Assembly (NCBI RefSeq): GCF_024741135.1 | Contig: NZ_JANSUY010000001.1 | Span: 496,001 to 560,000 of the forward strand | DNA: 64,000 bases | Source: Aquiflexum gelatinilyticum | GTDB taxonomy: Bacteria > Bacteroidota > Bacteroidia > Cytophagales > Cyclobacteriaceae | Direction of reading: 5' to 3' | Shown here: positions 1 to 64,000 of the stretch, one piece after another | How the letters are laid out: the number at the start of each line of letters is the position of its first letter | Numbering within the stretch: the stretch's first letter is position 1 | Program-made: the position numbers and the translations under genes | The notes under the pieces: model-generated | The model's input: the letters and a program-made list of their open reading frames with translations, nothing else | Databases searched by the model: none | Told to the model about the DNA's origin: nothing

Positions 1-30
1 TTTTAAAAGAAATTTTAAAAACCATCCGTT

Positions 31-702
31 ATGAAATCATCTAAAATATTTTTTCTTGTAATTCTTTCAGTTATTGGTTTTCATGGCTGTTTGCCAAAGG
101 ACGATTTTCAGTTTCCTAAAGTGGAAGAAGATGCTTTGGTGGTTCAAGATACAGTTTACCGGGATTCATTTGTTTGGCCTGATTTTTCTGAACCTACTGA
201 TCCGAATCTGGATACAACTTGGACTTGGATGGATGGATTTTACCTAGAAGTTTTTAGCTATCCTCAGAATATTGGCAGTTCAAATAAAATCACCTTTCCC
301 TGGTATACACAGGGAAATCCTATGAATATAAACAATCCTGATATGAAGCCTGAAGATGGATGGCAATTTGCTTTCAGAGACTTCGGAAATTCATCAAGGG
401 TTGTTCCTATGCCATACTTTGCTTTGTATAATTCCGGGCAAGGGATGCTTAAAGTCTTTATTTATAATGCCCAAAACATAAGCACAAGTTATTTTTTGGG
501 GAACATTGCTTTGAAGGTTGGGCCTCAGATTTTCTTCGTATCGGAGGCATCAAGAGCCAAAGCAAATCAATTTGACGGATGGATAAATTTGGAATTCAGC
601 ATTCCCAATCTCAAGTTACCTTTCGAAAGTGAAAGTACTTTTGTTCAGGTTACCTTGACAGGAATTCAGGAAAGTGTTGTGACGATTTCTTCTTCACAAT
701 AG
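31..702 (+). CDS. Predicted lipoprotein of unknown function
   Basis: A 223-residue protein that starts with a hydrophobic signal peptide followed by a lipobox-like stretch ending in Cys (VIGFHGC, about residues 14-20), so it is probably lipidated and held at the cell envelope. The rest is rich in aromatic residues (Trp, Phe, Tyr) and in short beta-type stretches, with no motif I recognise. The ATG follows an A/T-rich leader typical of Bacteroidota. It lies 47 bp ahead of the thiamine-diphosphate enzyme on the same strand and may be co-transcribed with it, but nothing ties the functions together. Function unknown. Confidence 0.7.
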   Translation: MKSSKIFFLVILSVIGFHGCLPKDDFQFPKVEEDALVVQDTVYRDSFVWPDFSEPTDPNLDTTWTWMDGFYLEVFSYPQNIGSSNKITFPWYTQGNPMNINNPDMKPEDGWQFAFRDFGNSSRVVPMPYFALYNSGQGMLKVFIYNAQNISTSYFLGNIALKVGPQIFFVSEASRAKANQFDGWINLEFSIPNLKLPFESESTFVQVTLTGIQESVVTISSSQ

Positions 703-749
703 GAAAATTCACTTTCCCTTTTTCTCTGATTTTTATTAACTTCCTTCCT

Positions 750-2474
750 ATGAACGGAGGAGAAATCATCGCCCAAGTACTCCTAAACCACGGAGTCAAA
801 TTCCTTTTTACCCTTTGTGGAGGCCATATTTCACCGATTTTTGTTGGGGCTGAGAAATCAGGAATCAGGGTCATAGATACCCGTCATGAAGCTACCGCGG
901 TATTTGCGGCAGATGCGGTAGGGAGGTTGACAGGGATTCCCGGAGTCGTCGCCGTCACTGCAGGGCCCGGTCTGACCAATACCATTACTGCCATCAAAAA
1001 CGCCCAAATGGCACAATCTCCACTAATCTTGCTTGGAGGTGCTGCGGCTACGATGTTGAAAGGTAGGGGAGCACTTCAGGATATCGACCAACTCTCCATC
1101 ATCAAGCCCATCGTGAAGTGGGCTGTCAGCATCAAGAAAGTAAAGGATATAGGACCGACATTGCAAAAAGCCTTTAGGATTGCACAGGAGGGAGTTCCCG
1201 GCCCGGTGTTTATAGAATGTCCGATAGATACATTGTATCCTGAATCCATGGTCCGAGAATGGTATGGCGCCAAAAGTAAATCAGGCTCAAAAACTTTGAA
1301 AGACAAGGCGATCCAATGGTACATAGAAAGACATGCCAAAAAGCTTTTTAAGGACAAGGACAAGACTATTTTCAATTCCCATCCCACAAAGCCAAAATTT
1401 CCGCTGCATTCTGATTCACAATTTGCGAAAGCTGTTTCCCTGATCCAAAAAGCCAAACGCCCGCTGATGATTTTGGGAAGCGGTGCCATGCTCCAACCCG
1501 AGTTGGCCGGGCAATTGGCAATAGCGATAGACCAAATAGGGATACCTGTTTTCCTCAGTGGTATGGGAAGAGGTTTGCTTGGAAGATCAGGAAGACTTCA
1601 TATCCGGCACAAAAGAAAGGAAGCCATCAAAGAAGCTGACCTGATTATTTTAGCAGGAGTGCCCAATGACTTTCGATTGGATTATGGTAGCCATATCGGC
1701 AGCCGAAAATTCATTTCCATCAACAGGAGTAAGACAGAACTTTTTCTCAACAAAAAGCCAACCCTTGCAATCCAAGCCGATCCCTGTAGTTTTTTGGTAG
1801 CCCTTTCTGATCATTTGAAAATCAACTTGCAGGAATGGCTAGATACTTTGCGGAAGAGGGATTCGATGAGGGATGAGGAGATTGGCAAACAGTCTGAAGA
1901 AAACATCAATGGTTTAAATCCTTTGAAGTTGCTTGGTGAGCTGGAGCATTTATTGCCCGAAAAAGCGGTTCTCGTGGCAGATGGAGGTGATTTTGTGGCG
2001 ACTGCTTCCTATACTTTGCGGGTAAGACAACCCTTATCCTGGCTTGATCCCGGAGCATATGGAACCTTAGGAGTAGGGGCAGGATTTGCTATCGCGGCGG
2101 CTTTGGTCTATCCGGATCGGCCTGTTTGGATATTGTATGGAGATGGGAGTGCAGGATACAGCCTAATGGAATTTGATACTTTTCAAAGACATGGATTGGC
2201 CATAACCGCTTTGATCGGAAACGATGGCTGTTGGAATCAGATCGCGAGGGATCAGGTCGAGTTTTTGGGTTCGGATTGCGCGGTGATGTTGGAAAATTCA
2301 GATTATGAAAAAATTCCGAACGCCTTTGGTGTTGAAGGTCAAAAAGTTGAGAATTTCGAGGTATTCAAGTTTGCTGTAAAAAAGGCTTTAGAAGTCAACC
2401 AACTAGGAAAATCCTTTTTGATCAATGCCATTATTGGGAAGACGGACTTTCGAAAAGGGTCGATTTCGGTTTGA
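750..2474 (+). CDS. Thiamine-diphosphate-dependent enzyme (acetolactate synthase-like)
   Basis: 574 residues with the three-domain layout of the acetolactate synthase/2-hydroxyacyl-CoA lyase superfamily. The N-terminal pyrimidine-binding domain shows the activating Glu in [12 protein letters not shown] (Glu about 47) and [10 protein letters not shown] (about 72-81). A central Rossmann-like domain includes [10 protein letters not shown]. The C-terminal diphosphate domain has GDGS (464-467) and ends its metal motif at NDGCWN about 30 residues later. Length is usual for the family. No small regulatory subunit or branched-chain amino-acid gene is adjacent, so this is probably not the biosynthetic IlvB; an ILVBL/2-hydroxyacyl-CoA lyase-like or oxalyl-CoA-decarboxylase-like activity is possible. 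Substrate cannot be read from the sequence. Cytosolic. Confidence 0.88.
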
Positions 2475-2617
2475 TTTTCATACCTGTCACCCTTTTTTTT
2501 ATGTCTTGTTGTACGAAATCTTATCAAGGATAGGGGAAAGTCATTAAATAATACTACTTTTTTAAATACCGACTTTGCCTTATCTTTTGCTTTCAATCCC
2601 CAAATACCCACCTTCCT

Positions 2618-4135
2618 ATGAAAAAGCAACTTTCTCTTTTCGGTTTCCTTTTTGTATTACCAATCCTTCTTTTTGCCCAAGGAAAAAGAGCAATCGATTT
2701 GGATGCAGTCACCGAAAAAAATTTCCTTTCAGGAATTGCTATCCTTAATGACCTGATTTCCATCCCCAACAACTCCAATATCCAGGCAGAGCTTGTGCCA
2801 AATATTGCCTGGTGTGAAAGGAATTTTGAAAAGAGAGGATGGCAAATCGAGAGGTTGGAGACCACAGGATTCCCGATGTTATTGGCAGTAAAAACAGTTC
2901 CAAAAGCCCAAAAGACCGTTTTGCTTTATTTTCATGTGGATGGACAGCCTGTGGATAGAAAGCGTTGGGAACAGGAGGATCCTTTCAAGCCGGTATTGAA
3001 AAAAATGGCAAACAGCAAATGGGAAATCATTCCAATGGAAACCCTTCAATCCTCTTACGATCCTGAATGGAGAATTTTTGCACGTTCTGCTTCTGATGAC
3101 AAAGGTCCTTTGGCGATGTTTTTGACGGCTTGGGATGCCCTGGTAGCGGAAGGAAAATCTCCGAATTACAACATCAAAGTTATTCTCGATTTCGAAGAGG
3201 AGATAGGTTCGCCAAATCTTCCGGCTGCGGTGGTCAAACACAAAGAAAAGTTAGCGGCAGATATGATGCTGATCATGGACGGGCCGAGACACCTGAGCAA
3301 TGAACCTACTTTGAGTTTTGGTGCAAGGGGAATCTCAGAAATTACGCTTACGGTTTTTGGACCAAGGGCAGCACAGCACAGTGGGCACTATGGAAATTAT
3401 GCCCCAAATCCGGCATTTAGGTTGGCCCAATTGCTTGCTTCCATGAAGGATGACGAGGGAAGGGTGACCATCCCGGGATTTTATGATGGGATTAAGTTGA
3501 CAGAAACTGAGAGAGAGATCCTCACTAAGGTTCCAGACAATGAATCCGATATCAAGAAAAAACTTGGAATCGGTAGTACAGACAAAGTTGGCACGACCTA
3601 TCAGGAATCTTTGCAATACCCATCCCTGAATATCCGTGGAATGTCCTCCGGATGGATCGGGAATGAAGCAAGAACCATCGTGCCTACCGACGCTAAAGCA
3701 GAAATCGACATCAGATTGGTTCCCGAAAGTGATCCCGAGAGACTCTTTGGACTTGTCAGAAAACACATCGAAAACCAAGGTTACCATATTTTGGATAGGG
3801 TTCCTACAGACGAGGAAAGGGCAAAATACCCAAAACTGTTGATGTGGAAAGGGAGTATTTCATATCAGGCTTTCCGAACACCTTTTGATTCCGAACCGGG
3901 TATTTGGCTGAATAAAGCCATGAACAGGGCATTTGGCAAAGACCCTATCAAAATCCGGATTAGTGGAGGTTCGCTTCCTATTTCACCATTTGTGGATGCA
4001 TTGCAGATTCCTGCTGTGACCGTGGTGACTGTCAATTCTGATAACAACCAACATGGTCCAAATGAAAATATCCGCTTGGGGAATTACAAAGAAGGCATCA
4101 AGACGGCATTGGCGATTTTGACAGAGGAATTGTAG
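2618..4135 (+). CDS. Secreted M20-family metallopeptidase
   Basis: 505 residues with a cleavable signal peptide (about 1-21, ending LLFAQG), so exported to the periplasm. Metal-binding and catalytic positions of the M20/ArgE/DapE clan are visible: HVDGQP (His106, Asp108), SASDDKGP (about 157-164), and the EE pair in DFEEEIGSPN (about 191-200). The dimerisation-domain stretch with ARGISEITLTVFGP and HSGHYGN follows. It hydrolyses small peptides, N-acyl amino acids or dipeptides using two zinc ions in this family; the exact substrate is not evident. The ATG is preceded by an A-rich leader, and 143 bp separate it from the upstream gene. Confidence 0.9.
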   Translation: MKKQLSLFGFLFVLPILLFAQGKRAIDLDAVTEKNFLSGIAILNDLISIPNNSNIQAELVPNIAWCERNFEKRGWQIERLETTGFPMLLAVKTVPKAQKTVLLYFHVDGQPVDRKRWEQEDPFKPVLKKMANSKWEIIPMETLQSSYDPEWRIFARSASDDKGPLAMFLTAWDALVAEGKSPNYNIKVILDFEEEIGSPNLPAAVVKHKEKLAADMMLIMDGPRHLSNEPTLSFGARGISEITLTVFGPRAAQHSGHYGNYAPNPAFRLAQLLASMKDDEGRVTIPGFYDGIKLTETEREILTKVPDNESDIKKKLGIGSTDKVGTTYQESLQYPSLNIRGMSSGWIGNEARTIVPTDAKAEIDIRLVPESDPERLFGLVRKHIENQGYHILDRVPTDEERAKYPKLLMWKGSISYQAFRTPFDSEPGIWLNKAMNRAFGKDPIKIRISGGSLPISPFVDALQIPAVTVVTVNSDNNQHGPNENIRLGNYKEGIKTALAILTEEL

Positions 4136-4357
4136 AAAAAGACAAAAGATTTGAGACATGAGATGTGAGACTTTGGGAAATTTAGAATGCTGTGGGAATA
4201 ATGAAGAATTTTGGGATTCAACAACTTGATAACCCGCCAACGCGAAGCAGACAACAATTACAACCACTACAACAATTACAACTAATCAAAAGAGAGATTC
4301 TTCGCTTCACTCAGAATGACGGATAAGAGACCCTTTGTCCCTCAGGTTGAAGACTCC
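4136..4357. repeat. Compound intergenic repeat, copy 1
   Basis: No gene. Between two convergent genes lie modules that recur elsewhere in the window: a GAGAC/ATGAGA purine tract (about 4140-4172), a CCAACGCGAAGCAGACAAC core (about 4239-4257) followed by a CAAC/TACAAC tract to about 4283, and a REP-like CCCT...TCAGG segment (about 4330-4347). The CAAC tract points at the 3' end of the minus-strand YdcF-like gene, as it does in the copies near 26.7, 45.9 and 51.0 kb. Confidence 0.6.
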
Positions 4358-5128
4358 CTAAATATACCCCACCACCCAATACACCGTAATTCCGATCCAT
4401 TCTTTGAAGAGTTTGTGCCACATGAAAATGGAATAAGGATCAGGTTGGAGCAATTGTGGGATACTGAATCGGGTGTCTTCAGAATAATAATCCACAGGGA
4501 AAGTATCGGTCAATACTCCGGCTTTGTCAAAGCAGCCTTTGGAACGTGGCATGTGAAAAGCGGAGGTTATCAATAAAAAGTTTTGGTCTAAGTTGAATCC
4601 TTTTTGGATCAATATTTCTTTGGAGAAAAGCGCATTCTCCCGGGTATTTTTTGCCGCAGGTTCTACCAGAATATCCTGTTCAGGGATCCCTGTCATTACC
4701 ATAAAATCCCTTAGCAATTCGGCTTCCGTATTGGGATTAGCAGGATTAAGGCCCTTACCTCCTGTGATGAGGATTTTTTTGATTTTACCCAATTTATATA
4801 GTTGTACGGCATGTGTGGCACGGTCGGCACCTTTGTTGAAAAAAGTGCGGTCATAGGCGGTTTTGTTCAGGTTCGTTACGCCTGTCAGCACAATGCCGAC
4901 TTCATACTCAGGTAGTTTGTCAAAGGCTTTGAAATCCGGTTCCCAAGCTTTCATGGCTACATTTGCCAAAAACTGATTTGAGAAAAGAAGCAACAGAATG
5001 ATCCCACTTCCCATTAATTTCTTGCCGTACTTCTTTTTGCGGAGCCAAAATCCTGATATCAATAAAATCAGGATAATGGTCATTGGCATGGCCAGAAAAC
5101 TCAGAAACTGGGAAAGGTAAAAGAACAT
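4358..5128 (-). CDS. YdcF/SanA-like membrane protein (DUF218)
   Basis: About 256 residues from the preferred ATG at 5128 (MFFYLSQFLSFLAMP); an in-frame ATG at 5170 would add 14 residues but the shorter start fits the usual beginning of this family. Two N-terminal membrane segments are followed by a DUF218 domain with GIVLTGV, KKILITGGKG, EPAAKNTRENA and LLITSAFHMPRS. These proteins (YdcF, SanA, ElyC) act at the envelope; ElyC affects peptidoglycan lipid-carrier metabolism, but a precise reaction for this copy is not shown. Convergent with the M20 gene and preceded by a structured repeat. Confidence 0.85.
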   Translation of the reverse strand: MFFYLSQFLSFLAMPMTIILILLISGFWLRKKKYGKKLMGSGIILLLLFSNQFLANVAMKAWEPDFKAFDKLPEYEVGIVLTGVTNLNKTAYDRTFFNKGADRATHAVQLYKLGKIKKILITGGKGLNPANPNTEAELLRDFMVMTGIPEQDILVEPAAKNTRENALFSKEILIQKGFNLDQNFLLITSAFHMPRSKGCFDKAGVLTDTFPVDYYSEDTRFSIPQLLQPDPYSIFMWHKLFKEWIGITVYWVVGYI

Positions 5129-5237
5129 GTGGATGGGTTTTTGGGAAAAGAAGTTTTGCTTAAAGAGCAAACCTAATATGTATTTTCGAATTTATTAAAA
5201 TGATTCTTAAGGCTGTGAGAAAAACAGTTGAAGTTTC

Positions 5238-5340
5238 TAAAGCTACTTTTTTGCTTGACCAAAAAAGTAGCCAAAAAAGTCAAGACGGCGGAATCCTATC
5301 CACCCACAAGGCCGGAGCCGGCCCGGTCCGCCGTCGTCCT
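5238..5340. repeat. Nested REP-like hairpin element
   Basis: Three inverted repeats lie side by side. GCTACTTTTTTG at 5242-5253 pairs exactly with CAAAAAAGTAGC at 5260-5271. GACGGCGGA at 5284-5292 pairs exactly with TCCGCCGTC at 5327-5335. Inside the latter loop sits the palindrome GGCCGGAGCCGGCC (5310-5323). A frame can be read through it but it is a by-product of the palindromes. Similar 'KATF..QKSS.KSQ' spurious frames accompany dispersed repeats in many Bacteroidota. A related GCCCGGTCCGCCG stretch occurs near 32320-32345. Confidence 0.7.
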
Positions 5341-5423
5341 ACCCACCTCAAAAATACAAGATTCAGTATTAAGTTAAGATTTATGAAAAAAGTAAGATTT
5401 GCCTACAGATGGGCGCAGAACAA

Positions 5424-5521
5424 TTAACCAATCAACTAAATAACCCCTAACCAAATTAACCAATCCTTCGACAAGCTCAGGGACATAACAACAAATAACC
5501 AATAACCAATTAACCATCCAA
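5424..5521. repeat. AACCAAT-type intergenic repeat next to a stop codon
   Basis: Several units of AACCAAT/TTAACCAA flank a CCTTCGACAAGCTCAGGGA segment (about 5465-5483), a motif common in Bacteroidota intergenic repeats. The tract abuts the 3' end of the minus-strand DUF1905 gene at 5522. In the sense of that gene it reads as TTGGTTAATTGG, the same sense as the tract that follows the plus-strand DUF1456 gene at 56309. Confidence 0.6.
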
Positions 5522-6043
5522 TCACCAGCCTTTATCCAGATTGTTATAGTACTTGATTTTTTCATTCAGCATTTTGTAGTCGAGTTTTCCTTTCACATCT
5601 TTCAGGTGTTCGATGATGGCAAGGGACTTGTTGAGCCGTGAATTGGTGTTTTTGACTTTGGTGACAATGTAGATCAGTCCCCGCTGTTTACCTTTGGTCA
5701 GTGCATAGAAATAGCCGCTCCCCACTTCATCTTGATCGAGGAGCACCTGCAATTCCTCAGGCATTTCATGTCCATATTCCGATAGGTCCTTTTCTAAGGT
5801 CATGGTGATTTTGTCTCCCTCGGCGATTTTGAGCTTTTCCCGGTTGGGCTTATTGAGCAGAATAAACCAATATTCCTTGGTTTTCATCAGGGCAGCAGGG
5901 AAGACAGGGATTCCTTCCAAGTGAACCCTCACCCGTCTGTTGTCTCCTTCAATAAACTGCACCGCAATGTCATCCGGCACGGGCAGGTGAAATCTCCAAA
6001 GATTGGTATGGAAATCTTCCAATGTGGATAAAAATGAGATCAT
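5522..6043 (-). CDS. DUF1905/YdeI-like protein
   Basis: 173 residues. The first ~95 residues match the DUF1905 fold as I recall it (LWRFHLPVPDDIA, VHLEGIPVFPAALM, FILLNKPNREKLKIAEGDKITMTL split over residues 15-90), and the remainder resembles the YdeI/Omd-associated helical tail (ELQVLLDQDE, RGLIYIVTKVKN, KLDYKMLNEKIKYY). The tail replaces the more usual 'bacteriocin-protection' core with a shorter helical stretch. Cytosolic, no signal peptide. Divergent from the PhyH gene with a 52 bp shared upstream region. Family function is poorly defined. Confidence 0.7.
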   Translation of the reverse strand: MISFLSTLEDFHTNLWRFHLPVPDDIAVQFIEGDNRRVRVHLEGIPVFPAALMKTKEYWFILLNKPNREKLKIAEGDKITMTLEKDLSEYGHEMPEELQVLLDQDEVGSGYFYALTKGKQRGLIYIVTKVKNTNSRLNKSLAIIEHLKDVKGKLDYKMLNEKIKYYNNLDKGW

Positions 6044-6095
6044 TTCAGAGAATATTTTTCTCTAAATATCGCAGTTTTTCGGTTAAATTAACAGC

Positions 6096-7022
6096 ATGAC
6101 AAATGATCCCAAATCCAATTACTCGGTTTCCAAGACGGCCATAACCAAGCTCAATGACCGCAGCAATGGAATGCCATTACAGGTAATGTCTGAGGCGGAC
6201 TGGGATTTTTGGATCCACCACGGCTATGTGATCATCAAAAATGCTGTACCAACAGCTCAGGCAAAAAAGTTGGCGGATTTCTTATGGGAATACGAGGGAA
6301 AAGATCCCCAAAACCCCGAGACCTGGTACCGAAAAACCAATCCGGATATGGAGATGAAGGAATTGGTCAATACCGGAATGGTCGAAATCTACCATCACCA
6401 ATACCTTTGGGACAACAGGCAGACATCCAAAGTCCATCAGGCTTTTTCGGATATCTGGGGCACCGAAAAACTATGGGTGACCATCGACCGGGCCAACCTC
6501 AACTTCCCCATCCGGTCCGGATTTGAATACAAAGGTTTTATCCATTGGGATTATGATCCCGAAACCAAACCCCAAAATGTGCAGGGTGTCCTTGCCCTCG
6601 CAGACCAAACCGATGAAGAAATGGGCGGCTTCCAATGTATTCCGGAGCTCTATCGGACTTATGATACCTGGAAACTTACCCAAGCTGCCGACCGCAATTA
6701 TTTCCAACCCGACATCAGCGGATTTGAACTGACCAAAGTCAAACTGGAGGCTGGGGACTTGCTGATCTTCAATTCCCTTTTGCCGCATGGAATCCGTGCC
6801 AACAAAAGCAAAGACAAAGTCCGCATTGCCCAATACCTCTCCATGATGCCCGCCGAACCCGAAAATGAAGCTCTCCGTCAGTGGCGCATCCACAGTTGGA
6901 AAAGCCGTGAAGCACTGAAAGGATATGCCTTTCCCGGTGACCCTTTACAAAGGGAAAAACAACATCCTGTAGCTGAATTGACAGATTTGGGGATGAGATT
7001 ATTGGGATTGGAGGAATGGTAG
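6096..7022 (+). CDS. Phytanoyl-CoA dioxygenase (PhyH) family protein
   Basis: 308 residues of the Fe(II)/2-oxoglutarate-dependent PhyH family. The iron-binding HxD is in FIHWDYD (His150, Asp152), the distal His in LLPHGIRANKS (His231), and the 2-oxoglutarate-binding Arg is probably Arg243 (KDKVRIA). Predicted reaction: oxidation of a small organic substrate with release of succinate and CO2; substrate unknown. The gene stands alone between a divergent DUF1905 gene and a repeat-rich spacer. The ATG at 6096 leaves a 40-residue N-terminal extension before the DWDFWIHHGYV segment that opens the conserved domain. Confidence 0.85.
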   Translation: MTNDPKSNYSVSKTAITKLNDRSNGMPLQVMSEADWDFWIHHGYVIIKNAVPTAQAKKLADFLWEYEGKDPQNPETWYRKTNPDMEMKELVNTGMVEIYHHQYLWDNRQTSKVHQAFSDIWGTEKLWVTIDRANLNFPIRSGFEYKGFIHWDYDPETKPQNVQGVLALADQTDEEMGGFQCIPELYRTYDTWKLTQAADRNYFQPDISGFELTKVKLEAGDLLIFNSLLPHGIRANKSKDKVRIAQYLSMMPAEPENEALRQWRIHSWKSREALKGYAFPGDPLQREKQHPVAELTDLGMRLLGLEEW

Positions 7023-7389
7023 GGGAAGTACGAGAAACGAGAAACGAGATGCGAGATGCGAGAGAGAGTGCCGAGATGAGGATTCAATTCTAAATAAATA
7101 ATGATGAATGAATTTCTTTGGAAATATAGCTATCACCTGCCTTAAGCTGCTTTAGTGAACGGCTCAAAGGTACCTAAGGTGTAACGCAGACACGGAGTAT
7201 GGGTAGGAGAGACACGGAGTATGGGTAGGAGGGACACGGAGTATCCCTAGGGGAAGGTGGGTGGAGCTGTAGCGGGACCTTAGGTAAAGGGTAGGAGATC
7301 CTAAGGTGAGAAACAAGGTTGTTTCCCAATATTCTGACATTATTCCTAAATTTAATGGGTTGGCGTTTACAAACTTTAATGGGTAGAAT
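7023..7389. repeat. Spacer with 22 bp tandem repeats and 9 bp inverted repeats
   Basis: No gene. It opens with a GAGAAACGAGA purine tract (7030-7078). A 22 bp unit starting GACACGGAGTATGGGTAGGA occurs at 7189-7210 and 7211-7232, with a third partial copy at 7233-7251. ACCTAAGGT (7172-7180) on the left is the exact reverse complement of ACCTTAGGT (7277-7285) on the right, and TCCTAAGGT recurs at 7299-7307. The tandem array is therefore enclosed by an inverted repeat. Confidence 0.65.
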
Positions 7390-7839
7390 ATGATGACTCG
7401 GCTTTTTCTTTACATGCTTCTTGGGCTCCACCTTTTTCTGGGTTTGGGAGCATTAGCCGGAGGGGGAATGTTGGTCCTGCAACCGGATGGTTCCTTGCTT
7501 GGTATGGAACCCGGATGGCTTGCTCAATCGCCATTCAGTTCTTACCTCATTCCCGGTTTTATCCTCTTTATTTGTAGCGGCTTGCTTCCTTTGTTTTCCC
7601 TAGTTGGATTACTTTTCCAGCCAAGATGGCGATGGGCAAATGCGCTCAATATCTACCCAAACAGGCATTGGGCATGGACATATTCCCTGTATTCGGGCAT
7701 TATTGTAATTACCTGGATTACTGTTCAGCTGGTTATGACACAGTATTTTTGGTTGCAGCCGGTTATGATTTTCACCGGGTTGCTGATAGTTATTTTCACT
7801 TTGACGCCTTCCATCATGAAAAAATTCGAATTGGAATGA
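7390..7839 (+). CDS. Small polytopic membrane protein, unknown function
   Basis: 149 residues with about four hydrophobic helices: near 3-30 (LFLYMLLGLHLFLG), 50-78 (SYLIPGFILFICSG), 93-115 and 118-140. The WxxQxxxRHWAWTYSLYSG arrangement and the helix pattern suggest a simple inner-membrane protein with no catalytic motif. It uses ordinary codons like its left-hand neighbours and stands alone at the left edge of the accessory region. Not assigned to a family by me. Confidence 0.65.
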   Translation: MMTRLFLYMLLGLHLFLGLGALAGGGMLVLQPDGSLLGMEPGWLAQSPFSSYLIPGFILFICSGLLPLFSLVGLLFQPRWRWANALNIYPNRHWAWTYSLYSGIIVITWITVQLVMTQYFWLQPVMIFTGLLIVIFTLTPSIMKKFELE

Positions 7840-8007
7840 GCGGAAAAATCAATAAAGATTCCCTGATAAGCATACAAGGCCGAAAAACCCCGTGAGGGAT
7901 TAATCCCCCAAGTTTATATGTGCGGAAGTTATCCTTTGGGAAATAAAGGTCATCCAATAAAGTCCGTTTGGGGTTGAAATATTTTTTTAAGATTTAATTT
8001 TTAGCAA

Positions 8008-8961
8008 ATGGCGGGCGAGGATTGGGTTCTTTTGAATTCAGTAAGAGGACAAAAGTCTTTTCAGCTAAACTTTAAGGTTTTTTCTTTATTTTCGTCCGGA
8101 TTACCAAATAAAGACATTAAGTTGAAAATTAAGAGCGGAGAGATAGTGCGAAAATATTTTCATTGCTATGCCACAGCAAATGAGTCCCGTCTTTATTCAA
8201 AAGACATTCAAAACTTAATGCGCATCAAGAACTGTAATCCGGCATTGGATAAAATAGTCTTGTTTATTGCCATCAGTAAGGTGAAGGAAATCAGTTCTTA
8301 TGATGAGTTTTTTGTGAAAACTGTTAAGAAAATCTTTCTCGGACATCCTTCCATAGAACTGAGGGAAATCTACTTTAAAGATAATACCGGACGTGATTTC
8401 AGTTCATTTCAATCACTGTTTGAAAAAGTAAAAATCAGCGCCGATCCTGAGGATTATATCCTGTTCCAAAATAGAAGTGGCTATGGCCCATTTCATGAAA
8501 ACTGGTACAGGCAATTTGTAAAACAGTTTGAGAAATTTGATTCAATATCCCTTTGCGGCAGTACCATAAATTTCCTTGACCACCCAAAAAGGAGTTTAAG
8601 GAATGATTTACCACATGTACAGACCTATTCTTTTTTAACAAAAGTTTATTTCATGGATATGCTTGGAAAGGCTTTTCCTGCTTCAAACGAAACCAAAAAA
8701 CTGGATATAGTCCTCAATGGAGAAATAGAAATGAGTCAATTTTTTTTAAGAAATAACTTTAAAATAACCTGTATGGAATGGCCTGATTTAGCGATTTCAA
8801 ACCAAACTATCCCCCCTATTTCTTCCGACATTAAAACAAAGGTCAAGGCAAAGCATTATTTCTACCACAGGATGTATTTTAGAAAAAACAAAATTAAAAA
8901 ACTCGGTCAAATAATACCCGGAATGGTCCTTTGGATGAATTTTGTAAAACAGGGGTTATAA
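8008..8961 (+). CDS. Rhamnan-synthesis-F/glycosyltransferase-like protein
   Basis: 317 residues, AT-rich. Two motifs resemble those of the RgpF/rhamnan synthesis protein F group: NTGRDFSSF (126-134), corresponding to the family's 'N.G.DFGAW'-type stretch, and LFQNRSGYGPF (152-162), corresponding to 'LLNDSVYGPL'. Those proteins transfer sugars or assist in surface polysaccharide assembly. No membrane span or signal peptide is seen. There is no polysaccharide gene cluster around it; the next gene is a methyltransferase 0.4 kb away. The family call is based on motif resemblance only. Confidence 0.55.
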   Translation: MAGEDWVLLNSVRGQKSFQLNFKVFSLFSSGLPNKDIKLKIKSGEIVRKYFHCYATANESRLYSKDIQNLMRIKNCNPALDKIVLFIAISKVKEISSYDEFFVKTVKKIFLGHPSIELREIYFKDNTGRDFSSFQSLFEKVKISADPEDYILFQNRSGYGPFHENWYRQFVKQFEKFDSISLCGSTINFLDHPKRSLRNDLPHVQTYSFLTKVYFMDMLGKAFPASNETKKLDIVLNGEIEMSQFFLRNNFKITCMEWPDLAISNQTIPPISSDIKTKVKAKHYFYHRMYFRKNKIKKLGQIIPGMVLWMNFVKQGL

Positions 8962-9427
8962 AATTCATTTGAGGTGATTTCATTTCTGCAGTTTTTTCAT
9001 CTGTTGAAGTTTTTTTGGTAGTAGTTCTTTTGTTTTTTTAGCTATAGCTGAATCCCAAAAAGGTACCACAATGCCTTCAGAAGGTGGTTAGCTTGATTCT
9101 TGCTCAGCGCTTATTCCATTGGACTACTTTACAATTATTTAAGCAACAACCAATTTCTTTAAATTATAATTGTTGAAAATACCCTGTTTATTTTTTTATA
9201 AGGGTTAATTATTGATTAGGTTTATGAAAATAAATAATTTATTATAATTTTTAGATTAAGAATTAGACCTTTATAATATATTTTGATAAAAAAATGAACA
9301 AAGATGGTTGAATTATTAACCTATCAGCAAAAGAAAAGTCAAGGCAATTTGGTTATTCCACCAAAAACAGAGAAATAAAACCAGTTGCGGTTATTTTTTG
9401 AATTCATTAATCAATAAAAAGAAAACC
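8962..9427. other. AT-rich spacer without a recognisable gene
   Basis: About 0.46 kb of very AT-rich DNA, especially 9120-9300. All frames are broken by stops and no hairpin with a T-run or convincing repeat was found. It probably holds the promoter of the methyltransferase gene. Composition is clearly more AT-rich than the flanking 0-7 kb, in line with acquired DNA. Confidence 0.5.
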
Positions 9428-10027
9428 ATGGGAGGAATTAAGTCAAAACTTACAAAAGTTATTTATAGGAATAAATTCCCTATTCAAGAATACAAGCCGG
9501 TTAAAAAAACAATTCCGGATAAAACCATCCAAGTCGCATCTGCATGGAAAGGCTTGGAATTAATTATTGAAGATATCTTGGATCAATTTAATATTGAAAG
9601 GCACAGTTGTATCGAATTTGGTGTAGAATTTGGATTTTCGGCCGTGGTCTTCTCCAATTATTTTAAAAATGTAACCGGTGTTGATATATTTCTTGGGGAT
9701 GAGCATACGGTATTTAAGGGAGATCATTACGATAATACCAAGAAATCCTTATCTGAATTTGAAAACATTAAATTGGTTAGGTCTGATTATAAAGATTGGA
9801 TTAAGAAAGAAAATGATCAGTATGATTTTGCCCATGTCGATATTGTCCACAATTATAAAGAAACATATGAATGTGGCTTATGGGCAGTAAAACACAGCAA
9901 ATGTTGTATTTTTCATGATACAGATAGTTTTCCTGAGGTGAGACGTGCTGTTTTTGATATTGCCAAAATAACGGGGAAGAATGCATACAATTACCCATTT
10001 CACAATGGATTGGGTATCATAGTTTAA
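9428..10027 (+). CDS. Class I SAM-dependent methyltransferase-like protein
   Basis: About 199 residues from the ATG at 9428; a TTG at 9398 is also in frame but there is no reason to prefer it. The SAM-binding motif I is CIEFGVEFGFSAVVF, motif II region is NVTGVDIF, and DFAHVDIVHNYKET followed by FHDTDSF matches the Methyltransf_24-type fold (often sugar or polyketide O-methyltransferases). The C-terminus ends shortly after the last strand. With the preceding RgpF-like gene it may modify a surface glycan, but they are separated by an untranslated spacer. Substrate unknown. Confidence 0.65.
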   Translation: MGGIKSKLTKVIYRNKFPIQEYKPVKKTIPDKTIQVASAWKGLELIIEDILDQFNIERHSCIEFGVEFGFSAVVFSNYFKNVTGVDIFLGDEHTVFKGDHYDNTKKSLSEFENIKLVRSDYKDWIKKENDQYDFAHVDIVHNYKETYECGLWAVKHSKCCIFHDTDSFPEVRRAVFDIAKITGKNAYNYPFHNGLGIIV

Positions 10028-10204
10028 TTAGCGCAATATGAATGGTATGAATAAAATGTTGGGGTGCCTTAGAACAACATGAATACTCAAAGCCGGATTT
10101 CAAAAATAGATTGTAGCGGCAATAGAAATCGAATTCAGGTAGGAATTGCAAAATGATTTTGAGTCAGCCAAAATGCGTTTGCTCGTAAATAAATCAAGCA
10201 AGAC

Positions 10205-10488
10205 TATTTTTACATTAAATCCTTCATTCATTCCTTTTTCCGCGCTGCCCTTGTTTTTTATATCGATTGGGATTTCAAAAAATGGACTTCCATGACCGTC
10301 TTGATAATAGGCAGCCTAGTTCCCGATTTTGAAAAACTCACCAACAGGAGACTGGGGAACATGTTTAGCCATACTTGGGAAGGTATTTTCTGGTTCAGCT
10401 TGCCGGTAGGGTTATTGCCCTGATTTTTTTTGATGGGCTTTTGGCGACTTGTTTGAAATACCAAAAAGAATTAAGTTTAAATAGTTGA
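10205..10488 (+). pseudogene. Decayed DUF4184-like gene fragment
   Basis: Translating three frames in succession gives a recognisable but broken protein. The middle piece, 10277-10423, reads KKWTSMTVLIIGSLVPDFEK and then MFSHTWEGIFWFSLPVG before a TGA. The 'IGS..PDFE' plus 'FSHT..G.FWF.LP.G' arrangement is what I know from DUF4184 membrane proteins. Pieces in other frames before (PSFIPFSALPLFFI) and after (ALIFFDGLLATCLKYQ) appear to be its continuation after frameshifts. No intact start exists. Its tail overlaps repeat copy A. Confidence 0.6.
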
Positions 10489-10569
10489 AACTTATCCGGA
10501 ACTGTCGTGCCATGTATGTCCTAGGCGTATGTGGCGGCATGATTTTGGGAAGCAAACCGGTAATATCTA
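10426..10569 (+). repeat. Cassette-boundary repeat, copy A
   Basis: About 143 bp that align with 11092-11235 with one single-base gap and roughly 70% identity. The best conserved block is AAAAAGAATTAAGTTTAAAT (10463-10482), followed by TTGAAA, TATCCG and AACTGT, and ending in ATGATT and AAGCAAA. It ends 25 bp before the start of the small membrane protein gene at 10594, just as copy B ends shortly before the DUF5343 gene. The hairpin that copy B carries has decayed here. Confidence 0.7.
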
Positions 10570-10593
10570 ACCTAACTTCAAAACCATACTGAT

Positions 10594-10866
10594 ATGGAAA
10601 AAAAGAGCTTCACAGAGATGACTGATGACGAATTATTGGTCGAAAAAGACAAACTGAAAAAATCGAAAATTTTTCACGCCACCATGATTGGCTTTCTTGC
10701 CGGAATCCTCATTTTTGGATTGGTAGGATGGGGTTTATCAGAGGAAAAACGTTTAGGATTTTTTATACCCATGTTGATTCCCATGTTGATCATTTACAGA
10801 TTGGTTAAAAATCCAAAAGGGAATAAGGATTTGGAGGAAGCCCTGAAAGAACGTCGGCTGAATTGA
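10594..10866 (+). CDS. Small two-helix membrane protein
   Basis: 90 residues: a charged N-terminal stretch (MEKKSFTEMTDDELLVEKDK), two hydrophobic helices (about 28-48 and 54-68), and a charged C-terminus. This short family occurs in Bacteroidota genomes but I know of no assigned role. It lies between two copies of the boundary repeat (10426-10569 and 11092-11235), so it could be the cargo of a cassette. The reading frame is intact although the surrounding DNA is full of gene remnants. Confidence 0.6.
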   Translation: MEKKSFTEMTDDELLVEKDKLKKSKIFHATMIGFLAGILIFGLVGWGLSEEKRLGFFIPMLIPMLIIYRLVKNPKGNKDLEEALKERRLN

Positions 10867-11091
10867 AGTTGACCGGTTGAAATACGACCAAGCCTTTTCC
10901 TAAGCAGTTTTTTTGTGGATTTCTCTTGACGGTGAAGAGGATAAATGGGGATTGATCATCACAACTTTTCAGCTTTTATGATAGGTCTGATTGCTATGTT
11001 GCTTTGGATTAGTTCTTTAATGAGTAGCTGTCAAAAACTTAAATAGACAAGCTAGGATGCTGTCACCCTTGAACTGCCATATTTTGATTTA
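10867..11091 (+). pseudogene. Untranslated gene remnants
   Basis: A short open piece at about 10972-11046 (AFMIGLIAMLLWISSLMSSC) follows KWGLIITTFQ in another frame and ends at a TAG. This hydrophobic tail may be the displaced C-terminus of the same DUF4184-like gene whose front part lies near 10277. There is no start codon or continuous frame. Weak evidence. Confidence 0.35.
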
Positions 11092-11235
11092 TTTTTTGAT
11101 GAGCTGTAAGCGGTTTGTTTAAAAAACTAAAAAGAATTAAGTTTAAATAATTGAAATATATCCGCAACTGTTGCGCTATGCATTCTATTTGGCATACATA
11201 GCGCAATGATTGCATGAAGCAAATCGTTAGCATAA
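11092..11235 (+). repeat. Cassette-boundary repeat, copy B, with hairpin
   Basis: The second copy of the ~143 bp repeat described at 10426. It contains a perfect 10 bp inverted repeat, TTGCGCTATG ... CATAGCGCAA (about 11171-11206), able to form a hairpin, and ends in GTTAGCATAA (11226-11235). That end sequence is the exact reverse complement of TTATGCTAAC at 12468-12477, directly after the stop codon of the HEPN gene. Confidence 0.75.
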
Positions 11236-11258
11236 ATTAAAAATATAAACAGAAACTT

Positions 11259-11891
11259 ATGGCTCTACCAACAGCGTATCTTGTTACAACAAAGAATTTA
11301 CAACCAATAATTAATTCTTTGATTTCAGCTAAGGCACCAGACAAATTGACTGGAGGGTTCTTAAAGACATTGGGGTTCACGAGCAGTAATGACACCTTAT
11401 ATGTAAAACTATTTAAGGAAATAGGATTAATAGATGCCAATGGAACCCCAACTAGTAAATATTATGAATTTATCGACCAATCTCAAACTGCAAAGATTTT
11501 AGCTACTTGTATAGAGGAAGGTTACTCTGATTTGTTTGCGATTAATAAGCAAGCATATAAAATGACGGAGGAGGAGGTTAAAAATAAGCTAAAGACTTTA
11601 ACCCAAGGCACAATTGATGAAAGTATTTTGAAGTTAATGGCTAAGACTTTTAAAGCACTAACAGAAATTGCTGATTGGTCAGTAAGCCACTCAAAGCCTG
11701 CAAAAAAATTGGAAGAGACCGAGGATACCAAAGTTTTCCATCAACATAGTCAAATTAATTTACCTGCATCTTCAAATGAGTCAGTTATAAATCCCACTCT
11801 TCACTACAATATTCAAATCCACTTGCCCGAAACCAGAGATTCTTCCGTCTATGACGCTATTTTTAAAAGTCTAAAACAACACTTACTCTAA
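11259..11891 (+). CDS. DUF5343 family protein
   Basis: 210 residues. The N-terminal ~140 residues look like DUF5343: PTAYLVTTKNLQPIINSLI, KLTGGFLKTLGFTSSNDTLY, LFKEIGLIDANGTPTSKYYE and ADWSVSHS. The layout resembles a winged-helix-like domain often annotated as DNA-associated. The C-terminus (about 165-210) has an INLPASSNES...LHYNIQIHLPETRD stretch, seen also in other proteins paired with HEPN partners. The stop codon overlaps the start of the HEPN gene (ATGG at 11891), so the two are translationally coupled. Role unknown; an antitoxin or sensor role is plausible by pairing. Confidence 0.75.
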   Translation: MALPTAYLVTTKNLQPIINSLISAKAPDKLTGGFLKTLGFTSSNDTLYVKLFKEIGLIDANGTPTSKYYEFIDQSQTAKILATCIEEGYSDLFAINKQAYKMTEEEVKNKLKTLTQGTIDESILKLMAKTFKALTEIADWSVSHSKPAKKLEETEDTKVFHQHSQINLPASSNESVINPTLHYNIQIHLPETRDSSVYDAIFKSLKQHLL

Positions 11892-12466
11892 TGGATAAAT
11901 ATTATTCATTTGTATTTAAAGGACTATTGACTGAAGAGGCTTTGGATAAGGCTGGTAGAAAAAATCCAGCTCTTTTAAGCAAGATAGAAAATGCGGAATT
12001 AGAAAAACGACTTTGCATTGACCAGGTTGAAGATTCCATATTGATTAAAGCTCAAAATATGTCATTGGTATTTATTGCAATTTATTCTTTTGAAAATACT
12101 GTTCGTGCTTTCGTAGAAAAGAAATTGTTAGAAGAAATCGGGGAGAATTGGTGGGACGACTCTGTTCCTGAAAGTATAAGGAAGAAAGCTGCGATTAGAA
12201 AGGATGAGGAGGATAAAATCAAATGGCACACGCAAAGAGGCGAGTCTTTAATTCAATTTATTGATTTTGGAGACTTATCTTCTATAATTAATAAAAAATG
12301 GGACTTGTTTCAACCCCATTTAAACTCATATGAATGGGCCAACCAACTATTTAAGTCTGTTGAAAGGTCAAGAAATGTCATTATGCACAGTGGCTATTTG
12401 TCTATGACAGACATTGAACGGGTTGGCGCATTGATCAGAGATTGGTATAATCAAACTAGTTTATAA
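11891..12466 (+). CDS. Swt1-type HEPN protein, candidate ribonuclease toxin
   Basis: 191 residues, mostly helical. The segment MSLVFIAIYSFENTVRAFV (about 57-75) and the active-site motif RNVIMH (Arg161, Asn162, His166; Rx4H) match the Swt1-like HEPN domain. Such domains are metal-independent RNases in toxin-antitoxin, abortive infection and RNA-processing systems. The start overlaps the DUF5343 stop codon by one base. A 10 bp inverted repeat brackets the two-gene unit. No restriction-modification or CRISPR genes lie next to it. Confidence 0.75.
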   Translation: MDKYYSFVFKGLLTEEALDKAGRKNPALLSKIENAELEKRLCIDQVEDSILIKAQNMSLVFIAIYSFENTVRAFVEKKLLEEIGENWWDDSVPESIRKKAAIRKDEEDKIKWHTQRGESLIQFIDFGDLSSIINKKWDLFQPHLNSYEWANQLFKSVERSRNVIMHSGYLSMTDIERVGALIRDWYNQTSL

Positions 12467-12467
12467 C

Positions 12468-12595
12468 TTATGCTAACAGCACCAACCCAAAAGTGGCGGT
12501 ACATTGGTTAAATCAAGCTTTGAGTTTCTATCAAAGTCTGCGTTTGTTTGACAGTGAAGTGCTTCGAAATCGCCGGGATCCCAAAACGTTAAAAA
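12468..12595 (+). other. attC-like structured non-coding segment
   Basis: The segment opens with TTATGCTAAC (12468-12477) one base after the HEPN stop codon and ends at ACGTTAAAAA just before the HNH start. Nested complementary pairs can be drawn: TAAC (12474-12477) with GTTA (12588-12591), CCC (12486-12488) with GGG (12575-12577), GGCG (12495-12498) with CGCC (12571-12574), and an inner CTTTGA/TCAAAG hairpin (12518-12523/12531-12536). This resembles an integron attC site in outline, but the core GTTRRRY is imperfect and no integrase is in the window. Confidence 0.4.
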
Positions 12596-13573
12596 ATGGT
12601 TGACTTGAACGACTTTAAACAACAGAGCGAATGCTTTTACAAGAATGAACATTATTCTGTTCGTGACAACGGAGCGGTATTACGTTTACCACTTGACCCA
12701 ACACGACCAAGACCAACAGATAATAAATGGACTCCCGGTAAAATAAACAACAAATCAGGCTATTTTGAAATTGCTACGGTTCCAATTCACAGAATAATTG
12801 CAACTGCATTTCACGGAGAACCACCAACAAAAGAACACGTCGTTGACCACATTGATACAAACAAACAAAATAACCGACCAGAAAATCTACGTTGGGTAAC
12901 AAGATTAGAAAACATACTGCTTAACCCAATCACAGCAAGACGGATAGAACTTGTTTGCGGAAGCATTGAAGAATTTCTTGCCGACCCTTCAAAATTCCGA
13001 GACAAATTCCAAGAACCAAATTATGCATGGATGTGTACGGTTAGTGTTCAAGAAGCACAAGCAAGTAAATCAAGACTTTTGGCTTGGGCTGAAAGCAACA
13101 AACCATTAAGAGGTGGAAAATTAGGAGATTGGATACATAATCGAAGATCACAAAATGTTCGAATTGAGGAAGTTCCCGAATTTACAAATTCATTAACTCT
13201 AAATGCAAAACAGAAAAGTTGGAAAACACCCACCGAATTTCCTTGTTGCCCTCAACAATTTGGTACCAATCCAATTTTGGAATACAGTGAAAAACTAAAA
13301 GTAAAAAAAGTGTTTTCTCTAAATCAGTATTCCAAATCAATTATTGAGAATTTTGCCATTTCAAAAGACGAAACCGTTTTATGGATTATGTGCAAGAGCA
13401 GTGACGAAAACGCCATAAAACCTTACTCTTTAGCGGAAGTAACTTATTTGAATGATTATTTTGTACATAATTACCTTGGAAGTTTTTTCAAGAAAGATGG
13501 TGCAGAGAAACAATTTACCCTTGCTCAAGGACTCGAATGGACAGGAGGCGAAACATTTGACGAACAATGCTAG
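12596..13573 (+). CDS. HNH endonuclease family protein
   Basis: 325 residues with an HNH_3-type core: PIHRIIATAFHG (63-74), VVDHIDTNKQNNRPENLRWVT (split: VVDHID 82-87; NRPENLRW 93-100). The preceding region has a NUMOD-like 'RDNGAVLRLPLD' stretch (23-34). These proteins cleave DNA at the HNH centre with a divalent metal; free-standing ones include homing endonucleases. The C-terminal ~200 residues match nothing I know. AT-rich codon usage. It ends 57 bp before the left copy of the 49 bp direct repeat, so it may belong to the same insertion history. Confidence 0.7.
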   Translation: MVDLNDFKQQSECFYKNEHYSVRDNGAVLRLPLDPTRPRPTDNKWTPGKINNKSGYFEIATVPIHRIIATAFHGEPPTKEHVVDHIDTNKQNNRPENLRWVTRLENILLNPITARRIELVCGSIEEFLADPSKFRDKFQEPNYAWMCTVSVQEAQASKSRLLAWAESNKPLRGGKLGDWIHNRRSQNVRIEEVPEFTNSLTLNAKQKSWKTPTEFPCCPQQFGTNPILEYSEKLKVKKVFSLNQYSKSIIENFAISKDETVLWIMCKSSDENAIKPYSLAEVTYLNDYFVHNYLGSFFKKDGAEKQFTLAQGLEWTGGETFDEQC

Positions 13574-13629
13574 AAAATAAACCAAATCTGGTTAAGCCAT
13601 CCTAACTACCTTTTAGTATTGTCAATCCA

Positions 13630-13678
13630 CCTTAATATTGTAAAACTAAATTTCAAATTTTAATGAAATCCATCTATC
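13630..13678 (+). repeat. 49 bp direct repeat, left copy
   Basis: Bases 13630-13678 are identical to 15752-15800. A further 21 bp to the left (13609-13629 against 15731-15751) match at about 15 positions. The right copy is the promoter region and first codons of the PEGA lipoprotein gene. The left copy therefore carries an orphan ATGAAATCCATCTATC (starting 13663) that continues only to a 20-codon frame ending in TAG at about 13723-13725. Confidence 0.95.
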
Positions 13679-13741
13679 CCCCTTACTACAGATATAAAAT
13701 GATAGAAATAGGGGCTAACCTCTAGCCAAAATTAGAAAAGG

Positions 13742-15040
13742 ATGAGTACAGAAAGAATTGAAGAAAACCCATCATTCAAAGACTTAAAAGAAAAATTTGA
13801 TTCTTTTCAAAGCCTGAAAGGATTCCTGAAATTCTTTTCATTTCTTGGATTGATTGACAAGAACAAATTCAAAGAAGACTTCGGCAAGTTCGAAGGAATG
13901 AAAAAGGAACTTGAAGAACTCTCTAAAATTCCTGATACTTTCAATAGGCTATTTGCGAAAAGAGGCTGGATTGCTTGTGAATCCATGAAGGCCGATATCT
14001 TGAAAGAAGCAATTGAGAGAGCTGAAAATGAATCAATAGAAGCAGGCGAAAGAATCCTAATCGAATATTTCAAAAGTGAGAATTTGAGATGGAAGATCGG
14101 AACACTATTTGGTACACCTGAAATGAAGATCCGAGTCTCAATAATTAACCACGCATATGATGAGTTTATAGAACGGGATTACATGTCGTGTATACCATTA
14201 ATATTAATGGTTATTGATGGTGCTGTCTCGGATGTGAATAAAAAATATGGTTTCTTTTCGGAACAATCAGAGTTAAAATCCTGGGATTCAATTGCGGCTC
14301 ATAGTACAGGTTTGTCGGTTCTACGAGACCTCTTCTTCAAAGGAAGAAATAAAACAACAAGTGAGCAGATTGAAACCCCTTTCCGAAATGGCATCCTTCA
14401 TGGAAGAGATCTTGGTTTTGCAAATGAAGTTGTTGCAACTAAATGTTGGTCAGCCTTATTCGCAGTAAGAGATTGGATTCAAGCAATTCGCTCAGAACCT
14501 AAAAGAAAAGAGAAAGAACCTGAACTACCATGGAGAGAAACTCTTAGTCTTTGGAATAAAGTTCAAGAATCTAAGAAAAGGTTGATTGATTGGAAACCTA
14601 GAGCTGTGGAACTTGGAAAAGATGCCCCAAGATCTGGCGAAATAACAGATTACAACTTTGGAACTCCTGAGAGAACGCTCGTTGAGTTCATAAACTATTG
14701 GAAATCTAGCAACTACGGAGCTATGGCTGAGCAAGTTAGTACCTTTGTTTTTGATGAAAAATCTCCTAGCAAACGAGCTGGTGAGATTAGAAGATTGTTA
14801 GCCACTAAAACTCCTCAGAAATTCGAAATATTGGCAATCGATGATCAAGCTGCCGCTATTACTGAAATATCTGTCAGAATAAGTGCAGAAGTAGGTGAAG
14901 AAACTATCATTTTCGATCATACTTTTAGATTGATCTATGAAGATGAGAATAACCAAACATTGGTAAGAGGAGAATTTGGTGGCTCATGGCGATTGATAAA
15001 GAATTTTTGGAACTTAGAATTTATCGAATTGCAAAAATAA
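13742..15040 (+). CDS. HEPN-domain protein with C-terminal extension
   Basis: 432 residues. The N-terminal ~250 residues are helical and contain PFRNGILHGRDLGF, in which RNGILH (Arg215, Asn216, His220) is the Rx4H motif of HEPN ribonucleases, close to the Apea-like HEPN form. AKRGWIACESM (72-82) is a further conserved-looking segment. The last ~120 residues (TLVEFINYWKSSNYGAMAEQ ... GEFGGSWRLI) resemble an NTF2/SnoaL-like fold. Together with the small gene behind it, it fills a segment bracketed by the 49 bp direct repeat. Probable RNA-targeting defence or stress protein; function not established. Confidence 0.65.
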   Translation: MSTERIEENPSFKDLKEKFDSFQSLKGFLKFFSFLGLIDKNKFKEDFGKFEGMKKELEELSKIPDTFNRLFAKRGWIACESMKADILKEAIERAENESIEAGERILIEYFKSENLRWKIGTLFGTPEMKIRVSIINHAYDEFIERDYMSCIPLILMVIDGAVSDVNKKYGFFSEQSELKSWDSIAAHSTGLSVLRDLFFKGRNKTTSEQIETPFRNGILHGRDLGFANEVVATKCWSALFAVRDWIQAIRSEPKRKEKEPELPWRETLSLWNKVQESKKRLIDWKPRAVELGKDAPRSGEITDYNFGTPERTLVEFINYWKSSNYGAMAEQVSTFVFDEKSPSKRAGEIRRLLATKTPQKFEILAIDDQAAAITEISVRISAEVGEETIIFDHTFRLIYEDENNQTLVRGEFGGSWRLIKNFWNLEFIELQK

Positions 15041-15174
15041 AAGTGGCTAACAAACACTATCATCCATAAGCTAAACGAGCTATTTGCAAAGGCTAGTGGG
15101 ATTAGATACTTTTAAAGATGTTTGAAAAGTCCAGCTTAAGGAGGATAGTTGGAGGTTACATAAACAAAAAAACA

Positions 15175-15543
15175 ATGTTCGGACTATTTAAAAAAAGAAC
15201 ATATCAAATAGATTTCTCTGAGAACAATAAAGAGCGATTTACTGCACTGTTGACTGAGATTCACGAGATTCTTCGTGATTCAGCCTATTCAGCACAGGCA
15301 AATTGGATTATGCAGATTTTATCATCAATCCAAAATGAAGACAAGGAAGGATTTAAACAAAAAGTAATTTCGGCTGATCTTCTGGGTGGATCTGGTTCTG
15401 TTATTGACGTCTGGATTGAAGACGAGAATAAAATGGAAAGATTGGATTACTTAATGAATGACTTTTTGGAATTGTCTGTAAAATCAGGACTAAACCATAG
15501 CGCTTTAAAATCAAGTATGACAAGAAAAATTAAAAATAACTAA
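15175..15543 (+). CDS. Small protein of unknown function next to HEPN gene
   Basis: 122 residues from the ATG at 15175 (MFGLFKKRTYQ); a frame continues upstream to 15118 but MFGLF has the better leader (AAAAAACA). It has helices, a GGSGSVIDVWIED stretch (about 73-85) and a basic C-terminus. The pattern 'G.GS..DV' occurs in a small family I cannot name firmly. The 134 bp gap after the HEPN gene and the shared insertion make it a possible partner or immunity protein, which is inference only. Confidence 0.55.
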   Translation: MFGLFKKRTYQIDFSENNKERFTALLTEIHEILRDSAYSAQANWIMQILSSIQNEDKEGFKQKVISADLLGGSGSVIDVWIEDENKMERLDYLMNDFLELSVKSGLNHSALKSSMTRKIKNN

Positions 15544-15751
15544 CCTCAAAAACCTTTCTAAAAATCGCACTTCAAACCTTCATTGAACCATTTTTCTCCG
15601 TATCGTTTTTCTTAAAAATATAGGATACGGCTTAGACAAGCATCCACCCTAAAGTAATATTTCAAGAAATAAAATTCTATTTTTGGATTAATTACGACCA
15701 AAAAAGATCCAAAACTTTTCCCCCTCCCTTCCTTGTAGTTTTGACAATAGG
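15544..15751. other. Spacer with hairpin at right end of the HEPN insertion
   Basis: No gene. CCGTATC (15598-15604) and GATACGG (15624-15630) form a 7 bp inverted repeat with an A/T-rich loop, possibly a weak terminator for the genes before it. The final ~21 bases are the diverged upstream extension of the direct repeat. Confidence 0.5.
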
Positions 15752-15800
15752 CCTTAATATTGTAAAACTAAATTTCAAATTTTAATGAAATCCATCTATC
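15752..15800 (+). repeat. 49 bp direct repeat, right copy (5' end of PEGA gene)
   Basis: The intact copy. It comprises the leader CCTTAATATTGTAAAACTAA and on through the ATG of the lipoprotein gene at 15785 to codon 5. A TTG at about 15741 could serve as the -33 element of a Bacteroidota promoter. See the left copy at 13630. Confidence 0.95.
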
Positions 15801-16282
15801 TCCAATCCATTGCCTTATTTTTGGCTGTTGCTATTTTCTTTGCGAGTTGTGGCAGTACGACCATGATCCAATCTATCCCATCAGATGCCAAGCTGTATAT
15901 GAACGGCGAGTATATGGGGAATACGCCATACACTTACCGCGATACCAAAGTAGTAGGCAGTTCCACCTTGGTCAAATTGGAAAAAGAAGGTTACAACCCC
16001 TTTAATACCTCTTTTTCAAGGGATGAGGAATTGGATGTCGGCGCTTTGATCGGTGGGGTCTTTTTGTTGGTTCCATTCCTTTGGATCATGAAATACAAGC
16101 CATTCAGGACCTATGAGCTTCAGCCTGCTGCAGAAGGATTTGATACCAACTACTATTCCATCCCGAGCGGTTTGGATAAGGCCAAGGCAGATAAATTAAG
16201 AGAACTGAAAAAACTGTTGGACGAAGGTGTCATCACCAAGGAGGAGTTTGATGCTGAGAAAAAGAAGATCCTAGAAAGTTAA
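15785..16282 (+). CDS. PEGA-domain lipoprotein with C-terminal SHOCT motif
   Basis: 165 residues. Signal peptide with lipobox FFASC (about 18-22). A PEGA-type segment follows (IPSDAKLYMNGEYMGNTPY, about 31-49, and LVKLEKEGYNPF). One membrane-spanning stretch, VGALIGGVFLLVPFLWIM, is near 81-98. The C-terminus KADKLRELKKLLDEGVITKE is a SHOCT oligomerisation motif. Probably an envelope protein; PEGA proteins bind surface or cell-wall structures. Its first five codons and promoter are duplicated 2,122 bp upstream. Confidence 0.8.
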   Translation: MKSIYLQSIALFLAVAIFFASCGSTTMIQSIPSDAKLYMNGEYMGNTPYTYRDTKVVGSSTLVKLEKEGYNPFNTSFSRDEELDVGALIGGVFLLVPFLWIMKYKPFRTYELQPAAEGFDTNYYSIPSGLDKAKADKLRELKKLLDEGVITKEEFDAEKKKILES

Positions 16283-16312
16283 CATTCCTTTTTTTACGTA
16301 AAATCCATTTTC

Positions 16313-16353
16313 AAAAAGCGGTTATCCTGAATAGTTTCGGGTAGCCGCTTTTT
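16313..16353 (+). terminator. Rho-independent terminator after the PEGA gene
   Basis: AAAAAGCGG (16313-16321) pairs with CCGCTTTTT (16345-16353), with partial pairing inside, followed by CTTTTTAG. It lies 31 bp after the stop codon and can act in both directions. Confidence 0.75.
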
Positions 16354-16451
16354 CTTTTTAGCCTGCCATCTCCCACAAATTCACTTCCTTTTTCCATTGG
16401 GGCACGGTTAATGCACTAGTTTGATCCGGGCATTGCGTACTGAGGGCCGGA

Positions 16452-17441
16452 ATGGATTTTTTTGGCCTTAAGAAAACAAGAAAGACAGAGGGAATGATAG
16501 TAGATAATAAATTCAGGATCAGACACCTGCCGATGCTGTTGTGGGAGGCGGGGAAGCTTTGGAATAAGAACAATCCTTGGAGATTGGGGGCTGTTGTGGC
16601 CTACTATGCGGTATTGTCCATGCCGGGATTGCTTGTGTTGATCATCAGTGCTGTTGGGGCATTTTGGGGACAGGAGATCGTTCAGGGGGAGATCACGGGG
16701 CAGATTTCGGAGGCCATTGGTCCGAGTGCTGCAGAGTCTGTTGTCTCCATCATCGAAAATTCGAGTAAAGATGACAGGACTGTTTTTGCTACCATCATGG
16801 GTGTCGCAGTATTGGTATTTGGCGCCACCGGGGTGTTTTACCAGCTTCAGATTTCGATGAATGAAATCTGGAGTGTCAAGGTGGACCCTGAAGCCGGTTG
16901 GTGGAAAGTCATCAAAGACAGGGCATTGAGCCTAGCCTTTGTGATGGTCATTGCTTTTTTGTTGATCATAAGTTTTGTGGTTTCTACGGCATTGACGCTG
17001 TTGAGCAGTTTTCTGGCCGGGCTTTGGGAGCCTGCTTACCTGTTTATAGCCCAGTTCTTTGATTTTGCGCTGTCCACCTTTGTCATCGGGCTTTTGTTTG
17101 TGTTGATATTCAGGTTTATGCCTGACATGAAGATCAGGTGGAGATCGGTATGGTTGGGAGGATTTATGACGGCCCTGTTGTTCAATCTGGGTAAGATTTT
17201 GCTCAGCCTCTATTTTGGGGCTGCAGACCCGGCTTCAGTCTATGGTGCGGCAGGTTCTGTGGTGCTGATTTTACTTTGGGTATCTTATTCTTGTTTGATA
17301 TTGTTCTTTGGGGCGGCATTTACCAGGGTGTATGCGGAGATGTATGAGGCGGCGGTTCATCCTTCTGATTTTGCGATGAAAGTCGTCGAAAAGGAAATCA
17401 TCCTCGAGAAAGGAAACGAGGAAATAAAGACCGAAGGTTGA
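16452..17441 (+). CDS. YihY/BrkB family inner-membrane protein
   Basis: 329 residues with about six hydrophobic helices. Family stretches seen include AVVAYYAVLSMPGLLVLIIS, GATGVFYQLQISMNEIW, RFMPDMKIRWRSVWLGGFMT and ASVYGAAGSVVLILLWVSYS. YihY proteins are annotated as BrkB/RNase BN-like but are not nucleases; their role is envelope-related and undefined. The start ATG at 16452 has no strong ribosome-binding site; an internal ATG at 16494 is an alternative. The C-terminus is charged (KEIILEKGNEEIK). Confidence 0.85.
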   Translation: MDFFGLKKTRKTEGMIVDNKFRIRHLPMLLWEAGKLWNKNNPWRLGAVVAYYAVLSMPGLLVLIISAVGAFWGQEIVQGEITGQISEAIGPSAAESVVSIIENSSKDDRTVFATIMGVAVLVFGATGVFYQLQISMNEIWSVKVDPEAGWWKVIKDRALSLAFVMVIAFLLIISFVVSTALTLLSSFLAGLWEPAYLFIAQFFDFALSTFVIGLLFVLIFRFMPDMKIRWRSVWLGGFMTALLFNLGKILLSLYFGAADPASVYGAAGSVVLILLWVSYSCLILFFGAAFTRVYAEMYEAAVHPSDFAMKVVEKEIILEKGNEEIKTEG

Positions 17442-17550
17442 TAATTTGAACTATACGGCTATATATTACCTTATGATAGAATAGTGATGTTTTTTCGACT
17501 CCTTCTTTATAAGGAACATTTTTTTCCAAATATTTTACCATACAATAGCA

Positions 17551-19344
17551 ATGAAGGAGATAGGAAGTAGAGGAATGGGGGCCATCGTAGGCTTAGTAGG
17601 CGTGACCTTCAGGGTTTGGGCGCCCAATGTCAACAGTATTTTTGTCATGGGCAGCTTCAATGGCTGGAGAGATAATGAATACCCATTGGAACATGAAAAT
17701 GACGGCTATTGGGCGGTACATGTAGATGTGGCAAACAATGGTGATGAGTATAAATTCGTCCTTTACAATGGAGATAACAAAATCACCAAAAACGATCCCT
17801 ATGCCCGGAAATTGACCAACAGCATGGGCAATTCCATTGTCATAGACCTGAGAAAAGACAGGGAGGAGCATCATTTTCAAATATCTTCGTTCAACGAGCT
17901 GGTCATCTATGAGATGCACATCGGTACATTCAACAGGGACGGGGTTGAAAATGGGGGTGTTGGAAACTTTTTTTCCGCAGTACAGAGATTGGATTATATC
18001 AGAGACCTCGGTATCAATGCCATAGAAATCATGCCGGTGATGGAGTTTGCAGGAGATGAATCTTGGGGATATAATCCCGCTCACCCTTTTGCTGTGGAGT
18101 CGGCATATGGCGGTCCGGAAGGGCTGAAGTATTTTATTCAGGAAGCCCACCTTAGGGGAATCGCCGTGATCATGGATGTTGTCTACAACCATTTTGGTCC
18201 TTCAGATATTGACATTTGGCAGTTTGACGGTTGGCAGGAAAACGACCTCGGCGGCATTTATTTCTATAATGATTACAGGGCCAAGACACCTTGGGGTGAA
18301 AACCGCCCCGATTATGGCAGGAAAGAAGTCCGAAATTACCTCCGTGACAATGCGCTGATGTGGCTCGACGACTACCAATGTGATGGCTTGAGGTTTGATG
18401 CCACAGCGGTCATCAGGTACCTAGATAGCGAAAATACTAACAACAAGGCAGAACTGGAGGAAGGATATCGATTCTTGCAGGAGTTGAACGGGGAGATCCG
18501 GGATATTTTTCCCCACAAAATCCTGATTGCGGAAGACCTTAAGGCAGATCCTGTGGTCACTTCCGGGGTCATGCTGAACGGCCTCGGCTTCCATTCTCAA
18601 TGGGGTTTGGGCTTCGCAAACCAGATTAAAAGGGTTTTGTTGGAGTTAGAAGACAAACACCGAAACCTTCAGCTTGTGGTGGAGTCACTCTTTTTTGCCT
18701 TCAACAATGATGTGTTCCAAAGGGTGATTTTCACAGAGTCCCATGATGAGGTGGCCAACGGGTCGTCCCGTTTGCCGGAAGAGATACAGCCCGGAGATGC
18801 CAACGGTGAATATGCCAAAAAGAAATCCACTTTGGGAGCCATTGCGCTCCTGACAGCGCCGGGAATCCCGATGTTGTTTCAGGGTCAGGAATTCATCAGT
18901 TATGGGCATTTCTCGGATACGGTGGGCTTGGATTGGGAAAGACAATCGATATTCAATGGGATTTCGGGCATGTACCGGGACTTGATCGGCATGCGAAACG
19001 GAAGGGATGAGGCGATGGTGGGGCTGACAGGTCACCTGACCGAGACCTTGCACTTCAACCAAGACACATTGGTTTTGGCATACAGCAGAAGCCATGCGGA
19101 TCACCGTGAGCGGCCTGTAATCATGGTGCTTAATTTTTCGAATCAGACGTTCTACAATTATAAATTCGGTGTGCCCATGGGTGGCAAGTGGAGGGTGAAA
19201 TTCAACAGTAGCTGGAAAGGTTATGACGAGGATTTCTCAGGAACCGAGGTTACCTCCGTTGCGGCAAAAGGACCTTTTGAAGGCAAAGCCCATTCGGTTT
19301 TGGTGGATGTACCTGCTTTTGGTGGGATCATTTTGATCAGGTAA
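17551..19344 (+). CDS. GH13 alpha-amylase-family enzyme (branching-enzyme-like)
   Basis: 597 residues. An N-terminal CBM48-like domain (VTFRVWAPNVNSIFVMGSFN, 18-37) precedes the GH13 barrel. Conserved regions: DVVYNH (209-214), GLRFDA with nucleophile Asp282, acid/base Glu327 in LIAEDL, and ESHDE (about 395-399) with the transition-state Asp. CBM48 plus this barrel is typical of glycogen branching enzymes and related debranching or trehalohydrolase enzymes. It is somewhat shorter than standard GlgB (about 630-730). No other glycogen gene is adjacent. Cytosolic; predicted to act on alpha-1,4-glucans. Substrate specificity is not certain. Confidence 0.85.
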   Translation: MKEIGSRGMGAIVGLVGVTFRVWAPNVNSIFVMGSFNGWRDNEYPLEHENDGYWAVHVDVANNGDEYKFVLYNGDNKITKNDPYARKLTNSMGNSIVIDLRKDREEHHFQISSFNELVIYEMHIGTFNRDGVENGGVGNFFSAVQRLDYIRDLGINAIEIMPVMEFAGDESWGYNPAHPFAVESAYGGPEGLKYFIQEAHLRGIAVIMDVVYNHFGPSDIDIWQFDGWQENDLGGIYFYNDYRAKTPWGENRPDYGRKEVRNYLRDNALMWLDDYQCDGLRFDATAVIRYLDSENTNNKAELEEGYRFLQELNGEIRDIFPHKILIAEDLKADPVVTSGVMLNGLGFHSQWGLGFANQIKRVLLELEDKHRNLQLVVESLFFAFNNDVFQRVIFTESHDEVANGSSRLPEEIQPGDANGEYAKKKSTLGAIALLTAPGIPMLFQGQEFISYGHFSDTVGLDWERQSIFNGISGMYRDLIGMRNGRDEAMVGLTGHLTETLHFNQDTLVLAYSRSHADHRERPVIMVLNFSNQTFYNYKFGVPMGGKWRVKFNSSWKGYDEDFSGTEVTSVAAKGPFEGKAHSVLVDVPAFGGIILIR

Positions 19345-19538
19345 TGAGCCGTTTCCTTCATGTTTTTGGAAAAAATAGCGGATTATTGGAAATATTTAAG
19401 AGGTATTTAGATTATATATTGCAAATGGTTATCAATCGGGTCAAACAAATGGTAACTTGATCCTGTAGAGTCTGCCTACATCATACACGTTCTTGCTGAT
19501 GCTGAATATTGCTACCGAAATTAAATCGAAAAAACGGC

Positions 19539-22500
19539 ATGGGACAATCCAAAAAAGACAAAACAGAAAAGGATTCATTACCCGAACCTAAGCAAAAGGT
19601 AGATTTCCCGATTGTTGCCATAGGCGCTTCGGCGGGAGGATTGGAAGCGGTGTCCGAATTATTGAAATACCTGGCTCCTGACACGGGTATGGCATTCATT
19701 TTTGTACAGCATCTCAGTCCTGACCACAAAAGTATGCTTACCCCTCTCTTGGCAAAAATAACCTCCATGGATGTAGGAGAGGTTGAAAACAAGGTGCAGA
19801 TCAAGCCCGATACATTTTACATCATCCCTCCGGACAAGGAGATTTCTGTAGAAAATGACCAATTAATTTTATCACCAAGACCGGAAAGTCCAAAATTCAA
19901 CTTTCCGATAGATATCCTATTTACCTCCCTGTCAAAGACCCATAGGGAAAATGTAATCGGAATCATCCTAAGTGGAAGTGCAACCGATGGTACTATTGGC
20001 ATGAGGTCAATAAAGCAAGAGGGAGGACTGACTTTTGCCCAAGATTCCTCAGCAAAATTTGATAGCATGCCCAAATCCGCCATCACAGCAGGTTTGGTTG
20101 ACTTTATATTGTCGCCTAAGGATATCGCCTTGGAGCTGAACAGGATCAGCCAAAATCCCTTGATTAGGATACCAGGCACAAAACACAGGGAAGAAGACCT
20201 CATAGACGATGCAAACCCTGACTTGGTAGCCATCATCAAAAGCCTTTTGAAATTCACAGGCGTGGATTTTTCTGTCTATAAAATGAAGACAATCAAGAGA
20301 AGGATCCTTAGGCGGATGCTGCTCAATAAGGTAAAAGACCTCAAAGCATATGTAAACCTCATCGGTGAAAAAAAAGAAGAATTGGATATTCTTTACCAGG
20401 ATTTGCTGATCAATGTGACCAGTTTTTTTCGGGATTCGGATACTTACAAATACCTGAAGGAGGTTCTTCTTCCCAAACTTCTGAAGTCAAAAAAGGCTGA
20501 AGAGACCTTTCGGATATGGGTTCCTGCCTGTTCTTCGGGTGAGGAAGCATTGTCCATTGCCATGATGATTCTTGAAATTCAAGAAAATTCAGGGACCCAT
20601 ATTCCTATTCAGATGTTTGCGACAGACTTGAGTGAAAAGGCGATCAGAAAAGCGCGTGCCGGTGTCTACACCAAAGATGAACTGGAATCGGTTTCACCAA
20701 AACGGCTGCAGCGGTTTTTTACAAAATCAGGAAACAACTACAGGATTTCGAAATCGATCAGGGACATCTGTGTCTACGCACCGCATAATGTACTGAAGGA
20801 TCCTCCATTTTCAAGGATAGATTTTATCAGCTGTAGGAACTTGTTCATTTACCTAGATTCAGCAGCCCAAAAAAGAGTATTGTCAACTTTCCATTATGCC
20901 TTGAACGAAACAGGCTATCTGATGCTGGGAAAAGCAGAGACCATCAGTTCTTCGGCAAATCTATTCTCAGAGGTCAACAAAAAGTACAGAATCTATTCAA
21001 GAAAAAGTAGCGTCGATGGACGCCTATTATCATTACCGACTTCAAGAATGAATAAAGGAGAAACACAACATACAAAACATGCAATGGATGCTGATACCAA
21101 GATCAGTGCAGCCAAAACCACCGCACTTCAAAACAGCAAAAACCTGGATCAAGCTATTGATGCAGTAATAGTCTCTGATTTTTTACCTCCCTGTGCAGTC
21201 ATCAATCCGCAGATGGAAATCCTCCAGTTTAGAGGCAAAACAGATTTGTACCTGAGCCATTTTTCCGGGAAAGCTTCCTTGAATATCCTGAAGCTTGTAC
21301 GCAAAGAAATCGCTTTTCACCTGAGAAGCCTGATTTCCAAATGCATCAAAACCGATCAGCGTGTACGGAAAACCGGAATTGAGATGAATGTCGACAATAC
21401 CGCCTTTGTCATCAGTATCGAGGTGTCGCCGCTGCTTGTTGAATTTGAAGAAAAGTTGATGCTTGTTGTTTTTTCACAACACGATCAGGTTACTGGTTCC
21501 CAGCAAGTAAAAGGAAAGGATGAGATCCAAGATTCAATTCTCAGTATTAAGGAACAAAAAATAAAACAGCTTGAGGACGAACTGGCATTGTCCCAAAAAG
21601 ATGCCATGGAACTGTCTCAAGAGCAGGAAGGATTCATAGAGGAACTCCAAAGTGCCAATGAGGAGGTAGTCTCGAGCAATGAAGAATTGCAGACCGTCAA
21701 TGAAGAACTTGAAACTTCCAAAGAAGAACTTGAATCATCGAATGAGGAGCTTGTCACCACCAACCAAGAACTCCAAACCCGAAATGACCTGCTCAATGAA
21801 TCCTATGACTATTCCAATGCCATCATCTCTACCCTTCATGAGCCCATGATTGTTTTGGATAAAAACCTTCGAATCAAAACCGCTAACAAATCTTTCTACA
21901 GGATATTCCAACTCAAAGAGGATCAAATAGACGGGAAGAAGTTGTTTGATTTTGAAGAAAAGCGATGGAATATTCCGAGTTTGAGGGAACTGCTCGAACA
22001 TATTATTCCCAAAAATTCCTCCTTCAGCAACTTTAAAATAACACATAACTTTCCAAGGATTGGCGAAAAAGTTTTTTTACTTAATGCAAGCCGACTTATC
22101 CAAAAAAGCCACGGGGAGCAATTGATTTTACTTTCTTTTAATGATATAACCGATGCCATGCTGACCCAAAAAAATGAATTGGAAGAATACACCAAAGACA
22201 TAGAAAAAACCAAAAACTACAATATCGAGCTTGAAAAGGCGGTGTTGGAAAGAACCAAACAGCTTGACCTTTCCAATAAAGCCCTGTCTGAAAAGAACAA
22301 CGAGCTAGGAAAAATGAACAAAGAGCTTGAGGCCTTTGCCTACATATCAAGCCATGATTTGCAGGAGCCGCTCCGAAAGATCCAGACCTTTGCTGACCGG
22401 ATTCTAGAAAAAGAAATGGTGAATTTATCAGCTTCAGGCAAGGTCTACTTCCAGCACATGCAAAAGTCTGCCAATAGGATGCAAAAGCTGATAGAGGAGC

Positions 22501-23030
22501 TGCTTACTTTTACCAGTCTCAATTCTGCCGAAAGAAAATTTGAAGCATTGCCGCTTGCGGACATTATCAAAGACGTACAGAATGAAATGAAAGAAGCGAT
22601 AGAGGCCAAAAAAGCCAAAATCACCATCAATAAGATGTGTGATGTCAGTGTCATTCCCTTTCAGTTCAGGCAGTTGATCAATAACCTGATCAGTAATTCT
22701 TTGAAGTTTTCCAAACCGGAAATCCCCGTCAAAATCTCCATCTCAGCAGAAATCGTAAAAAAGGATACTATCAAAACCATCGAAGATCTGAGTCAAAAAC
22801 TTTATTGTCATATTCAGTTTTCAGATAACGGTATAGGATTTAATCAGGAGTACAGTAAAAGGATCTTTGAGGTGTTTGAAAAACTGCACAGCAAAGATGA
22901 ATACCCTGGAACAGGAATTGGGTTGGCCATTGTCAAAAAAATTGTAGAAAACCACAATGGTTTTATAAGTGCAACAAGTGAACTCAATAAAGGAACAACA
23001 ATCGACATCTATTTTCCAGCCAAAAAATGA
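19539..23030 (+). CDS. CheB-CheR-PAS-histidine kinase hybrid
   Basis: 1,163 residues from ATG 19539; TTG at 19509 is a less likely start. Order: CheB methylesterase (AIGASAGGLEAV with Ser31, VQHLSPDHKS with His58, GSATDGT), CheR methyltransferase (TSFFRD, FRIWVPACSSGEEALSIAMM), a long coiled coil (about 690-770, repeated 'EELQ..NEEL'), a PAS domain, a second coiled coil, HisKA (YISSHDLQEPLRKIQTFADR) and HATPase (NLISNSLKF, FSDNGIGF, GTGIGLAI). It integrates receptor methylation-like chemistry with phosphotransfer, but no methyl-accepting receptor is nearby. The stop overlaps the next gene's start (ATGA). Likely coupled to the response regulator behind it. Confidence 0.93.
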   Translation: MGQSKKDKTEKDSLPEPKQKVDFPIVAIGASAGGLEAVSELLKYLAPDTGMAFIFVQHLSPDHKSMLTPLLAKITSMDVGEVENKVQIKPDTFYIIPPDKEISVENDQLILSPRPESPKFNFPIDILFTSLSKTHRENVIGIILSGSATDGTIGMRSIKQEGGLTFAQDSSAKFDSMPKSAITAGLVDFILSPKDIALELNRISQNPLIRIPGTKHREEDLIDDANPDLVAIIKSLLKFTGVDFSVYKMKTIKRRILRRMLLNKVKDLKAYVNLIGEKKEELDILYQDLLINVTSFFRDSDTYKYLKEVLLPKLLKSKKAEETFRIWVPACSSGEEALSIAMMILEIQENSGTHIPIQMFATDLSEKAIRKARAGVYTKDELESVSPKRLQRFFTKSGNNYRISKSIRDICVYAPHNVLKDPPFSRIDFISCRNLFIYLDSAAQKRVLSTFHYALNETGYLMLGKAETISSSANLFSEVNKKYRIYSRKSSVDGRLLSLPTSRMNKGETQHTKHAMDADTKISAAKTTALQNSKNLDQAIDAVIVSDFLPPCAVINPQMEILQFRGKTDLYLSHFSGKASLNILKLVRKEIAFHLRSLISKCIKTDQRVRKTGIEMNVDNTAFVISIEVSPLLVEFEEKLMLVVFSQHDQVTGSQQVKGKDEIQDSILSIKEQKIKQLEDELALSQKDAMELSQEQEGFIEELQSANEEVVSSNEELQTVNEELETSKEELESSNEELVTTNQELQTRNDLLNESYDYSNAIISTLHEPMIVLDKNLRIKTANKSFYRIFQLKEDQIDGKKLFDFEEKRWNIPSLRELLEHIIPKNSSFSNFKITHNFPRIGEKVFLLNASRLIQKSHGEQLILLSFNDITDAMLTQKNELEEYTKDIEKTKNYNIELEKAVLERTKQLDLSNKALSEKNNELGKMNKELEAFAYISSHDLQEPLRKIQTFADRILEKEMVNLSASGKVYFQHMQKSANRMQKLIEELLTFTSLNSAERKFEALPLADIIKDVQNEMKEAIEAKKAKITINKMCDVSVIPFQFRQLINNLISNSLKFSKPEIPVKISISAEIVKKDTIKTIEDLSQKLYCHIQFSDNGIGFNQEYSKRIFEVFEKLHSKDEYPGTGIGLAIVKKIVENHNGFISATSELNKGTTIDIYFPAKK

Positions 23031-23479
23031 ACGAGAAATCCATTAAAATCCTATTAGCAGACGATGATGAAGCAGATAGACTGTTGTTTAAGGAGGCGTT
23101 TGATGAATTGAATGTCGGCACATCTGTAGAAACAGTCAATGACGGCGACGAACTCATGCACCTTATGCAAAATACCGAAGCCGAAAATCTTCCGCAGATC
23201 CTTTTTCTCGACATCAACATGCCCAGAAAAAACGGCTTGGAATGTCTTAAGGAAATCAGGGCAGATGTAAAATTCAAAGAAGTATCTGTTGCGATATATT
23301 CAACATCTTCTTCCGAAAATGACATGCAAGAGACTTTCCTCAACGGGGCAAATGTTTATATCCATAAGCCCAATGATTTTCAAAAATTAAAGAAATTATT
23401 GGAAAAAGCCATCATTTACGCAAATGTGTACCAAGACCCGCCCTTCAATAAGGATAACTTTCTTTTAGTGGCCGAATAA
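23027..23479 (+). CDS. Single-domain response regulator
   Basis: 150 residues forming one receiver domain: acidic pocket in LLADDDEADR (11-14), phospho-acceptor Asp62 in FLDINMPRKNG, switch Ser/Thr in YSTSSSEND and Lys in YIHKPNDF. There is no output domain, as in the phosphorelay or CheY-like group often paired with hybrid kinases in Bacteroidota. Its start overlaps the kinase stop codon by 4 bp, so the two are translated together and probably form a cognate pair. Confidence 0.93.
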   Translation: MNEKSIKILLADDDEADRLLFKEAFDELNVGTSVETVNDGDELMHLMQNTEAENLPQILFLDINMPRKNGLECLKEIRADVKFKEVSVAIYSTSSSENDMQETFLNGANVYIHKPNDFQKLKKLLEKAIIYANVYQDPPFNKDNFLLVAE

Positions 23480-23499
23480 TTGCCTATCTCTCAATTAAA

Positions 23500-24060
23500 G
23501 TGGAAAAACACAAGATTCATATTAAGTATATGGTCAGCTATCGCTGCATCATGGTGGTCAAGGAAGAACTGAAGAATCTGGATATACGCTATTCCAATGT
23601 CAATTTGGGCGAAGTTGAGGTATCGCAAAAAATCACTGCTTCCCAAAAGGAAGCTTTGAGGCTGAATCTGAAGAAAATCGGACTCGAACTTCTAGATGAT
23701 AAAAAAAGCATTTTGATCGATAAAATTAAGAATGAAGTGATCAAAATGATCCACCAATCCGAGGCTCCTCCGACAATCAATTACTCTGAGCATATCAGCG
23801 AACAGCTTGGCTATGACTATACCTACCTGTCTAATGTTTTTTCGGAAGTTCAGGGAATCACCATTCAGCAATTCATCATCTTCAACAAAATCGAAAAAGT
23901 AAAAGAATTGTTGCTCTACAATGAACTTAACCTGACAGAGATTTCCTATCAATTGGACTACAGCAGCGTTGCCCATCTTTCCAATCAGTTTAAGAAAGTC
24001 ACAGGACTGACTCCTTCATATTTTAAAAGAATGAAAGAAATGAGGAAGAAGATTTTATGA
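23500..24060 (+). CDS. AraC-type transcriptional regulator
   Basis: 186 residues from a GTG start at 23500; the ATG at 23530 is an alternative, but the IKYMVSYRCIMVVKEEL segment that overlaps it is typical of this group's N-terminus. The C-terminal half is an HTH_18/AraC double helix-turn-helix (YDYTYLSNVFSEVQGITIQQ and LTEISYQLDYSSVAHLSNQF ... VTGLTPSYFK). It follows the response regulator by 20 bp and may report its output, since that regulator lacks a DNA-binding domain. Confidence 0.85.
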   Translation: MEKHKIHIKYMVSYRCIMVVKEELKNLDIRYSNVNLGEVEVSQKITASQKEALRLNLKKIGLELLDDKKSILIDKIKNEVIKMIHQSEAPPTINYSEHISEQLGYDYTYLSNVFSEVQGITIQQFIIFNKIEKVKELLLYNELNLTEISYQLDYSSVAHLSNQFKKVTGLTPSYFKRMKEMRKKIL

Positions 24061-24244
24061 AAGGTCGGTTTTTTGGGCCTGCTTTAAATTGGTTAATTAT
24101 AAAGATTGATATTCGACTCCATAATTTTTATACAGTTTTAGTGAATAGTTGTAAGTGTTTTTGATTTGAAAGAATATCCAAAATATGGTCTGAATGTTGG
24201 GCTAAGTTATTTGGTAAATTATTCAAATAATTAAAAAACTTATC

Positions 24245-24712
24245 ATGACACATTTAGAAGAATTGACAAGTACCCTCAATGACCTTGTTTTGATCAACAA
24301 TGACAGGATCGAAGGTTATCAAAATGCCATCGACTCATTGGAGGTTCAAGATGCTGATTTAAAGATGTTGTTTGCGAAAATGATCTCAAACAGCAGAGAC
24401 CATGTCAGTGTTCTTGGAGACTTAATCCTCAAAGCAGGTGGAGAAATAGAAGAAGGGACTACAGCCTCCGGTAAGATATTCCGTTCTTGGATGAGTATCA
24501 AATCTTTATTCTCGGGCAGCGACAGGACAAGTATCCTAGAATCATGTGAAGGAGGAGAAGATGCCGCGCTAAAAGCATATGATATGGCACTTTCTTCAGA
24601 TGTAGAGATGAACGTGGGAGTCAGACAAGCGCTCATGGACCAAAGGGTATCCCTCAGTGGAGACCACAATCAGGTCAAGAAAATGAGAGATTTAAACAAG
24701 ACCTTGGCTTAA
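24245..24712 (+). CDS. PA2169-type four-helix-bundle protein (DUF2383)
   Basis: 155 residues predicted to fold as a ferritin-like four-helix bundle: LEELTSTLNDLVLINNDRIE, ISNSRDHVSVLGDLILKAGG, a short hinge with TTASGKIFRSWMSIKSLF, and DAALKAYDMALSSDVEMN. Proteins of this kind accumulate under stress in several Bacteroidota; no catalytic metal set is obvious. Preceded by an AT-rich 184 bp spacer and followed by a clear terminator, so it is probably monocistronic. Confidence 0.8.
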   Translation: MTHLEELTSTLNDLVLINNDRIEGYQNAIDSLEVQDADLKMLFAKMISNSRDHVSVLGDLILKAGGEIEEGTTASGKIFRSWMSIKSLFSGSDRTSILESCEGGEDAALKAYDMALSSDVEMNVGVRQALMDQRVSLSGDHNQVKKMRDLNKTLA

Positions 24713-24723
24713 ATCCTTGATTT

Positions 24724-24762
24724 AAAATCTATACCTCAGGTAGGTATGGATTTTATTTTTTT
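24724..24762 (+). terminator. Rho-independent terminator
   Basis: AAAATCTATACCT (24724-24736) pairs with AGGTATGGATTTT (24742-24754) at 12 of 13 positions, followed by a T-rich stretch. It closes the four-helix-bundle gene. Confidence 0.8.
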
Positions 24763-24788
24763 GGAAAAGGCCGGTTAATAAGAAGAAT

Positions 24789-25991
24789 ATGAGAATCAGA
24801 ACTTTTGAACCATTTTGGTTAGTTAAAAACGGCCTTCTGAATAGTTATCCCTCCCTGCAAAAAAACATTGAAACAGAAATAGTGGTGTTGGGAGGGGGTA
24901 TAACAGGTGCTTTGGTGAGCTATGCCTTGATGGAGGCCGGGCATAAGGTAGTATTGATAGACAAAAGGGATATCGGTCAAGGCAGTACCTCCGCGACGAC
25001 CAGTATGCTTCAATATGAAATCGATGAACCGCTTATAGAACTCTCAAAAAAGATTGGGGAAAAGGGAGCTGTTACCTGCTATAAAGCAGGAATCAAAGCA
25101 ATCCGGACGATCGGCGATTTGGTGGGTAAACTGAACTTGGATTGTGGTTTTGAACTTAAAAAATCACTTTACTTAGCCCATGATGTAAAAGCTGCTGATT
25201 GGTTAAAAGAAGAATTTAAGATGCGCAATAAGTACCGGATGGGAGTGAGTTGGCTCTCAGACGAACAAGTTTTGAAAACCTTTGGGGTCAGGTCATTTGG
25301 TGCGATACTTTCTAAAACAGCAGCAAGTGTGGATGCTTACCAATTGGCGCATGGATTGATCCGCCACAGTTTCAAAAGGGGGATGGAAGTTTACGATCAA
25401 ACCGAAATTTCCAAAACCGAGCACTGCAAAGATGGGGTAGTACTTCAGACTGCGGAGGGTTTTTCAGTTCAATGCAAGAAAGTCATCTATTGTACCGGGT
25501 TTGAATCCACAGACCTATTGAAAGAAAAAGTGGCTAAACTCTTCTATACTTATGCTTCGGTAAGCGAACAGGGAATTGCTTGTGCCAAGCAGCTAAAAGA
25601 TATCTTGGTATGGGACACAGCAGACCCATATCTCTACATGAGGACCACAGAAGACGGCAGGTTGTTGGTAGGAGGAGAGGATTCTTCCACCAATTTTCCT
25701 TTTTTTCAACAGCAGATCAAGGAAAGGAAACATTTAAAATTACAGTCCAAACTTGATGAACTCATCCCCGAAAATGGATTTATTGAGGATTTCAGTTGGG
25801 GAGGAACTTTCGGATCGACCAAAGATGGATTGCCATACATCGGAGCCTCTTCCGAATATAAAAACGCATTGTTTGTACTGGGATTTGGAGGAAATGGCAT
25901 CACGTTTTCTATTCAGGCGATGGAGATCATAGTGTCTATGCTGAAAGGGAAAAAGCATAACCTAGAAAAGTATTATAAATTTGGCAGGTAG
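24789..25991 (+). CDS. FAD-dependent oxidoreductase (DAO family)
   Basis: 400 residues. An N-terminal Rossmann dinucleotide fold (VVLGGGITGALVSYALMEAG ... VVLIDKRDIGQGSTSATTSM) and a C-terminal FAD-closing segment (DGLPYIGASSEYKNALFVLGFGGNGI) mark it as a D-amino-acid oxidase/glycine oxidase-like flavoenzyme. Middle parts show substrate-domain beta strands. Substrate unknown; amine or amino-acid oxidation is likely. It follows the terminator of the four-helix gene and ends 7 bp before the convergent thermonuclease gene. Confidence 0.88.
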   Translation: MRIRTFEPFWLVKNGLLNSYPSLQKNIETEIVVLGGGITGALVSYALMEAGHKVVLIDKRDIGQGSTSATTSMLQYEIDEPLIELSKKIGEKGAVTCYKAGIKAIRTIGDLVGKLNLDCGFELKKSLYLAHDVKAADWLKEEFKMRNKYRMGVSWLSDEQVLKTFGVRSFGAILSKTAASVDAYQLAHGLIRHSFKRGMEVYDQTEISKTEHCKDGVVLQTAEGFSVQCKKVIYCTGFESTDLLKEKVAKLFYTYASVSEQGIACAKQLKDILVWDTADPYLYMRTTEDGRLLVGGEDSSTNFPFFQQQIKERKHLKLQSKLDELIPENGFIEDFSWGGTFGSTKDGLPYIGASSEYKNALFVLGFGGNGITFSIQAMEIIVSMLKGKKHNLEKYYKFGR

Positions 25992-25997
25992 GTAAAA

Positions 25998-26477
25998 TCA
26001 CTTCCACAGTCCCTTCTTTTTCTCCCTTGCTTCTTTTTGGAGTTTGACAAACAGGTCAGCATACTTGACGTTGGGTGGGACTGTCATTACCGACGCATAG
26101 CCGTTTTTGATCAGGAAGGCATTGAGGAAAGTCCCGTTTTCAAGATACACATAAGCCAAAGTTCTTTTGTACCTGTCGTATTTGCTGACATCATATTCCA
26201 GGCGGACTTTATTGCCTGTTAGGATTTGTGTGAGGTATGCTTTGGATTCCTTGCCATAGTAACCGATTTCTTTTTTGCCGGATTTTCGGGATTCTGGCGC
26301 ATCTACTCCGATCAAGCGTATTTTTTCTTCCTGCCCATTGGCATTGATGATCCAAAATGTGTCACCGTCTACAATTTTTGAGACAGGGTACCATTTGGAA
26401 TCGGTCTGAGCAGGTGAGGGGATTATGGAAAAAAAAAGAAAAAAGACGAGTAGGTGGTAATGTTGGGTTTTAAGCAT
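25998..26477 (-). CDS. Secreted thermonuclease (SNase) family protein
   Basis: 159 residues with signal peptide (about 1-24, ending SPAQ). SNase fold: KIVDGDTFW (34-42), IRLIGVDAPESR with Arg54 and Glu62, YYGKES and DRYKRTLAYVY with Arg105. These are the catalytic Asp/Arg/Glu/Arg positions of staphylococcal-nuclease-like enzymes that cut DNA and RNA with Ca2+. Exported to the periplasm or outside. Compound repeat copy 2 separates it from the CDF gene. Confidence 0.9.
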   Translation of the reverse strand: MLKTQHYHLLVFFLFFSIIPSPAQTDSKWYPVSKIVDGDTFWIINANGQEEKIRLIGVDAPESRKSGKKEIGYYGKESKAYLTQILTGNKVRLEYDVSKYDRYKRTLAYVYLENGTFLNAFLIKNGYASVMTVPPNVKYADLFVKLQKEAREKKKGLWK

Positions 26478-26499
26478 GGGTGAAAATAAGGAATTTAAG

Positions 26500-26827
26500 T
26501 ATCAAGTATCAAGTACGAAGAACCAAGTATTAAGAGGCGAGAGACGAGACATAAGACAGAAGACAAAAGACGCAAGACATAAGACACAAGAATTGATTCA
26601 CCAAAGGCTTGGGGTTTCGGTGATAGGAAAAACTTTCCAATAGGTATCAGTTAACCAATTAACCAAATAACCAATCACCAATTAACCAATACCTCATAAC
26701 CTAGCAACCCGACAACCCGACAACGCGAAGCAGACAACAACTACAACTACTACAACCATTACAACATTTCCAACAAATAAAAATTTGCTGCAATAGACCC
26801 TTCGTTCCTCAGGGTGGCGCAAGCGGA
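26500..26827. repeat. Compound intergenic repeat, copy 2
   Basis: Modules from left to right: TATCAAGTATCAAGTACGAA (about 26502-26521), a GAGACGAGACATAAGACA purine tract (to 26590), TTAACCAATTAACCAAATAA (about 26649-26668), ACAACGCGAAGCAGACAAC (about 26724-26742) with a TACAAC tract (to about 26770), and CCCTTCGTTCCTCAGGGTGG-like (about 26798-26817). The order matches copies 3 and 4. It abuts the stop codon of the minus-strand CDF gene. Confidence 0.7.
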
Positions 26828-27730
26828 CTACACCGCCCACTTTCTGTCATTGGTAAAGGCGACGTTGAGCCATTTTTTGAGGGAGATGGGCTTCATTTTG
26901 CTCATAATTTCCTCCCGGATATTGTCCTGTTCGGCCAAAGTAGGTTGCCAACCTTCCGGAGATACCACAAAATCAATTTCGATAAAAAGCTTGGGTCCTG
27001 ATTTAGATACCCTCAAAAAAGACTCTATGAATTGGTATTCTTTTTCAATGTCTGCGACGATCTCCTGACAAAGGTCTAGGTATTTATCATCCGCTTTCAT
27101 ATCGAGTACTTCTCTGATCTGCAAACCCATGTTGGTAATCGGAACTTTGAGAAAATAGCCAGATACCACAATGACCATCAGCGGATCCATGTAAGGCATC
27201 AGGTGGCTGTACTTGGTATAACCCAATCCGATTGACAATAAAAAACCTACCAAAACCGCAAGACTTAGGAAAGTATCCATGAGCCATTGTTGGGATTCAG
27301 CATCGATCAAACCTGAAGGAATGGTTTTTTGTTTCTTTTTCAAAACCAAGTGGACCGCATAGCAGCTCAATGTTGCAATAAAAGCATAAATCAAACCCGA
27401 ACCTGCATTGACCTCTTGTCCTCCAGAAAGCAGTGTAGATATCCCTGAGAAAAGCGCAAAAAGACAGAGGATCGTGATGACAAGAAACTTGCCAAGGATG
27501 ATGATGGGTTCGATCATCTCTTTGCCATAAGGGAAGCGGTCAAAATCCTGCCGTGCCATAAAGGAAGCTGTGATCAATGAAATCATTGAAAGTCCGACAC
27601 TGATCAAAGAATAAATGCCATCAAAAAGGATGATTTTGGAGTTTTCAACAATTCCCCATACGACCGCCAATAGTGCCGAAAGTAGTGCACCGTAAACAGA
27701 GAACTTCAACAGTTGTTTTTCTGTGTTCAT
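26828..27730 (-). CDS. CDF-type cation transporter
   Basis: About 300 residues from the ATG at 27730 (MNTEKQLLKFSVYG); a TTG start at 27766 would add 12. Six hydrophobic helices and a short cytoplasmic C-terminal domain (FLRVSKSGPKLFIEIDFVV) fit the cation diffusion facilitator family. Metal-site Asp residues are visible in FDGIYSLISVG (helix 2) and MDTFLSLAVLVG (helix 5), in positions where Zn/Fe/Mn exporters have HxxxD or DxxxD pairs. The histidine of the usual Zn site is not seen, hinting at Fe or Mn. Metal exporter by family; specificity is inference. Confidence 0.8.
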   Translation of the reverse strand: MNTEKQLLKFSVYGALLSALLAVVWGIVENSKIILFDGIYSLISVGLSMISLITASFMARQDFDRFPYGKEMIEPIIILGKFLVITILCLFALFSGISTLLSGGQEVNAGSGLIYAFIATLSCYAVHLVLKKKQKTIPSGLIDAESQQWLMDTFLSLAVLVGFLLSIGLGYTKYSHLMPYMDPLMVIVVSGYFLKVPITNMGLQIREVLDMKADDKYLDLCQEIVADIEKEYQFIESFLRVSKSGPKLFIEIDFVVSPEGWQPTLAEQDNIREEIMSKMKPISLKKWLNVAFTNDRKWAV

Positions 27731-28067
27731 AATTTTTATCTGTAGTTTGAGTCTAAAAATTTGCAATCTGGCAGAACCTAAAGGTATTGTATATCCAAAA
27801 TGAAATCAAGTGGAGGGTTTTTTAAAATTAGAAGTTATTTCGCCCCTTCAGGGCTGACCTGACACAATTGATTTTTTTGGGATGGGCTGCACCCATTCCT
27901 GAGTTATCTTGCCCTTTCAGGACTGAGATGAAAAAATGAATTTTAGAAAATTCCACTTTTCTCCTCTTCCCTTGACTCATCTTTCGGTATTGGACCTTCC
28001 TGATTATTAAAATCTTGAATTAAATTTTAATTTTGTTAAAATAGAAAAAATTCCCCCAAACACCTCT
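27731..28067. other. Spacer with CCCTTCAGGGCT-type repeats
   Basis: Contains CGCCCCTTCAGGGCTGACC (about 27841-27859) and the related TTGCCCTTTCAGGACTGAG (about 27910-27928), inverted-repeat modules of the sort found between genes in many Bacteroidota. An A/T-rich stretch with TAATTTTG (about 28028-28035), matching the -7 consensus TAnnTTTG, precedes the patatin gene. A -33 element is not convincing. Confidence 0.45.
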
Positions 28068-30398
28068 ATGAAGAAATTTTTACTGTTCCTGATCGGTATA
28101 TCCGTAGTTTTTGTACTGCAGGCCCAAGAAAAAGCAAATACCGACAGACCCAAAATCGGACTTGTTCTCAGTGGTGGAGGTGCCAAAGGAATGGCCCATG
28201 TGGGAATTTTGCGGTACATGGAAAAGGCCGGCATCCGACCGGATTTTATAGTCGGAACTTCAATGGGATCGGTTGTCGGAGGTTTGTATGCTTTGGGGTA
28301 CAGTGCGGATGAATTGGAGCAGATTATCCTGAATATCGATTGGGATATTTTGATTACCAACCGGGTTGGATTCAACGATATTGCTTTTGAAGAAAAAGAA
28401 TATTACAACAGATATTTGGTCGAATTGCCGGTGATCGAAGGTAAAGTTTCGCTCCCCTCCGGACTGATTCATGGTCAGATGCTTTCTGAAACTTTGCATT
28501 ATTATACCTGGCCTGCGAATAACATAAAAAGCTTTGACGATTTCCCTATACCGTTCAGGTGTATTACCACCGATGTGAAGACAGGGGAAGGTATTGTACT
28601 TAAGGATGGCTATCTCCATGATGCATTGCGTTCGAGTATTGCGATTCCGACTTTTTTTACCCCATTTGACATGGACAGTACTTTAGTGGTCGATGGTGGC
28701 GTGGTCAATAATTTTCCTGTGGATGTGGTCAAAGAAATGGGCGCTGACATCGTCATAGGTGTCAATGTGGGAGATGAAGACTTTCTTAATCCCAAAGATA
28801 TCGGCTCATTTTCAGGGATCTTGATGCAGATCGCCATGTCAAAATCATACAGCAGACTCAGGCAAAATATTCAGGATACGGATATTTACATCAAGCCGGA
28901 CCTGAAAAACTATTCAACAGGTAGCTTTAGCAAGTTTCGCGAAATCCTGGAATTGGGGGATTTGGCCGGACAAAAGCATGCCCAAAGATTCAAAGACCTT
29001 GCTGATAGTTTGGGCGTTTTTGTAGAAACTCCAGGTATAGGACTTGAAGTAGAACCCATCACTATCAGTGATATAGACGTGAGTGGAAATTACCTGTTTT
29101 CTGATGTCCTGATTAAATCCAAGCTGGATATCAAGGAAGGTGAAACCGTCTCCCGAAGAGAATTGAGAGAAGGTATGTCGCGGGTTTTTGGGATCAACGG
29201 ATTTTATAATGTGGATTATTCTTTGATCAAAATTCAGGATGATGAATACCGCCTTGTAATCAGGGCAAATGAGAAACCTAAAAGTTTACTGTTTGCCTCT
29301 GTCCATTATGACAATCAATTTTCGGCAGGCATCCTCCTCAACCTGACCATGAGGGATGTTTTGGGCAAATCATCCCGCTCTATCATTTTGGCAGATATTT
29401 CTCAAAATCCTAAGTTCAGGTTTGACTATTATAAATATATCGGTCAGCAGAAGCAGTATGCCCTAAATATGAAATTGAATTACCTCAACCAAGAAGCTCC
29501 TGTGTATGAGGAAGGTAAAGTGACCGATATCAATGTCAACAGGGAAAGTAGGGTAAGTGCACATATCATGTCTACCCAATCCCTGAAAGAAACCTTTGTT
29601 TTTGGAGGATTTTGGGAAAATAACCAATCAAAATCCAGATTCAATGTTGCGACTCCATCAGATATCAAAAACGCCACTAGAAATTTTTTGGGACTGAGGT
29701 TTATGTACTACAGAAACTCCTTGAATGACAGAAACTACGCTACCCGTGGTGCAGAGGCGATTGTGGAACCTGTTTTCATGTTCAATAACAATATCAAAAT
29801 CAACCTCAATGCCGGGGTTGACACCTTGTTTTTGGGTGAGGGAGAAGGTCAGTTTGGGATTCCTGCCAATCAACTTCCGTTTTTTGTTGATATCTTGACT
29901 CCAAAAGGGTATTTCGCATTTTATTTCAAGTACCTCAAATATTTCCCTTTGGCAAGAAACTTTCAGTTCATGCCGACAGCGGCCACAGGTCTGACGCTTT
30001 CCAATGAAGGTGCTTTTAAGGTATTTGACGGTTTTATTGCAGGAGGGCATCAGCGGATCAGGTTCAATGACACCAGGATTTGGGGATTGAACTACCGGGA
30101 ATTGGAAACTCCCAACTTTGCCAAGTTGGGACTTGAATTACAATTCATCCCGGTTACTAATATCTTTCTCAGGACAGGGGCCAATATTGTCGGGTATAGC
30201 GGGCATGTTCCCTTAAAAGGAGGGGAAGGTACAATCATTTCTGAAATGCAATCAAACAATATTTTCGGTTATGGGGCAGACATTACATATAAATCCATTT
30301 TGGGACCCATTGTAGCGGGAATCGGAAAGAACAATTCAGATAAAAACCTTAGGGCTTATTTTTCTATAGGATTCTCATTTGGATATTCAGACCGTTAA
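28068..30398 (+). CDS. Patatin-like phospholipase with outer-membrane barrel
   Basis: 776 residues. Signal peptide (1-19). Patatin domain with oxyanion loop GGGAKG (36-41), nucleophile Ser65 in GTSMG and catalytic Asp209 in DGGVVNNFP. Around 325-400 there is one POTRA-like module (ISDIDVSGNYLFSDVLIK), then a C-terminal ~380-residue segment of beta strands ending in FSIGFSFGYSDR, a 16-strand surface-antigen/BamA-like barrel. The arrangement is that of PlpD-type (Vd) autotransporter phospholipases. Predicted to be anchored in the outer membrane, hydrolysing phospholipids or lysophospholipids. Confidence 0.93.
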   Translation: MKKFLLFLIGISVVFVLQAQEKANTDRPKIGLVLSGGGAKGMAHVGILRYMEKAGIRPDFIVGTSMGSVVGGLYALGYSADELEQIILNIDWDILITNRVGFNDIAFEEKEYYNRYLVELPVIEGKVSLPSGLIHGQMLSETLHYYTWPANNIKSFDDFPIPFRCITTDVKTGEGIVLKDGYLHDALRSSIAIPTFFTPFDMDSTLVVDGGVVNNFPVDVVKEMGADIVIGVNVGDEDFLNPKDIGSFSGILMQIAMSKSYSRLRQNIQDTDIYIKPDLKNYSTGSFSKFREILELGDLAGQKHAQRFKDLADSLGVFVETPGIGLEVEPITISDIDVSGNYLFSDVLIKSKLDIKEGETVSRRELREGMSRVFGINGFYNVDYSLIKIQDDEYRLVIRANEKPKSLLFASVHYDNQFSAGILLNLTMRDVLGKSSRSIILADISQNPKFRFDYYKYIGQQKQYALNMKLNYLNQEAPVYEEGKVTDINVNRESRVSAHIMSTQSLKETFVFGGFWENNQSKSRFNVATPSDIKNATRNFLGLRFMYYRNSLNDRNYATRGAEAIVEPVFMFNNNIKINLNAGVDTLFLGEGEGQFGIPANQLPFFVDILTPKGYFAFYFKYLKYFPLARNFQFMPTAATGLTLSNEGAFKVFDGFIAGGHQRIRFNDTRIWGLNYRELETPNFAKLGLELQFIPVTNIFLRTGANIVGYSGHVPLKGGEGTIISEMQSNNIFGYGADITYKSILGPIVAGIGKNNSDKNLRAYFSIGFSFGYSDR

Positions 30399-30557
30399 TT
30401 TTTTATTACTTATTTAATTCCTTTTTGGGTTCTTTGATTTTTTTATCATTTTTGTGTCATTATGAAGGCTTAATTTTTCTCCGGTTTGTTTTGGCGCAGC
30501 CCTTTTAGGGACGGCAGCCTATAATTTTCACCTCCCTACGGGATAGCTATTTCATAT

Positions 30558-31949
30558 ATGACCATCAAGAACTTTATCCATCATTTCCGTCAGGCTGTAA
30601 AGGGCCTAGAGGAAGATTTTACCAATATCAGTATCAAAAAAGCGATTTTCTATCTTTCCATTCCGATGATTTTGGAGATGGTCATGGAATCGTTGTTCGC
30701 AGTAGTGGATATCTTTTTTGTAGGAAAACTGGGCGTGCACGCAGTCGCCACTGTTGGCCTGACTGAATCGGTTTTGACGATAATTTACTCCATTGCCATC
30801 GGTCTCAGTATGGCCGCAACAGCGATCGTAGCCCGTAGGATAGGAGAGAAGAAACCCAAGGAAGCCTCCGCAGCAGCTTTTCAGGCCATTTTGGTTTGTT
30901 CGCTTTTTGCGGTAGCAGTGGCGGTATTGGGAGTTATCTATGCCAAGCCTATGTTGGCGTTGATGGGGGGAGAACCGGACGTGATCGAGCAGGGCTATCG
31001 TTACACCCAAGTTATCTTTGGTGGAAATGTTTGTGTGATGTTGCTTTTTCTAATTAATGGAATCTTCAGAGGAGCCGGTAATGCCGCGGTAGCAATGCGG
31101 ACTTTGTGGATTGCCAATGGCTTCAATATTGTGTTGGATCCGATCTTAATTTTTGGATTTGGGCCGATTCCGGCCATGGGATTAGAAGGGGCGGCTTGGG
31201 CGACTACGACAGGCAGGGGAATTGGTGTGATTTACCAGTTTTATATCTTGTTCAATGGTAAATCCATCATCAAGTTCTATTGGGACAGCCTTAAGATGAA
31301 TTGGAAAACCGTCCTAACGATCATCAAAGTAGCTTCCGGTGGAATGGGTCAATTTCTAATCGAATCAGCATCTTGGATTTTCCTGATGCGGATTATTTCT
31401 GAATCCGGTTCTGTTGCTTTGGCAGGCTACACGATTGCGGTGAGATTGATTATCTTTGCACTTTTGCCTGCCTTTGGACTTTCAAATGCCGCTGCGACCT
31501 TGGTAGGACAAAACCTCGGTGCCCTTCAACCAGGTCGGGCTGAAAAATCTGCTTGGTTGGCGGCCCATCTTACAGCCATATTTCTTGGGTTTTGTGCCAT
31601 TATTTTCATCGCCGGAGCAGGGTTTTTTATCGGGATTTTTAATCAGGAAGAAGGAGTTATCGCCGTTGGGACAATGGGTCTGACCATCATTTGCTTGGGG
31701 TATGTTTTCTTTGGCTATGGGATGGTGATGAGTCAGTCGCTCAACGGTGCCGGAGATACCAAGACGCCTACGATCATCAATTTGGCCATACTTTGGGGCT
31801 TTCAGATTCCTTTTGCTTACCTGCTTGCTAAGACCTTCGGATTGGGAGCAACGGGGGTTTTTATCGCCATTGCAGTCAGCCATTCACTGCATGCAGTGGT
31901 AAGCACTTTGGTGTTTAAAAGAGGAAAGTGGAAGTTGGTGCAGGTTTAG
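30558..31949 (+). CDS. MATE family efflux transporter
   Basis: 463 residues with about 12 hydrophobic helices. Family stretches: YLSIPMILEMVMESLFAVVD, FVGKLGVHAVATVGLTES, NGIFRGAGNAAVAMRTLW and QSLNGAGDTKTPT. Na+- or H+-driven export of drugs or cationic metabolites. It is unlinked to the patatin gene by function and lies 160 bp downstream of it. Confidence 0.9.
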   Translation: MTIKNFIHHFRQAVKGLEEDFTNISIKKAIFYLSIPMILEMVMESLFAVVDIFFVGKLGVHAVATVGLTESVLTIIYSIAIGLSMAATAIVARRIGEKKPKEASAAAFQAILVCSLFAVAVAVLGVIYAKPMLALMGGEPDVIEQGYRYTQVIFGGNVCVMLLFLINGIFRGAGNAAVAMRTLWIANGFNIVLDPILIFGFGPIPAMGLEGAAWATTTGRGIGVIYQFYILFNGKSIIKFYWDSLKMNWKTVLTIIKVASGGMGQFLIESASWIFLMRIISESGSVALAGYTIAVRLIIFALLPAFGLSNAAATLVGQNLGALQPGRAEKSAWLAAHLTAIFLGFCAIIFIAGAGFFIGIFNQEEGVIAVGTMGLTIICLGYVFFGYGMVMSQSLNGAGDTKTPTIINLAILWGFQIPFAYLLAKTFGLGATGVFIAIAVSHSLHAVVSTLVFKRGKWKLVQV

Positions 31950-32478
31950 GTTTGGTTCAATAACCTCAAACAAATTATGTATGCTAAATCCGAGAATCTC
32001 TAAGTCTCAAAATGGCGTAATTGTCCGAGTTGTCATCCTGAATTTTTCAACATTAAGAGAAATGTCCAGAGAGGAACTGACATATAGGAAAACCCCCAAC
32101 AGGGGTTGAACCATTAATAGCCCCGGGTTTCAACCCGGGGATTTATGGCGATTTAAGTTCAGGCCAACCCTGAAGGGGTTGAACATCCTATATTGAAACA
32201 ATTCTGTTATTGGTAGTGATTCTGATGGTTATCTGGAGAAGGGTCTCTTATTTTTTTGAGATCTTGAATCCTCGTACCTCGGATTCAAGATGACGGGTAA
32301 CCACTGGTCCTTGACCACGCTAGCCCGGTCCGCCGCGGCGGATCCTCCTCCCCGCGCTTGATCTAGTTGAGGATTATCCTAAAGTAAGAGATTGGAAAAA
32401 TTGTATGCTTACCAATTAAATCCTACGTGGGAGATAACAATTGTACTGTGTAAATTACTTCCCTGACATTCATTCCAC
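31950..32478. repeat. 529 bp spacer with palindromic repeats
   Basis: No gene. It holds a near-perfect palindrome CCCCGGGTTTCAACCCGGGG (32121-32140), an AACCCCCAACAGGGGTTGAA-like module (about 32091-32110) with a further copy near 32171 (CCCTGAAGGGGTTGAAC), and TCCGCCGCGGCGGA (about 32327-32340) within a GCCCGGTCCGCCG stretch that also occurs in the hairpin element at 5320-5333. The 3' end of the nosY gene is on the right. Confidence 0.65.
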
Positions 32479-33246
32479 TCAAAAATCCTTTCTCTTGAAT
32501 ACCCTCATTGCAGCGGAAACAGGCAAAATCATCCATACAAACATGACTGCGGAGGAAAGGAGGATTCCCTTTGCCGAACCGAAGAAATCCTGAAAGAAGG
32601 CTCCGGTATATCCCATCAAAGCGGAGATGTCCAATTGCATTAACATGATGATTCTTCCCAAATCCACTGGATTCAAAAACACCAAAGCCAAAGTGGGTTT
32701 TTCCAATGGATAATCCGCCAAACTATAAATCAGGTACAACACAAATCCATCATAAACCAAAGAGAAATAGATCCAAAATGACAGGCTGATGCCGATTGCT
32801 TTGGCCTTATCCCTAGTCAGAACTGAAGCCAAAAATGCTAATCCGGCAAAAACTACACTCAGTCCGATGCCGATTCCCAATAAGATCAAGACTGAAGAAT
32901 CCGCGCCCCACAGGATCATGGGCACACCAAAACCTATTACAATGGCCAGGCTCAAGACAAACATTACCGCTAAGATCTGACTTAGGAAAACATCCCTTCT
33001 TTTGACAGGTTGGGCGAGCATAAGCTCGGTAAACTCCAGGTTATTAAAAAAATGAGTCGTGGCAAAGATGGCTGAAATCAAAGGAACTATCATTAGCATG
33101 ATGTTGAGCAGACTGAGCGAAACCTTGCTCATGTCTTCCGAAACCTGGTAAATGGAGATCGCTACCAATACCATAAACAGTGTATAAAGTAAGGCAAACC
33201 TAGACTTTACAATATCATATAGGGCATATTTCAATAACTTAAACAT
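32479..33246 (-). CDS. nosY: Copper ABC transporter permease NosY
   Basis: 255 residues with six hydrophobic helices. It is the last gene of the nos operon, and its start overlaps the stop of nosF by 8 bp. Together with NosF (ATPase) and NosD it helps mature the Cu sites of NosZ in the periplasm. Identified by position and by LEFTELMLAQPVKRRDVFLS, a linker typical of NosY permeases between the second and third helices. Inner membrane. Confidence 0.85.
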   Translation of the reverse strand: MFKLLKYALYDIVKSRFALLYTLFMVLVAISIYQVSEDMSKVSLSLLNIMLMIVPLISAIFATTHFFNNLEFTELMLAQPVKRRDVFLSQILAVMFVLSLAIVIGFGVPMILWGADSSVLILLGIGIGLSVVFAGLAFLASVLTRDKAKAIGISLSFWIYFSLVYDGFVLYLIYSLADYPLEKPTLALVFLNPVDLGRIIMLMQLDISALMGYTGAFFQDFFGSAKGILLSSAVMFVWMILPVSAAMRVFKRKDF

Positions 33247-33982
33247 GGCTCAATTCAGTTTTAATTTGCTTTTTTTTTAAACTCCATTCCATCAATCTTG
33301 CTATCGCGGTGGTGAATTTGGATTCTCCTGTGATATCCTTCAGGCTTTCAGTAGTGTCATTGAAGAATACCTTCCCTTCATGGATATAGATCGCATGGTT
33401 GGTCAGTTCATCCAATTCACTCAGGATATGGGAGGTGATCAGGATGAGTCTTCCCTTTTCCCGTTCTTGGATGATTTTGTTTTTCAGGATTTCTACAGCG
33501 ATAGGATCTAGTCCGGCAGTAGGTTCATCGAGAATCAGAATATCCGGACGAAACATAAAAGCCAGGGAAGCACTCACTTTTTGGCGTGTTCCCCCGCTAA
33601 GGGTTCGCATGGGTTTGTCCAACATGTCCATCAAGCCAAACTCAGAGGCCAATTCCATATCATATTTTTTGATATCCGGCCGCATGTCCTGCATCATCGA
33701 GAACAGCTGGCCGATTTTGATATTGTCGGGATACCTTCCGATCTGTGGCATATACCCGATATCGGATCGGTAGGCAAAGCTACCTTTGATGGAATTGCCT
33801 TTGACGAGGATGTCTCCCGCATTTGGGATGACCATGCCAAGGATGATTTTGATCAGTGTGGTTTTTCCGGAGCCATTGGGACCCATGAGGGCATAGCTTT
33901 TTCCCGATTCAAATTCGAGGTTGAAATCCTTCAGTACTTCTAGCTTGCCAAATTTTTTATGTATTTGCTGTACGGATATCAT
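33239..33982 (-). CDS. nosF: NosF ATP-binding protein
   Basis: 247 residues. Walker A GPNGSGKT (34-41), signature LSGGTRQK, Walker B LILDEPTAGLDP and a switch His (ITSHILSELDE). It overlaps nosD upstream by 26 bp and nosY downstream by 8 bp. Energises the NosFY transporter that, with the periplasmic NosD, delivers a sulfur-containing species or copper for the CuZ centre of nitrous-oxide reductase. Confidence 0.92.
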   Translation of the reverse strand: MISVQQIHKKFGKLEVLKDFNLEFESGKSYALMGPNGSGKTTLIKIILGMVIPNAGDILVKGNSIKGSFAYRSDIGYMPQIGRYPDNIKIGQLFSMMQDMRPDIKKYDMELASEFGLMDMLDKPMRTLSGGTRQKVSASLAFMFRPDILILDEPTAGLDPIAVEILKNKIIQEREKGRLILITSHILSELDELTNHAIYIHEGKVFFNDTTESLKDITGESKFTTAIARLMEWSLKKKQIKTELSHV

Positions 33983-35204
33983 AAGGTCTCATTTTTGGGG
34001 AGTTGTCGATCATATTTTCGGGCGTGATAGAAGGGATCACTTTTTCCATCCTGTCGAGGAGCGTCACCAGAAAGCTTCTCCAAAGAATCACGGCTGAAGG
34101 AATTTTTTCTACAATGACACTGAATAAACTGATGGGACGATAGGGAACGTCACCTGTCCGGTTTTTGTCTAGGTCGTAGCCTTCATATTTGTCCCAATAA
34201 TTATTTTGTAAAGTATTCAAGACTACACTGCCGTTGGTGCTGATGTCAAATGTGTTGGCTATGAAATTGTTCTCTTCGAAAGTGTTTTGGTCACAGCTCG
34301 CCATAAGCTTGAGTGCCCATCCATTTTGTGTAAAGGAATTTTTTTGGAAAGTGCTTCGGCTGCAGCCTTCCATGTAGATCCCGATGGTATTGTTTCGGAA
34401 AATGTTACCGATCACTTCGCTGTCGGTGATGTCTTTGAGCAATATCCCGTAGGAGCTTGCTCCTTTATTTTCTTCAAAGATATTTTCCTTCATCAGGACA
34501 TTTCGGGTGTACATGACCGCAACGCCTGCGCCGTTTTTTCGGAAGGTATTTTGGATGTAGCTGTTGTCATGGGAAAACATAAAATGTAAGCCATATCGGT
34601 TGTTTGCCTCGATCATGTTGCCGGTACTGACTGTATTGGTGACAAACTCAAGGTAAATGCCATCCCTGTGGCCACTTACAGTGTTTCCTTCAATGAATGA
34701 ATCACGGCATTTCCATAGATGGATGCCGTTGCCGGTTTGGTATTCCCGCTCGGCATGGGAAGAAAGCCTGTTGTTTTTGATGGTTAGGTTGGAGGAATTG
34801 GAAAAGTGTAAGCCGAAGAATGTTTCTTCCAGGATATTGTCTTCTACTGTGCAGTTTTTGGAATCAAAAAACTTGATTCCTGCAGAATCGTCCATATTTG
34901 ACATTCCGGTATTGATGATTTTAAGACCCCGGATATGCACATTGTCTGATGCTATCAAAAAAACGTTTCCTTTTGCTCTTCCATCAATAATTGGATAGGA
35001 CTCGCCAATCAGTGTCAGGGGCTTTCGGATGGTAATTTCATTTTCAGCGAAAGTTCCTTTTTCGATGATCAAGGTATCACCTTCAGCTGCGAGAGTGACA
35101 GCAGATTGAATGGATTGACCGTTTTTGACCCTGATGGTTGAAGCTTCCAAGGAAACTGTCATCAGGATAAAAAGGGTCAGGAAAAGGAGTTTTACAGTTT
35201 TCAT
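33957..35204 (-). CDS. nosD: NosD periplasmic copper-maturation protein
   Basis: About 415 residues from ATG 35204 (MKTVKLLFLTLFILMTVSLE, a signal peptide); a longer frame reaches 35264 but would lose the signal. The rest is a right-handed parallel beta-helix (CASH/NosD repeats: GIHLWKCRDSFIEGNTVSGH, GLHFMFSHDN, GAGVAVMYTRN). Two C-terminal helices with VILWRSFLVTLLDRMEKVIP follow, as usual in NosD. It overlaps nosF by 26 bp. Needed for CuZ maturation of NosZ. Confidence 0.9.
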   Translation of the reverse strand: MKTVKLLFLTLFILMTVSLEASTIRVKNGQSIQSAVTLAAEGDTLIIEKGTFAENEITIRKPLTLIGESYPIIDGRAKGNVFLIASDNVHIRGLKIINTGMSNMDDSAGIKFFDSKNCTVEDNILEETFFGLHFSNSSNLTIKNNRLSSHAEREYQTGNGIHLWKCRDSFIEGNTVSGHRDGIYLEFVTNTVSTGNMIEANNRYGLHFMFSHDNSYIQNTFRKNGAGVAVMYTRNVLMKENIFEENKGASSYGILLKDITDSEVIGNIFRNNTIGIYMEGCSRSTFQKNSFTQNGWALKLMASCDQNTFEENNFIANTFDISTNGSVVLNTLQNNYWDKYEGYDLDKNRTGDVPYRPISLFSVIVEKIPSAVILWRSFLVTLLDRMEKVIPSITPENMIDNSPKMRPYDIRTANT

Positions 35205-35233
35205 TTTTTTGGATTTAAAGTCCGAGTAATTTT

Positions 35234-35668
35234 TCACTTGAATTGTGTGACCAATTCGCCCCAAGCCAAATACACTCCTCCATGTTCGGATTTGTATGAC
35301 TCTAAAGTCTTATAATCGGAAAAGGCGATGATGTTGCTTGCCATGGGGGTTTTGAATTTGTCAGACTTCAGGTAAAAAGCAACTGTAGCATCAGTCAGGC
35401 TTTCGGGTTTGGTATAGTCAGCGACGAGGATATGTTTGATGTCTTCCTGATTGACTTCATCGGATTCTAAAAATGACATCAGGCAATTGACATCGTCGAA
35501 GATGAAGATTTTCCCTTTTTGAGTCACAACTTCAGCCCCATGGACAGGATCCATAAGCTTCATTTTGCAGTGGTGACAATTGTCCTTTCCATAACTGATG
35601 GGTCTCGGCTCTGCATTGCAAGACCAGATCAACATAGAGATCAAGAGTATTTTGAGTGCATTTTTCAT
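35234..35668 (-). CDS. nosL: NosL copper-binding lipoprotein
   Basis: 144 residues. Signal peptide with lipobox LIWSC (about 13-17) and the Cu(I)-binding motif CHHCKMKLMDP (about 31-41). A beta-rich body with FDDVNCLMSFLE is typical of NosL. It supplies Cu(I) to NosD/NosZ. nosD follows after 29 bp. Confidence 0.92.
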   Translation of the reverse strand: MKNALKILLISMLIWSCNAEPRPISYGKDNCHHCKMKLMDPVHGAEVVTQKGKIFIFDDVNCLMSFLESDEVNQEDIKHILVADYTKPESLTDATVAFYLKSDKFKTPMASNIIAFSDYKTLESYKSEHGGVYLAWGELVTQFK

Positions 35669-35689
35669 GATCGGTGTGGTTTATTTTTT

Positions 35690-36277
35690 TTAGAATGTAT
35701 GAGTTTTCTTTTTCTTCCTCCATTCGGTAAATACTGCAATTGTCAAAAGCAAGGCAGATACTCCAAGAATCCATCCTCCCGTATCAGGACCTGAATAAGC
35801 TAGGAAGTTGAGGAGTTCTTTGTATCCGAGCAGCGGAGGTTGGTAAGCCATTCCCGGAACTTTGATCGCAGCAGTTTGGTCAAGGTTGTGGCCATAATCA
35901 TATCCCCAAAGGTACATGTCGATCAAGACCCCGATTCCAAGCAGGATGATCATCCCAAAGAAGGAATAAAGAGCCCATCTTTTGGCTATGGCAGCCGTCA
36001 GCATCCCAAATCCGATAATGAATCCAAAGACATAGATCAGGTAGGTAAATTCAGGAAACATCTCCTCTCCGATATGCTGCATGCCGATGTAGTGGTTGAC
36101 ACCGTTGATGATTTCGACATCTCCGCTGAGGCGGTCTATCCATATTTTCATATTCAATCCTTCGGGGTATTGCGGAGCCCAAAGGCTGATCTGCCACAAA
36201 GGAGTAAAGTACGCGGAAACCATCAGGGCAGCTGCGATGAGTGCCAAAATCCGGTTTGTTGGGCTGATATTGTTCAT
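35690..36277 (-). CDS. Nos-associated membrane protein of unknown role
   Basis: 195 residues with four or five hydrophobic segments (about 9-30, 78-97, 102-121, 165-184). Between helix 1 and helix 2 lies a ~50-residue periplasmic loop with GVNHYIGMQHIGEEMFPE, containing His and Met residues that could bind a metal or heme, and a second loop with YLWGYDYGHNLDQ. It sits between nosZ and nosL with 21 and 57 bp gaps, and proteins of this sort recur at this place in nos clusters of Bacteroidota. A role in copper delivery or electron transfer is an inference. Confidence 0.75.
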   Translation of the reverse strand: MNNISPTNRILALIAAALMVSAYFTPLWQISLWAPQYPEGLNMKIWIDRLSGDVEIINGVNHYIGMQHIGEEMFPEFTYLIYVFGFIIGFGMLTAAIAKRWALYSFFGMIILLGIGVLIDMYLWGYDYGHNLDQTAAIKVPGMAYQPPLLGYKELLNFLAYSGPDTGGWILGVSALLLTIAVFTEWRKKKKTHTF

Positions 36278-36334
36278 TTTTTTGGATTTTAATCACCGCC
36301 GGTTTTGATCCCGGCGGTGAGGATAATGAAGCAA

Positions 36335-38299
36335 TTATTCTGCAATTCCTGTAGAAAACTTGAGAGGCGTATTGCTACCTGCGGGTGATACCCTGAGGTA
36401 GCCTTGCATTTCTTGGTGCAATGCCGAGCAGAAGTCAGTGCAATAGAATGGGAAGACGCCTGTTCTGTCTGGAACCCATTTCAATGTGGCTGTTTCACCG
36501 GGCATGACGAGCAGTTCAGCGGTGTTGGCACCTTTGATGGCAAGTCCGTGCGGTACATCCCAATCCTGTTCGAGGTTGGTCATGTGGAAGTAAACCTCAT
36601 CTCCAACTTTGATTCCTTCGATATTGTCAGGTCTGAAATTGGATCGGATACTTGTCAGGTAGATGTGGACTTTGTTACCATCTCTTTCGACCCTTGCATC
36701 ATTGATGCCTTTGAGTACGTGTGGGTGGTTGTTTTCTTCCAATTTATAAAATTTCACCTGCTTGTCTTTGATCAGAGAAGCAGGGAAGGCTTCTGCGTAA
36801 TGGGGTTCACCGATGGTAGGGAAGTCAAGAAGCAACTGCATTTTATCACCTGAAATGTCATAAAGCTGTGCAGAGTGGGCCAATTCAGGACCTGTAGGAA
36901 GGTATCTGTCTTTGGTGATTTTGTTGTAAGCGACCATGTATTTGCCATGAGGCTTGCCTGTCGGTCCACCGGGGATGCTCAAGTGTCCTACCGAATAGTA
37001 AGTAGGTACCCTGTCTACCACTTCCAATGTTTCGATGTTCCACTTCACGATTTCAGAAGAGACAAACATGGAAGTGTAAGCAAATCCTTTTCCGTCAAAC
37101 TCGGTATGCAAAGGTCCAAGACCTGGCTTTGCGACTTCACCGTGCAATACTGATTCATATTTTAAAACCGGCATGCCATCGATATTTCCTTCAAAATCCT
37201 GCTTTTCTATCGCTGCCAGCATTTTGGTAAAGGAGAACACGGGGATGATTGCAGCCAATTTTCCACTTCCGATGATGTACTCACCCGTAGGGTCAGTGTC
37301 AGTGCCGTGCGGAGATTTTGGACATGGGATAAAGTAAACGATGTCCTTCAATTCTCTTGGGTCTAAGGAAAGCACCTCGGTCCTGATAGTAGAAGTAGCG
37401 GTGTGGGTACTTTCATCCCATTTATTGTGTGCATATTTCACCGGTACTTTTTTCCCTTTGCCTGCTGCAATATATTCCTCGGCTTTTTTCCAGTTGACCG
37501 CCATGATGAAGTCCTTGTCTTTTTGCGAAGCATTCACTTCCAAAAGCGTGTGGGCCATTTCGGTATTGTAGGTGGAGAAGAAAAACCAGCCATGTGATTT
37601 TTTCTTTCCAGCCCTTGCCAGGTCAAAGTTGAATGGAGGTGCTTCCAATTGGAAAGCAATGTCCATGTCCCCATGGTCTTTGTCAACGCTGATGAAAGAA
37701 ATCGTACCCCGGAAATTGTCCTTATAAGTGTCTATCCCCACATCCCTGTCATTATCATTTCCTGTCGGAACAGAGAATCTGGTACCTGCTACCACATATT
37801 CGGTGTTTTCAGTAATGAAAGGGGAAGAGTGGTTACCGCCTGAATTGGGGATTTCGATGATCTCAACGGTTTTGAAACTTGTCAGGTCTACTCTTGCGAT
37901 CCTTGGGGTATTGTTGGCATTGCCAAAAGCCCATCTGGCATCATGCTCTGCATTGGTAGTAGAGATGGCGATATGGTGCAAATCATCCCAAGGAACGAAC
38001 CCATGGGAAGTGTTCAGCATCGGTTTTGTTTCTTCCGAAAAGCCCCATCCATTTTCCGGATGAACCGAAAAGACAGGAAGGATCTTCAATACCCTTCCCG
38101 AAGGAAGGCCCATTACGGACATCTGTCCATTGAAACCACCCGAAACGATGTTGTAAAATTCATCATGCTGTCCCGGTGCTACGTATACTTTGGAGGCAGC
38201 GTCTCCCGAAATGGCGGTTTGGGCACCTTTGGGTTTGCAACCATAGGCAAAAGCTACTGCAACAGCTACTCCTGCCATCAACCATAATCTTGTTTTCAT
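36335..38299 (-). CDS. nosZ: Nitrous-oxide reductase NosZ (clade II, lipoprotein-type)
   Basis: 654 residues. The Sec signal ends in lipobox FAYGC (about 17-21), unlike the Tat signal of clade I enzymes. The beta-propeller carries the CuZ histidines (LHHIAIS, AEHDARW, SPHGTDTDPTGEY, GHLSIPGG, EPHYAEA). The C-terminal cupredoxin has the CuA set YCTDFCSALHQEMQGYL (Cys, Cys, His, Met) and DVPHG. Reduces N2O to N2 in the periplasm. Electrons probably come from the cytochrome c domain of the gene before it. Length is as usual for the family. Confidence 0.97.
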   Translation of the reverse strand: MKTRLWLMAGVAVAVAFAYGCKPKGAQTAISGDAASKVYVAPGQHDEFYNIVSGGFNGQMSVMGLPSGRVLKILPVFSVHPENGWGFSEETKPMLNTSHGFVPWDDLHHIAISTTNAEHDARWAFGNANNTPRIARVDLTSFKTVEIIEIPNSGGNHSSPFITENTEYVVAGTRFSVPTGNDNDRDVGIDTYKDNFRGTISFISVDKDHGDMDIAFQLEAPPFNFDLARAGKKKSHGWFFFSTYNTEMAHTLLEVNASQKDKDFIMAVNWKKAEEYIAAGKGKKVPVKYAHNKWDESTHTATSTIRTEVLSLDPRELKDIVYFIPCPKSPHGTDTDPTGEYIIGSGKLAAIIPVFSFTKMLAAIEKQDFEGNIDGMPVLKYESVLHGEVAKPGLGPLHTEFDGKGFAYTSMFVSSEIVKWNIETLEVVDRVPTYYSVGHLSIPGGPTGKPHGKYMVAYNKITKDRYLPTGPELAHSAQLYDISGDKMQLLLDFPTIGEPHYAEAFPASLIKDKQVKFYKLEENNHPHVLKGINDARVERDGNKVHIYLTSIRSNFRPDNIEGIKVGDEVYFHMTNLEQDWDVPHGLAIKGANTAELLVMPGETATLKWVPDRTGVFPFYCTDFCSALHQEMQGYLRVSPAGSNTPLKFSTGIAE

Positions 38300-38320
38300 T
38301 TTCTTTGGGGTTTGGATTGT

Positions 38321-40138
38321 TTATTGTGCAGCAGCATCCATGCTGCCGGTTTTTTCTAAATCATTTTTTCTCATAAATTCCAAAATGTGCCTGGCTTCCT
38401 CCTTAGAGATATTTTGGTTTGGCATTCTGGTGAGACATTCCTCCAACAAAGCCTGTGCGGTAGGATCTTCATCCAGCATCACATCGACATTGGTGATCAT
38501 GTTCATGATCCATTCCGGTCGTCTTCTGTTGGTTACACCTTGGAAACCCGGTCCTACAAGCCTCTTGTCGTTTAGCTGATGGCAGGCGGTACATTTGAGG
38601 TCCAATATGGCTTTGCCTTTTTCGGCCAAAGCCTCATCCACAGTTGCACCCAGTTCTACACTTTTGATTTCGCCTACACCTTTTGGATCGGCTTCTTTCA
38701 CTTTTTCCTCTGCGCTGGGTGGGGTATAAGTACCCTGGTTTTCACCGCCACCGCCGCAACTTGCCATCAGGAGCAAAGCTGCTCCCATGGTCATGATCAT
38801 CGTACTTTTCATAGTTTTTGTGTTTTTATGTAATTGGGTTTTGATAGTATTCTCAATTGTGATTTCGGTCTCGTTGAAAGCCGGTTTGCGCCACAATCCC
38901 ACCCAAATCAGCAACAGACCAAATGGAAATAAGGAAGAGGCTGTGAATAGAATCAGGGGGAAGTGGGGGATAAATCCAAGCTGCGCCCAAAGCAAGGTGC
39001 CTTGTCCAAGAAGTAAAATCTCCGAAGCCAGGAATGCCAAAGCCAGAAAGTGCCAACCCAAACCTGAAAACCTGTCTGTGGCAAGCCAGTTGTTTTTCAA
39101 AGCAAATGCTCCAATGCCAAAAGTGATAGAACCAAGCATTACCAAATGGACAAATCCGATGACATACATGCGGATGGTATAGGCGATAGTAGCCACATCA
39201 GGGATGATGAGCGCAGCCTGAATCAAAGCCTTAGCCACCAAACTCATCATTCCGATGTAAAGCATCCTGTCTATCCAGTTTTTGGGAAATTTCAGTCCCT
39301 GAAAGAGTTGAATGAAGGCAGGATCCAGTATCCGGGAATAGGCGATGACTTGGAGGATTACACCTGCAGCATTGATGAAAAACAGGGCTTTAATAGGGGT
39401 GCTCCAAGAAACTGCTAAAGCATAAGTCAGGAATAGGGATAAATGAAGGATCCATTCGCTTTTTTTGGAAACAGGAATTCTCCATCCGTTTTTTAGCAGG
39501 TAAGCAGCCAACAATCCCAAGAATCCATAGACAAACCAGCCATTGAGTTGGAAGTGCAGAAACCATTGCACACTCATGAAATACAGGGGATGAAGCCTGC
39601 CCAACAAAGCTCCCACAGGACCGATTGCCCAAAGTCCAAGACTTGAAACAAGCATCCAAATGATGGAAAATCTTACCAATCGGGTAGCGGTAGTTTCTTT
39701 GTGCCGGGAGAGGTCCTGGAGGAAGAAGAAAGCAAAGAAATAGCTTGTAATCAGGTGCAGGGATGAAAATGTGATACTATAAAGGCCATAACCTTGGAAA
39801 GGAAAACTCAGCATCATGCCTAGCGTGCTCAGGACCGAAATACCAAGAATGACTTTATAAGTCAGCAGCCTTTTGGCATCTTTTACAAAAGTGAAAACCA
39901 AAGCTCCTGTGACCAATAAATATCCCCAACCCAACAAAGCCAAGTGGGAATGTGTGTGAAGGACATGCTTGTACTCGAAGAAATTGACTTCACCGATATG
40001 GAAATACCTCATCAAAAGCCCAAAAAGCGATGCCATCAAAAAGAAGAAAACCGCCCAGAACATCCACGGCTTTGCCAATTGCCGCTCTATGGGAGAGGCA
40101 GTAGGTTTTTGGCTTATAAGTTCCGGTGCGGTTTTCAT
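38321..40138 (-). CDS. Fused heme-copper-oxidase-like membrane protein and cytochrome c lipoprotein
   Basis: 605 residues in one frame. Residues 1-430 are about 12 membrane helices, with a heme-ligand-like segment HVLHTHSHLALLGWGYL and WFLHFQLNGWFVYGF, similar to the NnrS/heme-copper subunit I-like protein often encoded in nos clusters. At residue 443 (ATG at 38812) a second, complete lipoprotein signal begins: MKSTMIMTMGAALLLMASCG. Then comes a monoheme cytochrome c with CTACH (516-520). In relatives the two parts are separate genes as far as I know. The leader AAAAACACAAAAACT before this ATG looks like a ribosome-binding leader, so the cytochrome may also be made on its own. Likely electron donor to NosZ. 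Confidence 0.75.
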   Translation of the reverse strand: MKTAPELISQKPTASPIERQLAKPWMFWAVFFFLMASLFGLLMRYFHIGEVNFFEYKHVLHTHSHLALLGWGYLLVTGALVFTFVKDAKRLLTYKVILGISVLSTLGMMLSFPFQGYGLYSITFSSLHLITSYFFAFFFLQDLSRHKETTATRLVRFSIIWMLVSSLGLWAIGPVGALLGRLHPLYFMSVQWFLHFQLNGWFVYGFLGLLAAYLLKNGWRIPVSKKSEWILHLSLFLTYALAVSWSTPIKALFFINAAGVILQVIAYSRILDPAFIQLFQGLKFPKNWIDRMLYIGMMSLVAKALIQAALIIPDVATIAYTIRMYVIGFVHLVMLGSITFGIGAFALKNNWLATDRFSGLGWHFLALAFLASEILLLGQGTLLWAQLGFIPHFPLILFTASSLFPFGLLLIWVGLWRKPAFNETEITIENTIKTQLHKNTKTMKSTMIMTMGAALLLMASCGGGGENQGTYTPPSAEEKVKEADPKGVGEIKSVELGATVDEALAEKGKAILDLKCTACHQLNDKRLVGPGFQGVTNRRRPEWIMNMITNVDVMLDEDPTAQALLEECLTRMPNQNISKEEARHILEFMRKNDLEKTGSMDAAAQ

Positions 40139-40141
40139 TTT

Positions 40142-40861
40142 TCAGGGATTCAATTTGTGAAAGAGTTCAGTAGCCTTCGGAAAGAGGATGTTATTTTCAA
40201 GATGGATGTGCTTATGGAGGTCTTCTTCAAATTCCTGTAGCATGGCAAAAGCGACTTTGTAAGTCTGACAGCCGTCGGCAGGAGTCCTATATCCACCTGT
40301 GAGTTCGGATATCAGGCGGAACCTTTCTCCTTCTGTTTCATGCTCATCTTCCATCATGTGGATGGGATTTTCAATCACTCCAAAATGGGGTTTTGAAAGG
40401 TGGAAATGACTTGAAATGGCCTCTTCCATCGCTTTGATATATGGAAATAGGATCAGTTCTTCCTTTTTCATATGGATGGTCAGCGCATCTGCCGCAAGGA
40501 AAAAGTGATCTTTGATTTCTGCCAATTCTGGATGTTTGCCTCCGTGGACAAGGACAAGTTTCTGGAGGTATGCTTTTAAAGGAGGAATGCTGTTTTCCAC
40601 ATAGCTATGGTGGGTTAGGGTGATGTGGTTGATGAGGTCTGTCAATCCCAGATCTGCAAAATGGATCTCTTCAGGTTGAAAGACTGCGTTTTCGAGGTCT
40701 TTTAGAATGTTTTCCATTGAGACATCGTTGACCTCACAGGCTTTCTCAAGTGTTATTCCCCCTTTGCAGCAAAAATCAATGCCGTACTCTGTGAAAACTA
40801 TTGCCGCACGGAAGTTTTCCGCTACTATTCCTCCAACTTTTCTTTTTGATAAATTTTCCAT
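40142..40861 (-). CDS. ric: Iron-sulfur cluster repair di-iron protein (RIC/YtfE/ScdA)
   Basis: 239 residues. The N-terminal DUF542 segment has IDFCCKGG (Cys31, Cys32). The C-terminal hemerythrin-like four-helix bundle provides the di-iron ligands (HHSYVEN, HGGKHPE, HMKKEELILFP, HMMEDEHETEG, HKHIHLENN). RIC repairs Fe-S centres damaged by nitric oxide and oxidants. It precedes the fused cytochrome gene by 3 bp, so it belongs to the nos operon, linking NO-damage repair with N2O reduction. Confidence 0.93.
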   Translation of the reverse strand: MENLSKRKVGGIVAENFRAAIVFTEYGIDFCCKGGITLEKACEVNDVSMENILKDLENAVFQPEEIHFADLGLTDLINHITLTHHSYVENSIPPLKAYLQKLVLVHGGKHPELAEIKDHFFLAADALTIHMKKEELILFPYIKAMEEAISSHFHLSKPHFGVIENPIHMMEDEHETEGERFRLISELTGGYRTPADGCQTYKVAFAMLQEFEEDLHKHIHLENNILFPKATELFHKLNP

Positions 40862-40911
40862 TTTTAACCGTATTTAAAGACCCTTTAATCTTTTATGTAA
40901 ATAATTTTTTT

Positions 40912-41343
40912 TCAGTATTTAAGAAAGCTGATCCCAATATTCACCCTATCGGCTACGGCTTTCAGGCTTGTTGTCATCAGCATGCCGGTGAGGTGTTCGC
41001 GGATCGCCTTAAACTTATGGTGAACAGGGCAAGGATGGTCTTCTGAGCATTTTTCCAATCCCAATGCACAGCCTGTGAACAACATTTCCCCGTCTATTGC
41101 TTCTACAATTTCTGAAAGGAAGATCTTGCTTGGATCACCTTGAACATGGAATCCGCCATTTGGTCCTTTGACTGAATGGAGCAAGTTATGCCTGACTAAG
41201 TCCTGTAAAATTTTTCCTGTAAATGCTTCCGGGGAGTTGATTGCTTTGGATATTTCCTTCAATCCTGCCCTTTCTTGTCCTTGTGGTAGTGTTGCCATAT
41301 AGATCATGGCGTTGATGGCGTATTTACAGGCTTTCGAAAACAT
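40912..41343 (-). CDS. Rrf2-family regulator (NsrR/IscR-like)
   Basis: 143 residues from the ATG at 41343 (MFSKACKYAINAMIYMA). Winged helix: LKEISKAINSPEAFTGKILQ and NLLHSVKGPNGGF. Three cysteines (Cys92, Cys99, Cys105 in GCALGLEKCSEDHPCPVHH) can bind a [2Fe-2S] or [4Fe-4S] cluster as in NsrR/IscR. It is the first gene of the Ric-nos operon (51 bp before ric), so it probably senses NO or Fe-S status and controls the operon and itself. Confidence 0.9.
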   Translation of the reverse strand: MFSKACKYAINAMIYMATLPQGQERAGLKEISKAINSPEAFTGKILQDLVRHNLLHSVKGPNGGFHVQGDPSKIFLSEIVEAIDGEMLFTGCALGLEKCSEDHPCPVHHKFKAIREHLTGMLMTTSLKAVADRVNIGISFLKY

Positions 41344-41357
41344 ACATTCTTTAATAC

Positions 41358-41400
41358 AGGACAAATATATCTTTTTTATATTAAAGACAAAAATATCCTT
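41358..41400. promoter_or_regulatory. Tandem operator-like repeats upstream of the Rrf2 gene
   Basis: Two similar sites on the plus strand: AGGACAAATATATCTT (41358-41373) and AAAGACAAAAATATCCTT (41383-41400), sharing GACAAAnATATCnTT at a 25-26 bp distance. They lie 15-57 bp upstream of the regulator's start. Likely binding sites for the Rrf2 protein (autoregulation) or a promoter-overlapping operator; this is an inference from position. Confidence 0.45.
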
Positions 41401-41562
41401 TATTAATTTTCTAAAAAATTGGAATAGTGTCCAGGTGGGAGCTGAGGGATTTAATTTCGGAAAGGGCCTGTTTGAGGTTTCATTACTTATGATTCTTCAC
41501 GAAATTCTGGATTTGGAATCAATTATTATTTGGGGTGATAAATTTTTGGAACTTATACACAA

Positions 41563-41585
41563 TTATTTAGATTGAATATAAATAA
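41563..41585. promoter_or_regulatory. Palindromic iron-box-like operator before feoA
   Basis: TTATTTAGATTGAATATAAA plus TAA is a 23 bp palindrome around a central G, with only two mismatched pairs in 11. Its TTTAGATTnAATnTAAA core is of the DtxR/Fur kind. It lies 60 bp upstream of feoA, where an iron-responsive repressor would be expected to act. Confidence 0.6.
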
Positions 41586-41644
41586 ATTATGGGTTTCTTT
41601 GATAAAATCCATTAATTTTCGCCCTCTTAAAAAAGAGTAATAAA

Positions 41645-41863
41645 ATGACCGCAGCAAACCTCACCTTACAGCAATCAGCCTTCATAGATAGTATCGGAGA
41701 TACTGATATTTCCATTAATTTCTTGGAGTTGGGGATATTGCCCGGAAAAGAGATAAAATTGTTGAAGAAAGCTCCTTTTGGTGGACCCATGGCATTTTTG
41801 ATTGAAGAAAACATCATTGCCCTTAGACAGCAGGAAGCCATTTTGATCAATTTAAAATCCTAA
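41645..41863 (+). CDS. feoA: FeoA
   Basis: 72 residues with an SH3-like FeoA domain (FLELGILPGKEIKLLKKAPF, and AFLIEENIIALRQQEA). Cytosolic partner of FeoB for ferrous iron uptake. feoB follows after 5 bp. An operator-like palindrome lies upstream. Confidence 0.9.
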   Translation: MTAANLTLQQSAFIDSIGDTDISINFLELGILPGKEIKLLKKAPFGGPMAFLIEENIIALRQQEAILINLKS

Positions 41864-41868
41864 GCTGA

Positions 41869-43989
41869 ATGGAAACTACCCTTGCCACCCAAACAAAAAC
41901 CATCGCAATTATCGGTAATCCCAATGTGGGAAAATCCAGTATTTTCAATCAGCTGACAGGATTGAACCAAAAAATAGGAAACTATCCCGGAGTAACTGTG
42001 GACAAGACGGTTGGTTTTATCCGCATTGGAGAGAAAGAGTTTAACCTGATTGACCTACCTGGTACTTACAGTCTTTACCCAAAGTCAGAAGATGAGGTCA
42101 TTGCGCACAGGGTTCTGAATGGTTTGGGTCAAGAAAAACCTGATTTTGCATTGGTTATCCTTGATGCCTGTAATTTGGAGCGGAGCTTGTTGCTTGGTAC
42201 ACAGGTGATGGATTTGGGTATTCCGATGGCTTTTGTGGTGAACATGAAAGACCTGGCCCACAAAAAAGGCATACACATCAAGACTTTTGAATTATATAAA
42301 TCCTTGGGTGTACCCTTGGTTTTGACAGATGCAAGAAACAATGAAGGGATGGATTCCATCCGTCAGGTGATGTCTGAAGAAAAATTTGAATCACCCAAAC
42401 CGCTATTGGTTTCAGCGGATTTTGCCAATCCGGAACTGCTCAATCAAGTAAAGCAAAGGTTTGGTTTTGAAAATTCCTATCAGGCATTTCAATTGTTGGT
42501 TTTCGGCGAATTTGACAAGACCCTTTCCATCGCAGACAAAGATTGGCTGAATGAAAAATCCAATGTTTTTGACTTTGATAGCAAAAAGCAGCAAGTCCGG
42601 GAAACAGAGGCGAGGTATGTGAAAATATCGGAAATATTAAAAAAGGCTGTTTCAAGGGACAAAGTCAAATCCAGCAATGTGACGATTTCTTTAGACAATG
42701 TTTTCCTGAGTCCTGTTTTTGGCTTTGTTATTTTTCTTGGAATCATGCTTTTGATATTTCAGGCGATTTTTGCTTGGGCGTCTTTTCCGATGGATTTGAT
42801 TGATGTGGGATTTGCGGGACTGAGTGGATGGATTTATGAAAATCTTCCCGCGGGAGTTTTGACGGATTTGCTGGCAGAGGGGATTGTCCCCGGCATAGGT
42901 GGTGTTGTGATTTTCATTCCGCAGATTGCCATGCTCTTTGGATTTTTGGCCATTTTGGAAGATACGGGATACCTGTCTCGGGTTGTTTTTTTGATGGACA
43001 GGTTGATGCGTCCTTTTGGCCTTCATGGCAAAAGTGTCGTACCATTGATCTCCGGTATGGCCTGTGCCATTCCCGGTATCATGGCGGCAAGGAATATCAG
43101 CAATTCCAAAGAAAGACTAATCACCATTTTGGTGACTCCTTGGATGAGTTGTTCAGCAAGGCTTCCTGTCTACATTATTTTGATTGGCTTGACTGTTCCT
43201 GATACCCTTTGGATGGGCGTCAGCCTTCAGGCAGTGGGATTATTGGCCATGTACCTGTTGGGGGTGTTGTTTACTTTATTGGGAGCTTTGGCCTTGAAGT
43301 TTATTTTAAAGACAAAAGAAAAGAGCTATCTGCTTACCGAATTGCCGATTTACAGGTTGCCGAGATGGAAGACAGTCCTGCTCACCATGTTCAACAAATC
43401 CAAGATTTTTGTGTTGGAAGCAGGTAAGGTAATTTTATCCATATCTATTGTGCTTTGGGTTTTGGCGAGCTATGGCCCTTCTGGAAAAATGGAAGCGCTT
43501 GAAAATGAAAAAACAGCAATCTTGGAAAATACTCCCGAAGCGGGATGGCCCACTGTGGAGGAGATCTATGCCTCCAAAAAACTCGAGACTTCCTTTATCG
43601 GAATCATGGGCAAAGCCATAGAACCTGCAATCAGACCCTTGGGATATGACTGGAAAATCGGGATTGCTTTGTTGACATCCTTTGCAGCAAGGGAAGTTTT
43701 CGTCGGAACGATTGCAACGATATACAGTATTGGAGGAGATGTCGAAAACGAGCTGACCATTCGTGAAAAACTTGTAAAAGAAGTCCATTCAGATACCGGA
43801 GAAAAGGTTTTTGATAAGGCAACTGGATTTTCACTAATGGTTTTCTATGCCTTTGCGATGCAATGCATGAGTACCTTGGCAGTCGTCTACCGGGAAACTA
43901 AAAGCTGGAAATGGCCTATCCTTCAGACTGTGGTCATGACCGGAATTGCGTATTTGGCAGCATTTATCACTTATCAGATTTTCTCTTAA
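41869..43989 (+). CDS. feoB: Ferrous iron transporter FeoB
   Basis: 706 residues. N-terminal G domain: G1 GNPNVGKSS (16-24), G3 DLPGTYSL, G4 NMKD. The C-terminal membrane part has the two Gate motifs (GFLAILEDTGYLSRVVFLMD; CAIPGIMAARNI; TPWMSCSARLPVYIILIG) and the GTIATIYSIG stretch near the end. Imports Fe2+ across the inner membrane. It is transcribed together with feoA and the small gene after it. Iron supply fits the nearby heme, Fe-S and di-iron genes of the nos operon. Confidence 0.97.
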   Translation: METTLATQTKTIAIIGNPNVGKSSIFNQLTGLNQKIGNYPGVTVDKTVGFIRIGEKEFNLIDLPGTYSLYPKSEDEVIAHRVLNGLGQEKPDFALVILDACNLERSLLLGTQVMDLGIPMAFVVNMKDLAHKKGIHIKTFELYKSLGVPLVLTDARNNEGMDSIRQVMSEEKFESPKPLLVSADFANPELLNQVKQRFGFENSYQAFQLLVFGEFDKTLSIADKDWLNEKSNVFDFDSKKQQVRETEARYVKISEILKKAVSRDKVKSSNVTISLDNVFLSPVFGFVIFLGIMLLIFQAIFAWASFPMDLIDVGFAGLSGWIYENLPAGVLTDLLAEGIVPGIGGVVIFIPQIAMLFGFLAILEDTGYLSRVVFLMDRLMRPFGLHGKSVVPLISGMACAIPGIMAARNISNSKERLITILVTPWMSCSARLPVYIILIGLTVPDTLWMGVSLQAVGLLAMYLLGVLFTLLGALALKFILKTKEKSYLLTELPIYRLPRWKTVLLTMFNKSKIFVLEAGKVILSISIVLWVLASYGPSGKMEALENEKTAILENTPEAGWPTVEEIYASKKLETSFIGIMGKAIEPAIRPLGYDWKIGIALLTSFAAREVFVGTIATIYSIGGDVENELTIREKLVKEVHSDTGEKVFDKATGFSLMVFYAFAMQCMSTLAVVYRETKSWKWPILQTVVMTGIAYLAAFITYQIFS

Positions 43990-43991
43990 TT

Positions 43992-44117
43992 ATGTGGCAG
44001 GAACTTGTTGTTTTCGGATTGTTTGCCTTGGTTTTGGGAACTTGGGTTTTCAGGACTTTTATACGAAAACCAAAAAAATCCCAATCCGGTCCAGGTTGCG
44101 ATAAATGTGGGGTGTGA
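43992..44117 (+). CDS. Small FeoB-associated Cys-rich membrane protein
   Basis: 41 residues starting 2 bp after the feoB stop. One membrane helix (LVVFGLFALVLGTWVFRTFI) and a short tail with PGCDKCGV (CxxC). This matches the FeoB-associated Cys-rich membrane protein group. Probably part of the Feo complex; its role is not known in detail. Confidence 0.8.
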   Translation: MWQELVVFGLFALVLGTWVFRTFIRKPKKSQSGPGCDKCGV

Positions 44118-44268
44118 TTTATCCTTTTATACTTTACTGAATTGTGGGTTTAAATGATTTTTTCATAAATAAATTTTATATATAAGATTATAAATATAAA
44201 TATTTACTAATGAATTGTTCTTCGCAATTTTGTAATGTCAAAAGAATCAGACCTTAAACGTTACAAAA

Positions 44269-44586
44269 ATGAGCAGGAATAAGAACATTACTTTGATCAA
44301 AGGGGAATTTGAAACCGAAGAGGCAAAAGATATTTTGAGAAACCTGCTCGATTTTAAGATCAGATTTCATCAGATCAAAAGCTTCAATTCTGAATTGAAA
44401 TACGGTGAAAAAGACGCTCGCTCCCAAGCTAGGATCCTTGAACTTAAAGAAAGCATGCAAAAAATGCTTGAAATCATGGAGGAAGCAGAAGAAAACGGAC
44501 ATAGCTTAAACATTGACGCTAAAATTGAAATTGAATTTCAGCAAGAAAAAACAAATCCTTTAGAAAAAGTGGTAATTACCCAATAA
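44269..44586 (+). CDS. Small helical protein, unknown function
   Basis: 105 residues, mostly charged helices (TEEAKDILRNLLDFKIRFHQ and ARILELKESMQKMLEIMEEA) ending in a beta stretch (LNIDAKIEIEFQQE). No known family by sight. The gene follows an AT-rich 150 bp spacer and faces the Moco genes across a shared terminator. Confidence 0.65.
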   Translation: MSRNKNITLIKGEFETEEAKDILRNLLDFKIRFHQIKSFNSELKYGEKDARSQARILELKESMQKMLEIMEEAEENGHSLNIDAKIEIEFQQEKTNPLEKVVITQ

Positions 44587-44612
44587 AGTATACAATCAGA
44601 CCTTTTCGAATA

Positions 44613-44647
44613 AAAAAATGGGGAAAATAATTCCCCTCTTTTTTTAT
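44613..44647. terminator. Bidirectional terminator
   Basis: GGGGAA (44620-44625) and TTCCCC (44631-44636) form a short stem, with A-rich flank on the left and CTCTTTTTTTATTT on the right. It lies between the convergent genes ending at 44586 and 44657. Confidence 0.75.
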
Positions 44648-44656
44648 TTAGATTTT

Positions 44657-45571
44657 TTATCCGTCATGTCTTGCCCCTTCCATGACCTTGAAAATATGAA
44701 GAACAGCAGGGAAAATTGCATCCATGGACTCGGCAGCTCCTTTTGTCGAACCGGGTAATGCCAACACCAAAGTGTCTCCAATCAATCCCGCCACACTTCT
44801 AGACAACATGGAATAGGGAGTCCGCTGTTGTCCATAGGCACGGATTGCCTCCTCGATGCCCGGTACTTCTTTTTCCAAAAGCGGCTTGATGGCTTCAGGT
44901 GTCACATCTCTTGGCGACAAACCTGTGCCTCCGGTAAAAATCACCAAATTCATACCCTCGGCAGAATACTGCTTTAATTTTTCCTGAATGATAGCTGTCT
45001 CGTCAGGAATCACCATATAGTCTCCAATGATGACACCTTGTTTTTCCAACTTTTCGATAATGGTCTTTCCTGCCATGTCCTCTTTGGTTCCCTTGGATAT
45101 TGTATCCGAACAGACCACCACGGCAGCTTTGAGTCCTTGATTTTCTTTTTTGGCAAAATCCGTCTTGCCGCCTTTCTTTTCCAGCAATTTGATTTGATTG
45201 ATGCTGATGCCCTTGTCAATAGGTTTGAGCATGTCGTACATCGTCAGGGCCACGACAGAGGCAGCATGCATGGCTTCGACTTCCACCCCGGTTTTGTAGA
45301 TGGTATGGATCTCCGCATGGATGTGGACATCCAATCCTTCAATTTGATAGCTTATGGCAGTGAATTCTATCGGCAGGGGATGACAATCCGGGATCATATC
45401 CGAAGTGCGTTTGGCAGCAAAAAGTCCCGCTGTCTTCGCCATTTCAAAGACATCACCTTTTGGTACCTTCCGCTGAACGATGGCATCGATGGTTTCCTGT
45501 GAACTCACTGAGACAATTGCCTGTGCAATGGCTTTGCGGAGAGAGGGAGATTTGTGGGTAATGTCGACCAT
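44657..45571 (-). CDS. moaCB: Bifunctional MoaC/MogA-type Moco protein
   Basis: 304 residues. Residues 1-145 are MoaC: VDITHKSPSLRKAIA, MIPDCHPLPIEF, HTIYKTGVEVEAMHAASVVA. Residues about 150-304 are a MoaB/MogA domain: VVVCSDTISKGTKEDMAGKT and FTGGTGLSPRDVTPEAI. MoaC makes cyclic pyranopterin monophosphate with MoaA; MogA adenylylates molybdopterin. Such fusions are known in Bacteroidota. The gene ends the Moco operon and is separated from moaE by compound repeat copy 3. Confidence 0.92.
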   Translation of the reverse strand: MVDITHKSPSLRKAIAQAIVSVSSQETIDAIVQRKVPKGDVFEMAKTAGLFAAKRTSDMIPDCHPLPIEFTAISYQIEGLDVHIHAEIHTIYKTGVEVEAMHAASVVALTMYDMLKPIDKGISINQIKLLEKKGGKTDFAKKENQGLKAAVVVCSDTISKGTKEDMAGKTIIEKLEKQGVIIGDYMVIPDETAIIQEKLKQYSAEGMNLVIFTGGTGLSPRDVTPEAIKPLLEKEVPGIEEAIRAYGQQRTPYSMLSRSVAGLIGDTLVLALPGSTKGAAESMDAIFPAVLHIFKVMEGARHDG

Positions 45572-45926
45572 TTTTTAGAGTATCAAGATTTTAGTATCAA
45601 GTAAACAGAAGCGAGAAACGAGAGCCGAGAAGCGAGATTCTGGAGTCATAGTTGGCAGTGGCAGTTGGCAGTGGTTAGGTTTTAAGAAGCGGGAAGCGAG
45701 AGCCGAGATTTTGGAGTGAGGTATGAAGCCTAAGCATCAAAAATTACAACGCGAAGGACCCAAGCCTTCAACAATTACAATTCGACTGGTTTCAGGTAAT
45801 GGTTTGGAAATCAGTTAATAAAATAACCAAATAACCAATTTCGACAACCGGACAACGCGAAGCATACAACCCGACAACTATTACAACCATTATCACAACT
45901 ACAACAACTACAACAACTAAAACCCT
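45572..45926. repeat. Compound intergenic repeat, copy 3
   Basis: Modules in order: TATCAAGATTTTAGTATCAA (about 45580-45599), GAGAAACGAGAGCCGAGAAG (about 45612-45631) with a second GAAGCGGGAAGCGAGAGCC nearby, AATAACCAAATAACCAATTT (about 45821-45840), ACAACGCGAAGCATACAAC (about 45852-45870) with a TACAAC tract to about 45919. It lies inside the otherwise compact Moco operon, between moaCB and moaE, and abuts the 3' end of moaE. Confidence 0.75.
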
Positions 45927-46373
45927 TCAAACATTCTCCTTCCAGACCGAGCCGTCGTTGTCTATCAGTTCTTTTCCCCAGACAGGAACTTCTTTTTTGA
46001 TCCTTTCCACCAATTCTTCGCAGGCATCTATGGCAGCTTTGCGGTGCTTGGATGAAGTGAATACAAAGAGGCAGATTTCACCGGCTTTTACCTCTCCGAG
46101 ACTGTGGTAGATATGCATGCAGCTCAAAGGGTATTTGGCAAATATAGCTTCCCTGATCTCAAAGGCCTTTTCCAACGCCATTTCTTCATATGCTGTATAC
46201 TCAATCGCAGTGACTTTTCCGCCTTCTTTTTCATCTGCCCTTACTTGTCCGAGAAAGATGCTGTGTCCGCCGATATCTGTTTTGGAACTGTGGTTGGCGA
46301 TGGACTTGGCGATGGATTCTGGGGAAATAGGTCCCTGAACAAAGATGTTTTTTGGGCTTCTTTTGGTTTCCAT
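45927..46373 (-). CDS. moaE: Molybdopterin synthase large subunit MoaE
   Basis: About 148 residues from ATG 46373; a longer frame to 46409 overlaps the moeB end. Conserved stretches: HSIFLGQVRADEKEGGKVTA, IEYTAYEEMALEKAFEI, HSLGEVKAGEICLFVFTSSK, HRKAAIDACEELVERIKKEV and PVWGKEL. Together with MoaD it adds dithiolene sulfur to cPMP. It begins 5 bp after the moeB stop. Confidence 0.93.
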   Translation of the reverse strand: METKRSPKNIFVQGPISPESIAKSIANHSSKTDIGGHSIFLGQVRADEKEGGKVTAIEYTAYEEMALEKAFEIREAIFAKYPLSCMHIYHSLGEVKAGEICLFVFTSSKHRKAAIDACEELVERIKKEVPVWGKELIDNDGSVWKENV

Positions 46374-46377
46374 GTAC

Positions 46378-47466
46378 TTATTTATAAATCGGTGAATCAG
46401 GGGCTTCAATGCCTCCTGATATTGAATGTATCTTTTTTCCTGGAAAATGCTTTTCCAACATTTTTACTGCCTTCAAACTTCGGACTCCGCTTTGGCAAAA
46501 CAACAAGATCAATTCCGAATTGAGCCATTCTTGGTGCTTTTCATCTATCAGGTCCAAGGGCACAGATTGATATTTAAATCCTTTCAGTTTTGGGAATTCA
46601 TCCGCTTCCCTGACATCAACGAGTGTTCCTCCGGGGAATTTATTCAATAAGGCAAAAGCTTCTTCCCAATCAATAGAGTCACCATCTCCACAAACTACGG
46701 CATAATCTGTTGCCTCCAAAGCTTCCATCGAGGAAGGAATCCCTTTCTTTGAATCCTGATTTTTGCTCAGTTCCATTGTATAGGCTTGATGGCTGAGCAG
46801 ATTGTAAAACAGCATCTTGTCCACCAAGGTTTCCCCGTATCCTGTCAGATATTTTATAGTTTCTGCTGCCTGTAAGGTCCCAATTATTCCAGGCAAAACC
46901 CCCAAGACTCCGGTTTCATTGCAGTTGGGAATTTCGTAGGCAGTAGGAGGATCGGGGAAAATATCACGGTAATTGATGCTGTTTTGGCCGTTTCCATTCA
47001 AGATTGCAACCTGCCCCTCGTTTTGGTAAACTGCCCCAAACACCAGGGGTTTTCCCATAAGGACGCAGGCATCATTGACGAGGTATCTTGTGGGAAAATT
47101 GTCCGAACCGTCAATGATCAGGTCGTATTTGGAAAATATCGCCTTGATGTTTTGCGTGGTGATGAATTCCGGGATGCAGTTGATCTTGATATCGTGGTAT
47201 TTTGCTTTGAGAAAATGGGCGGCAGTTTCAGCTTTGTATAGTCCCAAATCTCCCTCTCCAAAGAGTACTTGTCTGTTTAGGTTGGATAATGATACCACAT
47301 CTCCGTCCACAATGCCTATGGTTCCGACACCTGCGGCAGCGAGGTATAGTAATACCGGGCAACCCAAACCGCCTGCACCGATGACCAATACCTTCGCCTG
47401 CTCCAGCTTGTGCTGCGCTTCTTTTCCAAATCCGGGCAATATGTATTGTCTTTCAAAGCGGTCCAT
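46378..47466 (-). CDS. moeB: MoeB-type adenylyltransferase with rhodanese domain
   Basis: 362 residues. ATP-binding GAGGLGCPVLLYLAAAGVG (about 32-50), NLNRQVLFGE, SDNFPTRYLVNDA and PNCNETGVLGVLPG match MoeB/ThiF. The C-terminal ~100 residues are a rhodanese domain with the catalytic Cys in LLFCQSGVRSLKA. The CxxC zinc pairs common in E. coli MoeB are not obvious. It activates MoaD by adenylylation and loads sulfur on it. Start 13 bp after the moaD stop. Confidence 0.92.
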   Translation of the reverse strand: MDRFERQYILPGFGKEAQHKLEQAKVLVIGAGGLGCPVLLYLAAAGVGTIGIVDGDVVSLSNLNRQVLFGEGDLGLYKAETAAHFLKAKYHDIKINCIPEFITTQNIKAIFSKYDLIIDGSDNFPTRYLVNDACVLMGKPLVFGAVYQNEGQVAILNGNGQNSINYRDIFPDPPTAYEIPNCNETGVLGVLPGIIGTLQAAETIKYLTGYGETLVDKMLFYNLLSHQAYTMELSKNQDSKKGIPSSMEALEATDYAVVCGDGDSIDWEEAFALLNKFPGGTLVDVREADEFPKLKGFKYQSVPLDLIDEKHQEWLNSELILLFCQSGVRSLKAVKMLEKHFPGKKIHSISGGIEAPDSPIYK

Positions 47467-47478
47467 ATCATCTTTTTA

Positions 47479-47721
47479 TTAACCTCCTGAAAAAGGAGGT
47501 AGCAACGCCACTTCAGCACCTACAGGAATGGCTGTCTTTCCGACTGCCATTTTTTTGTTGATTGCAATGCTAAACTTGGTATGCTGAAGGTCGGGGTATT
47601 GTTGGTAGAGATAGCCTAATAAAACCTCTGTGTCCTGCATGTATTCCAATTCCAATAGGTTGGTTTTGATTTTTTCGGCAATCATTCCGAATGCAACCAC
47701 ACGGATTTTTGTAATTGTCAT
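47479..47721 (-). CDS. moaD: Molybdopterin synthase small subunit MoaD
   Basis: 80 residues with a ubiquitin-like fold and the C-terminal diglycine (LLPPFSGG) that carries the thiocarboxylate. The start is ATG 47721. It lies between the TauE-like gene and moeB in the same operon. Confidence 0.9.
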   Translation of the reverse strand: MTITKIRVVAFGMIAEKIKTNLLELEYMQDTEVLLGYLYQQYPDLQHTKFSIAINKKMAVGKTAIPVGAEVALLPPFSGG

Positions 47722-47761
47722 AGGTTCTAATTTACATATTAGATTTGGAATAATTAGATTT

Positions 47762-48505
47762 TCAGTCTGGCCAGATCAACTTTACTGCTGCAATAAACAA
47801 AACCACGGTAAGGAGGTATTTGATCATGATGGGATGGAATTTCTTTGCGCCAAGATAAGCCCCCAAAGCACCGCCGGCAATTGTTAGCGGCATTACAATC
47901 CAAAGTTGCCGATCAATCTCCACCTGAAAACCATCTGCTCCAAGGAACCCGGAAACGGAATTGAAGAAGATAAACAGCGCTGAAACGGCGGCGGTTTCTT
48001 TCATATTGGTCCAACCCAACATCAGCAAAATCGGAGAAAGGATGATTCCGCCTCCTATGCCGATCAAACCGGAAAAGAAGCCAATTACCAAACCCAAGAC
48101 TGGTCCCATCCACCACTGTCTTTCCATGGAAGGACGGTCTGAAATAGGGAATACATTCAAAAATCTCAGGATGGGGAAAAACAACAATACCCCCAAAATC
48201 CTTTTGTACAAAACGGTATCCACCAATATACTTCCACCAAAATATGCAGCAGGTATCGAGAAAATGACCAATGAGATAAACAGGGAAGTCGGGAAAGTGC
48301 TTGCCTTCCGAAAGGAAAGAAATGCCATCAGCGAGACAAACATATTCATGATCAAAGCTGTGGGACGGATTTGCTCAGGGGCAAAGTTCAACAAGGCCAA
48401 GACCATCAAGTAGCTGCTAGCACCGCCATGACCCACGGAGGCATACAAAAAAGCCACGATGGGAAGTATGAGGTAGAGTATAAATTCATTCAATCCATCT
48501 GCCAT
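47762..48505 (-). CDS. TauE/SafE-family membrane transporter
   Basis: 247 residues with about eight hydrophobic helices. GHGGASSYLMVLALLNFAPE and GLIGIGGGIILSPILLMLGW are the repeated motifs of TauE/SafE (sulfite exporter) proteins. Being inside the Moco operon (3 bp from moeA, 40 bp from moaD), it may move a sulfur anion or molybdate-related ion linked to Moco synthesis; that is inference. Confidence 0.88.
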   Translation of the reverse strand: MADGLNEFILYLILPIVAFLYASVGHGGASSYLMVLALLNFAPEQIRPTALIMNMFVSLMAFLSFRKASTFPTSLFISLVIFSIPAAYFGGSILVDTVLYKRILGVLLFFPILRFLNVFPISDRPSMERQWWMGPVLGLVIGFFSGLIGIGGGIILSPILLMLGWTNMKETAAVSALFIFFNSVSGFLGADGFQVEIDRQLWIVMPLTIAGGALGAYLGAKKFHPIMIKYLLTVVLFIAAVKLIWPD

Positions 48506-48508
48506 ATT

Positions 48509-49690
48509 TTACCATTCATAGATATTGACTTTGGAACCTTTCTCTAAAAACTGCACTTCTTCTCCGACTTCGGCAATGCAGTTAGCAGATCCATAAGAAA
48601 TAAGGTTAAAGGATTCCTGACCGGGCAGGACGATTACTTTTCCATCCTCGAGTTTTGCTTTGAGGAAAAAAGTGAGGTTGGCATTTTTATCAAAATCTTC
48701 TGCCAAAGGGAAATAGCCACTTGGTTTCCATACCTCTGATTTTCCTATCCACGCTTCGAGACAAGGTTTTACATATTGCTGAAAACAGGTTAGGGTAGAA
48801 GCTGGATTTCCCGGCAAGGCAAAAACCCATTGGTTTTCACGTTGCCCGACAAAAAGCGGTTTTCCAGGCTTTTGCCTCACTTTATAGAAAAGTTCTTTGA
48901 CTCCAGCCTTCCGCAATCCCTCTTTGACATAATCATATTCACCCACAGAAATGCCTCCCGAAAGGATCAGGATGTCATATTTTCCTAAATAGTCATTGAT
49001 TTTTTCCTGCAGTTTTTCAGGGTCATCGATGGCTTTGCCGATTTGGATAGCATGGATTCCAAGCTGATGGAGGTAAGATTCGAGGATGGGTCCATTGGCG
49101 TTGTAGATTTTCCCAAACTCCAAAGGTTTTCCGATTTCCTCCAATTCATCGCCTGTAAGGATTATCCCAACAGCAGGAGGGCTGTAAACGTGGATTTTTT
49201 CCATTCCGACCGACGCCAATAAGCCTACCATTCCAGGTGTAATTGGGCTGCCTTTTTTTGCAATGAGGTCTCCGGATTTGTTTTGGGCTCCTTTTGCCCG
49301 GAAGTTGGCTCCTTTTCTGAATTTCTCAGGATCAAATACCAATTGTCCGTTTTCTATCTTTACCCACTCTTGAGGAATAACCGTGTCCGCGCCGGCAGGG
49401 ACAGGAGCGCCGGTAAAAATGCGGATGGCCTCATTTTGATCCAAAGTCAACACCTCCATATCTCCGGCTTTGCTTTTGGAGATCGGACGGAGCTGTCTTA
49501 AAGGATTGCCTTCCTGCCAAAAAATGGCATAGCCATCCATGGCTGAATTGTCAAAAGAAGGAATATCTATAGGGGAGAAAATATCCTCCGCCAATACCAA
49601 ACCGTTGGCAGCGCCAAGGTCAACAAAAATTCTTTTGCCGAGAATCAGGTGGTCGTTGAGGATTTTTTTTGCTTCGCTTACTGAAATCAT
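48509..49690 (-). CDS. moeA: Molybdopterin molybdenumtransferase MoeA
   Basis: 393 residues. DIPSFDNSAMDGYAI, FTGAPVPAGADTVIPQEW, LILSGGISVGEYDYVKEGL and FALPGNPASTLTCFQQYV are the four blocks of MoeA. Inserts Mo into adenylylated molybdopterin. It lies 9 bp after moaA and 3 bp before the TauE gene. Confidence 0.97.
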   Translation of the reverse strand: MISVSEAKKILNDHLILGKRIFVDLGAANGLVLAEDIFSPIDIPSFDNSAMDGYAIFWQEGNPLRQLRPISKSKAGDMEVLTLDQNEAIRIFTGAPVPAGADTVIPQEWVKIENGQLVFDPEKFRKGANFRAKGAQNKSGDLIAKKGSPITPGMVGLLASVGMEKIHVYSPPAVGIILTGDELEEIGKPLEFGKIYNANGPILESYLHQLGIHAIQIGKAIDDPEKLQEKINDYLGKYDILILSGGISVGEYDYVKEGLRKAGVKELFYKVRQKPGKPLFVGQRENQWVFALPGNPASTLTCFQQYVKPCLEAWIGKSEVWKPSGYFPLAEDFDKNANLTFFLKAKLEDGKVIVLPGQESFNLISYGSANCIAEVGEEVQFLEKGSKVNIYEW

Positions 49691-49699
49691 AGATAAAGG

Positions 49700-50686
49700 C
49701 TAACCGCCGATTTTGATCATGCTGCGGTTTTCGATTTTGTCTGCTTCGGCTTTGAGGTAATCAGGTGAAAACTGTCCTCCGAGCATGGCATGTTTGCGGA
49801 AAATGGAAAGCCTGATCAGGGGCAAGATGTCCTCACCTTTGCGAAGCGTCCCCAATAGGTCCATTTCCTCTTTGCCAAAAAGGCAATTCTTCATCTTGCC
49901 GTCTGCCGTAATCCGCATCCTGTTACAGTCGCCGCAGAAGTGTTCACTCATCGTGGTGATAAAGGCAAAAGTCCCCTCATAACCTACCACTTTATATTTT
50001 TTGGCTGTATCATGGACCTGATCCTGCAGTTTGACGACCTCCATTTCGGCCTGCACCACCTCGAGCATCTGCTTGGCGGTGATGACTTTTTCACTTTTCC
50101 AATGGTTGCCCGAAAAAGGCATAAACTCGATGAAACGGACGTGAAGTGGAAGTTTTTCAGTGATCCTTACAAAGTCCAAGAGTTCATCTTCAATGATTCC
50201 ATTGAGAGCTACGGCGTTGACCTTGACTCGGAAACCATGCTCAAGTAACAGAAGGATGTTATCCCAAACCTGTTGGAATTGGTTTCTTTTGGTTAGTTTG
50301 AAGAATGTTTCGGGATTCAGGGTGTCAAGACTGACATTGAGGGAACGGATTCCGGCATCCTTAAAAAGCTGCAAATGCTTGTGCACCAAAACACCGTTGG
50401 TGGTCATGGTGAGTTCTACCGGTAACTTGGAAAGCCGCTGTACAATATCAGGAAACTCTTTTCTGACCAAAGGTTCGCCACCTGTCAACCTGATTTTCTT
50501 AACTCCGAGGTCCACAAAAGTCTTGGCGATCTGTTCAATCTCTAAGGTGGACATGAGTTTGGAATTGGGCAGGCACTCGATTTCCTCATTGGGCATGCAA
50601 TAGGCGCAACGGAAGTTACAGCTATCGGTCAGCGATATCCGGAGGTAATTGTGGATCCTGTTATGTTGGTCAATTAGCTTTTCCAA
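49700..50686 (-). CDS. moaA: GTP 3',8-cyclase MoaA (radical SAM)
   Basis: 328 residues. Radical-SAM CNFRCAYC (Cys23, Cys27, Cys30), KIRLTGGEPLVRKEF, the C-terminal cluster in HFCGDCNRM and MKNCLF, and the C-terminal GG needed for activity. Start of the Moco operon: moaA-moeA-tauE-moaD-moeB-moaE-moaCB. Confidence 0.97.
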   Translation of the reverse strand: MEKLIDQHNRIHNYLRISLTDSCNFRCAYCMPNEEIECLPNSKLMSTLEIEQIAKTFVDLGVKKIRLTGGEPLVRKEFPDIVQRLSKLPVELTMTTNGVLVHKHLQLFKDAGIRSLNVSLDTLNPETFFKLTKRNQFQQVWDNILLLLEHGFRVKVNAVALNGIIEDELLDFVRITEKLPLHVRFIEFMPFSGNHWKSEKVITAKQMLEVVQAEMEVVKLQDQVHDTAKKYKVVGYEGTFAFITTMSEHFCGDCNRMRITADGKMKNCLFGKEEMDLLGTLRKGEDILPLIRLSIFRKHAMLGGQFSPDYLKAEADKIENRSMIKIGG

Positions 50687-51107
50687 AAGAGGAGTCTTTT
50701 TCTGTCAGATTCAAATTTGCCAAGATTTGATTAGAATAAAAAGGAGAATTATATCAAGTATAAAGAACCAAGTTTCAAGAAGTGAGAGACGAGAGACGAG
50801 AGGCGAGAACCGAGAAGCGAGAATGAAAAGTATCAAGTTTCTAGGAAGTCGCCAGTCTCAGCAGGCAGTGATCAGTCGAGATTCAATCGTCAATGCGAAG
50901 CAGATTATCAGAAAACTGAAAACCTGATAAGACGAAGCATACAACTATTACAACCACTAGAACAATTAGAACCAATCCCCTAGAGACCCTTCGACTTCGC
51001 TCAGGGACCACCCTTCGTGTTTCAGGGTGACGGACTCGAAAACCCGACAACCTGACAACGCGAAACAGAGAACCATGACAACAAATACAACCACTAGAAC
51101 AATTAAA
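50687..51107. repeat. Compound intergenic repeat, copy 4
   Basis: Modules: TATCAAGTATAAAGAACCAA (about 50753-50772), GAGAGACGAGAGACGAGAGG (about 50783-50802) and more, CAATGCGAAGCAGATTATC and GACGAAGCATACAAC (about 50890-50945) with a TACAACCACTAGAACAAT tract, the REP-like CCCTTCGACTTCGCTCAGGG (about 50986-51005) and CCTTCGTGTTTCAGGGTGA (about 51012-51030), and ACAACGCGAAACAGAGAAC. It separates the Moco operon from the cytochrome gene and abuts that gene's stop codon. Confidence 0.75.
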
Positions 51108-53075
51108 TCACTTTGCTAACGAATTGATCCAAGCCGCAATCTTCAAAGCTTCCTCTCTTGGAACCTGAGGCATCGCTGCCATCGGCGTGGCATAATCCGG
51201 CCAATTCTCTGGTTTTGGGTTGTAGATCAGTTCCACGATTTTCTCATTGGAATATTTCCTTTTGGCTATTTCTGCATAAGCTGGACCAACTTGTCGCTTG
51301 GTGGCATTGTGGCAGGCGGTACAGGTATTTTTAGCAAGCAAGGCATTGATAACCTCAAGTGAAGGAACTTCATTGGCCGCTGCTACCGGTTTGGCGGCAA
51401 TTGCAACAGGTGCTTTCTTTGGAGAAGCGGCGGCTTTCTTCGCTGCTTCAGCTTCCTGTTTTGCTTTCTCGGCTACGGAGTTGTACTTACTGAGTTCATC
51501 CACTGCCAACTTTGCCCCTTCGGGAATATTGTTCAGTGTGTAATATGCCGTACCATGAACCAGCGAATGGGATTCGATACTCTCCCGGACGCCATCCAAG
51601 GATATTTTGTGGATGTGATACCTTCTTAAGCCATCGACTACAATCCTTACTTTCATGCGATCAGCCGATACCTTTACTCCCGAGATGACATTATCCTGAA
51701 TATTGACAGGAGGACTTCCATAGACCGGATGGTATTTGTAGGTAAAGCTCTGAACGGCATAGGAAGCCAAGTCCTCTGCTGAATTGATATTGACAGGCTT
51801 GGTAAATTCTATCTCAAAACCATCAGGCATGGCCTTGACGGTTCTCATTTCGAAAGGGATTTCATTGTTCCATACCATACGCTGCAAGCCTTCATTGGCT
51901 TCGCCTGCGGAACCCCAGCCTCTGTTGGTTTCGCCTACAAAAAGCGACTTGTCCGCTCCGAACGCAATCCGCATCACACCGGATTGGAAGCCTGCACGGA
52001 AGTCAATGGATGCACCTTGGTATTGTCCGTTGACTTTCTCCAACATGACACGCATGATCTTGCTCTGACCCTGATCTCCTACGAGGACCTGACCTTCGAA
52101 TGGCCCCAAATGTCCTTTTGGGATCTGCAGAGGCTCTGAGTTGGAGATGCCGTGGATGCCATGTGGCAACCAAACTGCCGGAAGCTTGATGGATGGGATT
52201 TTTTCTTTGGCCTCAAAAAGTGTGATGAATTCCTCATCGACCACATTTTCGGGCTTGATATAGCGGCCGTAAGTGTTTTTGATTTTCCTTGGATCTACTA
52301 CTGCGTCAAATTGCTCGGCAGTCAGCTTAAAGGGAGGTCCTGCCAATCCTGTCCAGGCCAAGCCTGCAGGGTGTCCGGTAAAATCTCCTTTTTCCAGATG
52401 CCACAAACCACCTGAAGCCATGTAATCACCCTGGTTGTCAGTGTAAAATAATTCTCCGTCTATGATGCCTAGTCCTGCGGGAGAGCGCATGCCTGTAGCC
52501 CAAGGCTCCATTTTGCCATCAGGGGAGATTTTCATCACCCAACCTCTGTACGGCACGCGGCTTTCACCTCTCCACCATTCTTCATTGCCAAAGGCCACAT
52601 TGCCGGAAACAAAGTAATTTCCATCGGTGCTGACTTTGGGTCCAAAACTATATTCATGGTAATGCCCGGAGATGTCCCAAGCATAGATCGTCTCGTATTT
52701 GTCTGCGTAGCCGTCCTTGTCTGTGTCGGTGACTTTGGTGAGTTCACCCCTTTGGGCACAGATCCATGAACCGTCCTGATAGGTCAATCCGAGGATTTCG
52801 TGGAGTCCTGAAGCAAATTTTCGGAAGAAAGGTCTTGGGCTTGTGGGATTTTCTACGATGAAAATATCCCCCCGCCTAGTCGCCACGCCAAGGTTACCAT
52901 TTGGCATCAAAGCCAATCCGCCTACCTCAAGGAGCGTTCCTTCCGGACTACTTACCTTCATGATTTTGTAATAATCCTCCTCTAATGGAGACTCCTGTGC
53001 CATGGCCGGACGGGAAAACAATCCCAAAATTCCGAGTGCCAAGACAGTAATATATGTTGAATGAAAGGTCTTCAT
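51108..53075 (-). CDS. Secreted cytochrome c with dehydrogenase-like propeller
   Basis: 655 residues. Signal peptide (1-26, ...RPAMAQ). Residues about 30-430 form a beta-propeller of the glucose/sorbosone dehydrogenase or PVC-type kind (LMPNGNLGVATRRGDIFIVE, WICAQRGELTKVTDTDKDGY, SPAGLGIIDGELFYTDNQGD). A middle beta domain and an Ala/Lys-rich linker (about 545-565) lead to a monoheme cytochrome c with CTACH (585-589). It probably oxidises a sugar-like substrate in the periplasm and passes electrons on. It forms a pair with the DUF1080 gene 18 bp upstream. Confidence 0.82.
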   Translation of the reverse strand: MKTFHSTYITVLALGILGLFSRPAMAQESPLEEDYYKIMKVSSPEGTLLEVGGLALMPNGNLGVATRRGDIFIVENPTSPRPFFRKFASGLHEILGLTYQDGSWICAQRGELTKVTDTDKDGYADKYETIYAWDISGHYHEYSFGPKVSTDGNYFVSGNVAFGNEEWWRGESRVPYRGWVMKISPDGKMEPWATGMRSPAGLGIIDGELFYTDNQGDYMASGGLWHLEKGDFTGHPAGLAWTGLAGPPFKLTAEQFDAVVDPRKIKNTYGRYIKPENVVDEEFITLFEAKEKIPSIKLPAVWLPHGIHGISNSEPLQIPKGHLGPFEGQVLVGDQGQSKIMRVMLEKVNGQYQGASIDFRAGFQSGVMRIAFGADKSLFVGETNRGWGSAGEANEGLQRMVWNNEIPFEMRTVKAMPDGFEIEFTKPVNINSAEDLASYAVQSFTYKYHPVYGSPPVNIQDNVISGVKVSADRMKVRIVVDGLRRYHIHKISLDGVRESIESHSLVHGTAYYTLNNIPEGAKLAVDELSKYNSVAEKAKQEAEAAKKAAASPKKAPVAIAAKPVAAANEVPSLEVINALLAKNTCTACHNATKRQVGPAYAEIAKRKYSNEKIVELIYNPKPENWPDYATPMAAMPQVPREEALKIAAWINSLAK

Positions 53076-53093
53076 ATTCTAAATGTCAATAAG

Positions 53094-54905
53094 TTAAAAT
53101 AAGATGGCATATTGGATTTGGGAATTTAGAGAAACCAAAAGCTGCTGCTTGTCACCGCTGCTTTGGATTACTGGTTTGTTGGCTGACTTGGGGTCTACCT
53201 GGATGTAGAAGCCTTTGTCCGTTACCCAATACAATCCGTCTTTGATCAGCTTGATGTCTGCACCTTCTGCGATCGCATATTGCTTGTTGGCCGTGCCTCC
53301 GCTGGCGGAAAGTGTCCTGTCCAATCCCTTGCCGTCAGCCCTGCTGATGATAAAGTCCTTGAAGGCAATCCCCTGCATGTCATAAAGAAACTCCACACCC
53401 CCGTTTTTAGTTTGGTAACCTTGCGTATCAAAGTTTTGATTGTTAGACTGGAATTCTATTCCCTGAAGGTTCTTTTCAGGATTGCCGATGAATACGACTA
53501 CTCCGAGTGGAACGGATGCGCCGTTTCCACGATCATTCCACATAGGCGTGGCATCTAGGAAACCACCTCTCCATACCTGAAATAGATTGCCTTTGCTCAG
53601 GTCATAAGAGTAATGTACCTGCTGCGGACTGGAAACAGACAAAGCATGCGTGATTCTTTTGCCGTCAGGCAGATCCATAAAGCTCCTCAGCATTGGCACA
53701 TCCTGTTGGTCGACGAGGATCGGGTCTACCATCCATTGCTGTCTTGTGGCACTTGTGGACAAAGGCATTTCGCGCAGACCCGGTCCTGATACATAAAGGT
53801 CAAGTCCCGTGTCGGACCAGTCTTTGGTCTTGGAGACAAGTATCTGAACAGGAACTGTTCCTTTGGTCAGGGAGACATTTGCCCTTTGGTATTCTTCGCC
53901 CATCCCTGTGACTTTTTTGCCGTCGATGGTAAGCTGACCGGTACCTGAAGAAACAAGAAAATGGAATGTATATTCACCTGTTTCGGGAACGTTTAAATTT
54001 CCCATATACCGGGTCAGGTTCTGCCCTGTCGGGGTTTGGATTGGGTCTTTGATGTCTTTGATGATACCTACTGATGCCACATCAATTTTTGAAAAATCAG
54101 GTTCTTGGTTAAAGAATCCTTTGTAAGTCTCATACTTCAGGTCAGAAAGGGTAGGCACCGGTGTATCAAATCTCGTGATTTCGATATTGCGGAAAGCCAC
54201 CGCACCATGGTCGCCTTGGATCCGCAGCGGACCTTTGGCAATGTCGTTGGGCATCAGTGAACCGCGGGTAGGACCGAAGAGTTCTAGGTTTTCGTGAATG
54301 GTCACGCCATTGAGTTGGATGTAGAGAAACTTCGCATTTTGGGTTTTCTCTCCCTGAGCATTGAATCTAGGGGCTTGGAAGGAAACTCGAAGCTGCTGCC
54401 AGATTCCCGGTGCTCGGGCTACATTCTGCCTTGGGGCATAGCCTTCATAGCCTTTTTGTCCCTCGGGCTTGCTGTCATCCCAACGCTCGTAGACGCCGCC
54501 CATGTCTCCTGGTTTGGCTGTCAATTTGGTCCAACTGTCAAGGACCTGAATTTCGTATTGGCCCATGAGGTATACGCCGGAGTTGGAATGGGTAGCCACC
54601 ATGACCTCAAGCTCGAGGTCGATGTCTCCGAATTCCTCGATGGAGATGAGATCTTGTCCGTTGTTCTTTTTGGTGGGGAGGTTGACGATGATGGCCTCAC
54701 CTTTGGAGACTTTAAGGAAGTTATCTTGGTTCGGGTCGCCCGAGACATCGCCTGCCATCTGCCATGTACCGTTGTTGGGTTTGAAAGCGGAGAGGTCTTT
54801 CAGCATGATGGTCTGCTGGGCAAAAAGGGCAGTATTGCCAAAAAATCCAGTCAGTAATACACAGCCTAGGAGGGCTGCGTATTTTTTGAAATAGGAATTG
54901 GTCAT
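53094..54905 (-). CDS. DUF1080/PA14-like secreted protein
   Basis: 603 residues. Signal peptide (about 1-29, ...NTALFAQ). The first ~230 residues are a DUF1080 domain, a concanavalin-like fold of 3-keto-glycoside hydrolases (LEVMVATHSNSGVYLMGQYE, IQVLDSWTKL, GVYERWDDSKPEG). A PA14-like segment near 300-385 follows (GNLNVPETGEYTFHFLVSSG, GQLTIDGKKV). The C-terminus has more beta structure. Likely periplasmic or surface carbohydrate hydrolase, acting with the cytochrome encoded next. Confidence 0.85.
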   Translation of the reverse strand: MTNSYFKKYAALLGCVLLTGFFGNTALFAQQTIMLKDLSAFKPNNGTWQMAGDVSGDPNQDNFLKVSKGEAIIVNLPTKKNNGQDLISIEEFGDIDLELEVMVATHSNSGVYLMGQYEIQVLDSWTKLTAKPGDMGGVYERWDDSKPEGQKGYEGYAPRQNVARAPGIWQQLRVSFQAPRFNAQGEKTQNAKFLYIQLNGVTIHENLELFGPTRGSLMPNDIAKGPLRIQGDHGAVAFRNIEITRFDTPVPTLSDLKYETYKGFFNQEPDFSKIDVASVGIIKDIKDPIQTPTGQNLTRYMGNLNVPETGEYTFHFLVSSGTGQLTIDGKKVTGMGEEYQRANVSLTKGTVPVQILVSKTKDWSDTGLDLYVSGPGLREMPLSTSATRQQWMVDPILVDQQDVPMLRSFMDLPDGKRITHALSVSSPQQVHYSYDLSKGNLFQVWRGGFLDATPMWNDRGNGASVPLGVVVFIGNPEKNLQGIEFQSNNQNFDTQGYQTKNGGVEFLYDMQGIAFKDFIISRADGKGLDRTLSASGGTANKQYAIAEGADIKLIKDGLYWVTDKGFYIQVDPKSANKPVIQSSGDKQQLLVSLNSQIQYAILF

Positions 54906-55166
54906 TTTAATGTTGTGATGGTTAGTAATGGAAGTAGTATGAAAGGGTAAATATGTCCCAAATGGGGTGTTTTTCCAAATGAATGTTTAATTACCGCAAT
55001 GGACGCGGAGGTTTCGCAATGGTCGCAAAGGGTCTTTAATTTTAACACAGACCACACAGAGGGCACAGAGAAAAAAGGATTCATTTTCTCCCGCAGATAT
55101 CGCAGATTTACGCACACCGGAGCTTAAGGCGAAGAAGGGTAAACCCCTCCTGAAATGATCAGAAAA
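54906..55166. repeat. Spacer with ACCGCAATGG-type repeat
   Basis: ACCGCAATGGACGCGGAGGT (54993-55012) and onward to 55031 recurs with changes at 56471-56510. ACACAGACCACACAGAGGGC follows at about 55044-55063. No gene. Confidence 0.55.
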
Positions 55167-55724
55167 TCAATAGAACTTAAGGTAATCGATCCACAAATAG
55201 AAAGTACCTTCCTGCTTGTCAGCCAAAATAAACCCAATCCGCTGAATTTCTTTTAAGACCTCGGGTTCTATGCCCTTTTGGATGGTGGTACCCATTCTGC
55301 TGATTTCAAAATCCCGAAGCGGGATGGTGACGGTTTCCCAATCCTTACCTTTGGCACCAAACTTTACCCTGAATTTTGGAAGGTAAAATGGAGTGTCTTT
55401 TTCAATCAACACCTCAAACTTCCTTTGGGTATCTGATTTGAAACGGATTTCACAATACCCGTAAGACGAAAGGTCGTAGCTACCCAATGGACTGCGAAGG
55501 GAAACGAATCCGCCATTGTTTTCAAGGGAAACATTTCCTGTAAAAAGTAGTGCGTCTGTTTCCAGACTCGCTTTGGATTGGGAAAGTCCACCCATGACAC
55601 CATCGTTGACGATGGACCAATTTCCGAAATCCTTTCCTACCCCAAAATCAAATAATAAAGTATCTTTTTTCATAAAGGGATTCGAATAAAAGTAAAATAC
55701 CAAGAAAAAGACAAGTTGCCACAT
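55167..55724 (-). CDS. CIA30-family protein
   Basis: 185 residues. From LFDFGVGKDFGNWSIVNDGV (about 24-43) through NGGFVSLRSPLG, GYCEIRFKSD, WETVTIPLRDFE and GFILADKQEGTFYLWIDYLK it follows the complex I intermediate-associated 30/CIA30 beta-sandwich, a carbohydrate-binding-like fold. The first 17 residues are hydrophobic and could be a signal; ATG at 55673 is an alternative start. Role in bacteria unknown. Confidence 0.85.
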   Translation of the reverse strand: MWQLVFFLVFYFYSNPFMKKDTLLFDFGVGKDFGNWSIVNDGVMGGLSQSKASLETDALLFTGNVSLENNGGFVSLRSPLGSYDLSSYGYCEIRFKSDTQRKFEVLIEKDTPFYLPKFRVKFGAKGKDWETVTIPLRDFEISRMGTTIQKGIEPEVLKEIQRIGFILADKQEGTFYLWIDYLKFY

Positions 55725-55846
55725 ATTGTAAGAAGTGAATTTGGCAGGTTAATGTTTTAAAATGGATTGGAAAACTTCCTCCAATCCATCATCTTTACCC
55801 GTATATGAATTCTGAATTCTTAATTTTGAATTAATAATTAAAGAAA

Positions 55847-56308
55847 ATGACCAACAACGATATCCTCCGTAGCCTGCGTTATACTTTTGATTTTGGAGAT
55901 GACAAGATGATTGCGCTTTTTGGCTTGGGCGGCAAGATCGTCACAAGGGCTGAGGTGAGTAATTGGCTGAAGCGAGAGGAAGACCCCGACTACAAAGGCA
56001 TATTTGACAAGGACTTGGCGTATTTTCTAAATGGCCTGATCATCGACCGCCGTGGCAAGCGGGAAGGCGTGGAGCCGGTGGCAGAGAAGACCCTGACTAA
56101 TAACATGATCTTCCAAAAGCTCAAGATTGCCTTGAATATGAAAGATGAAGAGATCCTCGAGATATTAGCCAAGGTAAATGTCAATATCAGTAAGCATGAA
56201 CTGAGTGCTTTTTTCCGCAAACCTACGCAAGACCAATACCGCCTGCTCAAGGATCAGATTCTGAGGAATTTTTTGAGAGTAATTCAGATGAAGTTTAGGC
56301 CGGATTGA
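55847..56308 (+). CDS. DUF1456 (YehS-like) protein
   Basis: 153 residues in two related halves: NDILRSLRYTFDFGDDKMIA and NMIFQKLKIALNMKDEEILE, each followed by a small wing (VTRAEVSNWLKREEDPDY; ISKHELSAFFRKPTQDQY). This internal duplication is typical of DUF1456. Cytosolic; function undefined. Confidence 0.9.
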   Translation: MTNNDILRSLRYTFDFGDDKMIALFGLGGKIVTRAEVSNWLKREEDPDYKGIFDKDLAYFLNGLIIDRRGKREGVEPVAEKTLTNNMIFQKLKIALNMKDEEILEILAKVNVNISKHELSAFFRKPTQDQYRLLKDQILRNFLRVIQMKFRPD

Positions 56309-56858
56309 TTATTTGGTTAATGGTTAATTGGTTAGGGGTTATTTGGTTAATGGTTTATTGGTTGGGATGTTTGAATTTTGATTTACGAATTACGATTTAC
56401 GAGGGGGGTTACACAAATATGGAAGATTCAGATTTTTATTTTGCGGCTTGGTGTGAGGTAAATTTTTTTTAACCGCGATGGACCCGAAGGTTTCGCAAGG
56501 GACGCGATGGTTTTTCTTCCAGGGTTTTAGGTTTTTCTTTGTGGCTTTGTGTCTTTGCGGGAGTTTAAGGTTTGAATCTTTGTGGGACAGGGTCTTTTAG
56601 TCAACCGAATTGGTCAATTTCTTTAAGCTTTTTGGATTCCTTCTTCTAATTTCAAGCCCCCTTTTATTGAGTTTTTTCTTCAGTAATTGTCTACTTCCAT
56701 TATTTCTTAAATCAGAAATATCTTGCTGTCTATTGATATTTTATTGATATTGTATCATGAAATATAAGTAAAGTTCAATAGATACATCATTTTGTATTTG
56801 TAAATCTGAAAAAAGTATTTTGTAAGTACCTTCTTATTGCGTTAATCACCCGATTCCA
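56309..56858. repeat. Repeat-rich spacer
   Basis: 550 bp without a gene. It begins with TTTGGTTAATGGTTAATTGG-type units right after the DUF1456 stop, then TTGATTTACGAATTACGATT, then the ACCGCGATGGACCCGAAGG module (56472 onward; compare 54993) and TTTGTGGCTTTGTGTCTTTG. The part from 56640 on is AT-rich and carries the promoter region of the T9SS cargo gene. Confidence 0.6.
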
Positions 56859-58526
56859 ATGAAAGGCTTATCTATCTCCTATATTACGCTATTACTGTTG
56901 TTCGTTTCTAGTCCTTTGCTTGGACAGACTTACACCTACAATCCTACCAAGACAGGATGTTCCAATTCCTGGACTGATGGCAATTGTTGGGACAAAGTGA
57001 ACATCGTTGGCTGTTCGTTCAATTCCGGTAGCACCTATCCTCCTTTGGTTTCCTCTGCCTCTTTGCCCGGATACAATTCCATCAAAAACAATTGTACTGT
57101 AAATGTGATCATCAATGAGCACCTTACCCTTGACCCCGGATTTGATTTTGCTTTTTTGGGTCCGGCCTATAACATTACCCTTGCGGAGGGGGTCAGCCTC
57201 AATATCCCAAGGCATGTTTACCTATTGGAGCGTGGTGTATTGACTTTTCTCCATGCTTCAGGTACAGGTGCGGCCCAAATCAACATTGACGGAAATATTT
57301 ACTATGAAAAGCAGGCCAATCTGAATCTGGGAGACGGGACAACCTTAGAAGTAACCAATGTCCTCAATCCATCAACTAACCAATATGAAGGGATACTTTT
57401 TCAGGTAGATCCACAAGCTACCTTAAGGATAGGCGGTACACTTTCGTTTACCAACGGAAACAGCAATAAGGTGATCGTCGAGGGAACTTTTGAAGTCATG
57501 CAGCTTAATCTCGATGCCGGAAACTCTGGGACTACGCCGACAGCAATCGCTTCAAAGAATGCCCTTGTAGTCAAAGGAAGCGGAAGTTCCAATGTATGCT
57601 CCGGAATCAATATCAAGGGAGATTCCTATCTCCTCGTGGAGCCAGGAGGAGCTTTGAACCTTGTGTCTTTGGAATTAGCTGGATCTGCTCTGTTTGACAT
57701 TTACGGGACAACCCAAATCAAATCAATGACAGTATTGGGCGATTCATGGATGCGGATGTTTGCAGGATCTCAGTTTGACAATCAGAGTTTTACGAAGACG
57801 TCAGGATCTGCAAAGATTTTTAAATGTGGAACAGAAGTAGCGCTGCCTACTACTGCCGTCGGAGGCTGTACAGCGGGATATACTTTGATTTCGGCCGAGG
57901 AGGATTGGGATGAATTTACAGGGGATTGGTGTTTCCGGAAGTTACCGATCAAACTGTTGGAAGAAGAATTGTTGTATCTAGAAGAAAGCAACACTGTCAG
58001 GTTAAATTGGGTTACTACAGCAGAGTGGGAGAACAGCCATTTTGAGATAGAAAGGTCTGTAAAGGGGATCGAAGATTTTGTTCAGATCGGAATTGTCAAA
58101 GGAGCAGGTTGGTCCAATGAACAAGCCGATTATAGCTTTGAGGATAAGGATTATCCCATGACAGGAGACAAGCTCTATTACAGGATTAGACAGGTGGATG
58201 CAAATGGAAGGCATTCTTATGGAAAACTCATGACTGTCACTCCTTTAAGTCTTCACAAAAGCTTCTCGAGTTGGTACCTCTATCCCAATCCCAACAATGG
58301 GATTAAGCTTATGGTGAGATTAGGGGAAATCTTGCCCGGCAAGGAGATATCTATACGGTTTAGGATCATCAATACTTTTGGAGGTACTGAAGAATACTTT
58401 GTCTCGAGTGAAGGGGAAATGAACGAGGTGCTTTCAGGACTTGTGAGCAATTTGCCTAAAGGAATCAATATCCTTGAGGTTCAAGTGGGAGAGCGCTTTG
58501 AAATGATCAAATTCATTGTGGATTGA
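56859..58526 (+). CDS. Secreted protein with T9SS sorting domain
   Basis: 555 residues. Signal peptide (about 1-22, ...LLGQ). The first ~330 residues hold repeated beta stretches (LEVTNVLNPSTNQYEG, LRIGGTLSFTNGNSNKVIVE) like a beta-helix, a fibronectin-like part follows (LNWVTTAEWENSHFEIERS), and the C-terminal ~85 residues begin with WYLYPNPNNG and end in MIKFIVD, a type A T9SS sorting domain. Exported through the type IX system and fixed at the surface or released. Binding target unknown. Confidence 0.88.
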   Translation: MKGLSISYITLLLLFVSSPLLGQTYTYNPTKTGCSNSWTDGNCWDKVNIVGCSFNSGSTYPPLVSSASLPGYNSIKNNCTVNVIINEHLTLDPGFDFAFLGPAYNITLAEGVSLNIPRHVYLLERGVLTFLHASGTGAAQINIDGNIYYEKQANLNLGDGTTLEVTNVLNPSTNQYEGILFQVDPQATLRIGGTLSFTNGNSNKVIVEGTFEVMQLNLDAGNSGTTPTAIASKNALVVKGSGSSNVCSGINIKGDSYLLVEPGGALNLVSLELAGSALFDIYGTTQIKSMTVLGDSWMRMFAGSQFDNQSFTKTSGSAKIFKCGTEVALPTTAVGGCTAGYTLISAEEDWDEFTGDWCFRKLPIKLLEEELLYLEESNTVRLNWVTTAEWENSHFEIERSVKGIEDFVQIGIVKGAGWSNEQADYSFEDKDYPMTGDKLYYRIRQVDANGRHSYGKLMTVTPLSLHKSFSSWYLYPNPNNGIKLMVRLGEILPGKEISIRFRIINTFGGTEEYFVSSEGEMNEVLSGLVSNLPKGINILEVQVGERFEMIKFIVD

Positions 58527-58773
58527 TGTCTGATTTTTAAAAGTTCATGCCAAGGTTGATTATGTTTGGTGGTATTGGATTTTCAATTTCCTCATTTTTA
58601 ATGATCAATACCTATAATTCTCCTGTCCCATTGCAGGGATTTCCTGTTTTTTTTGGCGAAAAAAATGTGTTTGAAAAAGATCCGAGCTCTCCTTTGAGAC
58701 CAATCAGAATTGGTCTAAGGTTGATTTTGTAAGCTATTTTTTTTCCGATACTCCGGATTTATTTTAACATTGA

Positions 58774-59256
58774 TCAGTCTGTTTTTTTAAACTCTCTCCA
58801 TTCCGAAATCCATTCTTGGGAGGAAAGGTCGTGGTCATAGATGTAATTGACGATGATGGCCAAGTCCTTTTGGTCAATGGACAGGGGAGGCATCAACCTA
58901 AAGTTCCGGATGGCTCCGGGCATTTTGGATTTGTCCTGATCGGGATGCTGTACATAGGCAATAATAGGATCGACAAAATCCTCCCTCGAAATCCCTTCCC
59001 TGAAATAATGTTCCCGTACTTTGAACATCGGCGGTCCTGTTCTTGAGGCAGGTCCTCCTGTCATTTCGGGATGATGACAGGTAAAGCAATACCGGTCCAT
59101 CAAGACCATGCCATCTAGGTTCTGTTTGGTATTTTGAAGAGGAATATGGATTTCTTTCTTTTTTTCCTGATTGAAATAGAAGAGAATGACGACCCACAGC
59201 AAAGCAGGCAGTAGGGAAAGTATGATTTGTTTTTTGGTAATCATAGACAGAATCAT
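58774..59256 (-). CDS. Membrane-anchored monoheme cytochrome c
   Basis: 160 residues. One N-terminal anchor (IILSLLPALLWVVILFYF), heme site CFTCH in MDRYCFTCHHPEMTGGPASR, and a Met ligand in the FRLMPPLS stretch. Possibly an electron carrier for the operon whose last gene it is. The ATG at 59256 or 59244 could be used. It lies 33 bp after the TPR gene. Confidence 0.85.
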   Translation of the reverse strand: MILSMITKKQIILSLLPALLWVVILFYFNQEKKKEIHIPLQNTKQNLDGMVLMDRYCFTCHHPEMTGGPASRTGPPMFKVREHYFREGISREDFVDPIIAYVQHPDQDKSKMPGAIRNFRLMPPLSIDQKDLAIIVNYIYDHDLSSQEWISEWREFKKTD

Positions 59257-59289
59257 TTACATGGAAAATGGATGTCGGAGTAAGAAATA

Positions 59290-59949
59290 TTATTTGATCA
59301 GCTTCAGTCCTTCCAAGGCGGATTCGTCACCGGGATTGTTCAGCAGTACTTTTTGGAACAGGACCTTGGCTTCCCTGGATTTCTGCAAGCTGAGTTTGTT
59401 CCAAGCTAGGAGCAGCAGTCCGTCATAGTCGAAGGGATAGAGGTTGACGACTTTCTCAAGGAAGGGATCAGCCTTGGCAAAATCCGCACGGTTGTAGTAG
59501 ATTAATCCCACGCGGTAATTGACAAGACTGTTTTGTGGATCAGTCTGTAGGATTTGGCGGTAGATATCGAGGATTTCGTCCCATTTGCCCTGTACGGAGA
59601 GCGGGAGAACCAGGCCAAGCTTGGGTTCGATGGCGTAAGGTTTCAGGGCAACCGCCTTATTGTAATATCCTGTGGCTTGATCAAGCTTGGAAGCCTGGTA
59701 GTGCAGCCAACCCAACCTGAGGTTGAGTTCGTAGGAATCCGCCTGATAGACTGCCATCAATTTGTCAATGGCAGCATTGAAGTTTTGGGATTTTTCGAGG
59801 GAGTAGCTCTCTCGAAATGCCTCGGTGACCTTGTCCTGTGCCTGCGCATTGAATGCAGTGAGGAGTGCGATCAGAAATGCCAAAACAAGAATTTCTGTTT
59901 TTAGGATCCAATTGGTTTTGGGTCTTGGTTGTTTTGCTAAAATCTCCAT
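59290..59949 (-). CDS. TPR-repeat protein
   Basis: 219 residues. Hydrophobic start (about 16-36) ending in AQA. Four TPR-like units follow (FNAAIDKLMAVYQADSYELN, DQATGYYNKAVALKPYAIEP, DEILDIYRQILQTDPQNSLV, AKADPFLEKVVNLYPFDYDG). Probably a periplasmic scaffold for the outer-membrane protein encoded before it, whose stop it overlaps by 13 bp. Confidence 0.85.
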   Translation of the reverse strand: MEILAKQPRPKTNWILKTEILVLAFLIALLTAFNAQAQDKVTEAFRESYSLEKSQNFNAAIDKLMAVYQADSYELNLRLGWLHYQASKLDQATGYYNKAVALKPYAIEPKLGLVLPLSVQGKWDEILDIYRQILQTDPQNSLVNYRVGLIYYNRADFAKADPFLEKVVNLYPFDYDGLLLLAWNKLSLQKSREAKVLFQKVLLNNPGDESALEGLKLIK

Positions 59950-61286
59950 GATAAGATGCCGGTTAGGGATTGAATGTTGTATTCCTGTAAGTTGAGGGGT
60001 TCAGATTCGGACCCTCCTGTTTTGAATTCACTTTGGTTGGTGAAGAGGGTATAATCCAGGGTAATGCTCCATCGGGGATTGGGGAGGATAATGGCTCTAG
60101 CACCGATTCTTTGGGTGATTTTGTCCAGCCTGTTGAAAACGACTATGCCGTCATTGAGCAGGAAGTTTTCCATTTCACCAAAACTGCCATATGCTTCCAG
60201 CCACAGGTTGTCGTTGAACTTGGTTCCGATTTGCTGTTCAAAGACGAAGCGGTTGGTCGTCGGCTGCGTGGCGGTTTGCTGTCTTTGGTGGGACAAAACC
60301 GAAACTGTGTAGAGATTCAGGTTTCCCTTGGGATAGAGGATGAGTTTGAGGTCCTTTTGGTCCTGCCGTGCATTGGCTAGGGTGCCGTAATTATAGGATG
60401 CTCCTAGGGTAACAAAGGACCATCTCTTGTAAAGCGAGCCAAAGTACACCATGTCGGTGTCGGTTTGGTTTATTTCTTGGGTAATCACATTGGGATCTTG
60501 ACCCACCTGACTTTGGACCGGAAGGGAGTAGTTGATATTGATGTAATGAAGTCCGCCCATCAGGCTGAGTCCTTTTGCCAAAAGCACATTGGCAGCTGCG
60601 TAATATTGAAACAGACTGGATTGATAATCCCTGTTAAGCAGGATTTCTCCTTCGGATTGGCTGTAAAGCAGGTGGCTTACCTGAAGGGCCGAAATACCGT
60701 GATACAGTGTCAGCCTTGGACTGAATCCATGCTGAAGACCTGCGTAGAAATAGTGGTGCTGGTTTGGGATAAACTGACTTCCTTCCAAATCGGGGCTAAG
60801 GGAAGCGGTAAATCCATCTGTCACATTTTGGTCGGAAAGGCCTGTATAGTTGTAGGCGAGATCGAGCTTTTCGATGAATTTGACAGTGCCGATTTTTATC
60901 TTTTGCTTCATAGCAGGAGAAAAATCTGCTGCAACGATTTTTGCTTCCGCGGACCTTCCCGCTAAGAGGTAGGCATAGAAAAGGTATTCCTGAAGGTACT
61001 CTTCACTTCTGTTCATTTTGATTGCCTTTTCGAAATGTGTCGAAGCCAAATGGTAATTGCCGGTTTCATAATAGGCAATCCCCATCCTGACCCGCAGGTA
61101 GTAATAGTCGATGCCGTCCTGAAGCGCTTCATTGCCTTCCTTGATGAGGCCTTGCCATTCCTTTTTTTGGAAAAGGGAATAGGTCTCAGCATCCACTTGG
61201 GAGAGGCTTTTTTGCTGTTGGGCATGTGCCAAAGAAGTACAGACCAAAAGCAAAATGATTCCGGGCATTAACTGTCGTAAATACAT
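59937..61286 (-). CDS. Outer-membrane beta-barrel protein with TPR front
   Basis: 449 residues. Signal peptide (about 1-22, ...AHAQ). A TPR-like part (about 25-130) is followed by amphipathic strands ending in LTGILSWRF, with a terminal Phe as in outer-membrane barrels (YaiO-like layout). It overlaps the urea-transporter gene by 19 bp upstream and the TPR gene downstream, so the three are translated together. Function unknown. Confidence 0.8.
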   Translation of the reverse strand: MYLRQLMPGIILLLVCTSLAHAQQQKSLSQVDAETYSLFQKKEWQGLIKEGNEALQDGIDYYYLRVRMGIAYYETGNYHLASTHFEKAIKMNRSEEYLQEYLFYAYLLAGRSAEAKIVAADFSPAMKQKIKIGTVKFIEKLDLAYNYTGLSDQNVTDGFTASLSPDLEGSQFIPNQHHYFYAGLQHGFSPRLTLYHGISALQVSHLLYSQSEGEILLNRDYQSSLFQYYAAANVLLAKGLSLMGGLHYININYSLPVQSQVGQDPNVITQEINQTDTDMVYFGSLYKRWSFVTLGASYNYGTLANARQDQKDLKLILYPKGNLNLYTVSVLSHQRQQTATQPTTNRFVFEQQIGTKFNDNLWLEAYGSFGEMENFLLNDGIVVFNRLDKITQRIGARAIILPNPRWSITLDYTLFTNQSEFKTGGSESEPLNLQEYNIQSLTGILSWRF

Positions 61287-63448
61287 GTTGCCAGAATTTG
61301 GTTTTTGTTGTTTTTAAATCTGAATGTCCTGAGTCCGCCGCCGTCCAATACAAATTCAAACTCCGAAACAGCCAAGGTTTTTCCCCATGATTTTTTGAGG
61401 ATATGGCCTTTGAGAGAAAGGGGTTTTGAGGAAAATCCTTTGTTTTTTTCAGGATAGGTCAGGGTAAATTCCCCTTTGAGGTATTGGTAAAAAGGGGCGA
61501 TAAAATCCTGAAGGAAGATGGTGTTGATATTGAAAACCATGTGAACAGGAAATCTATCTTTAAGCTTGAGTCCATCAGTAAAGCCGAAGCTCACCTTAAA
61601 GGCAGAGAGATAGAAGGCGTAGAGAAGGGATTTCCTATCTCCCTCAAAGTGTGTGAAGTGAAGCATCGCCTCATCGAGTTTGAAGTAGGCTTTGGAACCT
61701 GTTTGTTGGCATTCGAGGTATTTGTTGAGGCTATAGTCCCTTTTGACTTCCCATTCATGCCGATTTCCGTCTTGGGTTTCAAAGTGGAGTCTGTTGCCGA
61801 CCACAAAGGAGAAAGCTTTCTTCAGGTCATTTTCAGGCATAAGCGAACTGACCACAGCATCTATTTTGGGATTGGTGGTGGACATCAGCTTTTCTTCGCC
61901 CTTGACCCTCATCCACACATCGGTAATCCGGTAGTCGATCGTTTTGGAGCCGATATACGGCGTCGCCTGGATCTGAAAGTGGAGGTGGGGATAAGGTGAA
62001 TTTCCGGAGTTGCCGCACTTCCCGATTACTTCTCCTTTTTTGACCTTGTCTCCGGGTTTGGGTAGGATGGAACCCTGTTTGAGGTGGCTCAGTTTGCTGT
62101 AAAGGAAGTCAGCATGCTTGATGATGATGGTGTTTCCCCAGTTTTTCTCTAGGTTGTTTGCCCCAATGGAATTGTCGGGAATGTCGTTGACCACGGCTTC
62201 CACCGTCCCGTCGGCAGGAGCGAGGATGTTTTTGTCAAAGCAGTAATAATCTGTAGGGAAATCCCCTTCGTCCTTGAAAGTCTTGTTTTGTTCATCCTTG
62301 ATTTCAAAATCCCATGCATATCGCCAGGCGTCTTTGTGGGTATAGGCGCCGTTGTGTCCTTGGGTGACAGTCCATTCGCCAAAGAAAGGAAGGTAAATGG
62401 GCACTGGGCTGTCTTCCCCAAACCTTTTATGAAAATTACTAAAACTGTAAAGATTTTTTTCGGGAGAGTTTTGCTGCCAAAAGATCGTGCTGAGACCGAT
62501 CCTGTTGTCCACCCGGAACTTCAGCGCATAGAGGAAAGTTAGGGTTGCGAGGTTGAATGGAAAAGAATGGATGGGTAGGTAAATCAGGTTGAAAACCTGC
62601 TGCAGGGCAATGCCCAAAATCGTGACCACGGGGATGATGGCGATGAGACCAAGGTAAGAACTGCGGCTCGGGATGATGAAATAGCCGCCTAGAGCAATGG
62701 CTGTCAGGATGTAATTGAATCCGATATAGCTGAAGGAAACTTCGGAAAATGGAATTCCTAATAGCAGGTAAAAGACATAGGCGAGGTAAAATCCCCACAG
62801 AGAGAGTGTAAAGGCGATACGGGAATAAATCAATGTTCCCAAGGCAGCGAGAACTCCTGCAAAGACATTGCTCTGGAAAAATATGGCTCCAAGGGAAAGG
62901 AAATAGGCTTTGAGGGAAAGCGGCATGGGGAGTTGGTTCCACCATTCGTACATGTTGACGAGAGATCTGCCTCCTAAGAGGTAGAGGTCATTGAGGACAT
63001 AAACCCCTCTTTCACTCAGTCCCAATTCCCCAAACTCCCGCGTGGCGAGCCTGACCATCCAAAAAACAAGGATAAAAGGGATACTCAGGTAGGGGAGGCC
63101 ATATTTGCCCAAAACCCCTTCCATCGTCACAGCAATAAAGACAGTCAAAATCCCTGCTATCAATATTAGAACAAAGAGTAAGACTCCGGGCTCAAAGTAA
63201 ATTCCAAGTCCCACCCCGACAAGGAGGGCATTGAATCCATAATATCCCTGACGGATGTTTGGCTCATACAGTCCGATAAAAAAGGCAGTCAACAAAGCCG
63301 CCAAGACCGCTGTCAGCCCAAAGAACCCAACATATAAATCCACGAAAGTGATGAATAGCAGGATGATCCCAAACCATTTGTTGTTGGAGAAAAATACCTG
63401 CGCATAACTGTTGAACAGGGACTGACCTAACCATTCAAACTTTTTCAT
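61268..63448 (-). CDS. Urea transporter fused to M23 peptidase domain
   Basis: 726 residues. Residues 1-310 are a urea transporter (UT) membrane part with the duplicated pore motif GFNALLVGVGLG (71-82) and GFNYILTAIALGG (243-255). Residues about 350-500 are an M23 (LytM) domain with H371..D380 (HKDAWRYAWDFE) and HLH (488-490), so the metal set looks intact. About 225 residues follow with no known fold (RHEWEVKRDYSLNKYLE). The domain order places the peptidase in the periplasm. The partner genes behind it suggest an envelope complex. It may couple urea flux with cell-wall processing; that is inference. Confidence 0.88.
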   Translation of the reverse strand: MKKFEWLGQSLFNSYAQVFFSNNKWFGIILLFITFVDLYVGFFGLTAVLAALLTAFFIGLYEPNIRQGYYGFNALLVGVGLGIYFEPGVLLFVLILIAGILTVFIAVTMEGVLGKYGLPYLSIPFILVFWMVRLATREFGELGLSERGVYVLNDLYLLGGRSLVNMYEWWNQLPMPLSLKAYFLSLGAIFFQSNVFAGVLAALGTLIYSRIAFTLSLWGFYLAYVFYLLLGIPFSEVSFSYIGFNYILTAIALGGYFIIPSRSSYLGLIAIIPVVTILGIALQQVFNLIYLPIHSFPFNLATLTFLYALKFRVDNRIGLSTIFWQQNSPEKNLYSFSNFHKRFGEDSPVPIYLPFFGEWTVTQGHNGAYTHKDAWRYAWDFEIKDEQNKTFKDEGDFPTDYYCFDKNILAPADGTVEAVVNDIPDNSIGANNLEKNWGNTIIIKHADFLYSKLSHLKQGSILPKPGDKVKKGEVIGKCGNSGNSPYPHLHFQIQATPYIGSKTIDYRITDVWMRVKGEEKLMSTTNPKIDAVVSSLMPENDLKKAFSFVVGNRLHFETQDGNRHEWEVKRDYSLNKYLECQQTGSKAYFKLDEAMLHFTHFEGDRKSLLYAFYLSAFKVSFGFTDGLKLKDRFPVHMVFNINTIFLQDFIAPFYQYLKGEFTLTYPEKNKGFSSKPLSLKGHILKKSWGKTLAVSEFEFVLDGGGLRTFRFKNNKNQILATCIYDS

Positions 63449-63478
63449 GGAAGCTGATTTGGCTTTTTAAGGAAACTT

Positions 63479-64000
63479 TTAGAGTTTGAATTGCTTCAGG
63501 TGCTCGGGCATCACTTCCTGAGAATTGATGGTCTCGAGCACCTCTCTTTTTCGGATCAGATGGGGATTGCCTTTGCTGTCGAGCATGACCACATTTGGCC
63601 GGAGGGTGATGAATTGCATCCATTGGGTATTGTTGTAAGCGCCCACTCTTTTGATCACATATTGGTCACCTTTTTTGAGGAGGGGAAACATCACATTGCC
63701 ACGGATGACATCGATGTTCATGCAGAGTGGACCGTACAGGGTCGTGTCTTCAGTTTGGTCGGATACCGGTTGTACAGGCCTGACGTCATGCTCATACCAA
63801 AAAGCGGTAAAGAGCAGGTTTACCCCTGCATCCAGGATGGTGGCCCTTCTTCCGTCGGCCAGTCTCTTGTTGGCGATGACCGTGCCGACAAGGTAGCCGG
63901 CATCATCGATCATGGCCCTGCCCGTTTCGAGGATCAGCATTGGAAGATGGTCGGGCTTGATGTCGGAGCTCATGAGTACTGAGGTAATGGCCTCTGCAAA
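63479..64000 (-). CDS. PLP-dependent (group IV) decarboxylase, C-terminal part
   Basis: The frame is open to the window edge (starts beyond 64000). It reads ...FAEAITSVLMSSDIKPDHLP, then ILETGRAMIDDAGYLVGTVI, ILDAGVNLLFTAFWYEH, LYGPLCMNIDVIR and GAYNNTQWMQFI. This is the C-terminal domain of diaminopimelate/ornithine-type decarboxylases, with the active-site Cys in GPLCMNID. Substrate cannot be told from this part. It is 30 bp upstream of the urea-transporter gene on the same strand, so they are probably in one operon. Confidence 0.85.
   Translation of the reverse strand, partial: FAEAITSVLMSSDIKPDHLPMLILETGRAMIDDAGYLVGTVIANKRLADGRRATILDAGVNLLFTAFWYEHDVRPVQPVSDQTEDTTLYGPLCMNIDVIRGNVMFPLLKKGDQYVIKRVGAYNNTQWMQFITLRPNVVMLDSKGNPHLIRKREVLETINSQEVMPEHLKQFKL

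Follow-up and report, generated by a model that had tools for sequence, protein, structure and literature searches.

A 49-bp repeat of a lipoprotein gene leader as a probable scar of growth in a putative integron-like cassette array of Aquiflexum gelatinilyticum

Introduction

Islands moved by tyrosine recombinases leave an exact core repeat, unrelated DNA beyond it and a reconstituted target gene. In integrons, the 5' arm of the attC site of a cassette pairs with the start of the same cassette (end pairing hereafter). According to the sections of a large survey cited here (PMC9024848), nothing but In0 had previously been recorded in Bacteroidetes, and one complete integron is named in the phylum proper, that of Salinibacter ruber. 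Excerpts of two further papers (PMC8618304, PMC2426708) count Bacteroidota or the Bacteroidetes/Chlorobi group among the taxa that carry integrons or intI, and an excerpt of another (PMC8138268) describes the IntI insertion as essential for integron function, yet not fully conserved in an integron-like subgroup. No title or opening of an abstract describes the system reported below among the matches listed for integrons in Bacteroidetes/Bacteroidota, Cytophagales or Cyclobacteriaceae, which include few subscription journals, nor among those listed for cassette genesis or for HARP with a tyrosine recombinase.

An initial annotation of 64 kb of the Aquiflexum gelatinilyticum genome (the whole stretch analysed, hereafter the window) singled out a HEPN gene and a supposed partner lying between exact 49-bp copies of the 5' end of a lipoprotein gene. 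It proposed either a compact element inserted at this site or recombination between two alleles of the leader. Here we compare this locus with its counterparts in related genomes and with the systems above (Table 1). The genes of the surrounding array are probably swappable and mostly defence-like, and the repeat is probably a scar of the growth of the array.

Table 1 Features of the locus, in window coordinates.
Feature	Position	Strand	Basis
DUF4184 gene, 5' part; left border of the array in the genus	10204..10431	+	Matches longer genes in G001, G003 and G004 at the DNA level
Copy of the DUF4184 3' end, just upstream of the attI-like site	10907..11008	+	85% identity to the 3' ends of the G004/G001 genes
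Site A, attI-like, ending ..AAATCGTTA	11122..11233	+	Covariance model R1, 42.8 bits, E = 1.6e-4
Gene cassette 1	11226..12588	+	PDC-M34A 11259-11891; PDC-M34B with HEPN_Swt1 11891-12466
Site B, attC-like, of cassette 1	12468..12588	+	One copy of a dispersed family, with the right arm altered in part
HNH endonuclease gene, cassette 2	12596..13573	+	PF13392, E = 2.5e-18
Left copy of the PEGA leader and five codons	13601..13678	+	Exact core 13630-13678
HEPN432 gene, 432 aa	13742..15040	+	RX4H motif in PFRNGILHG
Probable attC-like hairpin between HEPN432 and the small gene	15043..15150	+	GTGGCTAAC .. CTATCATCC .. GGAGGATAG TTGGAGG
Small gene, 122 aa, no known family	15175..15543	+	Homologue in G073
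Right copy: native PEGA promoter region and first five codons	15723..15800	+	Aligns with the leaders of G001, G002 and G003
PEGA/SHOCT lipoprotein gene, right border of the array	15785..16282	+	Pfam; orthologues

Results

The repeat pair and its counterparts in the genus

The measurements of the initial annotation were reproduced: 13630-13678 and 15752-15800 agree at 49/49 positions, and the adjoining stretch on the left, 13609-13629, shares 15/21 bases with its counterpart in the right copy. The homology extends to 29 bp left of the core, where 20/29 positions are identical, and fades at 13601; to the right of the core the match is 5/20. A repeat search returned an 81-nt pair, 88% identical, at a spacing of 2122 bp. 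Because nine mismatches fall in the 29 bp left of the core and none in the 49-bp core (Fisher p = 5.5e-5), the pair is, on these counts, a mosaic and not an evenly ageing duplication. The left extension is, by its alignment, homologous to the flank of the right copy, and a scan of the window gave no further 29-mer with at least 19 matches to it.

This pair is the sole exact direct repeat of at least 25 bp within the window. With up to three mismatches allowed, the 49-mer occurs exactly twice in the 5.0-Mb genome, both times at this locus (0 occurrences of the reversed pattern, used as a control), and a BLAST-type search with the 88-bp right copy as query returned the same two copies and no others from this genome. 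The sequence is therefore no dispersed repeat, the circumstance that the initial annotation had named as speaking against its own interpretation. No tRNA gene that could have served as an insertion target lies in the window. The left copy opens a 20-codon ORF (13663-13725), which 16 bases separate from the HEPN432 start codon. Of two elements that we take to be promoter motifs, the left copy keeps TAATATTG and has TTT in place of the upstream TTG found in the right copy.

The right copy comprises, as annotated, the leader and first five codons of a PEGA lipoprotein gene, the 165-aa product of which carries PEGA and SHOCT domains (Pfam). We compared this border across five species of the genus, namely the present genome and G001, G002, G003 and G004. 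Orthologues of the PEGA protein, 90-94% identical, are found in three of the four other species, and the gene is missing in G004. Whole-genome searches with the leader gave one copy each in G001 and G003, one full-length copy plus a weak 36-bp match elsewhere (E = 7e-4) in G002, and none at E 0.001 in G004, in which sequence from beyond the PEGA stop codon follows almost immediately on the upstream half of the leader. A tandem leader occurs in 0/4 of these species. G001 and G003 share the last gene ahead of the leader, which encodes a PIN domain, whereas an unrelated gene of 125 aa takes this place in G002. Between the DUF4184 gene on the left and the PEGA gene on the right the gene content varies by species, some genes being common to at least two. 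Sites with a single full-length leader after other cargo are represented by G001, G002 and G003. The acquisition of DNA, as the initial annotation proposed, is supported, at a border that varies between species; HEPN432 is found in 0/4 of the other species.

Since the single full-length leader found in three of the four other species lies at the PEGA gene, the right copy is, on this comparison, the native one. The odd member of the pair is the left copy, in its upstream part, and the right copy resembles the leaders of the genus. An island that brought the right copy therefore fits poorly, and of the earlier suggestion that the diverged left extension marks DNA from a related strain, the divergence itself stands. 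Because neither the one-base insertion nor the substitutions of G001 and G002 occur in the left core, which is identical to the right copy of its own genome, the two cores were probably homogenised within this lineage.

Two genes and a probable hairpin between the copies

The HEPN gene and the small gene are both present as annotated. In the two alignments of HEPN432 with its homologues (three proteins and two proteins), R215 and H220 of the RX4H motif are invariant. Neither product matches a Pfam, NCBIfam or PADLOC family, and in PHROGs both match only families of unknown function. In agreement with the initial annotation, these four collections reveal no integrase or transposase domain in either protein, and the segment contains no recombinase gene.

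Homologues of HEPN432 were found in 2/389 other genomes of the family (G123 and G183). Plasmid records hold six distant homologues with 24-27% identity (Rhodococcus, Prescottella, Acidovorax and Streptomyces), and one viral contig carries a homologue alongside an ORF that we read as portal-like; phage records gave no match. A pattern search of genome contigs gave 21 pattern matches, none of them confirmed as a relative. A PDB profile search from three HEPN432 homologues reached a best E of 0.24, and an AlphaFold model built from two sequences (pLDDT 43) was too poor for fold comparison. A role of HEPN432 in phage defence by HEPN RNase action is putative. The gene pairs over 6 nt with its own 3' site, a length equalled by 215/2000 random stretches, and its own cassette start is not recognisable by end pairing. 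In G123, direct repeats of 45 nt (84%) stand on either side of the homologue. Neither repeat folds significantly (z = -0.86 and -0.32), and the start of the homologue has no complement near its 3' end.

The small gene has homologues in 5/379 other genomes (G019, G073, G083, G263 and G281). Its annotated start at 15175 is backed by the 75% identical homologue in G073, which begins MFGLFKK and is preceded by a SIR2-domain gene and followed by a 295-aa gene. No genome was found with homologues of both HEPN432 and the small gene, the two samples (390 and 380 genomes) having been drawn separately. Because the homologues lie in different genomes, and the small gene of G073 stands beside other genes, their distribution makes a conserved pair unlikely. 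The designation of the small gene as a partner of the HEPN gene is not supported. As DNA, the probable hairpin between the two genes folds with z = -2.25 (4/200 shuffles as good) and its end pairing is not significant; homology to the G073 small-gene locus begins at 15161, close to the end of the hairpin at 15148. The site ahead of the small gene in G073 folds with z = -1.85 (9/200 shuffles). The best end pairing of the small gene is a 10-mer with two mismatches located at the stop codon. HEPN432 and the small gene were probably acquired separately, as two cassettes.

The left part of the array

The DUF4184 gene, the copy of which in G004 matches Pfam PF13803, has its 3' part displaced to 10907-11008 in the present genome. 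Next to this displaced part lies site A, detected by a covariance model (R1) that was built from eight copies of the site. Site A aligns with the site located 3' of the recombinase gene (see below), and its stem is, by eye, very similar to the sites directly 3' of the G001 and G002 recombinase genes. Copies of site A are mostly solitary: 27/30 loci have no recombinase, two have one directly upstream (L078 in the present genome and L080 in G025), and one (L094 in G004) has a C-terminal recombinase remnant.

Cassette 1 begins with the GTT at 11226, inside site A, and the ten bases of its start, GTTAGCATAA, pair exactly with TTATGCTAAC at 12468-12477. Its two genes match PDC-M34A and PDC-M34B of PADLOC (E = 1.1e-77 and 5.9e-74), and Pfam finds DUF5343 and HEPN_Swt1 in them; PDC-M34 is listed by PADLOC as a candidate defence pair. 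The family of site B has 13 matches over 5/5 genomes of the genus, four of them in the present genome, and shuffled sequences fold as well as the copy in the window does (z = +0.80). The HNH gene that follows has no recognisable attC at its 3' end, and its start has no downstream complement. Matches to it occur in 73/370 genomes, the present one included, most of them through the HNH domain alone. For the longer matches elsewhere, we inspected the flanks of nine of ten (L105-L113) and saw, by eye, a cassette-like 3' site in one (G266). Rfam gave six matches, every one far below the gathering score.

The 3' end of the DUF4184 gene together with site A recurs inside the arrays of relatives, with one extra copy in G001, two in G003 and two in G004. 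Taking BLAST alignment ends as breakpoints, the 5' ends of the copies vary (6203, 6369, 6417, 6418 and 6425 in G004 coordinates), and 4/5 of the 3' ends coincide at 6660-6667, the CGTTA of the site, the fifth extending to 6689. Because the 5' breakpoints vary and most 3' ends coincide, this anatomy suggests that sites get copied with a variable piece of flank and then serve as cassette ends. The PEGA leader is thus not the sole host-gene end copied at the locus.

The recombinase and end pairing in the family

C33, the 456-aa recombinase of the present genome, combines Phage_int_SAM_4 and Phage_integrase domains; its HARP match is weak (E = 0.0015, below the Pfam cut-off). Its nearest solved chains are IntI4 (2a3v, E = 1.9e-40) and XerA (5hxy, E = 4e-39). 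Against the IntI model TIGR02249 it scores 213 bits and does not reach the cut-off of 265, the alignment skipping profile positions of about 182-239, the IntI-specific region; against the XerA-type model NF040815 it scores slightly higher, 217 bits (cut-off 220). Because of the score below the IntI cut-off, the skipped IntI-specific region and the slightly higher XerA-type score, the label IntI-like is, for this protein, no family assignment. A search for a known IntI found none above the curated cut-off in the present genome; the same search also responds in 14/14 control genomes, none of them over the cut-off. Homologues of the recombinase at E <= 1e-60 occur in 178/295 genomes of the family, the present one included, and many of the matches listed miss the N-terminal extension.

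A hairpin site lies directly after the stop codon of the recombinase gene, that is, 3' and not 5' of the gene. The 130 bp following the gene fold with z <= -2 in 23/30 loci (60 shuffles each). Members of two same-genus pairs (L130/L131 and L132/L134) show little or no sequence difference as far as the site extends and part immediately after CGTT.

We tested end pairing in 27 (L124-L150) of the 30 fetched recombinase loci, leaving out L140, L144 and L146, which have no CGTTR in 145 bp, and counting L138 and L148, with two candidate starts each, once. Among the 24 cassettes so defined, 17 have an exact 9- or 10-nt complement of their start within about 1.3 kb downstream, and for each of the 17, permuted starts match that length in at most 1.5% of trials. 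The seven failures are L124 (the C33 locus of the present genome), L127, L128, L130, L136, L148 and L149. At the locus of the window and its counterparts, 6/32 CGTTR sites pair downstream versus 0/32 in an upstream control. The paired cassettes comprise PDC-M34 in the window (10 nt) and five others (9-10 nt), of which three follow one another in G002 and two belong to G001; none was found at the locus in G003 or G004.

Discussion

The origin that we favour, at about even confidence, is that the segment forms the distal part of an integron-like cassette array running from 11226 to the PEGA gene, and that the 49-bp repeat is the right border of this array, duplicated by one crossover. The array of the resident chromosome would have ended with the HNH gene, followed by the leader and PEGA. 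The incoming DNA, most simply a circle or a concatemer, would have carried HEPN432, the small gene and a PEGA leader with five codons. One crossover in the 49-bp leader would then yield the order HNH, leader, HEPN432, small gene, leader, PEGA, and repair of heteroduplex along the crossover tract would make the cores identical while the flank stayed diverged. The sequences themselves show a border that varies, single leaders in relatives, the mosaic of core and flank and, in the adjacent PDC-M34 unit, the signature of a cassette; the crossover and the circular donor we infer. A single crossover in the leader would account for the order, the orientation, the intact PEGA gene and the homogenised core. 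Weighing on this model, the left copy, which is expected to be the resident allele, differs from the leaders of the other species compared; being resident under the model and yet odd, it would require that the resident allele itself be unusual. Moreover, 49 bp is short for ordinary homologous recombination. Against the reading as cassettes stand the unrecognised start of HEPN432, the G123 homologue without pairing, and the lack of paired cassettes in G003 and G004.

As an alternative to the crossover, linear foreign DNA could have joined by a homologous end in PEGA and an illegitimate end at codon 5 of the resident PEGA gene, two alleles being involved. No circle would be required, the left junction (13678/13679) looks illegitimate, and such homology-facilitated illegitimate recombination is known, according to the part of PMC3240628 cited here, from competent bacteria and from E. 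coli conjugation. This route accounts for the order; as it places no crossover in the core, however, it leaves the identity of 49 bases next to a flank with 9/29 mismatches unexplained, and we consider it unlikely. More doubtful is a tandem duplication of the leader that came first, with cassettes inserted between the copies later. Partial copies of host-gene ends are indeed habitual here, as with the DUF4184 3' end and its att-like site in G001, G003 and G004; however, a simple duplication should diverge evenly, whereas core and flank differ strongly, and none of the four other species has the tandem leader on which such insertions would have built.

A compact 2.1-kb site-specific element with a 49-bp core, served by an integrase in trans and rebuilding the 5' end of its target gene, would be expected to show the exact core, the unrelated DNA right of the core and the reconstituted gene known from tyrosine-recombinase islands, and the locus has all three. 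We nevertheless hold it to be very unlikely, as neither protein has a recombinase domain, the core is confined to its two copies, and the homologues of the two genes lie in different genomes. The compact mobile element was accordingly dropped as first choice, with the relatives of its two genes in different genomes, a probable cassette site (15043-15150) between them and integron-like cassettes as the recognisable units nearby. Of the two interpretations in the initial annotation, then, acquired DNA and recombination in the lipoprotein leader with diverged DNA were retained, the latter fitting the mosaic, and the self-inserting element was not. Chance or an assembly artefact is scarcely credible: the genome is a draft of 57 contigs, but an exact repeat of this length without equal in the window argues against chance, and the DNA beyond the two copies differs; a misjoin is unlikely.

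Taken by itself, the repeat is a recombination scar, and the surrounding array matters more. As far as sequence comparison goes, the chances appear evenly balanced that the Cyclobacteriaceae carry an undescribed integron lineage, with an IntI/XerA-like recombinase that lacks the IntI-specific insert, an attI at the 3' end of the recombinase gene, and array borders bearing copied host-gene ends. Within such a lineage, some recombinases have an N-terminal extension with a weak HARP-domain match. If this reading is true, the copied ends (the DUF4184 3' end with its att site and the PEGA 5' end) would record how ordinary DNA and borders become cassettes. Defence-like genes are found here in cassettes that show integron-type end pairing, and the related recombinases lack an insert that has been called essential. 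If active, the system would permit tests of the origin of integron recombination, of the making of cassettes and attC sites, and of the shuffling of defence genes in the family.

The locus shares features with several known systems. First, like tyrosine-recombinase islands with att core repeats, it has an exact direct repeat of a gene end and an intact target gene; unlike them, the segment has no integrase, the repeat occurs nowhere else in the genome, and the left flank is diverged yet homologous. Second, HEPN432 shares its RX4H motif with HEPN defence proteins, as presented in the part of PMC3710099 cited here. As with these proteins, homologues of it are carried by plasmids and by a viral contig, and some have neighbours of cassette or prophage type, but it matches no Pfam HEPN family. 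Third, both genes of the first cassette match the PADLOC candidate PDC-M34, which adjoins the repeat-bounded segment and does not lie within it. Fourth, C33 resembles XerA-like tyrosine recombinases in scoring about equally against the models and structures of XerA and IntI, and differs from them by its N-terminal extension and by the hairpin site with changing cassettes behind its gene. Last, the likeness to integrons and CALIN (attC clusters without an integrase) lies in an attI-like site that adjoins a tyrosine recombinase, in cassettes with accessory genes and a GTT at their start, and in hairpin sites at cassette ends with a 5' arm that pairs with the cassette start. Unlike in integrons, the recombinase here lacks the IntI-specific region and scores under the IntI cut-off, and its site lies 3' of the gene. 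The array in the window has no adjoining recombinase and in this respect resembles CALIN.

Repeats within the cassette array and at its borders

The 49-bp leader repeat is not the only direct repeat at the array locus, as we found a second one (see table). Both copies of this repeat consist of a leader and an att-like site; one copy precedes a 90-aa gene and the other precedes the PDC-M34 cassette, the candidate defence pair. Inside their arrays, the relatives carry partial copies of the 3' end of the DUF4184 gene, the left-border gene, in which the 5' breakpoints vary and the 3' end is common at CGTTA in four of the five.

Site B, the attC-like site at the 3' end of the PDC-M34 cassette, belongs to a dispersed family with 13 matches across five genomes. 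Two of these lie 1 kb apart in Aquiflexum sp. TKW24L (G003), and the C54 copy of the source genome (G000) lies 0.6 kb after a copy of the attI-like site A. A short repeat family was also observed: two places in the window, about 4221-4333 and 26651-26819, share their matches to repeated stretches of the relatives.

At the right border, G004 lacks the PEGA gene, and its BrkB side comes directly after the leader half, at a junction with short similar stretches. The insert between PEGA and the BrkB-family gene contains similar genes in Cognataquiflexum rubidum (G001) and G003, and is absent from G000 and C. nitidum (G002).

Features of the array locus, its relatives and the recombinase locus (C, contig; L, fetched locus)
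Feature	Location	Remark
Partial DUF4184 3'-end copies	G004 (L025) 12001-12245, 14496-14784; G003 (L013), two; G001 (L026), one	joined to site A
Site B family	window 12468-12588; G003:C23:12080, 13101; G000:C54:49757, C12:256748, C43:150010	attC-like
Direct repeat	window 10426-10517, 11092-11183	92 nt, 82% identity
PEGA-less border	G004, L025 16553-16600	leader half joined to sequence after PEGA stop codon
PEGA/BrkB insert, ~3.8 kb	G001, L026 about 5007-8856	matching part in G003
Tyrosine recombinase	G000:C33:127274-128641 = L069:7275-8645	related loci L124-L153
AAA_21 ATPase and RloB-like pair	G000:C33, L069:8877-10929	directly after recombinase site

The recombinase and its cassettes

A hairpin site lies directly 3' of the recombinase stop codon, and the cassettes behind it start at CGTT. 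End pairing, the exact complementarity of a cassette start to the 5' arm of its own attC-like site, as in integrons, extended over 9-10 nt in 17 of the 24 recombinase-linked cassettes tested. The AAA_21 ATPase and RloB-like pair behind the G000 recombinase is likely a defence cassette; it does not pass the end-pairing test. The recombinase, at this locus and at the related ones, is without the IntI-specific region and is close to IntI4/XerA.
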